Source: a virus
Reading direction: 5' to 3' (one strand)
Virus record (IMG/VR): IMGVR_UViG_3300046000_002368
Span: 1-29,626 of that record
Length of the DNA stretch: 29,626 nucleotides
Part shown: positions 1 through 29,626 of the stretch, piece by piece
Layout of the letters: each line of letters starts with the position of its first letter
Numbering within the stretch: position 1 is the first letter of the stretch
The notes under the pieces: generated by a model
What the model saw: the letters and a program-made list of their open reading frames with translations, nothing else
Database searches by the model: none
Told to the model about the DNA's origin: nothing
Made by a program: the position numbers and the translations under genes

Positions 1-126
1 ATATATTATTCAGCAAGCATGATAGAATTGATTTTAGAACTTTTAAAAACGAGTGATTTTTACGGTGTTTCTGAAATTGTGGACGTGGCAAAAGGAAAAC
101 ACGAACTAACAGGAAATGTAAAAAAG
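1..126. repeat. Terminal direct repeat, left copy
   Basis: Bases 1-126 are identical to 29497-29622; the copies diverge at position 127 (atat here, tcct at the far end). The repeat carries the start of a small tail-region gene. Because that gene and the 4-nt stop/start overlap before it are intact when the ends are joined, the simplest reading is that the window is a circular or circularly permuted molecule cut at an arbitrary point. A repeat of this size is also what a de Bruijn assembler leaves when it closes a circle. True fixed direct terminal repeats are the less likely alternative. Confidence 0.9.
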
Positions 127-177
127 ATATTTAAACAAGAAATAAGAAAATCCAAATGGCAGAAAAAAGGACGATAG
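19..177 (+). CDS. Small tail-region protein, 52 aa, unknown function
   Basis: An ATG at 19 opens 52 codons ending in TAG at 175-177, in the slot just before the tape measure gene, whose ATG at 156 it overlaps by 22 nt. In the circular molecule its start overlaps the stop of the large tail protein gene (ATGA at 29515-29518), so it is translationally coupled on both sides. The product is mixed helix and charge (MIELILELLKTSDFYGVSEI at the start) with a very basic tail rich in Lys. I recognise no family. Position suggests a tail structural or assembly role; that is inference only. Confidence 0.7.
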   Translation: MIELILELLKTSDFYGVSEIVDVAKGKHELTGNVKKIFKQEIRKSKWQKKGR

Positions 178-2297
178 AATTAGAAATTCAAGACAATAGC
201 AAGAGTTTAAAATCGCAATATAAAGAAGCGATTCAGGAACTTCAGAAAGTTAGTCAACAATACGGTGAGACTTCAGTACAAGCGGTAAAAGCCGCAAGGG
301 CGGCAGCGGAATTAAAAGACCAAATAGGGTTTAGTAAAGATTTAGTAGATTCATTTAATCCAGATGCTAAATTTAATTCGTTAACAAAGTCTTTTGGCGG
401 TGTTTTAGATGGATTCCAAGCGTTTGAGGGCGCGTTAGGATTAGTTGGGGTTGAAGGTGAAGCCGTGCAAAAAACTATGCTTAAAGTACAAAGCGCGATG
501 GCTTTATCTCAAGGTTTGCAAGGATTAGGAGAAGCGAGGGATTCATTTAAACAATTAGGTACGGTTGCGGTAAATGCTTTTAAAGGTATTAAAGGAGCAA
601 TTGCAGCAACTGGTATTGGTTTATTATTAGTTGCGGTTGGTACTTTGTATGCTTATTGGGACGACATAAAAGAAGCCGTTAGCGGTGTTTCAGATGAACA
701 AACCAAATTAAATAAAAAAACGGAAGCTAATTTAAAAGTTGCGGAAGCAAAAGTAGACAGTTTAAACAAACAGGATAATACTTTAAAACTTCAGGGGAAA
801 ACAGAAAAGCAAATATTACAGTATAAAATAACTGAATTAGACACAACAATAAAAATAGCTGAAACAAATTTAACAAATCAAAAAGCTACTAAAAAAGCAC
901 AATACGAAGCTGCAAAAGCAAACAAAGATATTTTAATGGGTATAATTAATTTTATTAATAAACCTTTGAAATTTTTACTTGAAACAGTAGATGCAGTTGG
1001 AAAAGCAATGGGTGAAAATTTTAATTTAATGTTAGTATTTTCAAAACAAGAAAGCGATTTTGCTAATTTATTTTTTAATCCAGATGCAATAAATACTGAA
1101 GGAGATGCAGCAATAAAAGCAGCCGAAGAAAAATTGATTGAAATTAAAAATTCCAGAGATGGTTATCAATTACAAATACAAGCTATTGACCAACAAGCAG
1201 CTAAAAGTTCAGTTAACACCGCAAGCGGAGCGGCAAAAGAAATAAAAGATATTGCATTTGATTTAGAAGAAGAACGGATTCGTTTAATGAAAGACGGACA
1301 ACAAAAAGAATTAGATTCGTTAGCGCTACAATATGCACGTAAAAAAAAGGAAACAGAAAAAGACGAAACAATTTTAGCAAAGGATAAAGAAAAATTATTA
1401 AACGGTTTAATAACGGGGCAAAAATCGGACGAAGCATTAATAAATGAAAAATACAGACTGTTAGAAAAAGAAGCCGCAGCAAAAGCGTTGGAAGATAAAA
1501 TTAAACTTCAGGATGAACAATGGTACGCGCTTCAAAAAATAAAAAATTCACAACAGGAACAAGAACTTTTAGATTTACAAATCGCATACGATAAGGAATA
1601 TGAATTAGCAGTAAATAATGATATTTTACAAAAGGAATTAACGGACAAATTCAATAAAGATTCAGCGGCAATAAATAAAAAATACGCTGATGAAAAAAAG
1701 GCAGCAGATGAAAAAATAGCAGCTGATAAAATAGCAAGCGACGCGGCACAAGATGCAAAAGATTTAGCACGAATACAACAAAAAACGGATTTAGTTTTAA
1801 AGTATGCAAAAACATTTTCAGACGTTTACAGCTCTTTAAATAATTTAATGAATGCTTCAGATAATGAAAGATTAAAAGGCGTAAAAAAAGGATCTAAAGA
1901 AGAAGAAGCTATTAAGAAACAAATGTTTAAACGTGACAAAAAATTACGTATTGTTCAAACGATAATTGACACGGCTTCAAATGTAGTTACTTCAGTTCGT
2001 AACGGTGGTGGTATTCCAACGGGTATTCCGTTCGGTATTGCAGCCGCAGCAATGGGAGGGTTACAAATTGCGGCGATTTCCAAAGCTAAATTTTCAGGTG
2101 AAGACGGAGGAGGAGGGGGTGAAAAACCAACGGCGCCTGGTGGATCCATGACCGCGCAATTTAACACGGTTGGAAATAACGGTATTAATCAATTAGCGCA
2201 ATTACAACAACAACCAACGCAAGCTTACGTAGTTAGCGGTCAAGTAACAAGCCAACAGGCATTAGACAGAAATAGGCAACAGAATTCAAGTTTATAA
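156..2297 (+). CDS. Tail tape measure protein
   Basis: This 713-residue protein is the longest helical protein in the tail block and has the usual tape measure build: a long charged coiled-coil-rich body (roughly residues 1-60, 180-270 and 370-560), a hydrophobic segment near 144-166 (AIAATGIGLLLVAVGTLYAY), a second helical/hydrophobic stretch near 595-640 (VVTSVRNGGGIPTGIPFGIA), then a Gly/Pro-rich and Gln-rich low-complexity end. Tape measure proteins set tail length and are ejected with the DNA; at the rule of thumb of about 1.5 angstrom per residue this would fit a tail near 100 nm. It follows the tail genes across the circular join and precedes the prohead protease. Start at 156 is the first ATG and overlaps the upstream gene. 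No peptidase or transglycosylase motif was seen inside it. Confidence 0.85.
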   Translation: MAEKRTIELEIQDNSKSLKSQYKEAIQELQKVSQQYGETSVQAVKAARAAAELKDQIGFSKDLVDSFNPDAKFNSLTKSFGGVLDGFQAFEGALGLVGVEGEAVQKTMLKVQSAMALSQGLQGLGEARDSFKQLGTVAVNAFKGIKGAIAATGIGLLLVAVGTLYAYWDDIKEAVSGVSDEQTKLNKKTEANLKVAEAKVDSLNKQDNTLKLQGKTEKQILQYKITELDTTIKIAETNLTNQKATKKAQYEAAKANKDILMGIINFINKPLKFLLETVDAVGKAMGENFNLMLVFSKQESDFANLFFNPDAINTEGDAAIKAAEEKLIEIKNSRDGYQLQIQAIDQQAAKSSVNTASGAAKEIKDIAFDLEEERIRLMKDGQQKELDSLALQYARKKKETEKDETILAKDKEKLLNGLITGQKSDEALINEKYRLLEKEAAAKALEDKIKLQDEQWYALQKIKNSQQEQELLDLQIAYDKEYELAVNNDILQKELTDKFNKDSAAINKKYADEKKAADEKIAADKIASDAAQDAKDLARIQQKTDLVLKYAKTFSDVYSSLNNLMNASDNERLKGVKKGSKEEEAIKKQMFKRDKKLRIVQTIIDTASNVVTSVRNGGGIPTGIPFGIAAAAMGGLQIAAISKAKFSGEDGGGGGEKPTAPGGSMTAQFNTVGNNGINQLAQLQQQPTQAYVVSGQVTSQQALDRNRQQNSSL

Positions 2298-2308
2298 GTT
2301 AAAAAGAT

Positions 2309-2911
2309 ATGGAAAAGTTTGAAATAATAGAACTATTAATAGACGAAACAAAAGTAGAAATGGGAATTAATGCCGTTTCAGTTGTTGAAAGTCCTGCGAT
2401 CGAAGAAAACTTTGTAGCGTTAAATAAACACGAAGTAGAATTAAAAGAGGTCGATAACGAAAAGCGTATTTTAATGGGTGCGGCTTTAATTCCAAACAAA
2501 CAAATTTACCGACGTGTTAAGGACAAAGAATTTTACATTTTTTTCAGTGAGGACACGGTTAGAAAAGCAAGCGAACTTTTTTTAATGCGATCAAACCAAA
2601 ACAACGCTACGATCGAACATGAAAAAAAAATGCTCGAGGGAATGTCAGTAATTGAAAGCTGGATCATTGAAGACGAAAAAAAAGACAAATCAAATTTATA
2701 CGGTTTTAATTTACCTAAAGGAACTTGGATGATTTCAATGAAAGTAAACAACGATGAAATTTGGAACAAGGTAAAAGCGGGTGAGGTAAAAGGATTCAGC
2801 ATTGAAGGTTATTTTGTGGACAAATACGAAATGAGTTTACAAGAAAGCGAAGATGAAATAATAATAGAAAAATTAAAAGAACTGATTGTAAATTATGGAA
2901 ACACAAAGTAA
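2309..2911 (+). CDS. Prohead protease, XkdF-like
   Basis: The 200-residue product has the layout of the XkdF-type phage serine protease family, which matures the capsid by cutting scaffold and major capsid protein inside the prohead. Visible hallmarks are a conserved His in NATIEHE (H104), the VIESWIIED strand (E117, S118), then PKGTWMISMKV and the block VKGFSIEGYF with the probable nucleophile Ser164. Length is close to the family norm. It begins 11 nt after the tape measure gene and leads the head block (scaffold candidates, decoration-like protein, capsid), which fits. The catalytic His/Ser assignment is by analogy to the herpesvirus-type prohead protease fold. Not seen: a fused scaffold domain, so scaffold must be separate. 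Confidence 0.8.
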   Translation: MEKFEIIELLIDETKVEMGINAVSVVESPAIEENFVALNKHEVELKEVDNEKRILMGAALIPNKQIYRRVKDKEFYIFFSEDTVRKASELFLMRSNQNNATIEHEKKMLEGMSVIESWIIEDEKKDKSNLYGFNLPKGTWMISMKVNNDEIWNKVKAGEVKGFSIEGYFVDKYEMSLQESEDEIIIEKLKELIVNYGNTK

Positions 2912-3089
2912 AGCAAGTCCACGCGGTGGGAAACGTGGATGTTTATGTCCAAACGGTAGATACAGTTCAAAATGTTGCGACGGTAGTTTACAAGCGCAGG
3001 GAATAGGGCAAACAGCAAGCGTACCGCCACAAAATGTTACAGTAACAGAAACTAACGGAGTACGTGTTACAGTGCGTCAAAACGGCTAA
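2895..3089 (+). CDS. Small Cys-rich protein in head block
   Basis: A 64-residue protein starting inside the end of the protease gene (17-nt overlap). Its N-terminal half is Gly/Arg/Lys rich with four Cys in a compact motif (CLCPNGRYSSKCCDG, C16, C18, C27, C28), followed by a Thr/Val-rich strand region. Two CxC/CC pairs could bind a metal or form disulphides. I do not recognise a named family, but a short Cys-rich gene in this spot, between protease and scaffold, suggests a minor capsid or assembly part. Basic N-terminus could contact DNA. Function unknown. Confidence 0.7.
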   Translation: METQSKASPRGGKRGCLCPNGRYSSKCCDGSLQAQGIGQTASVPPQNVTVTETNGVRVTVRQNG

Positions 3090-3138
3090 AAAGGGAACAA
3101 AACAAAAACGCGAAAGTTAATAAGTTAAATAAAGTAAT

Positions 3139-3528
3139 ATGAATACAAGAAAAACGATTTACGAAATGTTGTTTAAAAACAACGAAACGCAATTAGAAAC
3201 GCATGAAGTAGATTTGGCATTAGCTGATGACATTAAAAAAGCGGTTGATGCTTCAGTAGCGTATAAAGACATACGCCAAAAATCATGGAATAAAGCAAGC
3301 ACCCCGTTAATTGCATTGTTTGATGTTTTACGCGCTGAATTAGGAACGGCACAAAGAGCAATGGCAGGGATTGAAAGTTTAAAAGAAAAAACCAAAGCTT
3401 TAGGAGTTGAAATGCCGGCAAAAATGTTAGCAAACGAAAAAATAATTGGAGATATTTTAAAAACAAGAAAAACAAAAGCAGATCAATTGAAGAAAATTTT
3501 AGATCAAATACCATCTTTAGTAAATTAA
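3139..3528 (+). CDS. Helical head-assembly protein, hypothetical
   Basis: A 129-residue, almost fully alpha-helical protein with heptad-like spacing (for example AVDASVAYKDIRQKSW, then LKEKTKALGVEMPAKML, then ADQLKKILDQI). No catalytic or metal motif is visible. It lies between the protease and an acidic scaffold-like protein with only 2 nt before the next ORF, so it is almost certainly cotranscribed with the head genes. A scaffold, scaffold cofactor or head-vertex component would fit; there is no direct motif evidence. The ATG at 3139 follows an A-rich, SD-less leader typical of this genome. Confidence 0.6.
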   Translation: MNTRKTIYEMLFKNNETQLETHEVDLALADDIKKAVDASVAYKDIRQKSWNKASTPLIALFDVLRAELGTAQRAMAGIESLKEKTKALGVEMPAKMLANEKIIGDILKTRKTKADQLKKILDQIPSLVN

Positions 3529-3530
3529 TT

Positions 3531-4106
3531 ATGAAAAATAGCCTTATAAACCAAATAAAAACTTTACTTGGAATGGAAGTAAAGTTGGAACAAATGATGT
3601 TAGCGGACGGAGTAACAGTTTTAGAAGCTGACGCATTCGAGTCCGAAATGGAAATTGTAATTGTAACGGAAGACGATCAAAAAATACCGGTACCCGTTGG
3701 AGAATACGAAATGGAAGACGGTCGTATTTTAGTAGTAGAAAATGAAGGTATTATTTCCGAAATGAAAGAAATGGAAACGGAAGAGGAAGCGCCGGAAGTT
3801 GAAGAGGAAGTTGAAGTTGAAACGGAAAAGAAAGAAGAAATGGAAACCGCAAAAGCGGCGCCAAAGAAAACTATCGAAAGCGTAGTAAAAGAAACTTTCT
3901 TCGCAGAAATCGAAGCTTTGAAAACTGAAAACGAAATGTTAAAAGCGGAATTAGCAAAAATAAACGAGGTTACAGAAACAGAATTAAGCGAAGTAAAACC
4001 AATTTCTTTTAATCCTGAAAATGACAACCCAATAGAAATTACAAGGTTAGCAAGTAAAAAACCGCGTACAATTATGGATTCAGTTTTAGACAAATTAAGT
4101 AAATAA
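3531..4106 (+). CDS. Probable capsid scaffolding protein
   Basis: The 191-residue product is strongly acidic in the middle (long Glu-rich stretch near residues 80-105) and then has a coiled-coil helix (ETFFAEIEALKTENEMLKAE) and a short basic C-terminus (ending VLDKLSK). A beta-rich N-terminal third (IVIVTEDDQKIPVPVGEYEM) precedes it. Acidic linker, coiled coil and a basic C-terminal helix that can bind capsid subunits are usual for scaffolding proteins, and the gene sits between protease and major capsid. No sequence-specific scaffold signature is known to me here, so this rests on composition and position. It may be cut by the upstream protease. Confidence 0.6.
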   Translation: MKNSLINQIKTLLGMEVKLEQMMLADGVTVLEADAFESEMEIVIVTEDDQKIPVPVGEYEMEDGRILVVENEGIISEMKEMETEEEAPEVEEEVEVETEKKEEMETAKAAPKKTIESVVKETFFAEIEALKTENEMLKAELAKINEVTETELSEVKPISFNPENDNPIEITRLASKKPRTIMDSVLDKLSK

Positions 4107-4126
4107 TAATTTTAAAATAAAAAAAA

Positions 4127-4549
4127 ATGAGTACAACTTTAGTATCGATTTCAAATGACGAATTACGTCAATTAGTTCAAACGCAAGTAATAAGCGCAGC
4201 AACTACATTAACTGCGGCGGATTCAGGAAAACATTTTTCTTTGAATGCAGCAGCAGGCGCACAAATTACTTTGCCAGCGGTAGCAACTTCAGCGGGTTTA
4301 AATTTCCGATTTACAATACAAGTGTTATTTGCCACTACAGCGTGGACAATTAAAGCGGCAACGAATGTTATTCAAGGTGGAGTAATTGTAAATTCAGTTA
4401 ACGTACTTGGTGCAGATGAAAACACGATTACCTTTTCAGCAAGTGCTGACACAGTCGGAGATTTTGTTCAATTACATTGCGACGGTGTTAATTGGTATGT
4501 TTCAGGGGTAGGATCGTCAGCAGGCGCAATTACATTAACAGCAGTTTAA
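4127..4549 (+). CDS. Capsid decoration / head-fibre-like protein
   Basis: This 140-residue protein is beta-rich, Ala/Thr-rich and lacks Cys except one, with a pattern TLTAADSGKHFSLNAAAG then ITLPA, a form seen in phage decoration and fibre domains in which short strands follow 'itLPa...G..y.f' motifs. It immediately precedes the major capsid gene by 18 nt, the usual position for a decoration protein. The C-terminal part (VQLHCDGVNWYVSGVGSSAG) is again a strand-loop-strand unit common in phage surface proteins. It would bind the outside of the shell after expansion. Family assignment is from pattern only. Confidence 0.55.
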   Translation: MSTTLVSISNDELRQLVQTQVISAATTLTAADSGKHFSLNAAAGAQITLPAVATSAGLNFRFTIQVLFATTAWTIKAATNVIQGGVIVNSVNVLGADENTITFSASADTVGDFVQLHCDGVNWYVSGVGSSAGAITLTAV

Positions 4550-4567
4550 TCTTTAAAAATTTATATA

Positions 4568-5518
4568 ATGAAAAACATTAATTTAAGTACAACAACGTCA
4601 ATTACAACGACGTATGCCGGAGAATCGGCAGGAAAATACATTGCTGCGGCTTTGTTAAGCGCACCAACTTTAGAAAAAGGTGGTATTACAATAATGCCTA
4701 ACGTAAAGTTCAAACAAGTTATTAAAAGAGTAGCTACGGACGATATTATTAGAAACGCAACTTGTGATTTTGATCCAACAAGTACAGTTACATTAACTGA
4801 AAAAATTCTTCAACCGGAATCGTTTCAAGTAAATTTACAACTTTGTAAAACCGACTTTAGATCTGATTGGGATGCGATCCAAATGGGATATTCAGCATTC
4901 GACGTATTGCCAAAATCATTTGCAGATTTCTTAATCGCGCATGCTGCTGAAAAAGTTGCTGCAGGTATGGAAACTTCGATTTGGTCAGGTGTTAATTCAA
5001 CTGCAGGACAATTTGCAGGTATAATGACACAATTGGACGTTGATACAGCTTTACCAGCAGGTCAAAAAATTGCAGGTACTACTGTAACGGCTGCAAACGT
5101 TATTACAGAATTAGGTTTAATGATTGATGCTTTACCAGCGGCTTTGTACGGTAAAGAAGATTTAACTTTGTATGTTTCCAATAACATTTATAGATCTTAT
5201 GTACGTGCATTGGGCGGTTTTGCTGCAGCTGGTGTTGGTGCAAACGGTTACGACAATAAAGGAACAAACCAAGTATTGAATGATTTGTATTTTGACGGTG
5301 TTAAAATATTTTTAGCTAACGGATTAGCTTCAAACACTGCATTATTAGCTCAAACTTCAAACTTGTTTTTTGCGACTGGTTTAATGAATGACATGAATGA
5401 AGTTCGTGTAATTGATATGGCAGAAAATGACGGATCTCAGAACGTTAGGGTAATAATGAGATTTACTGCAGATGTTAAATACGGATTTGCTTCGGATGTT
5501 GTTTCTTACGGAATTTAA
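4568..5518 (+). CDS. Major capsid protein, HK97-fold
   Basis: The 316-residue product has the length and pattern of HK97-fold major capsid proteins of this phage group: a flexible Thr-rich N-terminus, a strand-rich E-loop-like part (residues 40-90), a helical P-domain stretch (VLPKSFADFLIAHAAEKVAA, about 116-135), and C-terminal strands (VRVIMRFTADVKYGFASDV). Codon use looks well adapted and a strong intrinsic terminator follows directly, as expected for the most abundant virion protein. The upstream genes (protease, scaffold candidate, decoration-like protein) supply the assembly context. No covalent cross-linking residues can be asserted from sequence alone. Confidence 0.85.
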   Translation: MKNINLSTTTSITTTYAGESAGKYIAAALLSAPTLEKGGITIMPNVKFKQVIKRVATDDIIRNATCDFDPTSTVTLTEKILQPESFQVNLQLCKTDFRSDWDAIQMGYSAFDVLPKSFADFLIAHAAEKVAAGMETSIWSGVNSTAGQFAGIMTQLDVDTALPAGQKIAGTTVTAANVITELGLMIDALPAALYGKEDLTLYVSNNIYRSYVRALGGFAAAGVGANGYDNKGTNQVLNDLYFDGVKIFLANGLASNTALLAQTSNLFFATGLMNDMNEVRVIDMAENDGSQNVRVIMRFTADVKYGFASDVVSYGI

Positions 5519-5553
5519 TTTTTAAAAAAATAATATTCTATAAACTAAATACA

Positions 5554-5586
5554 AAGGGTGGTGAAATATACGCCACCCTTTTTTTT
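5554..5586 (+). terminator. Intrinsic terminator after major capsid gene
   Basis: Stem AAGGGTGGTG (5554-5563) pairs with CGCCACCCTT (5571-5580), ten pairs with one G-U, around a 7-nt loop, followed by a T run to 5586. It lies 35 nt after the capsid stop and 23 nt before the next start, so it would cap the head transcript or attenuate expression between capsid and tail tube. Confidence 0.9.
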
Positions 5587-5609
5587 GTTAAACATTAAAA
5601 ACTAAAAAT

Positions 5610-6176
5610 ATGAGCTGCGATATAGCAAACGGAAGATTGGAAGCGTGCAAAGATGCGATTTCAGGATTATTAAATATCTACTTTATAAATTACGGTGCTT
5701 TAGAAATACAAGAAGTAAATTATGATGCAACAAATACAGATGTTATTGAAACATGGCCTCCTGCTGCAAGACTTTCTTTGTATAAATACGAATTGAAAGG
5801 AGCAAACGGATTCGAACAAACTATTCAAACGTCAAGAGACAACGGAACGACTTTCTTTGAACAAGTATTAACAGTACAATTAAAAAGACAAGACGCTGCA
5901 ACGCATAAAAACGTTAAAATGTTAGCGTACGGACGTCCAAGAATTGTTGTTGAAACAAGAGACCACCAATACTTTTTAGCTGGTTTAGATCAAGGTTGTG
6001 ACGTTACTGCAGGTACTGTTTCAAGTGGTACTGCAATGGGTGATTTTAACGGTTACAATTTAACTTTTACCGGTATGGAAAAATTACCGGCTAATTTCTT
6101 AGAATGTACAACCGAAGCTGGTTTACAGGCTGTATTTAATGACGGTACGGACGATGCCTTAATAGTTACTTCGTAA
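5610..6176 (+). CDS. Putative major tail (tube) protein
   Basis: The 188-residue product is beta-rich with one short Cys-containing N-terminal helix (MSCDIANGRLEACKDAISG) and a repeated strand pattern through the body (TFFEQVLTVQLKRQDAATHK). Size, single-gene transcription unit between two terminators, and lack of any enzyme motif fit an abundant structural protein, and the tail tube protein is otherwise missing from the genome. Similar short proteins with this N-terminal pattern are familiar to me from Bacteroidetes siphophages, but I cannot name a Pfam entry. Alternatives are a second head or neck protein. Mass spectrometry of virions would settle it. Confidence 0.5.
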   Translation: MSCDIANGRLEACKDAISGLLNIYFINYGALEIQEVNYDATNTDVIETWPPAARLSLYKYELKGANGFEQTIQTSRDNGTTFFEQVLTVQLKRQDAATHKNVKMLAYGRPRIVVETRDHQYFLAGLDQGCDVTAGTVSSGTAMGDFNGYNLTFTGMEKLPANFLECTTEAGLQAVFNDGTDDALIVTS

Positions 6177-6197
6177 TTAAATATTACTTTATAAATT

Positions 6198-6225
6198 ACC
6201 CCTGCTATTTTAGTGGGGGTTTTTT
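6198..6225 (+). terminator. Intrinsic terminator after putative tail tube gene
   Basis: Stem ACCCCTGCT (6198-6206) pairs with AGTGGGGGT (6212-6220), nine pairs with two G-U, loop ATTTT, followed by Ts to 6225. It sits 21 nt after the stop at 6176 and 7 nt before the stop of the opposing HNH gene. The minus-strand side has no clean T run, so it is mainly a + strand terminator. Confidence 0.85.
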
Positions 6226-6232
6226 ATTTGGA

Positions 6233-6907
6233 TCAAAACTTTATGCCATCCATAAATTTCAAAAACTTTTTATCTTTTGTTTTATCAAACCTACCTTTAC
6301 ATAAATTTTCAAAATTTGTTACTATTTGTAAATTTTCTATTTTATTATTAAGTTTATTTCCATCAATATGATCAATAACTAATTTATGATTTTGTGGAAT
6401 ATGATTTAAATAAGTTATAGCCATTAATTGATGAACGCGCCATTCTTTTTTAATTGAAACAACTTCATACCCGTAATAATTAATTCTTTTTTTAATTATT
6501 TTATGATTTAATTTTGAATTCTTAAAATATTTAGAAAAAGGTTCTATTTTTATTATATCTACATTGTCATTAATCAAACATAAATTTTCTTTATTTTCTT
6601 TAATTGGCAAAATTTTATACCCTTTATTTATTAAATATTCAGTATGTTTTTGTTTTTCAATCAAGTATTTATTTTTAAAAATATTTTGTCGATTTTTATT
6701 ATACAATTGATTTTTTTCAAAATTTTTAATAGTTCTTATTTTTTCAAGTTCAATATTTCTTGGAGGTCTATTTTTTTTAACACAATCTTTGCAATTATGT
6801 TTTAATTTATCTTTCCTTGAATTATCTATATTAAATAATACTTTTAATTTATTCTGCTTACAACCGCTACACTTTTTTAAATCATTTAAATTTTTCATAT
6901 ACAACAT
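6233..6907 (-). CDS. HNH homing endonuclease, free-standing, antisense
   Basis: This 224-residue protein is the only minus-strand gene. An N-terminal zinc-ribbon-like part (C13, C16, C39, C42) is followed by a Lys/Asn-rich linker and a C-terminal HNH nuclease core: VHQLMAITYL with H159, then KLVIDHIDGNKLNNKIENLQ with D179-H180 and N188. This is the HNH_3-type core used by phage homing enzymes that cut intronless or intron-bearing neighbours. The gene is even richer in A+T than its surroundings, sits right after a terminator and has its own Bacteroidetes-type promoter, all signs of a mobile insertion. ATG at 6907 or the in-frame ATG at 6898 could start it. It separates the tail tube gene from the portal block. 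Confidence 0.85.
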   Translation of the reverse strand: MLYMKNLNDLKKCSGCKQNKLKVLFNIDNSRKDKLKHNCKDCVKKNRPPRNIELEKIRTIKNFEKNQLYNKNRQNIFKNKYLIEKQKHTEYLINKGYKILPIKENKENLCLINDNVDIIKIEPFSKYFKNSKLNHKIIKKRINYYGYEVVSIKKEWRVHQLMAITYLNHIPQNHKLVIDHIDGNKLNNKIENLQIVTNFENLCKGRFDKTKDKKFLKFMDGIKF

Positions 6908-6920
6908 TTATTAATGGGAA

Positions 6921-6949
6921 CAAATATACAAAAAAAACTTTTGCTACAA
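6921..6949 (-). promoter_or_regulatory. Promoter of the antisense HNH gene
   Basis: On the minus strand, TTG (6947-6949) is followed after 18 nt by TATATTTG (6921-6928), an exact match to the Bacteroidetes -33 TTG / -7 TAnnTTTG pattern. Transcription would begin near 6914-6917, about 10 nt before the first ATG at 6907. Confidence 0.75.
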
Positions 6950-6975
6950 AATTGTTATTTTACCGTTATACTAAT

Positions 6976-7308
6976 ATGATTGTTTTAACAACTGAATTAA
7001 CGCCACAAACATTTAACTTTATTCCACGAAGTTCAACTTTTGATTTAGTTCAAATTACAGATGAATTAACAAACAAAACAGTAGTAATTGATACGTACAC
7101 TTTTACGGAAGGGGATTATTACAGTACGTTGGAATCGGAATTTAATTTAGTAGAAAATCGTTTCTACATTTTGACAATTAAAAATGGATCGGCAACAGTT
7201 TACAAAGACAAAATATTTTGTACTAATCAAAGTTTGGTTACATTTTCCGTAAATAACGGGCAATATGTTTCAAACAGTACAACAAATGAATTTATAGTTT
7301 ATGAATAA
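6976..7308 (+). CDS. Small beta-rich structural protein before portal
   Basis: The 110-residue product (start ATG 6976; a TTG at 6952 would add eight codons but has little support) is made of short strands (TYTFTEGDYYSTLESEF, FYILTIKNGSATVYKDKIFC). No catalytic motif is visible. It overlaps the portal start by 8 nt, so it is translated with it. The spacing and coupling suggest a virion part or a portal/tail accessory. I have seen similar short proteins next to structural genes in Bacteroidetes phages but cannot name a family. After the HNH insertion this is the first gene of the portal-to-lysis block. Confidence 0.65.
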   Translation: MIVLTTELTPQTFNFIPRSSTFDLVQITDELTNKTVVIDTYTFTEGDYYSTLESEFNLVENRFYILTIKNGSATVYKDKIFCTNQSLVTFSVNNGQYVSNSTTNEFIVYE

Positions 7309-9097
7309 TATACACGTTTTAAATTTAAGTTCGTACACGACGCCCGTAATTCAGGAATCGAAGCGGGAAAATTGGGTAGATTTTGGAATTGATAATAATT
7401 ATTTCAATTTTTTAATTGATAGGTACACGAATTCAACTACGAATAACGCAATAATAAACAATATTAGTAGATTAGTTTACGGGCGTGGATTAAGTGCGTT
7501 AGACGCAAGCAAAAAGCCAAATGAGTACGCTCAAATGATGGCTTTATTTAATAGTGATTGTGTACGTAAAATTGTTTTAGATCGTAAAATGTTAGGGCAA
7601 TTTGCAATCCAAGTACATTATTCGGCGGATCATAAAAAGATTTTAAAAGTTTATCATATACCGGTTAATTTATTACGCGCTGAAAAATGCAATAAAGAGG
7701 GGGAAATTGAAGGTTATTATTATTCCGATAATTGGTTAGATATAAAAAAATATACGCCTAAAAGAATTCCTGCATTTGGTTTTTCAAATGAAAAAATAGA
7801 AATATTATTTTGTAGACCTTATTCGGTTGGAATGAAATATTATTCTTATCCTGATTACCAAGGTTCGATTCCATATTCACTACTCGAGGAAGAAGTGGCC
7901 GATTATTTAATTAACGAAGTTCAAAACGGTTTTTCGGGAACTAAGGTTGTAAATTTTAACAACGGATTACCGAGCGAAGAACAACAAGAAATAATTACTT
8001 CAAAAGTTTTAAGCAAATTAACAGGATCGCGTGGACAAAAAGTAATTGTTGCTTTTAATCAAAATGCAGAAAGTAAAACTACTGTAGACGATATTCCGTT
8101 AAACGACGCGCCGGACCATTACACGTATTTAAGCGAAGAATGTTTACGCAAAATAATGTTAGGACACAATGTAACAAGCCCTCTTTTATTTGGAATTGCA
8201 ACCTCAAGTGGATTTAGTTCGAATGCAGATGAATTAAAAAATTCAACAATACTTTTTGATAATATGGTAATACGACCATTTCAAGAAGAAATAATTGAAT
8301 GCTTTGATAAGGTTTTAGCGTTCAACGGAATTGCATTAAAATTATTTTTTAGAACATTACAACCGTTGGAATTCGTAGATTTAGAAAACGCGTTGACGGA
8401 AGAACAAGTAATCGAAGAAACAGGAACGGAACTAAATAAAATAAATACTGATTTAGAAGAAATTTTAGCTGAAGTAGATGCAAACCAATTAAACGAAAAT
8501 TGGATTTTAGTCGATGAACGCGAAGATTCAGAAAACGACGAAGAGTTAGACTTGCAATTAATCAAAGCCGAAAGCGATTTAGAACCAAAAACAACGCTTT
8601 TAAGCAGGTTTATTAACTTGGTGCAAACAGGAAGCCCACAACCGAAATTAAAGAGCGTACAGGACAAAAAAGTAAGTGACTTAAAATATTTCAAAGTAAG
8701 GTATAAATACACGGGAAATAGAAACCCTGAAAGAGATTTTTGCCAAGCTATGATGGCTAAAGAAGATCGTTTATTTAGAAAGGAAGATATTGACGCAATG
8801 AGTAAACGCGCGGTTAATCCTGGTTGGGGTGAATTTGGAGCGAATACCTACGATATTTTTAAATTCAAAGGCGGTGCAAGGTGCCACCACAAATGGAGCC
8901 GGGTAACTTTTATGCTGAATTTAAATGAAATAGAAAAAGGATACGCAGAAATAGGAACGCGTGCAGCTGAAATAAAAGGTTACAAAGTTACAAACCCGTA
9001 TCAAGTTTCGTTTTACCCAAATCAATTACCGTTAAAAGGATTTAGCCCAAACAACCCAAATACGGGTGGAAAAATGTTAAAAGAAAACCAAGAATAA
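7301..9097 (+). CDS. Portal protein with extra C-terminal His/Cys domain
   Basis: Residues about 1-400 look like a siphophage portal: N-terminal NNYFNFLIDRY and LVYGRGL (stem/wing), DRKMLGQFAIQVHY, the crown/stem stretch SPLLFGIATSSGFSSNADEL, and a helix before LFFRTLQPLEF. Portals form the dodecameric DNA channel at one capsid vertex. An acidic linker (about 385-445) then leads to a separate domain, about 465-598, with ERDFCQAMM, VNPGWGEFG and KGGARCHHKW (Cys528, His529, His530). That domain may be a fused minor capsid/MuF-like part; the CHH cluster could hold a metal. At 598 residues it is longer than a simple portal. Unusually, it lies downstream of capsid rather than next to terminase. 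Confidence 0.8.
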   Translation: MNNIHVLNLSSYTTPVIQESKRENWVDFGIDNNYFNFLIDRYTNSTTNNAIINNISRLVYGRGLSALDASKKPNEYAQMMALFNSDCVRKIVLDRKMLGQFAIQVHYSADHKKILKVYHIPVNLLRAEKCNKEGEIEGYYYSDNWLDIKKYTPKRIPAFGFSNEKIEILFCRPYSVGMKYYSYPDYQGSIPYSLLEEEVADYLINEVQNGFSGTKVVNFNNGLPSEEQQEIITSKVLSKLTGSRGQKVIVAFNQNAESKTTVDDIPLNDAPDHYTYLSEECLRKIMLGHNVTSPLLFGIATSSGFSSNADELKNSTILFDNMVIRPFQEEIIECFDKVLAFNGIALKLFFRTLQPLEFVDLENALTEEQVIEETGTELNKINTDLEEILAEVDANQLNENWILVDEREDSENDEELDLQLIKAESDLEPKTTLLSRFINLVQTGSPQPKLKSVQDKKVSDLKYFKVRYKYTGNRNPERDFCQAMMAKEDRLFRKEDIDAMSKRAVNPGWGEFGANTYDIFKFKGGARCHHKWSRVTFMLNLNEIEKGYAEIGTRAAEIKGYKVTNPYQVSFYPNQLPLKGFSPNNPNTGGKMLKENQE

Positions 9098-9832
9098 ATG
9101 GCTGAAGCATTATTAATAACACGAAACGACGTTGTTAAATTTACAGCGTTAAACGGTAACGTAGATACTGATAATTTTATTCAGTGGGTAAAGATCGCGC
9201 AGGATATTGATATACAACGAGTTTTAGGAACGCAACTACTTCAAAAATTACAAGCTGAAATTATTTTAGCAAATGAAGGAATACCAACAGCAATTTCAAT
9301 TAGTGATCCGGGTACAGGTTACACAACCGCAACAGGATTAACGACAACAGGCACAGGAACGGGTTTAACGGTAGATATTACCGCAGCTGCTGGATTAGTT
9401 ACGGTTGCAGATATTGACGACGCAGGAACGGGATATAAGATAAATGACACGGTAATAATTGACGGCGGAAATGACGACGCAGAAATTACAATAGATTCGA
9501 TTTATACGATACCAACAGATTATAATAATTTATTAGTTACGTACATTAAACCGATGTTAATTCACTTTGCAATGTCGCAATTTTTACCATTTGCAGCATA
9601 TACAATAGCGAACAAAGGAGTTTACAAACACAATTCAGAAAATTCCACTAACGTAGAAAAAAACGAAATAGATTATTTGGTGCAAAAAGAATTAATGATA
9701 GCTCAAAATTATGCTGAAAGATTTATTGATTATATTAGTTTCAATAATGATTTATTTCCTGAATACAATACTAATTCAAACGGAGATATGTTTCCAAGTA
9801 CACAAAACAATTTTACAGGATGGTTCATTTAA
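9098..9832 (+). CDS. Head-tail connector-like protein with inserted beta domain
   Basis: This 244-residue gene starts directly after the portal stop. Its N-terminal helices (residues 1-60, LLITRNDVVKFTALNG) and C-terminal helices (about 140-225, LLVTYIKPMLIHFAMSQFLP) form one pattern that resembles the connector proteins of Bacteroidetes phages (DUF6712-like by my reading). Between them, about residues 63-136, is a Gly/Thr/Asp-rich beta segment with two GTGY turns (72-75 and 110-113), the kind of small module found in phage fibres and baseplates. The insert is richer in G+C than the flanks. A connector carrying a surface-exposed beta module would fit its place after portal. Confidence 0.6.
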   Translation: MAEALLITRNDVVKFTALNGNVDTDNFIQWVKIAQDIDIQRVLGTQLLQKLQAEIILANEGIPTAISISDPGTGYTTATGLTTTGTGTGLTVDITAAAGLVTVADIDDAGTGYKINDTVIIDGGNDDAEITIDSIYTIPTDYNNLLVTYIKPMLIHFAMSQFLPFAAYTIANKGVYKHNSENSTNVEKNEIDYLVQKELMIAQNYAERFIDYISFNNDLFPEYNTNSNGDMFPSTQNNFTGWFI

Positions 9833-9918
9833 AAAAAGTTTACACGCCAAAGGCTGAAAACGTAAAAAAATTAAAGGCATATTTAGTTAAATTAAATAAA
9901 GAAAAAAATGGCAAATAG
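9820..9918 (+). CDS. Possible 32-aa Lys-rich mini-protein
   Basis: An ATG at 9820 opens 32 codons (MVHLKKVYTPKAENVKKLKA at the start) to TAG at 9916-9918. It overlaps the connector gene by 13 nt and the fibre gene by 11 nt and so fills the only gap between them, which favours real translation or translational coupling. The product is about one third Lys. It may be a bridge that keeps ribosomes on the message rather than a working protein. Confidence 0.4.
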   Translation: MVHLKKVYTPKAENVKKLKAYLVKLNKEKNGK

Positions 9919-10804
9919 TAACGGTTGGGGAGATGGAGCCGCAAACAATGCTATTGGATGGGGACAAGGCGCAAACAACGCGATTAGTTGGGGTAAAAGT
10001 CAAATTAGTAGCTATGCGGGTTTAACAGATATTACTGGAATACCTTCTACAGATGCAGATGCACAAGCATTCATTACAGCGGCTGCAATAACAGACCCAA
10101 CACAACAAGCGGCTATCAATACTTTGGTAGTTGACTTGAAAGGGTATAGTGTTTGGACTAAGATGGAGGGTTTATACCCAATGGTAGGGGGTACGGCTTC
10201 ACAACATAAGTTTAACTTAAAAAATCCTTTAGATACCGATGGCGCATTTAGAATGACGTTTCATGGTGGAGTAACTCATTCAAGTAACGGAATTACATTT
10301 GCTACAAATGGTTATGCAGATACAAAATGGTTGCCAAGTGCAAACAGTACAACAAGCAATGTTAGTGGCGGTGCTTATTCAAGAACTAATTTAACGGCTG
10401 ATTATGCTTTGTTTGGTTCTTTGAATTTAGCATTTGAAGGACTATGTGTTTTTCCAAAGATAGCAGCTGGCAATACTTTTTTTAGTGCAAACAATAACTT
10501 AACAGATGGTAATGCCAATTTTGTAACAGATACAAGAGGTTTATTTCACGTAAATAGAGATAGTTTAACCGTAACAAGGTTATTTAGAAATGGTACTTCA
10601 ATAAGAACGGCTACTGTGGGAAGTATTACACCACCAGCTTTTGCGGTTTATTTAGGAGCAAGAAACTACGCAGGAACAACACAATCTTACTTTAACGGAA
10701 ATTTAGCCTTTGCATTTTTAGGTGATACTTTAACTTTAACAGAAGCGGGTAACTTTTACACAGCAGTACAAGCATTTCAAACTACATTATCACGTCAAGT
10801 ATGA
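9908..10804 (+). CDS. Tail fibre / receptor-binding-like protein
   Basis: The 298-residue product begins with short tandem Gly/Trp repeats (GWGDGAANNAIGWGQGANNA) that look like a virion-anchoring segment. Next comes a helical part (DAQAFITAAAITDPTQQAAI, a motif I recognise from Bacteroidetes phage fibre-like proteins) and then a beta-sandwich-like C-terminal domain (about 85-290) that resembles a lectin/laminin-G-type binding fold. Asn, Gly and Thr content is high and there are almost no Cys. It would act outside the cell in surface attachment. It is followed by an ATGA-coupled small gene that could assist its folding. Base use is slightly richer in G+C than the neighbours, as often seen in exchanged fibre genes. 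Confidence 0.6.
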   Translation: MANSNGWGDGAANNAIGWGQGANNAISWGKSQISSYAGLTDITGIPSTDADAQAFITAAAITDPTQQAAINTLVVDLKGYSVWTKMEGLYPMVGGTASQHKFNLKNPLDTDGAFRMTFHGGVTHSSNGITFATNGYADTKWLPSANSTTSNVSGGAYSRTNLTADYALFGSLNLAFEGLCVFPKIAAGNTFFSANNNLTDGNANFVTDTRGLFHVNRDSLTVTRLFRNGTSIRTATVGSITPPAFAVYLGARNYAGTTQSYFNGNLAFAFLGDTLTLTEAGNFYTAVQAFQTTLSRQV

Positions 10805-11055
10805 AACTAACACAACTAACAGCAGAAGAAAAGTTAACCTACGTAGGTTTATTAACAGAGCTACAAAAGAATGAGTTGGTAGGTCAATTATATGCACCAG
10901 ATAGCTACTTCAACCCTATACAAGATGTCAATGATAATTGGATAATTTCAGTTGAGGAAATTGAACAAACAGTAACACCCGAATTTTTATGGGTAAAAGA
11001 TTTGGACTTAATACCATACGAACCAAAACCAACACCCCCACCTTTTGAAGCATGA
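10801..11055 (+). CDS. Small protein coupled to fibre gene
   Basis: The 84-residue product overlaps the fibre gene by ATGA (10801-10804). It has a helical start (LTQLTAEEKLTYVGLLTELQ), a central strand region (DNWIISVEEIEQ) and a Pro-rich C-terminus (EPKPTPPPFEA). Small genes directly after fibres are often fibre-assembly chaperones or fibre-associated parts, which is a guess here. No named family recognised. Confidence 0.65.
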   Translation: MKLTQLTAEEKLTYVGLLTELQKNELVGQLYAPDSYFNPIQDVNDNWIISVEEIEQTVTPEFLWVKDLDLIPYEPKPTPPPFEA

Positions 11056-11276
11056 CACCAATAAACCAATTTTTAGAAATTATTAAAAAGCATGGCGCTA
11101 TGGGCGTTTTGGCTTTATGGCTTAGTTACACACATTTCGAAGTTCAGGATCTAAAAGCGCGTTTATTTGCGTGTTTGGAAAAAGAAAACGGAATACAACG
11201 AAATGAAAAAAGCGATCCTGATAAACAAAAATCGGTTGGAATTTTACCTACTGAAAAAAAGCGTAAATTAGCATAA
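11052..11276 (+). CDS. Holin-like single-span membrane protein
   Basis: The 74-residue product starts in an ATGA overlap with the previous gene. It has a short amphipathic N-terminus (TPINQFLEIIKKHG), one membrane segment of about 15-18 residues (AMGVLALWLSYTHF), a helical region (QDLKARLFACLEKENG) and a Lys-rich hydrophilic tail. This matches small one-span holins or XhlA-like lysis accessory proteins, and the endolysin gene begins 8 nt after its stop. Holins permeabilise the inner membrane at the end of infection. The segment is short, so a membrane-anchored coiled coil of another role is possible. Confidence 0.5.
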   Translation: MTPINQFLEIIKKHGAMGVLALWLSYTHFEVQDLKARLFACLEKENGIQRNEKSDPDKQKSVGILPTEKKRKLA

Positions 11277-11283
11277 AAAATTT

Positions 11284-11832
11284 ATGAGTAACGTTAAAAA
11301 TTATACCGACAAACAACTACTCGATCGAGTAATGAGTTTAAAAAGTTTTACTTTTATTCCTGCAGGATTATGGCTTTTATTCGTTAGATCGAATGAAGAT
11401 CAAAACAATGTATTCGACGATAAATGCTACGTGTTTAAATTCAATCAATTTCAATTCGTAACAAGTTGCACGACAAACAAAGGTAATAAAGGTACTGCGG
11501 TAATGCGAGCAGATGAGTGGAACTACGATGCATACGCCTACGGGTTGCACCGGGGCAAAATGGAAGCGTTACGACAAGTTAAACGAATTCCATATCAAAG
11601 AGATTTTACGCAGGACGGTAAAACGAACCCAACAACCGAGGTAAAAACAGATATTATTCACTTAAATATTCACGGCGCAACTTATAACCGTGGATCGCAG
11701 CAAGTAGCAACGCAAATCGGTGGATGGTCTGAAGGTTGTTTAGTTTTAAATAATAATCCGGATTACGAAAAAATGGTAAAAATGGCAAAAGATTACAGCG
11801 CCGTTTCAATATGTTTAATTAATGAATTTTAA
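11284..11832 (+). CDS. Endolysin-like peptidase with L,D-transpeptidase fold
   Basis: The 182-residue product ends in the signature of the YkuD/L,D-transpeptidase fold: INIHGATYNRG with His130 followed about 20 residues later by GGWSEGCLVLN with the catalytic Cys152. The classic form is HG(S/T)...SHGC(I/V); here a Glu replaces the His before Gly-Cys, as in phage-type relatives that have SAGC or SEGC. Such phage proteins probably cut peptide cross-links of the cell wall. No signal peptide is present, so export would need the holin candidate just upstream. Another conserved stretch is YAYGLHRGKMEALRQ. The 93-residue repeat protein follows 3 nt later. Confidence 0.7.
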   Translation: MSNVKNYTDKQLLDRVMSLKSFTFIPAGLWLLFVRSNEDQNNVFDDKCYVFKFNQFQFVTSCTTNKGNKGTAVMRADEWNYDAYAYGLHRGKMEALRQVKRIPYQRDFTQDGKTNPTTEVKTDIIHLNIHGATYNRGSQQVATQIGGWSEGCLVLNNNPDYEKMVKMAKDYSAVSICLINEF

Positions 11833-11835
11833 AAA

Positions 11836-12117
11836 ATGGCAAAGAAAAAAGTAGTAAAAATAGATACTAAAAACGTTGATCTGAATTTGGAAAAAGACGG
11901 GACCAATATAAAATTGGACGTAGATACTAAAAACGTAGATATTCACGTATTAAAAGACGAACTGAATAAGGAGTTTAAATACGATAGTAAAAACATTGAT
12001 ATTGATATTAAAAAAACGCCTGAAGGGATCGAGGTGAAAGTCGACGCAACGGGCGCCCTTTGGAAAATCATAGCAAAAAGAATAGTAAAATTTGTTTTAA
12101 ACCGATTTAAACGCTAA
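11836..12117 (+). CDS. 20-residue-repeat protein with cationic amphipathic tail
   Basis: The 93-residue product contains three tandem copies of a 20-residue unit, each beginning DTKNVD or DSKNID and alternating charged and hydrophobic residues as in a beta arch. It ends in a helix GALWKIIAKRIVKFVLNRFK that is strongly basic on one face and hydrophobic on the other. It is the last gene of the lysis block, directly after the endolysin and before a terminator. No spanin genes were found, so a role in breaking the outer membrane, as proposed for cationic phage lysis peptides, is attractive but is inference. Membrane anchoring of a structural protein is the main alternative. Confidence 0.7.
   Translation: MAKKKVVKIDTKNVDLNLEKDGTNIKLDVDTKNVDIHVLKDELNKEFKYDSKNIDIDIKKTPEGIEVKVDATGALWKIIAKRIVKFVLNRFKR
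11861..12000 (+). repeat. Three 60-bp tandem repeats inside the repeat protein gene
   Basis: The block reading gatactaaaaacgttgat recurs with exact 60-nt spacing, starting near 11863, 11923 and 11983. Copies one and two are nearly identical over about 20 nt and the third has a few changes. They encode the DTKNVD/DSKNID units. Confidence 0.85.
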
Positions 12118-12160
12118 ATTTGAGGGCTTTGATTTACTTTGTTTTTAATTAATCGCATGG

Positions 12161-12193
12161 AATCCGCTTAGAAATAGGCGGATTTTGTGTTTC
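12161..12193 (+). terminator. Terminator closing the lysis block
   Basis: AATCCGCTTA (12161-12170) pairs with TAGGCGGATT (12175-12184), ten pairs with one G-U, around a GAAA tetraloop, followed by a T-rich but interrupted run (TTGTGTTTC). It lies 43 nt after the repeat-protein stop. The stem is strong and the imperfect T run makes efficiency uncertain. Confidence 0.75.
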
Positions 12194-12266
12194 ATATCAT
12201 TTTTTTTCGTTCAAAAATCCTAATGTTTACAAGGGTTTTAAAAATAAATTGAAAATAACTGAAAAT

Positions 12267-12302
12267 AAATTAGGTTTATATTAATTATTTATATTAAATT
12301 TG
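12267..12302 (+). promoter_or_regulatory. Promoter of the small-gene block
   Basis: An 18-bp element AAATTAGGTTTATATTAA (12267-12284), found again at 17642-17659, is followed by the -7 box TAAATTTG (12295-12302). From the box to the ATG at 12323 there are 20 nt. The -33 position reads TTT instead of TTG, 17 nt before the -7 box. The rest of 12118-12322 holds only the terminator and A/T-rich sequence. Confidence 0.7.
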
Positions 12303-12322
12303 TAGAAACAAAAACGAAATAT

Positions 12323-12532
12323 ATGAAAGCAATTACAATTCAAAACGCTGAAAGAACTAAAAAAGTTGAAATAACAAGAACTAAATTATCTGATGGGTAT
12401 AATTATTATATTACATTATATACATTTAATTCAAGTTTTAATTCTTATTTTATAAACTCAAATTTTAAACAAACTGAAAGTATTTTATCAAAAATAAAAG
12501 CGGTTGAAATTGCAGAAAATTTAATTAACTAA
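12323..12532 (+). CDS. Hypothetical protein, 69 aa, first gene of early block
   Basis: The first gene after the promoter at 12267, start ATG 12323. The 69-residue product is Asn/Tyr/Ser-rich with a strand-rich front (VEITRTKLSDGYNYYITLYT) and a helical end (ESILSKIKAVEIAENLIN). No known motif. First genes of early phage operons often alter host functions, which is a general expectation and not evidence for this one. Confidence 0.65.
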   Translation: MKAITIQNAERTKKVEITRTKLSDGYNYYITLYTFNSSFNSYFINSNFKQTESILSKIKAVEIAENLIN

Positions 12533-12580
12533 AAAAAACGAGGGGTGCGACTCAGTAACGCACATTTTAAAATTAAAGCT

Positions 12581-12745
12581 ATGAAAAATACAGCAGTAAA
12601 CACGTTTATTCCATTGAAGCCTAATTTAATGTATATGATTAGAAAATGGAGATCAAAAAACACAAAGTACGAAAAAAGCGGATCCTTCAACGTGGATCTT
12701 TATTTAGATTATTTAGCAGTAATAAACGATTACCCTACAAAATGA
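12581..12745 (+). CDS. Hypothetical protein, 54 aa
   Basis: I start this gene at ATG 12581 rather than a GTG at 12545 because the ATG follows an A-rich stretch like its neighbours and the upstream codons fall in a small hairpin. The product is basic (MIRKWRSKNTKYEKSGSF) with an Asp/Tyr-rich end. Its stop overlaps the next ATG (ATGA 12742-12745). No family recognised. Confidence 0.6.
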   Translation: MKNTAVNTFIPLKPNLMYMIRKWRSKNTKYEKSGSFNVDLYLDYLAVINDYPTK

Positions 12746-13011
12746 ATTGGAAAAATAGACAAAGACGCACAAAGCAAGTTGAAATTTCTTTGGAATATAT
12801 TTACAATAGCGATTTAACGTCGATTTTAAACGTTTTAAGCGATTTAATTAGTTCGGGCGTCGAAATGTATTCGGGAGAATTAAAAAGCCTTGAAAACGAA
12901 GATAAAAGCAATAAATTTAATTTTATTCAAAGCTATTCAGGAACGGTTAACGAAAGTAAGGAATCTGAAATAAATGGAGTATTAAAATTGGTAATAAAAT
13001 CAAAGCTATGA
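12742..13011 (+). CDS. Hypothetical protein, 89 aa
   Basis: Start at ATG 12742 is set by the ATGA overlap with the gene before; the reading frame is open further upstream, to 12646, but that part would lie over the previous gene. The basic start (MNWKNRQRRTKQVEISLEYI) is followed by a helical segment (LTSILNVLSDLISSGV) and a strand-rich end. It ends in another ATGA overlap at 13008. No known domain was seen. Confidence 0.6.
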   Translation: MNWKNRQRRTKQVEISLEYIYNSDLTSILNVLSDLISSGVEMYSGELKSLENEDKSNKFNFIQSYSGTVNESKESEINGVLKLVIKSKL

Positions 13012-13214
13012 AACAAGAAAAAACACTTTACAAGTATATTTATAAAAGAACGGTTAAAAAAGAATCTGGAATTTACTTTTATTATAACGTTATTTTGGGT
13101 CGTGGAGTTAAGCAACGTTATATTGGATGCGCCCGTAAATTGCAGGATTGTGAAAATATATTAATTAGATATGCAAAGGAAAATAATATTAACATAAATG
13201 ACTTTTTAAAATGA
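13008..13214 (+). CDS. Small basic protein, possibly AP2-like DNA binding
   Basis: The 68-residue product reads as three strands and a helix: KYIYKRTVKKESGIYFYYN, then GVKQRYIGCARKLQDCENIL, then a helix to the end. The pattern of strands, a basic RYIG turn and a helix spaced like AP2-type domains (compare GKIIRLGTYKTEEDAHLAY in the HNH gene of this phage) suggests a small DNA-binding module. The call is weak. Starts and ends in ATGA overlaps. Confidence 0.5.
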   Translation: MKQEKTLYKYIYKRTVKKESGIYFYYNVILGRGVKQRYIGCARKLQDCENILIRYAKENNININDFLK

Positions 13215-13294
13215 AACAAATCGAAATAACACCGGAAATAATAAGAATGATTTTGGCGTTGGATGCTATGGTTTACACAATAAAATTCTCATGA
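13211..13294 (+). CDS. Mini-protein, 27 aa
   Basis: ATG 13211 overlaps the previous stop, and the stop overlaps the next ATG at 13291 (ATGA), so this frame is bridged on both sides. The product is a short hydrophobic-leaning helix (MKQIEITPEIIRMILALDAM). It may be a real microprotein or only a ribosome relay. Confidence 0.45.
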   Translation: MKQIEITPEIIRMILALDAMVYTIKFS

Positions 13295-13461
13295 GCACAA
13301 AAGACAAAGCAACGGAAATTTACAACCGATCAATTAGGTTACACGGTTTGAATGAAGCAAAAATACAAGCTTTAAATTCAGCGGTTGCGGCTCAAAATTT
13401 AGCGCCGTTCGACCAGCAAAAGTTTTGGGATGCGGTAATAAAAGAAATTCAATTTAAGTAA
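13291..13461 (+). CDS. Hypothetical protein, 56 aa
   Basis: Fifty-six residues from ATG 13291 to TAA 13459-13461, overlapping the genes on both sides. The sequence is helical and Ala/Gln rich (NEAKIQALNSAVAAQNLAPF, then DQQKFWDAVIKEIQF). No motif recognised. Too short to have a confident fold call. Confidence 0.6.
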   Translation: MSTKDKATEIYNRSIRLHGLNEAKIQALNSAVAAQNLAPFDQQKFWDAVIKEIQFK

Positions 13462-13553
13462 TGAAGTATTTACTTTATTTTTGTTATTTCGTGGTAGTTA
13501 GTTCGATTTTATCGGTAATTTATTTAATATTTGCAATATGTACACTCGAATAA
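13461..13553 (+). CDS. Single-span membrane mini-protein, 30 aa
   Basis: ATG 13461 overlaps the preceding TAA by one base. The 30 residues are nearly all one membrane span (YLLYFCYFVVVSSILSVIYL) with a short N-terminus and CTLE at the end. Followed by a second membrane mini-protein that overlaps it by 16 nt. Confidence 0.5.
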   Translation: MKYLLYFCYFVVVSSILSVIYLIFAICTLE

Positions 13554-13621
13554 TTTATTACAGTTGGATAATTTTAGCAGCTATTTCCGTTGTTACGCTT
13601 TGTTATGTCGTTATTAATTGA
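13538..13621 (+). CDS. Single-span membrane mini-protein, 27 aa
   Basis: ATG 13538 lies inside the end of the preceding mini-gene; the stop at 13619-13621 lies inside the start of the next gene. The product is one span (YSWIILAAISVVTLCYVVIN) with a short basic start (MYTRIIY). Two overlapping membrane microproteins in tandem may act together on the host membrane; no direct evidence. Confidence 0.5.
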   Translation: MYTRIIYYSWIILAAISVVTLCYVVIN

Positions 13622-13892
13622 ATTACACGAAGCAAAATTACCATTTGCGGTTATTATTTCACACGAAATTACAGGAACCAACTACAGCGTTATTTATCAG
13701 GATCGATTAATTAGATCAAAAGAAATGATTGGAGCGGAAATAAATTATTTTTTGAATATTCGTAAAGAAATGAAATTAATTAGCGCGCAGGAAATAGGAT
13801 CAGTTTGGGAGTATAATAATTTTAGATTAAAAATGCCGCATAGTTTGAAGTACAATTATTTAATAAGAAATCAAATAACAAAAAATTCATGA
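13605..13892 (+). CDS. Hypothetical protein, 95 aa
   Basis: Start at ATG 13605 (a TTG five codons upstream is less likely). The product has a mixed strand and helix pattern (LPFAVIISHEITGTNYSVIY, EIGSVWEYNNFRLKMPHSLK) without known motifs. It overlaps the membrane mini-protein by 17 nt and couples to the next gene by ATGA at 13889. Confidence 0.6.
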   Translation: MSLLIELHEAKLPFAVIISHEITGTNYSVIYQDRLIRSKEMIGAEINYFLNIRKEMKLISAQEIGSVWEYNNFRLKMPHSLKYNYLIRNQITKNS

Positions 13893-14011
13893 AGGTAAAA
13901 CGCAATTTAACACGGTATAAATACAGCCGTTTATTGGTAAAAATCAATCGAATTACACAATTAAATAATCGATTATTGAATAAAAAAAAGATAAATAATG
14001 AATATGATTAG
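13889..14011 (+). CDS. Basic mini-protein, 40 aa
   Basis: Forty residues from an ATGA-coupled start to TAG 14009-14011, rich in Lys, Arg and Asn (MKVKRNLTRYKYSRLLVKIN). Probably one basic helix that could bind nucleic acid. It is the last gene of the small-gene block, ending 11 nt before the -7 box of the downstream promoter. Confidence 0.5.
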   Translation: MKVKRNLTRYKYSRLLVKINRITQLNNRLLNKKKINNEYD

Positions 14012-14022
14012 AAAATTATAGT

Positions 14023-14030
14023 TATATTTG
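14023..14030 (+). promoter_or_regulatory. -7 box of the candidate small RNA promoter
   Basis: TATATTTG (14023-14030) fits TAnnTTTG. The 14-mer TTATATTTGTAAAC around it is identical to the one at the 17670 promoter. No clear -33 TTG is seen. Transcription would begin near 14034-14038. Confidence 0.6.
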
Positions 14031-14033
14031 TAA

Positions 14034-14126
14034 ACGGTTCCGTCTCACACTATAGAACTAAAAGAAGTTATTAAAACTCTGTAATGAATGTGAAGTGAGA
14101 CGCACAGGATTTACAGGGTTTTTTTT
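14034..14126 (+). ncRNA. Candidate pseudoknotted small RNA or attenuator leader
   Basis: Between a promoter box and a T run lies a ~90-nt segment with no convincing ORF. Helix 1 pairs CGTCTCAC (14041-14048) with GTGAGACG (14095-14102), eight perfect pairs. Helix 2 pairs AAAACTCTGTAA (14073-14084) with TTACAGGGTTTT (14111-14122), twelve pairs with one G-U, and runs into Ts to 14126. The strands alternate (H1, H2, H1, H2), so both helices together form an H-type pseudoknot; helix 2 alone is a terminator. A small hairpin (AACT/AGTT at 14056-14069) sits in loop 1. It may be a free small RNA or the leader controlling the replication block. Known class: none that I recognise. Confidence 0.65.
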
Positions 14127-14145
14127 ATGTTTAAAAATTTGAATT

Positions 14146-14319
14146 ATGGATTTAACAATGACAATGGAATTTGAATCAGGATTAGAAGTTTCTATTATGA
14201 TGTGTGAAAAAGAACAAATGGTATTAATTGATTTTGGCGAAGAGGAATGGAATTTTACGATTACAGAATTTTATCAATTTGTGACAATGCTTGAAAAAAT
14301 TAAACCTTTGAAAAAATGA
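14146..14319 (+). CDS. Hypothetical acidic protein, 57 aa
   Basis: Start ATG 14146, 20 nt after the T run of the candidate RNA; stop overlaps the replication gene by ATGA (14316-14319). Met/Glu rich (MTMEFESGLEVSIMMCEKEQ) with strands then a helix (TITEFYQFVTMLEKI). No family recognised. Being the first gene after the RNA, it is the natural reporter of any read-through control. Confidence 0.6.
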   Translation: MDLTMTMEFESGLEVSIMMCEKEQMVLIDFGEEEWNFTITEFYQFVTMLEKIKPLKK

Positions 14320-14972
14320 GCGGTTGGATTAGAATACACCGACAATTTTTAAATTGGGAGTGGTTTAATAAAAGCGAAGCAGTTCATTTGTTTATGTATT
14401 TAGTTTTAAAAGCAAATCACAAAGACGGATTTTGGCAAGGAAATGAAATAAAAAGAGGCCAGTTAATAACATCATTTGGTAAAATTTCAATTGACACAAA
14501 TATAAGTTTACAAACAATTAGAACGCTTTTAAAAAAGTTTGAAAAAACAAACGAAATCAACATGCAAACAACAAACAAATTCACACGCATAACTATATGT
14601 AAATATGATAGTTACCAAACAGAAAACGAAGACACCAACACGAAAGTAACAAACAAACAACAAACAACTAACACGCAACTAACAACAAACAAGAATGTAA
14701 AGAATAATAAAGAAATTATTTTAGATTCATGGATCGATTACAGGAAACAAATTAAAAAACCAATTAAGGATGCAACAATTCAATCAATATTAAATAAAAT
14801 GGAAAATTATTCAGAAGATCAATGTAAACACGTAATAAATAATTCAATCCAAAACGGATACCAAGGTTTATTTTGGGAAAATTTACCTTTAAACAATTCA
14901 GAACCTGAAATGGATGCACTCGCAAAACACTTATTCGAACACAATGCAAAATTCAGCGGGCAAATCAATTAA
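14316..14972 (+). CDS. Replication initiator-like winged-helix protein
   Basis: The 218-residue product starts GWIRIHRQFLNWEWF, a pattern seen in phage replication proteins with a DnaD/replisome-organiser-type winged helix. The helix-turn-helix (about residues 55-85: ISIDTNISLQTIRTLLKKFE) is followed by a wing-like strand (TTNKFTRITICKYDSY), a Thr/Asn/Gln-rich low-complexity linker (about 100-128) and a C-terminal helical domain (ILDSWIDYRKQIKKPIKDAT). Proteins of this build bind the origin and load the helicase. The DnaB/RecA-type ATPase gene starts inside its end (29-nt overlap), which supports the call. Confidence 0.7.
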   Translation: MSGWIRIHRQFLNWEWFNKSEAVHLFMYLVLKANHKDGFWQGNEIKRGQLITSFGKISIDTNISLQTIRTLLKKFEKTNEINMQTTNKFTRITICKYDSYQTENEDTNTKVTNKQQTTNTQLTTNKNVKNNKEIILDSWIDYRKQIKKPIKDATIQSILNKMENYSEDQCKHVINNSIQNGYQGLFWENLPLNNSEPEMDALAKHLFEHNAKFSGQIN

Positions 14973-15909
14973 TTACCTTCTCGATTATCGAAACGGTAAA
15001 ATAAAACAAGGCCTTGAAATAGGCTGCGGCTTGGATAATTATCTAAGATACAAACCAAAACAACTGAATATAATTTTAGGCCATGACAACGTAGGAAAAA
15101 CGTATTTTATCAATTGGTATTTTTTGACACTTGCAATCAAACACAACCTGAAATTTATATTGTGGAGCGGCGAAAACCAACAAGGGCAAATTTTACGCGA
15201 TATGATCCAAATTTACAGCGGCCAAAATTTCATGGAATTAACCGAACAGGAAATTAGAAGTTATTCAACCTACATTGAACAATTTTTTGAATTCGTAGAT
15301 AATAATAAACTTTACAAACCTGAAGAATTATTAAAAATATTTGAAGAAAGCGACGCAAACGCATGTTTAATTGATCCTTTTACCGGATTAGATCGTGAAA
15401 TGAGTTACGAAGGTAATTATAGGTTTTTAAATTTAGCGCGTCAATTTGTAAATCAAACAGGAAAAACAATTTATATCAATACGCACCCAAATTCAGAAAG
15501 CGGCCGCAGTGGTAATTTATACCCTGAAGGACACATTTTTAAAGGCCATTTAAAACCACCGTTAAAAGATCACATTGAAGGCGGCAAAGCGTTTTTAAAT
15601 CGTTGTGACGATATGTTTGTAATTCACCGATTAATTAAGCACGAAACTCACAAATATTTAACAATGGTAAACGTTGAAAAAATAAAAGATAAGGACACGG
15701 GCGGCGAATTAACGGCTTTGGATAGTCCTATTTTATGTAATTTTAATTTCGGATTAGGATTTACAGTTAATGAAGTCGATCCTTTAAAAGATCAAAGGCC
15801 AAAAAAAATTGCAAACCAATTTTCAACAAAACTAAAATTTGATAACGTTCCTGAATTAATTTCCACGACTGAAAAAATAAGAATTGCAAACGAAAACGCA
15901 CCATTTTAA
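14944..15909 (+). CDS. Replicative helicase-type RecA-fold ATPase
   Basis: I start at ATG 14944; an ATG at 14914 is possible but is deeper inside the upstream gene. The 321-residue product has Walker A GHDNVGKT (46-53), a likely catalytic Glu in WSGEN (E77), Walker B CLIDPFTGLD (141-150), and sensor-like IYINTHPNSESG (H180). This is the RecA core of DnaB-family helicases (Twinkle or T4 gp41 type) without the N-terminal primase-binding domain. It would unwind phage DNA and is probably loaded by the winged-helix protein upstream. No primase domain was found in the window, so host primase may serve. A RadA-like ATPase is the alternative. Confidence 0.75.
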   Translation: MQNSAGKSINYLLDYRNGKIKQGLEIGCGLDNYLRYKPKQLNIILGHDNVGKTYFINWYFLTLAIKHNLKFILWSGENQQGQILRDMIQIYSGQNFMELTEQEIRSYSTYIEQFFEFVDNNKLYKPEELLKIFEESDANACLIDPFTGLDREMSYEGNYRFLNLARQFVNQTGKTIYINTHPNSESGRSGNLYPEGHIFKGHLKPPLKDHIEGGKAFLNRCDDMFVIHRLIKHETHKYLTMVNVEKIKDKDTGGELTALDSPILCNFNFGLGFTVNEVDPLKDQRPKKIANQFSTKLKFDNVPELISTTEKIRIANENAPF

Positions 15910-15920
15910 AAAATAAAATT

Positions 15921-16481
15921 ATGGAAAATGAAGTATGGAAAGATATAGTAGGATATGAAGGTTTATACGAAGTGTCTAATTTAGGAAATGTTAAAAGTTT
16001 ACCAAAGGAATGGATTTCAGCATGTAAGCGTAAACATGATGGAATATTATTAAAAAAAACAATTAATAATCGTGGAACTGGTTATTATCAAGTAGGATTA
16101 ACTAATAACAAAATTCGTAAAACAAGAACAATTCATCAATTAGTAGCAGAAGCCTTTTTAAATCATAATCCTTGTGGTTATAAATTAGTTATAGACCATA
16201 TTAATAATAATACTTTAGATAATAGAGTTGAGAATTTACAAATAATAACGCAAAGAGAAAACGCTTATAAAAACCAAGTATCTTATTCAAGCAATTATAA
16301 AGGCGTTTTTATGGGTTGTAAAAAGTATAAATCAAAAAAAACTGGAGAGATAAAAAAATATAAATATATATCAAGTCAAATAAATATTGATGGTAAAATT
16401 ATCCGTTTAGGAACGTATAAAACAGAAGAAGACGCACATTTAGCTTATCAAAACGCACTAAAAAAACACGAATTATGTTAG
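15921..16481 (+). CDS. HNH homing endonuclease with NUMOD4 and AP2 domains
   Basis: The 186-residue product has a NUMOD4-type start (WKDIVGYEGLYEVSNLGNVK, residues 6-25), an HNH core (H72 in IHQLVAEAFL, D92-H93 in VIDHINNNTLDNRVENLQ, N101) and an AP2-like DNA-binding end (about 124-182, with IRLGTYKTEEDAHLAYQNAL). This is the standard design of free-standing phage homing enzymes. It lies between the helicase and the coiled-coil gene; it follows the helicase stop by 11 nt and overlaps the next gene by 7 nt, as if it had settled in without disrupting neighbours. Its target is probably the matching site in phages that lack it. Confidence 0.9.
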   Translation: MENEVWKDIVGYEGLYEVSNLGNVKSLPKEWISACKRKHDGILLKKTINNRGTGYYQVGLTNNKIRKTRTIHQLVAEAFLNHNPCGYKLVIDHINNNTLDNRVENLQIITQRENAYKNQVSYSSNYKGVFMGCKKYKSKKTGEIKKYKYISSQINIDGKIIRLGTYKTEEDAHLAYQNALKKHELC

Positions 16482-16762
16482 AAATGATTAAAAGAAAAGC
16501 CGGTTTAAATGTACTTTATTACAGGCTGAAAAACTCGATTGAAGAAATCGAAGCAAAACACCCTGAAAGAAATGATTTATTAGATCCTATGCGCGAAAGT
16601 TTAACCGAGGTTGCTGAATCAATTCAATACTTTACACACTGCGACAAAGTAACACGCGCCACAAATAGCCGAAACCACGATTTACAGTTGGAAAACATAA
16701 AGCTAAAACAGGAAAATAAAAGCCTGAATATTCATATCGGAAATTTATTAAACGGACTATGA
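16475..16762 (+). CDS. Coiled-coil protein, hypothetical
   Basis: The product (95 residues from ATG 16475, or 92 from ATG 16484, which would avoid overlap with the HNH gene) is almost all helix, with heptads in the second half (LQLENIKLKQENKSLNIHIG). A conserved-looking part is KHPERNDLLDPMRESLTEVA. It ends in ATGA overlap with the NinG gene. No known domain; likely a small replication or recombination accessory. Confidence 0.65.
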   Translation: MLEMIKRKAGLNVLYYRLKNSIEEIEAKHPERNDLLDPMRESLTEVAESIQYFTHCDKVTRATNSRNHDLQLENIKLKQENKSLNIHIGNLLNGL

Positions 16763-17274
16763 AAAAATGTAAATACTGCAAAGAAAAATTTGAGCCTATT
16801 TCCTTCCTTCAAAAAAATTGCTTTGAGCCTAATTGTGTAACCGACTGGATAAACGAAACAAAGCAAAAGCAATGGACCAAGAAAAAAGCCAAATTAAAAG
16901 CCGAATTAATGACTTTGAGCGATTACATAAAAATAGCGCAGCAAGTATTTAATAAATTTATTCGACTTCGTGATCAGGGGCAAAATTGTATTTCTTGTAA
17001 TAAACCAGCATTAAAGGAAAACGCGGGACATTTTTACAACGCGAATAACCATTGGAACGTTCGATTTAACGAGGACAACGTCCATTTACAGTGTGAATAC
17101 TGCAATACTTATTTACATGGCAATTTAATCGAATACAGGGAAAATTTAATTACTAAAATTGGATTTTACAAATTTTCTATTTTAAAGCATGAATCCGATA
17201 AAACGCGCAAATTTTCAATAGATGAATTAAAAGAAATAATAAAAGAATATAAACAAAAAACAAAAAGCAAATGA
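16759..17274 (+). CDS. ninG: NinG/Rap-type recombination endonuclease
   Basis: The 171-residue product fits the phage lambda NinG (Rap) family in motifs and length (about 200 in lambda). It has an N-terminal zinc finger (C4, C7, C21, C26), a basic helical linker (KKKAKLKAELMTLSDYIKIA) and a C-terminal block with FNKFIRLRDQGQNCISC (C77, C80), AGHFY (H91) and VRFNEDNVHLQCEYCNTYLH (C112, C115, H120), then GNLIEYRENLI. Rap cuts branched recombination intermediates. It fits beside the ERF annealing protein and the exonuclease. It is ATGA-coupled to the gene on each side. Confidence 0.85.
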   Translation: MKKCKYCKEKFEPISFLQKNCFEPNCVTDWINETKQKQWTKKKAKLKAELMTLSDYIKIAQQVFNKFIRLRDQGQNCISCNKPALKENAGHFYNANNHWNVRFNEDNVHLQCEYCNTYLHGNLIEYRENLITKIGFYKFSILKHESDKTRKFSIDELKEIIKEYKQKTKSK

Positions 17275-17630
17275 TTACAAATTTTGAAAATTACACGCAT
17301 GAATTAACGGACCAGGAATTAGAAATTTTACCGATTGTAATTCATGGATTCAGGGCATATAAAAAAAACAACCCAATAAAAGCTGAATTAATAGTAAAAC
17401 GAATGAATCAATTTTTAACGGATCGAGGTTATAAAATAAGATTAACCGGTCCACGATTACGAAAGTTAGTAAACTATATTCGTTCAAATAGCTTATTGCC
17501 GCTGATTGCGACCTCACAGGGGTATTTTACGACTGATTGTAAACAAACTATTCAGGAACAAATTAAAAGCCTACAGGAGCGCGCAAATTCAATTGATCGT
17601 TGCGCGGTTGGTTTGGGAAAATTTATATAA
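17271..17630 (+). CDS. Winged-helix DNA-binding protein
   Basis: The 119-residue product is typical of small wHTH proteins in Bacteroidetes phages: HELTDQELEILPIVIHGFRA, then the HTH (IKAELIVKRMNQFLTDRGYK to GPRLRKLVNYIRSN), then the wing (LLPLIATSQGYFTTD), and a C-terminal helix (IQEQIKSLQERANSID). It is the last gene of the transcript that starts near 14034 and is followed by the next promoter. A regulatory role at a promoter or origin is likely but not shown. Confidence 0.7.
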   Translation: MITNFENYTHELTDQELEILPIVIHGFRAYKKNNPIKAELIVKRMNQFLTDRGYKIRLTGPRLRKLVNYIRSNSLLPLIATSQGYFTTDCKQTIQEQIKSLQERANSIDRCAVGLGKFI

Positions 17631-17641
17631 TATTTTTTTTA

Positions 17642-17677
17642 AAATTAGGTTTATATTAAAAATTTAGATTATATTTG
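17642..17677 (+). promoter_or_regulatory. Promoter of the recombination block
   Basis: The same 18-bp element AAATTAGGTTTATATTAA as at 12267 (here 17642-17659) is followed by TATATTTG (17670-17677), with 20 nt to the ATG at 17698. The distance from TTT at the -33 position (17650-17652) to the -7 box is 17 nt. Confidence 0.7.
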
Positions 17678-17697
17678 TAAACAATTAAAAACAAAGT

Positions 17698-18207
17698 ATG
17701 AAAAATCTATTTAAAAATTTAGCTGCATTCCAGCAGGAAATCAAAGTAATTCACAAAGTGTCACAAGGGTATGGATACAAATTTGCAGATCTACCTAAAA
17801 TCTTCGAATCCATTAATCCATTAATGCAAAAGCACGGATTAGGATTTACGCAAATGATTAACACCCACGAAGGGCAAAATTATTTAATTACAATGGTATT
17901 CGATTGTGAAAGCGGCGAAAATTTAGAAAGTTCAACGTTAATTCCGATAGTTCAATTGAAAGGAATGAACGAATACCAATGTTTTGGATCCGGAATAACT
18001 TACTACCGTAGGTATTGTTTGAGTTCAATATTGGGGTTGGTAACTGATGAAGACAGGGACGCACACGGGACGCAAGTTTTAGACAAAAAAAGATTTAACG
18101 CAGCCGTTGAAAAAATACAAAGTGGAGATTTTACACGCGAAATGTTAGAAGCCCGTTTTGAGTTAACAAAAGAACAAATCAATTTCTTAAATGAAAATGG
18201 AATTTAA
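17698..18207 (+). CDS. ERF-family single-strand annealing protein
   Basis: The 169-residue product has the ERF superfamily signature: N-terminal LAAFQQEIKVIHK, a YGYKFADLPKIFESINPLMQ stretch and the hallmark GSGITYYRRYCLSSILGLVT (97-116) followed by DEDRD, which corresponds to the family's GSAxTYAxRYxLxxLLGIxxxxDxD. ERF proteins anneal complementary single strands in phage recombination, repair or circularisation. It is shorter than many ERF proteins but has a helical C-terminus (FTREMLEARFELTKEQINFL). The exonuclease gene overlaps it by 17 nt, giving an exonuclease-annealing protein pair as in Red-like systems. Confidence 0.85.
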   Translation: MKNLFKNLAAFQQEIKVIHKVSQGYGYKFADLPKIFESINPLMQKHGLGFTQMINTHEGQNYLITMVFDCESGENLESSTLIPIVQLKGMNEYQCFGSGITYYRRYCLSSILGLVTDEDRDAHGTQVLDKKRFNAAVEKIQSGDFTREMLEARFELTKEQINFLNENGI

Positions 18208-18967
18208 AACAGTTTTATTCGATGCGGACAGCCTTATTTATCAATCGGTTTATAAGGTTGTCGACTTCGCCGAAATACGCGAAATGTACAAAGCAAAAAA
18301 ACAGCGTTTCGAAATTGAAATGGAAATCCTGCAACGCGGTTATGATCGTTTTGAAAAACTAACTTTTGATATTTTAAACGAAATTGAAGAACATTACAAC
18401 GTAACAAAAACAAATTACTTTTTTACAAAATGCAAAAATAATTTTAGAAAACAAATAGATCCACAATACAAAGCAAACAGAACCAAACGTAATAAGTGGG
18501 TAAACGAACTTCGCGATTATTTATTGGAATATTGGGAAAATTCATACGCTCACGACGAATACGAAGCAGACGATTTAATTTATTACAATGCTGAAACAAT
18601 GGCCGTAAATCAATATATTATTTGCAGCATTGATAAAGATTTAAAACAAATACAGGGTTTACATTTCGATTATTACCAGCTAAAAAGATACGACGAAAAC
18701 GGAGAAATATTTAAAATACGCAAAGGATTTAAAAACATGACAAAAACCGATTGTGAAAATTTACTTTGTGAACTGTTTTTAGTAGGGGATGCCAGCGACA
18801 ATATAAAAGGAGTGAAAGGAATAGGAGAAATAAAAGCAAAAAAAATAATTTACTCAAAGAATTCAACCTACGGAAAATTCAGGGCAATTTGCGAAGCTTA
18901 TAAAAATGAGTGTGAAATGTGGAAAGAAAAATTAAGAATGAATTACAAATTATTAAAATTTAATTAA
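18191..18967 (+). CDS. 5'-3' exonuclease, FEN/PIN-type
   Basis: The 258-residue product carries the acidic metal-binding residues of phage 5'-3' exonuclease/flap nucleases: FDADSLIY (D11, D13), EYEADDLIY (E125, D127, D128), SIDKDLKQI (D148, D150), GDASDNIKG (D200, D203), and then the helix-hairpin-helix GVKGIGEIKA (207-216). Enzymes of this group (T5 D15, T4 RNase H) remove flaps or resect DNA 5' to 3'. ATG 18191 is used; ATG at 18197 is also possible. Overlap with the ERF gene suggests joint production for recombination. Confidence 0.9.
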   Translation: MKMEFKTVLFDADSLIYQSVYKVVDFAEIREMYKAKKQRFEIEMEILQRGYDRFEKLTFDILNEIEEHYNVTKTNYFFTKCKNNFRKQIDPQYKANRTKRNKWVNELRDYLLEYWENSYAHDEYEADDLIYYNAETMAVNQYIICSIDKDLKQIQGLHFDYYQLKRYDENGEIFKIRKGFKNMTKTDCENLLCELFLVGDASDNIKGVKGIGEIKAKKIIYSKNSTYGKFRAICEAYKNECEMWKEKLRMNYKLLKFN

Positions 18968-19132
18968 ATGAATCCTGAAGTAAACGAAGAGATTAACGAA
19001 TATAAGCGCGAAATTAGGGAGCTGCGGAGCGTTTTAATGCACATTATAGATCAGATTGATAATAACACGCCATTAACAAGTGAATCGCTTATAATTAAGA
19101 TATGTAGAGAAGAGTTAAAAATAAATAAATAA
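18968..19132 (+). CDS. Hypothetical protein, 54 aa
   Basis: ATG 18968 is immediately after the exonuclease stop; 54 codons to TAA 19130-19132. The product is helical and charged (NEEINEYKREIRELRSVLMH) with a second helix (SESLIIKICREELKI). No known motif; next gene starts 2 nt later. Confidence 0.65.
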   Translation: MNPEVNEEINEYKREIRELRSVLMHIIDQIDNNTPLTSESLIIKICREELKINK

Positions 19133-19134
19133 CA

Positions 19135-19329
19135 ATGGAGGAAGAAATAGTAAAGCAACTTTTAGATAGGTACGAAAACGCAATAGCGACTTATTCAAGG
19201 TTTAAAGATAGGATTGAAAGACACGAAAACGAATTACGCGCTTCAAATCAAATAATTCAATCTTTAAAAGCAGATAAAGAATTTTTAAAAGCACAAATAG
19301 ACGAGTTAAAAAATAAAATAAATAAATAA
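19135..19329 (+). CDS. Small coiled-coil protein, 64 aa
   Basis: One continuous charged helix with heptads (IVKQLLDRYENAIATYSRFK, then IIQSLKADKEFLKAQIDELK). Probably a dimer or trimer coiled coil. It lies directly before the SSB-like gene, with 2 nt between. No family recognised. Confidence 0.65.
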   Translation: MEEEIVKQLLDRYENAIATYSRFKDRIERHENELRASNQIIQSLKADKEFLKAQIDELKNKINK

Positions 19330-19331
19330 AA

Positions 19332-19577
19332 ATGGAAAACAAGTACGACAATTCAGGGGCTTTATTCACGAATGAAAAAAAAGTAAAAGACACGCACCCG
19401 GATTTAAACGGTAAAATAACAATTAACGGACGTGAGTTTTATTTAAGCGCATGGAAAAAACAAAGTAAAGAGGGCAAAGGATTTTTGAGCCTATCAATTA
19501 AGCCAGTAGATGAGCAACAACAAAGGCCTGAAATACCCACAAAATCAGTATTGGACGATTTTTTAAATGATTTTTAA
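19332..19577 (+). CDS. DUF736/SSB-like small protein with acidic tail
   Basis: The 81-residue product begins YDNSGALFTNEKK and contains HPDLNGKITINGREFYLSAW and GKGFLSLSIKPV, the pattern of small DUF736-like beta proteins. A Gln/Pro linker leads to a C-terminal acidic tip ending DDFLNDF, like the partner-binding tail of single-strand DNA-binding proteins. With ERF, exonuclease and helicase nearby, and no other SSB visible, a role as phage single-strand binding or replication accessory protein is reasonable. Size is below that of a classic OB-fold SSB, so the call is tentative. Confidence 0.6.
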   Translation: MENKYDNSGALFTNEKKVKDTHPDLNGKITINGREFYLSAWKKQSKEGKGFLSLSIKPVDEQQQRPEIPTKSVLDDFLNDF

Positions 19578-19578
19578 A

Positions 19579-19788
19579 ATGAGTGAAACAAAAATAATAG
19601 CAAACAGCGATCAAATAATTAGATCTATTTTAAAAAAATACCTGCAGAAAAATAAAGTAACTTTAAATTCGTTTTGTGTGGATGCTAAATTACACCAATC
19701 AAACATGCACGTATTTTTAAACGGGAAATCGGTTACAAGTCGAACCATTCAACGCGTGGCGGATTATTTAAACAAAAAAGGAATGTAA
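19579..19788 (+). CDS. XRE-like helix-turn-helix regulator
   Basis: Start ATG 19579, after the SSB-like stop; an ATG at 19567 inside that gene is less likely. The 69-residue product is one HTH unit (about 22-65): VTLNSFCVDAKLHQSNMHVF then LNGKSVTSRTIQRVADYLNK, the Cro/C1 arrangement. No dimerisation or effector domain is present. It lies upstream of the promoter at 19875 and may regulate the early promoters. Confidence 0.7.
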   Translation: MSETKIIANSDQIIRSILKKYLQKNKVTLNSFCVDAKLHQSNMHVFLNGKSVTSRTIQRVADYLNKKGM

Positions 19789-19871
19789 TGAATTACTTAG
19801 TAAAAATAATGGTTTACATTGAAGGGCAATACCACACGCCAAAATCAATAATTGAAAAAATAAAAAAATAA
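19788..19871 (+). CDS. Mini-protein, 27 aa
   Basis: ATG 19788 overlaps the last base of the preceding TAA. The 27 residues (MNYLVKIMVYIEGQYHTPKS, then a Lys-rich helix) end at 19869-19871 just before the -33 of the next promoter. Coupling favours translation; function unknown. Confidence 0.45.
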   Translation: MNYLVKIMVYIEGQYHTPKSIIEKIKK

Positions 19872-19874
19872 TAG

Positions 19875-19904
19875 TTGTATATTCAAATAATTATATTAAA
19901 TTTG
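19875..19904 (+). promoter_or_regulatory. Promoter with full -33/-7 match
   Basis: TTG (19875-19877), a 19-nt gap, then TAAATTTG (19897-19904): the best match in the window to the Bacteroidetes consensus. The ATG at 19927 is 22 nt after the box. The upstream part (ATAGTTGTATATT) is related to the 18-bp element of the other two promoters. Confidence 0.8.
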
Positions 19905-19926
19905 AAGAAATTAAAAACAAGGTATT

Positions 19927-20316
19927 ATGGAAAAGCAAAACGGAATTATTGAATTTACAGGTAAAAACTTCAAAATTGTTAATTTAGAATTTAGCGGTAA
20001 CGAAATATTTTTTAATATTCTTATTGGAGATAAAGAAGCATTTGGAAAAGGTGATTTAACGTTTAATTGCACGGTTGAATGTAGCGAGTTTGTTTACGAT
20101 AACTGCGATTTAATGTTAGATAAATTTCAGTGGGACCACAATATGGAATTATTTTTTATGAATAACAGAAACACAAAATTAATTTGTGACGCAATAGAAT
20201 CAATTGTAAATGAAGATCCTGAAAGTTATGGTTTTGATATGCAAGAATTTGAAAACGATCAGTTGAATTGGAACGCGGAATTAAATTATCAAATTAACCA
20301 AGAATCATGCTATTGA
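19927..20316 (+). CDS. Hypothetical acidic protein, 129 aa
   Basis: First gene after the promoter at 19875. The product is acidic, with a beta-rich first half (IIEFTGKNFKIVNLEFSGNE, LTFNCTVECSEFVYDNCD) and a more helical, Asp/Glu/Asn-rich second half (DAIESIVNEDPESYGFDMQE). No motif recognised. Acidic beta proteins in early phage regions can mimic DNA or block host enzymes, a possibility but nothing more. Overlaps the next gene by 10 nt. Confidence 0.65.
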   Translation: MEKQNGIIEFTGKNFKIVNLEFSGNEIFFNILIGDKEAFGKGDLTFNCTVECSEFVYDNCDLMLDKFQWDHNMELFFMNNRNTKLICDAIESIVNEDPESYGFDMQEFENDQLNWNAELNYQINQESCY

Positions 20317-20399
20317 AAGACGCAGCCGTTTCTTTGTGGTTAGTTTATATAATTGGAATGCTTATTTTATTAATTTGGCATTACAAAAACGACAAATGA
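20307..20399 (+). CDS. Single-span membrane mini-protein, 30 aa
   Basis: ATG 20307 to TGA 20397-20399, overlapping both neighbours. One membrane span (VSLWLVYIIGMLILLIWHY) with a short N-terminus and a KNDK end. Next to another small membrane protein, so the two may work together. No family recognised. Confidence 0.5.
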   Translation: MLLKDAAVSLWLVYIIGMLILLIWHYKNDK

Positions 20400-20602
20400 G
20401 AATACTAATTGAATTACTTTTATTTCCTTTAATTACAACCTTATTCTTTTTGGATAGGGTTGTTTTGCTTTTATGTTGGTGGATGCGGTCAACAAAATTT
20501 AGCAAGTGGATATTTAACGAAACGGAAATGCTACGAAGTTTAAAACGTGTAATAATAGTTTTATTAATTATTTTAGCTTATAAATTTATACTAACTTTGT
20601 AA
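20396..20602 (+). CDS. Two-span small membrane protein, 68 aa
   Basis: Start ATG 20396 is set by the ATGA overlap. Two hydrophobic segments (about 5-29: LLLFPLITTLFFLDRVVLLL; 52-68: VIIVLLIILAYKFILTL) flank a basic, Trp-containing loop (MRSTKFSKWIFNETE). Two-span small proteins can be holins or membrane antagonists, but this one is far from the endolysin and just before the sigma-like gene, whose -7 box lies in its last codons. Confidence 0.6.
   Translation: MRILIELLLFPLITTLFFLDRVVLLLCWWMRSTKFSKWIFNETEMLRSLKRVIIVLLIILAYKFILTL
20592..20599 (+). promoter_or_regulatory. Possible promoter for a leaderless sigma gene
   Basis: TAACTTTG fits TAnnTTTG and lies only 5 nt before the GTG at 20605, so the predicted start of transcription falls on or beside the start codon. 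No -33 TTG is visible, and the box lies in the end of the upstream gene, so a chance match is possible. Confidence 0.4.
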
Positions 20603-20604
20603 CA

Positions 20605-21144
20605 GTGAATGAAGAACTATTAAACGATTTATCGAAGCACCACAAAGAATGGATTAAAATTGTGCGCGGTTTTGGGGAAACGTTTTATACGGAAGACATA
20701 GTCCAGGAAATGTATATTAAATTAATTCAGCAGGAAAACGCGGAAAAGTTTTATAAAAGCGGCAAAATTTACAAAGGTTATATTTGGATTATTTTACGCA
20801 ATATGTTTGTAGATTACCAAAAAACAAAATTAAGATTAGTAAAAGTAAGCATTACTGAAGCGATCCAATTAAAAGACGTAAGCGAAACAAACGAAAGAAC
20901 ACGCGCAAAAACTAAAATTGAAGAGTTAATAACAGAAACAGTTAAAAGCTGGCATTGGTACGATCAAATGTTATTTAATTTATACAGGGATTCAGGATTA
21001 AGTTACAGACAAATAAGCGCCGTTACAGGCATTAGTTTTAAAAGTATATATTCCACGATAGCAAATTGTAAAAAGTCGCTTAAACACGAAGTAAAGGAGC
21101 ATTACGAAGATTATATAAACCAAGATTACGAATTAATAAAATAA
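20605..21144 (+). CDS. Phage sigma-70-like factor
   Basis: The 179-residue product starts at GTG 20605; the overlapping ATG at 20609 is out of frame. It has a region-2-like helix set (YTEDIVQEMYIKLIQQE, then YIWIILRNMFVDYQKTK, about 28-75) and a C-terminal region-4 HTH (QMLFNLYRDSGLSYRQISAV, 121-140, then TGISFKSIYSTIANCKKSLK). This is the two-domain form of ECF-type sigma factors. It lies directly before the methylase and terminase genes, a frequent place for such proteins in Bacteroidetes phages, and may direct host RNA polymerase to late genes or be a transcription adaptor. Regions are recognisable but divergent. Confidence 0.7.
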   Translation: MNEELLNDLSKHHKEWIKIVRGFGETFYTEDIVQEMYIKLIQQENAEKFYKSGKIYKGYIWIILRNMFVDYQKTKLRLVKVSITEAIQLKDVSETNERTRAKTKIEELITETVKSWHWYDQMLFNLYRDSGLSYRQISAVTGISFKSIYSTIANCKKSLKHEVKEHYEDYINQDYELIK

Positions 21145-21147
21145 AAT

Positions 21148-21525
21148 ATGGGACGACCAAGAAAAAAAGCCATCGGATTAGGCGACACAGTAGAACAAGT
21201 TTTAGAAACAACAGGAATTGCGAAAATAGCAAAGTTTATTTTAGGCGAAGATTGTGGATGTGATCAAAGAAAAAACACGCTAAATAAATTATTTCCATAT
21301 CGTAAACCTGAATGTTTAGACCAGCCGGAATACGAATATTTAAAAGCATGGTTTGAAAAAAACACGTTAGACGTAAAACCAACAGAACAATTAACAATGC
21401 TAAAAATTCATAGCAGAATATTCAAAGTAAGAAACGAGCCTACTTCGTGCAGTTCATGTTTACGCGAAAAAATAGAACAATTAAGAACGGTTTTTGACAC
21501 CTACGAAACAGAAAGCAATGATTAA
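21148..21525 (+). CDS. Cys-rich protein with AT-hook-like start
   Basis: The 125-residue product begins MGRPRKKA, an AT-hook-like GRP core, then a helix (DTVEQVLETTGIAKIAKFIL), the motif EDCGCDQRKNTLNKLFPYRK (C36, C38), PECL (C56) and a second Cys pair (C101, C104: TSCSSCLREK). Five Cys in this spacing suggest a zinc-binding protein. I know this pattern from proteins near terminase in Bacteroidetes phages but no function. The start motif and zinc suggest DNA binding; its place between sigma and packaging genes suggests late regulation or packaging. Overlaps the methylase start by 8 nt. Confidence 0.65.
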   Translation: MGRPRKKAIGLGDTVEQVLETTGIAKIAKFILGEDCGCDQRKNTLNKLFPYRKPECLDQPEYEYLKAWFEKNTLDVKPTEQLTMLKIHSRIFKVRNEPTSCSSCLREKIEQLRTVFDTYETESND

Positions 21526-22699
21526 AGTAAACATATCGCAGGTTAAAGCAAACCCAAAGAACCCGCGCGTAATTCGGGACGGCAAATTTCAAAAATTAGT
21601 TACTTCAATAAAGGAGTTTCCTGATATGCTAAATAAACGCCCGCTAATCGTTTTTACAGACGTTGACGGTAAATATTGCGTACTTGGAGGTAATATGCGG
21701 TTAAAAGCGTTAAACGAGCTAAAATACACCGAAATACCGGTTATAATAGCAGATGAATGGACGGAAGAACAAAAAGCGGAATTTTTAATTAAAGATAACG
21801 TTGGTTTTGGTGAATGGGATTGGAATCAGTTAGCAAATGAATGGGACGCGGAAAATTTGGATGACTGGGGTTTGGATTTACCTATTGATTTACACGTTGA
21901 AGAATTAGAAGCAACGGAAGATAATTACGAAATTCCAGAAACAATTGAAACCGATATTGTTGTTGGCGATTTATTTGAAATAGGTGAACACCGTTTACTT
22001 TGTGGGGATTCAACCGATTCGGACGCAGTGTCAAAATTAATGAACGGCAAAGAACCTTATTTAATGGTTACCGACCCGCCTTATGGAGTAGATTACAAAC
22101 CCGAGTGGAGAAGTGAAGCAATGCCTGATAAAAATGATGAGTTTCACGGTAGAAGCATTGGGAAAGTTAAAAACGATAATAACGCAGATTGGACTGAAGC
22201 TTGGTCTTTAACACCATCAAAGGTTGCTTATGTTTATCACGCTGGTATATTTAGCGGCGTTGTTCAAAAAAGTTTAGAAAATTGTGATTTTGAAATTAGA
22301 AGTCAAATTATTTGGATGAAAAGTCATTTTGCAATTAGCAGAGCGGACTATCATTGGAAACACGAACCTTGCTGGTACGCAGTTAAAAAAGGTAATAAAG
22401 GAAACTGGATAAGTGATAGAAAACAAACAACAATTTGGGAAATTGACAAGCCACAAAAAAATGAAACTGGTCACAGTACACAAAAACCTATTGAATGTAT
22501 GTCAAAGGCAATAGCAAACCACGCTGGAGATGTATACGACCCGTTTTTAGGTAGTGGTACAACAATGGTAGCATCCCACCAATTAAAACGCAAATGTTAC
22601 GGTATGGAATTAGACCCGAAATACTGCCAAGTAATAATCGATCGAATGAAAAAATTAGACCCAAGTTTAGTTATTAAGAGGAACGGAATTACAATGTAA
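21518..22699 (+). CDS. ParB-like nuclease domain fused to DNA methyltransferase
   Basis: I start at ATG 21518; a TTG at 21494 is less likely. The 393-residue product has an N-terminal ParB/sulfiredoxin-type domain (VKANPKNPRVIRDGKFQKLV and GGNMRLKALNEL, 57-68) and a C-terminal amino-methyltransferase of the beta order: motif IV TDPPYG (DPPY 186-189) comes before motif I DPFLGSGTTM (341-350), with SAM site residues GMELDPKYC after. DPPY points to N6-adenine or N4-cytosine methylation. No cognate restriction enzyme is present, so it probably protects phage DNA or regulates packaging or expression. This fusion is known from many phages and prophages. Terminase small subunit follows after 10 nt. 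Confidence 0.85.
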   Translation: MIKVNISQVKANPKNPRVIRDGKFQKLVTSIKEFPDMLNKRPLIVFTDVDGKYCVLGGNMRLKALNELKYTEIPVIIADEWTEEQKAEFLIKDNVGFGEWDWNQLANEWDAENLDDWGLDLPIDLHVEELEATEDNYEIPETIETDIVVGDLFEIGEHRLLCGDSTDSDAVSKLMNGKEPYLMVTDPPYGVDYKPEWRSEAMPDKNDEFHGRSIGKVKNDNNADWTEAWSLTPSKVAYVYHAGIFSGVVQKSLENCDFEIRSQIIWMKSHFAISRADYHWKHEPCWYAVKKGNKGNWISDRKQTTIWEIDKPQKNETGHSTQKPIECMSKAIANHAGDVYDPFLGSGTTMVASHQLKRKCYGMELDPKYCQVIIDRMKKLDPSLVIKRNGITM

Positions 22700-22709
22700 A
22701 AACAGAGTT

Positions 22710-23045
22710 ATGGAAGGTAAAAACGGAGGTATATTAAAACCATTTGAAAAAGGCGAAAGCGGAAATCCAAACGGAAGACCTAAAGGAGCTAAAAATCGAA
22801 GCACAATTGCAAAGTATTGGTTAGAGGTAAACCAAAACCTAAAGAACCCGTTAACAGGTGAAAGCCAAACAATGAGCCAAGAGGATTTAATGACGTTAGC
22901 GTTAATTAAAAAAGCCCGTGACGGTGATGTAAACGCGTACAAAGCTTTAATGGATTCAGGATACGGCGCACCTTTACAGCAAATAGAACAAACAAATATC
23001 GAGCAACCTTTATTTAAGTTAAGTGATCATAACGACGGCAATTAA
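22710..23045 (+). CDS. Terminase small subunit-like protein
   Basis: The 111-residue product carries GESGNPNGRPKGAKNRSTIA near the N-terminus, the DUF5681-type basic motif often found just before large terminase in phages. The helical rest (EDLMTLALIKKARDGDVNAY, KALMDSGYGAPLQQ) is as expected for a small terminase that binds the packaging site and feeds the large subunit. Its end overlaps the large terminase start by 23 nt. A pac or cos site is expected in or near this gene but I could not identify one. Confidence 0.75.
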   Translation: MEGKNGGILKPFEKGESGNPNGRPKGAKNRSTIAKYWLEVNQNLKNPLTGESQTMSQEDLMTLALIKKARDGDVNAYKALMDSGYGAPLQQIEQTNIEQPLFKLSDHNDGN

Positions 23046-24180
23046 TAAAATTGAAGCGTTAAAAAAGCGCGTTAAAATAATTCAAGGCGGAACTTCAGCG
23101 GGTAAAACGTATGGAATAATACCGATATTAATTACCAAAGCTTCAACCTACGCAAACCAAGAAATAAGCATAGTAGCTGAAAGCATTCCACATTTAAGAA
23201 GGGGCGCATTGAAAGATTTTTTGCGTATAATGAAAAGCACGAACCGTTTCTACGAACAGCGTTTTAACAAGTCGCTTTTAAGATACGAATTTGCAAACGG
23301 TAGTGTAATTGAATTTTTTAGCGCAGACGATTCAAGCAAATTAAGAGGGGCGCGAAGAGACATTTTGTATATAAACGAATGTAACAACGTGAACTTTGAA
23401 AGCTACAATGAACTTTCGATCCGTACAAAAAAAGAAGTGTATTTAGATTTTAATCCAGCAAATGAATTTTGGGTCCACACTGAATTAAAAGGTGAAACAG
23501 ATTCAGACTTTTTAATTTTGACGTACAAGGATAACGAAGCACTCGATGAACGAATAGTAAAGGAAATAGAAAAGAACCGCGACAAAGCATCTACAAGCGC
23601 ATATTGGGCTAATTGGTGGAGAGTTTACGGGTTGGGTGAAATAGGAATGCTTGAGGGCGTAATATTCAGTAATTGGAAAATAATAAACACAATACCACCT
23701 GAAGCAAAATTAGTTGGAATAGGATTAGACTTCGGTTACACGAACGATCCAACGGCAATAATCGAAGTTTACAATTATAACGGTCAACGAATAGTTAACG
23801 AACTGAAATACCAAACCGGAATGTTAAACAGTGACATAGCAAAGGAACTACCTAAAAACGTTGTTGTTTACGCGGATAGCTCCGAACCAAAATCAATTGA
23901 TGAAATAAGACGCTACGGAATAACGATTAAAGGCGTTACAAAAGGCAAGGATTCAATTAATTATGGTATTAATGTAATGCAGCAACAAGAATATTTAGTG
24001 ACGTCACAAAGCACAAATTTAATTAAGGAATTACGCGCTTATTGTTGGGACCAGGATAAAACAGGAAAGCAATTAAACAAACCGCAAGGGAAACAAGACC
24101 ACGGAATAGACGCGCTACGATACCACGAAATGGAAACGTTAGGTTTGAATTCGAATTACGGTAAATATTTTATTAGATAA
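23023..24180 (+). CDS. Terminase large subunit
   Basis: The 385-residue product has both terminase domains. ATPase: Walker A GGTSAGKT (22-29), Walker B DILYINE (113-119) with the catalytic Glu119. Nuclease: RNase H-like acidic residues in GLDFGYTNDPTA (D236), VVYADSSEPKSID (D285) and HGIDALRY (D363). The pattern is of the PBSX/Terminase_3 group. It uses a GTG start at 23023 inside the small terminase gene, as no in-frame ATG lies near it. It drives DNA into the prohead through the portal, which in this genome is coded about 12 kb further round the circle rather than next door. Confidence 0.9.
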   Translation: MIITTAINKIEALKKRVKIIQGGTSAGKTYGIIPILITKASTYANQEISIVAESIPHLRRGALKDFLRIMKSTNRFYEQRFNKSLLRYEFANGSVIEFFSADDSSKLRGARRDILYINECNNVNFESYNELSIRTKKEVYLDFNPANEFWVHTELKGETDSDFLILTYKDNEALDERIVKEIEKNRDKASTSAYWANWWRVYGLGEIGMLEGVIFSNWKIINTIPPEAKLVGIGLDFGYTNDPTAIIEVYNYNGQRIVNELKYQTGMLNSDIAKELPKNVVVYADSSEPKSIDEIRRYGITIKGVTKGKDSINYGINVMQQQEYLVTSQSTNLIKELRAYCWDQDKTGKQLNKPQGKQDHGIDALRYHEMETLGLNSNYGKYFIR

Positions 24181-24189
24181 TTCACACAA

Positions 24190-24363
24190 ATGACAGATGA
24201 ACTACCGATAATGGTGCGCACTGTTGAGCAATACATTCAGGATAAAACAGGCAAAAGGATCAAAATAATATTTGACGATCCAATGAATATGCGAAAACAC
24301 GTAGTAATGTTAAACGAAGCCTATTCAATTTCGCTTACTTACTACAATAATAAAGATAAATAG
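24190..24363 (+). CDS. Hypothetical protein, 57 aa, after terminase
   Basis: ATG 24190 to TAG 24361-24363. The product has a helix (MVRTVEQYIQDKTGKR), a strand (IKIIFDD) and a second half with Met-rich helix and strand (VVMLNEAYSISLTYYNN). No known motif; lies between large terminase and the tail chaperone genes, 10 nt before the next ATG. Confidence 0.65.
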   Translation: MTDELPIMVRTVEQYIQDKTGKRIKIIFDDPMNMRKHVVMLNEAYSISLTYYNNKDK

Positions 24364-24373
24364 TTATAACAAT

Positions 24374-25114
24374 ATGAAAACGGAAATCTACGTACCAACA
24401 AAACTTTCTGAAATACCTTTACAGAATTATCAAAAATTCATGAAGGTAATTAACAATTCGAATGATCAGGAATTCATCGCAGAAAAAACTATTGAAATTT
24501 TTTGCGGTTTAAATTTAAAAGAGGTAATAAAAATAAAGTGGAATGACGTAAAAGATTTGGCGTTACATTTTAATAAATTGTTTCAGGAAAAACCAACGTT
24601 TCAAAGTACGTTTAAAATTCAGAATATGGAGTTTGGGTTTATTCCTAATTTGGACGAAATAACTTTTGGAGAATATATAGATTTAGAAAGTAATATTACC
24701 AGCGTGGATAATTTCCACAAAGCGATGGCAGTAATGTACCGACCGATTAAAACCAAAGTAAAGGACAAATACGAAATAATAGAATACGCAGGAACGGACG
24801 AATTCAGCGACCTAATGAAATTTGCACCGTTGGACGTAGTAATGGCAGCGAGTGTTTTTTTTTGGACTTTAGGAAACGACTTAGTAAACAGTTCGCTTTC
24901 TTATTTGGAGATGGAGATACAGAAGAATCCGGAACTAATGACTTCAGCGAACGAGCGCAGTTTGGAAAGCAGTGGGGTTGGTATAACTCAATCTATGCAG
25001 TCGCTAAAGGAGATGTTACCAAATTTGATGAAGTTACAAGGCTTGGACTTCGAAAGTGTCTTACCTTTCTTACTTATGAACGACAAAAAACAGAAATCGA
25101 ACAACGCGAATTAA
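24374..25114 (+). CDS. Tail assembly chaperone, short (zero-frame) form
   Basis: The 246-residue product has N-terminal IPLQNYQKFMKV and GFIPNLDEITFGEYIDLESN, typical of Bacteroidetes phage G-type tail chaperones, and then VVMAASVFFWTLGNDLVNSS. Codon 160 onward is encoded by a run of nine T, after which the zero frame continues for about 84 codons with a sensible sequence (EMLPNLMKLQGLDFESVLPF). A second open frame runs in -1 under this segment, giving a longer tail form. Tail chaperones coat the tape measure during tail building. The usual place beside the tape measure is not kept here; it follows terminase. Confidence 0.8.
   Translation: MKTEIYVPTKLSEIPLQNYQKFMKVINNSNDQEFIAEKTIEIFCGLNLKEVIKIKWNDVKDLALHFNKLFQEKPTFQSTFKIQNMEFGFIPNLDEITFGEYIDLESNITSVDNFHKAMAVMYRPIKTKVKDKYEIIEYAGTDEFSDLMKFAPLDVVMAASVFFWTLGNDLVNSSLSYLEMEIQKNPELMTSANERSLESSGVGITQSMQSLKEMLPNLMKLQGLDFESVLPFLLMNDKKQKSNNAN
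24856..24862 (+). other. Probable -1 ribosomal frameshift site (T TTT TTT)
   Basis: Within nine Ts (24855-24863), the heptamer T TTT TTT is in the zero frame as X XXY YYZ. A -1 slip here moves the ribosome to codon TTG at 24862 and into an open frame of 91 codons ending at 25137. The fusion would be about 163 + 91 residues. I did not find a definite stimulatory hairpin just downstream. Confidence 0.65.
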
Positions 25115-25137
25115 ACAAAAGAATAAAACATGGCTAA
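24862..25137 (+). CDS. Tail chaperone T-type domain, read by -1 frameshift
   Basis: This -1 frame segment encodes 91 residues: a basic start (LDFRKRLSKQFAFLFG), an acidic linker and the conserved block FGKQWGWYNSIYAVAKGD, then VTKFDEVTRLGLRKCLTFLT and YERQKTEIEQ. That block is the usual second domain of tail assembly chaperones. It has no good start codon of its own; the TTG at 24862 is exactly the first codon after a -1 slip, so a fusion with the first 163 residues of the upstream gene is expected, as in lambda G-T. It overlaps the zero-frame C-terminus for about 250 nt, an unusual dual-coded stretch. The stop lies in the start of the next gene (8-nt overlap). Confidence 0.75.
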   Translation: MDFRKRLSKQFAFLFGDGDTEESGTNDFSERAQFGKQWGWYNSIYAVAKGDVTKFDEVTRLGLRKCLTFLTYERQKTEIEQRELNKRIKHG

Positions 25138-25585
25138 CTTTTACACAATAATCGACACGTTAAAAAATCATTTAGATAGTGACGCGATCGTAAACACGGT
25201 AACAACGGGAGATATATTTCAAGTCGATTTAGGCAAACAAACAATATTTCCGTTAGCGCATATTATGGTTAATTCGGCGGTTTTTGAAGCTAATGTAATT
25301 CGTTTCAATATCAGTTTATTGGCAATGGATATTGTGGACATTTCAAAAGACGAAGTAACGGAATTATTTATCGGAAATGACAACGAACAAAATGTTTTAA
25401 ATACGCAATTAGCCGTTTTAAATAGGCTTTATGAAATATTACGGCGCGGTGATTTGTATTCAGATAATTTCATGGTAGATGGCAACCCAACGTGCGAACC
25501 ATTTGCAGAAAGATTTGAAAATTATTTAAGCGGTTGGACAATGACTTTTGATATTTTAGTGGCAAACAATATGACAATTTGTTAA
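25130..25585 (+). CDS. Neck / tail terminator-like protein
   Basis: The 151-residue product starts NFYTIIDTLKNHLDSD, has strand-rich core parts (IFPLAHIMVNSAVFEANVIR, FNISLLAMDIVD) and ends in WTMTFDILVANN. Size, fold pattern and position next to a gp10-like gene fit the tail terminator or neck proteins that cap the tail tube. The call is by pattern and context only. It overlaps the frameshifted gene by 8 nt and the next start by one base (TAATG). Confidence 0.55.
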   Translation: MANFYTIIDTLKNHLDSDAIVNTVTTGDIFQVDLGKQTIFPLAHIMVNSAVFEANVIRFNISLLAMDIVDISKDEVTELFIGNDNEQNVLNTQLAVLNRLYEILRRGDLYSDNFMVDGNPTCEPFAERFENYLSGWTMTFDILVANNMTIC

Positions 25586-26163
25586 TGAGTGAAACATTAA
25601 AAGCTTTACAGAAATTCAGGGACATCGTAGTAAATGAAGCGAAGGCAAATTTACGCGCTCAAGGAAAAGACGCAAGCGGAAAACTTTCGAATTCAATCCA
25701 AGGTGAAGTAAAACAGATGCCGAATTCAATAGGCGTTTATTTCAATATGGAACCATACGGAAATTTTCAGGATAAAGGAGTAAAAGGAGCCAACCCAAAT
25801 AATGTTTCAAAAAATGCAAAGATACGCGGGCAACAAGCACCGAACAGTATTTACAGATTTGGTTCGGGTAATTATTCAGGAACCTGGAGTACGTTCGTTT
25901 CAAGTTTGGAAAAGTGGGCTAAAAGAAAAAACATACGGTTACGTGATGAAAGCGGAAAATTTAAAAAAGGAAATTACAGAACAATCGCGCAAGTTTTAGC
26001 AAAGAATATTTATTCACGTGGAATTAAACCGAGTTTATTTTTTACCAAACCATTTGAAAAAGCATTTAAAACTTTACCGGACGTTTTAATAGATAAGTAC
26101 GGATTAGATGCCGAGCAGCTATTAAACCAAATATTAGATCAAAATTTAAAAAATATAAAATGA
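25585..26163 (+). CDS. HK97 gp10-like tail completion protein
   Basis: I start at ATG 25585 (TAATG overlap with the previous stop); a TTG at 25579 is unlikely. The 192-residue product has an N-terminal helix (ALQKFRDIVVNEAKANLRAQ) followed by GKDASGKLSNSI, then IGVYFNMEPYGNFQDKGVKG, a pattern known from gp10/minor tail completion proteins (helix, 'SGrLrrSi', then 'Y..f.e.GT/kG'). A basic loop (RGQQAPNSIYRFGSGNYSG) and a C-terminal part with SLFFTKPFEKAFKTLPDVL follow. These proteins sit between head connector and tail. ATGA-coupled to the next gene. Confidence 0.65.
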   Translation: MSETLKALQKFRDIVVNEAKANLRAQGKDASGKLSNSIQGEVKQMPNSIGVYFNMEPYGNFQDKGVKGANPNNVSKNAKIRGQQAPNSIYRFGSGNYSGTWSTFVSSLEKWAKRKNIRLRDESGKFKKGNYRTIAQVLAKNIYSRGIKPSLFFTKPFEKAFKTLPDVLIDKYGLDAEQLLNQILDQNLKNIK

Positions 26164-27227
26164 GTATTTTTGCACGAAGCCCGCATATTATTACAATAGC
26201 AGAAACAGGACAAACAGGTAGTAAAATAGAATTGTTTTTATGGAACGGTACAGGGAGCGCACCTGCAAGTCCACAATACACGTTAAGCAAATTAATTCCA
26301 GCAACAAATAATTTAATTACTGAATACAATGTAAGTCCGTACGTTCGTGAATATATTAAGTGGACGGTTAGACAAACACCATATAATAGTTTTTCAGCAA
26401 GTCAAACAACGCAATACGTAAACGTAAAAATTAAACGATATAAATTAGCTTCAGGAACGTACACGCTATTGGATACAACCGATTATAAAGGGTACGACGG
26501 TTTCGGATATTACGAAGAAGGTTTTAATCCAAGTTTAAGCTACGATATTTTACACGACGAAGGAACGTTTAATTATTATTACGATGGTTTAAGCGCAAGT
26601 GTTTTTGCTGATAGGCGAGGTGGTTTTATAATGGTTAAAACGGCAACAAGCTATAAAGCAAAGTACACTAATTTAGTTTCGGGTGCAACGTTTACGCAAA
26701 CACTAACGAATAACGCATTAATAGACGTTTTAAGAGTGTATCCAAGTTATTACAGTAGTGGAAATACTTTAGAGATTTTAGATTCAGGAGACGCAACTAT
26801 TTGGACGGGTAATTTTAAACCAAATGAAAATTGTAAATACGATGCCGTACTTTGTGACTTCGTAAATAAATACGGGTGTTGGCAAAGAACATGGTTTTAT
26901 GCCGCAAGTAATAACACGTTGAATGTAGAAAGTCAGGAATACAATTTAATGCAAACAGCTACTTCAGGTTATAACAGGGTTGAAGGGCAAAGACAAGTAT
27001 TTAATAACAACGGTAAAAAATCAATCAAAGTTAATACAGATTGGGTTGATGAAAGTTACAACGAACTTTTACGGCAAATAATGTTAAGCGAAAAAATTAT
27101 CATTAATAATTACCCTGCTAAATTGAATTCAAAATCTACTGAATTATTTAAAAGCATAAATACAAAAATGATAAATTACACGTTAGAATTCGAATTTGCT
27201 TTTGACGTAATTAACTCGGTTGTGTAA
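26160..27227 (+). CDS. Tail protein, 355 aa, beta-rich
   Basis: The 355-residue product is beta-rich and Tyr/Thr/Asn-rich, with an IELFLWNGTGSAPASPQYTL start region, SPYVREYIKWTVRQTP, CDFVNKYGCWQRTWFYAASN (two Cys) and VNTDWVDESYNELLRQIMLS near the end. I recognise this as a recurring tail gene type in Bacteroidetes siphophages just before the large baseplate-like gene; its role (distal tail or baseplate wedge) is not known to me. No enzyme motif. Start and end overlap neighbours by 4 nt and 1 nt. Confidence 0.65.
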   Translation: MSIFARSPHIITIAETGQTGSKIELFLWNGTGSAPASPQYTLSKLIPATNNLITEYNVSPYVREYIKWTVRQTPYNSFSASQTTQYVNVKIKRYKLASGTYTLLDTTDYKGYDGFGYYEEGFNPSLSYDILHDEGTFNYYYDGLSASVFADRRGGFIMVKTATSYKAKYTNLVSGATFTQTLTNNALIDVLRVYPSYYSSGNTLEILDSGDATIWTGNFKPNENCKYDAVLCDFVNKYGCWQRTWFYAASNNTLNVESQEYNLMQTATSGYNRVEGQRQVFNNNGKKSIKVNTDWVDESYNELLRQIMLSEKIIINNYPAKLNSKSTELFKSINTKMINYTLEFEFAFDVINSVV

Positions 27228-29518
27228 TGGAGCGCAAAGTACAAATATATATCGAACCTATTTTTGAAAGCGGAAATTTTCAGGAAATAGAATTATTTAA
27301 CGATGAAACAATTGAAGTTACTTCAACGATCCAAAACATAGCAGATATTTCAAAAGTTTTTACGGATGTTAGTTTAAGTTTCAGCGTACCGGCAAGCCGA
27401 AATAATAACGCTATATTTCAGCACTTTTACAATTCAGAAGTAGATTCAACGGTGGATCATTCGATAAAAAGAAACGCGTACATTGAAATAGATTTAACGC
27501 CATTTCGAACGGGAAAAATTAGTTTAGAAAAATCAAACGTTAAAAAAGGAGTTGCGGATAATTACCAAATAACATTTTACGGCGATTTGTTGAGCCTAAA
27601 AGATAAATTTGGAGAGGATAAATTAAGCGACGTAAAAGAATTAAACAATTATTCGCATGTATATAACGCAACCGAAATTTACAACAGGATAACGGACGAT
27701 TCAATTTTTTACGATGTTAGGTACCCTTTAATAAGTTGGAAAAATTTATGGGAATATGGAACGGGCGGAGCAACTTATGATATTACTCAAAACGCGAACC
27801 CAATTTTTTTTAGTGAATTATTTCCAGCGTTAAGCGTTCGAAGAATTATGCAAGCAATCGGAGCAAAATACGGAATTACATTTTCGGGTACGTGGATGAC
27901 TGACCCACGTTTTATAAAATGTTTTTTGCTATTGAAAAACGTATTGGGTAAAAGTTATGTAACAAATCCTTTAAACGTGGATGTTTTAACTTTTTCCCCT
28001 GCAGGAGCAGCAACTTTTTTTAATACAACAAACGGAACTTTAAATTATAATTACATAGAAATAATTTCGGGAATAAATATAATTCCAAATAGTTTATTTC
28101 ACGAAACAACAATTATAATTGGTTCTATTTCTTCAGCTACCGTAACTTACTATATTGATGTTTTTGTAAATGGAACGTATTCAAGCACCATAACAGGGGT
28201 TGGAAATGCAACAACGACGTACACGGTTTTAAGTCAACAAAATATAGACGGATTAAGCTCAGTTGTTACAGTTCAAATTCGAGCAAGTGAAAACATAACT
28301 TTTAATGCGCGTTTTAGATATGTTCAAAAATATAATTATTACGATGCTTTTGATGTAGTTACTTTTGGACAAACAATTTATAACACGACCGCAAGTACAC
28401 AAACATTTTCGGGCAACGTAGATTTAGCCACGTTAGCACCTGAAATTAAAGTAGCTGATTTTGTTTCAGGAATAATAAAAGAATTCAACCTAACTTGTTT
28501 TGGAACGTCAGTAAATAATTTTACTTTACAGCCGTTAGACGAATGGTATAATTCGGGAGCGATAGTAGATATTACAAAATATACTGATATTGATTCCATC
28601 GATGTTGATCGCATAAAATTATATAACAAGATTTCCTTTAAATATTTAGAAAGCGAAAGTTTCATGAATAAAAACTTTAAAAGTTTATATTTCAGGGATT
28701 ACGGTAATACGAATTCAAGTTTTGATTACGACGGCGGCGAATATTCAGTTGAGGTACCGTTTGAAAATTTAATGTTTCAAAAATTCACGGGTACTGAATT
28801 ACAAGTAGGTTACCATTTAAACGAAACATTCCAAAGCTACGTACCAAAACCTACGTTGCTTTATATGTATGATCAAAAGCCGTGCGCGTTTAAATTTTGG
28901 GATGGAACTACGCACGTTTCAGTAACTGAATATATGCCGTTTGGACAGGATGCAATAATACAAGGTGTAAATCATTCTTTAAATTTTAGCGCGGATCAAA
29001 GCACGCTTTTAAACATTCCAATTTCAAACAGTTTATTTGCAGAATACTATTTTGGATATTTGACTAATTTATACAATATTAAAAACCGTTTAATTCACGT
29101 AAAAACAAATTTACCAATTTCACTTTTGACAAATTTAAACTTAAATGATCGGTTAATTATTCGAGATAAAAGATATGTAATAAACGAAATGAAGTCAAAC
29201 TTAAGAACCGGAGACGTAGATTTTAGTTTGTATTTAGATTTCAGACCGGTTAACCCGCCGTCAATTAATACGGTTAGTTCGTTAGCAGCGTGTTACGATT
29301 ATTTAATTAATATCGAAAGAAATTCATTTGCAGATTTAACGAGCAGTTTAGCAGGTGTTACAATAAGCCCAAACCCGTTAACAACAAGTGGATTTGTTAC
29401 GATATGTTTACCGGCAAACACTACAGGAATAGAACGAACAATTACAATTACCATAACAACAAATAACAGGGACGGTAATACAAGAATTAATTATTTATAT
29501 ATTATTCAGCAAGCATGA
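27227..29518 (+). CDS. Large tail-tip/baseplate-like protein, 763 aa
   Basis: The 763-residue product starts RKVQIYIEPIFESGNFQEIE and contains VFTDVSLSFSVPASRNNNAI, RNAYIEIDLTPFRTGKISLE and YQITFYGDLLSLKDKFGEDK, a set I know from the largest tail genes of Bacteroidetes phages. A middle beta-rich insert (about 255-370) has Ig-like Thr/Val strands, and a C-terminal piece (about 690-763, YLINIERNSF through ERTITITITTNNRDG) is again Ig/BACON-like and may bind the cell surface. The central part (470-660) resembles a hub domain (LIHVKTNLPISLLTNLNLND). Its stop overlaps the ATG of the small gene at 29515 in ATGA. Confidence 0.75.
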   Translation: MERKVQIYIEPIFESGNFQEIELFNDETIEVTSTIQNIADISKVFTDVSLSFSVPASRNNNAIFQHFYNSEVDSTVDHSIKRNAYIEIDLTPFRTGKISLEKSNVKKGVADNYQITFYGDLLSLKDKFGEDKLSDVKELNNYSHVYNATEIYNRITDDSIFYDVRYPLISWKNLWEYGTGGATYDITQNANPIFFSELFPALSVRRIMQAIGAKYGITFSGTWMTDPRFIKCFLLLKNVLGKSYVTNPLNVDVLTFSPAGAATFFNTTNGTLNYNYIEIISGINIIPNSLFHETTIIIGSISSATVTYYIDVFVNGTYSSTITGVGNATTTYTVLSQQNIDGLSSVVTVQIRASENITFNARFRYVQKYNYYDAFDVVTFGQTIYNTTASTQTFSGNVDLATLAPEIKVADFVSGIIKEFNLTCFGTSVNNFTLQPLDEWYNSGAIVDITKYTDIDSIDVDRIKLYNKISFKYLESESFMNKNFKSLYFRDYGNTNSSFDYDGGEYSVEVPFENLMFQKFTGTELQVGYHLNETFQSYVPKPTLLYMYDQKPCAFKFWDGTTHVSVTEYMPFGQDAIIQGVNHSLNFSADQSTLLNIPISNSLFAEYYFGYLTNLYNIKNRLIHVKTNLPISLLTNLNLNDRLIIRDKRYVINEMKSNLRTGDVDFSLYLDFRPVNPPSINTVSSLAACYDYLINIERNSFADLTSSLAGVTISPNPLTTSGFVTICLPANTTGIERTITITITTNNRDGNTRINYLYIIQQA

Positions 29519-29622
29519 TAGAATTGATTTTAGAACTTTTAAAAACGAGTGATTTTTACGGTGTTTCTGAAATTGTGGACGTGGCAAAAGGAAAACACGA
29601 ACTAACAGGAAATGTAAAAAAG
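29497..29622. repeat. Terminal direct repeat, right copy
   Basis: Identical to bases 1-126. The last four bases of the window (29623-29626, tcct) do not match the left copy (127-130, atat) and are unexplained, either an assembly end error or true variation. Confidence 0.9.
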
Positions 29623-29626
29623 TCCT
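29515..29626 (+). CDS. Start of the 52-aa small tail-region gene, cut by the window end
   Basis: The same frame as 19..177, here truncated by the end of the window after 37 codons; the last codons differ because of the tcct end. It shows the ATGA coupling (29515-29518) with the large tail gene that is hidden at the left end. Confidence 0.8.
   Translation, partial: MIELILELLKTSDFYGVSEIVDVAKGKHELTGNVKKS

Follow-up and report, generated by a model that had tools for sequence, protein, structure and literature searches.

An apparently undescribed family of two-hairpin RNAs with complementary loops, mostly upstream of replication genes in viruses of Bacteroidota

What kind of RNA is encoded in the 90 or so nucleotides that separate a promoter box from the replication genes of an uncultivated virus? 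The window (the whole 29.6-kb viral record analysed here) carries a replication region encoding a DnaD-like helicase loader, a primase/helicase-like ATPase, a NinG-like protein, ERF, and an exonuclease. Just ahead of this block, an earlier note had described a promoter-driven, terminator-ended, pseudoknotted small RNA of a class it did not recognise, which might alternatively act as an attenuator. All of the sequence features that it named (the -7 box, both helices, the T run, and the ACAGG motif) are present at the positions given below, and a promoter-driven, terminator-ended RNA with tertiary structure, 5′ of the replication genes, is supported as a prediction. Two open reading frames in the window resemble HNH-type endonucleases by eye (6233–6907, minus strand, and 15921–16481, plus strand), the second within the replication operon. 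Downstream of the replication block, positions 20605–21144 encode a protein that matches phage sigma factors of RNA polymerase (PHROG 1740, E 2.5e-9).

The element spans approximately 14036–14126 and comprises two hairpins (P1, and the P2/P3 hairpin, which resembles an intrinsic terminator) with complementary 8-nt loops. Its parts, and the genes that follow, are:

14023–14030, plus strand: -7 promoter box of the Bacteroidota type, TATATTTG (read directly)
14036–14040, plus strand: P1, 5′ strand, GGTTC (5/5 P1 pairs with two-sided changes, 98.9% paired)
14041–14048, plus strand: kissing strand K5, CGTCTCAC, inside the P1 loop (7/8 pairs of the kissing helix, K, with two-sided changes, 98.6% paired)
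14049–14054, plus strand: other loop positions of P1, ACTATA (AttAta as the family consensus, from alignment A5)
14055–14059, plus strand: P1, 3′ strand, GAACT (P1 covariation)
14060–14072, plus strand: unpaired A/U-rich linker of 13 nt (82% A+T and mostly 12–15 nt across the family)
14073–14084, plus strand: terminator stem P3, 5′ strand, AAAACTCTGTAA (12/12 P3 pairs with two-sided changes, 90.6% paired)
14085–14088, plus strand: internal loop, 5′ side, TGAA (conservation of 90% or more in A5)
14089–14092, plus strand: apical stem P2, 5′ strand, TGTG (5/5 P2 pairs with two-sided changes)
14095–14102, plus strand: kissing strand K3, GTGAGACG, 3′ of AA in the loop of the terminator hairpin (K covariation)
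14103–14106, plus strand: apical stem P2, 3′ strand, CACA (P2 covariation)
14107–14110, plus strand: internal loop, 3′ side, GGAT (conserved in A5)
14111–14122, plus strand: terminator stem P3, 3′ strand, TTACAGGGTTTT (P3 covariation)
14119–14126, plus strand: T tract of 8 T, terminator-like (read directly)
14146–14319, plus strand: first downstream open reading frame, 57 aa, without a family match (start 19 nt past the T tract)
14316–14972, plus strand: DnaD-like helicase loader, the first recognised gene of the replication operon (PHROG 2514, E 2e-28)

The 14-mer TTATATTTGTAAAC (14022–14035), which includes the -7 box, recurs exactly upstream of the ERF gene at approximately 17669, and the 14-for-14 identity reported between the two promoter regions holds. 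Searches with Rfam 15, the check proposed for the claim of an unfamiliar class, bear that claim out: no family reached its gathering threshold in the window, the best sub-threshold match over the element scoring at most 17.6 bits, and 16 loci with diverse members gave no match besides an unrelated tRNA. Searches of the open literature turned up no account of such an RNA in these phages; a 2017 survey of 224 RNA candidates was compared through Rfam only.

The earlier note had seen two interleaved helices, and both the K5/K3 and the P3 pairings are indeed present. The P1 and P2 stems, however, had been overlooked, and their recognition shifts the picture from an H-type pseudoknot to a pair of kissing hairpins. 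An H-type pseudoknot consists of two interleaved helices without further closing stems, whereas here the crossing strands each sit in a hairpin loop closed by its own covarying stem (P1 or P2); the CGTCTCAC/GTGAGACG helix is thus read, on comparative grounds, as a loop-loop kiss and not as a pseudoknot of that type. The K5/K3 duplex is fully paired, with a computed free energy of -11.7 kcal/mol. In the predicted fold of a transcript that ends before the 3′ strand of P3, K5 is paired with K3, and hence the kiss may be able to form before the terminator closes.

It had also been suggested that ACAGG (14104–14108) could pair with CTCTGT, to part of which it is complementary, in place of the terminator strand, and so act as a switch. 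The motif is present in the window, yet it consists of the 3′ strand of the covarying P2 together with the start of the conserved GGAT, and relatives such as L033 and L068 retain it even though the 5′ strand of P3, its presumed partner, becomes CCCTTTCA or CCCTGCTT. A switch of this kind is therefore given almost no credence. A conserved short open reading frame within the element (ATGAAN..TGA) was likewise considered and dropped, as by eye the frame is lost when P2 has five pairs.

Whether the fold is real depends on its relatives. The first source of these was an IMG/VR pattern scan with CGTCTCAC-N20-50-GTGAGACG, in which at least 59 or so loci with the whole architecture were present among the matches listed, usually with a 5′ TAnnTTTG and a 3′ T tract; having been fished by K, this set is unable to test K. 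Two patterns that left both loops free returned 14 and 22 loci, and in these K5 and K3 vary yet match each other (CTTCTCAC/GTGAGAAG, CGTTCGAC/GTCGAACG, CTCCTTAC/GTAAGGAG, and others). When loci were anchored solely on the downstream replication protein, 46/94 passed a strict scan, with approximately 20 types of K, again varied but matched. Many of those that did not pass hold, by eye, a version that has diverged further and has a kiss of 6 bp, such as GTTC[GTGCAG]GAAC, for which the terminator loop carries CTGCAC (L248 and L295), or CATC[ATGCAG]GATG in L273 against [CTGCAT] in L274; others have no intergenic gap.

Covariance model R1 was built from 12 sequences with the kissing helix omitted from its structure, and its matches yielded alignment A3. 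Across the 61 distinct sequences of A3, 26 of the 30 pairs of the full structure show two-sided changes (score 0.673, against 0.06–0.13 for slid controls); in A5, which holds 87 distinct sequences including protein-anchored loci, the count rises to 29 of 30, with 95.3% of positions paired (score 0.734, against 0.08–0.13). P1, P2, and P3 guided the fitting of both alignments, and the covariation counts for those three stems accordingly lean towards the structure. The kissing helix is absent from the models, and in A5 its pairs nonetheless show two-sided changes at seven of eight positions and are 98.6% paired. Approximately 30 distinct K5/K3 combinations occur, with every or almost every position matched, and the helix is also paired in the sets found without requiring a kiss, namely those from the loop-blind patterns and the protein-anchored loci. 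Compensatory changes, proposed at the outset as the test of the helices, are thus present in all of them. The window itself belongs to this family of kissing hairpins (P1, kissing helix, P2, and P3, each with compensatory changes), scoring 81.6 bits (E 3.5e-14) against R1, whose seed excludes it, and 96 bits against R2, whose seed includes it. In three genomes with two copies (G001, G039, and G042), the loops differ between the copies but match within each, which points to intramolecular pairing. It is almost certain, from this directly observed covariation, that the RNA folds into two hairpins joined by their complementary loops.

TAnnTTTG lies 5′ of P1 in 88/102 distinct relatives and is placed 5–7 nt upstream in 75/102, making the 5′ edge of P1 the likely transcription start. 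A co-directional open reading frame begins within approximately 60 nt of the T tract, and mostly within 0–30 nt, in 96/97 distinct elements with enough flank; a near downstream gene is partly expected for any intergenic element, because phage genomes are compact. These first genes fall into approximately 40 unrelated clusters, a figure partly biased by the protein anchor, and include replication proteins, small proteins, ParB-like proteins, and a methyltransferase. Most copies lie directly upstream of replication genes. Where one genome carries two divergent copies, both are upstream of a co-directional gene of their own.

Position and gene coupling favour a leader or attenuator over a separate small RNA, the two options originally offered, and coupling to a co-directional gene, whichever gene that is, counts for a leader. 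The reading preferred here, and held with moderate confidence, is that of a promoter-proximal leader which partially terminates transcription into the downstream operon and releases an RNA of approximately 90 nt. Transcription from the TATATTTG promoter would begin at or slightly before P1, which would fold first and expose K5 in its loop. K3, once transcribed, would pair with K5, and the strands of P3 would then close to form a terminator immediately 5′ of the first gene. Some polymerases would stop at P3 and the T tract, setting free a compact RNA, and the remainder would read through, allowing expression of the replication genes (or, in other cases, of HNH or further genes). By joining the terminator loop to the 5′ hairpin, the kiss may tune this termination decision, stabilise the released RNA, or both; that termination is partial, how large the RNA is, and that the kiss sets the read-through level are all inferred.

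The main argument for partial termination is that no second promoter is obvious for the replication genes, whose transcripts must hence cross the terminator-like hairpin: between the element and the ERF promoter (17670), the window contains a single other TAnnTTTG, at 15612 within a coding gene. Upstream genes are mostly co-directional, and thus read-through from upstream could also feed the operon. The longest T run is at least six in 56/97 elements and five or fewer in 41/97, and several tracts are interrupted (for example, TTTTGCATTT and TTTACG); T tracts that are often short or interrupted fit leaky, incomplete termination. Complementarity of the linker to either strand of P3 is not above that of shuffles and no competing antiterminator was found; any regulation would thus depend on a protein, on an RNA acting in trans, or on the kiss. 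For the same reason the element does not qualify as a ligand-sensing riboswitch with alternative terminator and antiterminator pairings, and diverged members have so little in common besides architecture that a conserved class-wide ligand pocket is not evident.

The same surroundings could be taken to mean that the structure merely stabilises or insulates the mRNA, shielding its 5′ end or blocking read-in from upstream without regulation of its own. The element does lie right at the start of the predicted transcript and precedes many unrelated genes; however, a plain stem or terminator would suffice for such a role, yet even highly diverged sequences retain the architecture with a matched second loop, and this explanation is considered decidedly unlikely. 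A role as replication origin or primer RNA for the replication module would agree with the location of most copies just 5′ of replication genes. Against this, several copies are found 5′ of HNH endonuclease genes and apart from the replication genes, and two copies can occur in one genome; an origin or primer is held very improbable.

Second copies are often found 5′ of HNH-type genes (tooticki6-1 gp032, L029, G001, and G039), the identity of which was judged by eye except for the tooticki annotation, and the element and the endonuclease perhaps move together. Second copies directly 5′ of HNH-type genes and away from replication genes occur at 3596–3690 in L162, 2697–2795 in L029, 2014–2112 in L139, and 5805–5902 in L141.

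How widely the arrangement is distributed was examined with an architecture scan blind to sequence, which sought only a TAnnTTTG box, a hairpin whose loop holds K5, a second and terminator-like hairpin whose loop holds K3, and a T tract. Nine matches, many more than chance would give, were obtained at 1180 promoter-like sites, in 8/12 cultured Bacteroidota phage genomes, against 0.25 expected from 20 whole shuffles (5 matches at 21804 sites), under rules tuned to members because the scan was written after members had been seen. The scan gave no match in phages 6H, crAss001, P12024S, and phi14:2, and none at 1107 promoter-like sites in 800 kb of host DNA from a Sphingobacterium chromosome. Two weak R1 matches of 22–23 bits occur in crAss001 (NC_049977) at 71687–71782 (minus strand) and 93289–93362 (plus strand).

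The cultured phages 11b, Elemovirus, Harreka_1, phi19:3, and phi18:3 carry a like arrangement in the gap 5′ of their replication genes with little shared sequence, the kissing pairs being CGGGCAGG/CCTGCCCG in 11b and GTGGTGG/CCACCAC in Harreka_1. FL-1 has an element at 18932–19029, and FCL-2 an architecture-scan match at 37475. In Lillamyvirus/Muminvirus (L162 at 4643–4735, L168, and L169), the loops are swapped, with AAGTGAGACG in the 5′ hairpin and CGTCTCACACTAC in the loop of the terminator. A non-circular rearrangement of modules is on record for another RNA, the hammerhead ribozyme (PMC10085705). L162, L164, and L167 also share a conserved GGTnnTCTTnAAACC-like motif just 5′ of the start codon of the replication protein or of a preceding gene of approximately 70 aa. 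The class thus appears to be defined by architecture, in which a 5′ hairpin loop pairs with the terminator hairpin loop, and not by sequence. Bacterial copies are rare (two Sphingobacterium genomes with the exact pattern; 1/395 Bacteroidota genomes with R1 under strict filters), and the element is nearly restricted to phages. Short BLAST matches of the FL-1 element inside coding genes for Klebsiella phage topoisomerases, and of the window to Corynebacterium phages, were taken as chance.

The kissing loops appear to change faster than their flanking stems. Among close pairs of the protein-anchored set, two-sided changes in the closest bin are 0.23 for K, 0.28 for P2, 0.07 for P1, and 0.13 for P3. 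Between L225 and L232, three of the eight K pairs and three of the four P2 pairs have changed, with P1 and P3 unchanged. Several matched changes in the kissing loops, in one case with changes in P2, are seen where P1 and P3 are identical or nearly so in L225/L232, L277/L278, and L271/L284. Over 24 independent pairs, K differs at either 0 or 2–7 of 16 positions; this is a small sample, and the zero-difference pairs are mostly those fished with CGTCTCAC.

Such diversification would be unneeded for a purely local contact, and it is among the points in favour of a serious rival to the leader: a free-standing gene for a trans-acting small RNA, with its own promoter, kiss-closed fold, and terminator, that targets a protein or other RNAs and for which the site 5′ of the replication genes is merely convenient. 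The element is a complete transcription unit within 90 nt, and many members have 6–8 T after a strong stem. There is, however, no conserved accessible seed, the loops being consumed by the internal kiss and the linker being variable and A/U-rich, and the strict coupling to a downstream co-directional gene extends to second copies; the small RNA gene is accordingly regarded as possible, on a tentative footing. Faster change of K, if real, suggests selection on loop identity. On this basis the kissing loops may be an identity tag, with the ~90-nt RNA acting in trans on nascent leaders that bear the same loops: K5 of one molecule would engage K3 of another and so raise or lower termination before the replication genes. 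This is speculative and thought unlikely; if true, it would amount to a system of superinfection exclusion, or a sensor of copy number, made of RNA only and found across Bacteroidota phages, the loops of which diversify to avoid cross-talk.

To our knowledge, little is known about gene regulation in Bacteroidota phages, and if the promoter-proximal leader does gate the replication operon it would represent a control step in these viruses. The family is large and apparently undescribed, and its presence in cultured, named phages (FL-1, FCL-2, 11b, phi18:3, phi19:3, Harreka_1, Elemovirus, and Lillamyvirus/Muminvirus) makes it testable now. The diversity of its loops would also supply natural orthogonal RNA parts.

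The element is rated a new RNA class among known phage leader and terminator RNAs, and among the systems compared here P4 CI RNA, IsrK, and HK022 put RNA come nearest by way of working. P4 CI RNA derives from the leader of a phage replication operon, in which RNA-RNA pairing and premature termination control entry into the replication genes (PMC4825925). The window element similarly precedes a phage replication operon and combines RNA-RNA pairing with proposed termination; however, P4 CI is a processed RNA that pairs with separate seqA and seqC sites, whereas here the complementary loops of two hairpins lie in a unit of approximately 90 nt with its own terminator, and no sequence relation is seen between the two. 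In IsrK of the Salmonella prophage Gifsy-1, one promoter gives rise to both a short terminated sRNA and a read-through mRNA (PMC4825925). The same pair of products is proposed for the window element, which is likened to IsrK by arrangement; action in trans on translation of the read-through mRNA is a feature of IsrK (PMC4825925). c4 antisense RNA (RF01695), listed from Proteobacteria and their phages (PMC2864571), is also a small structured phage RNA and has a role in gene control, but it was unmatched in the Rfam search of the element. Finally, the HK022 put RNA is approximately 70 nt long with two stem-loops, and putL lies directly 3′ of an early phage promoter (PMC9378689). In HK022 each of the two divergent early operons has its own copy, as in genome G039. 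The resemblance is one of position only (two hairpins just after a promoter): put, which lacks a terminator, binds RNA polymerase and in cis suppresses termination at terminators farther downstream, whereas in the window element the second hairpin is itself terminator-like and the two loops pair with each other.
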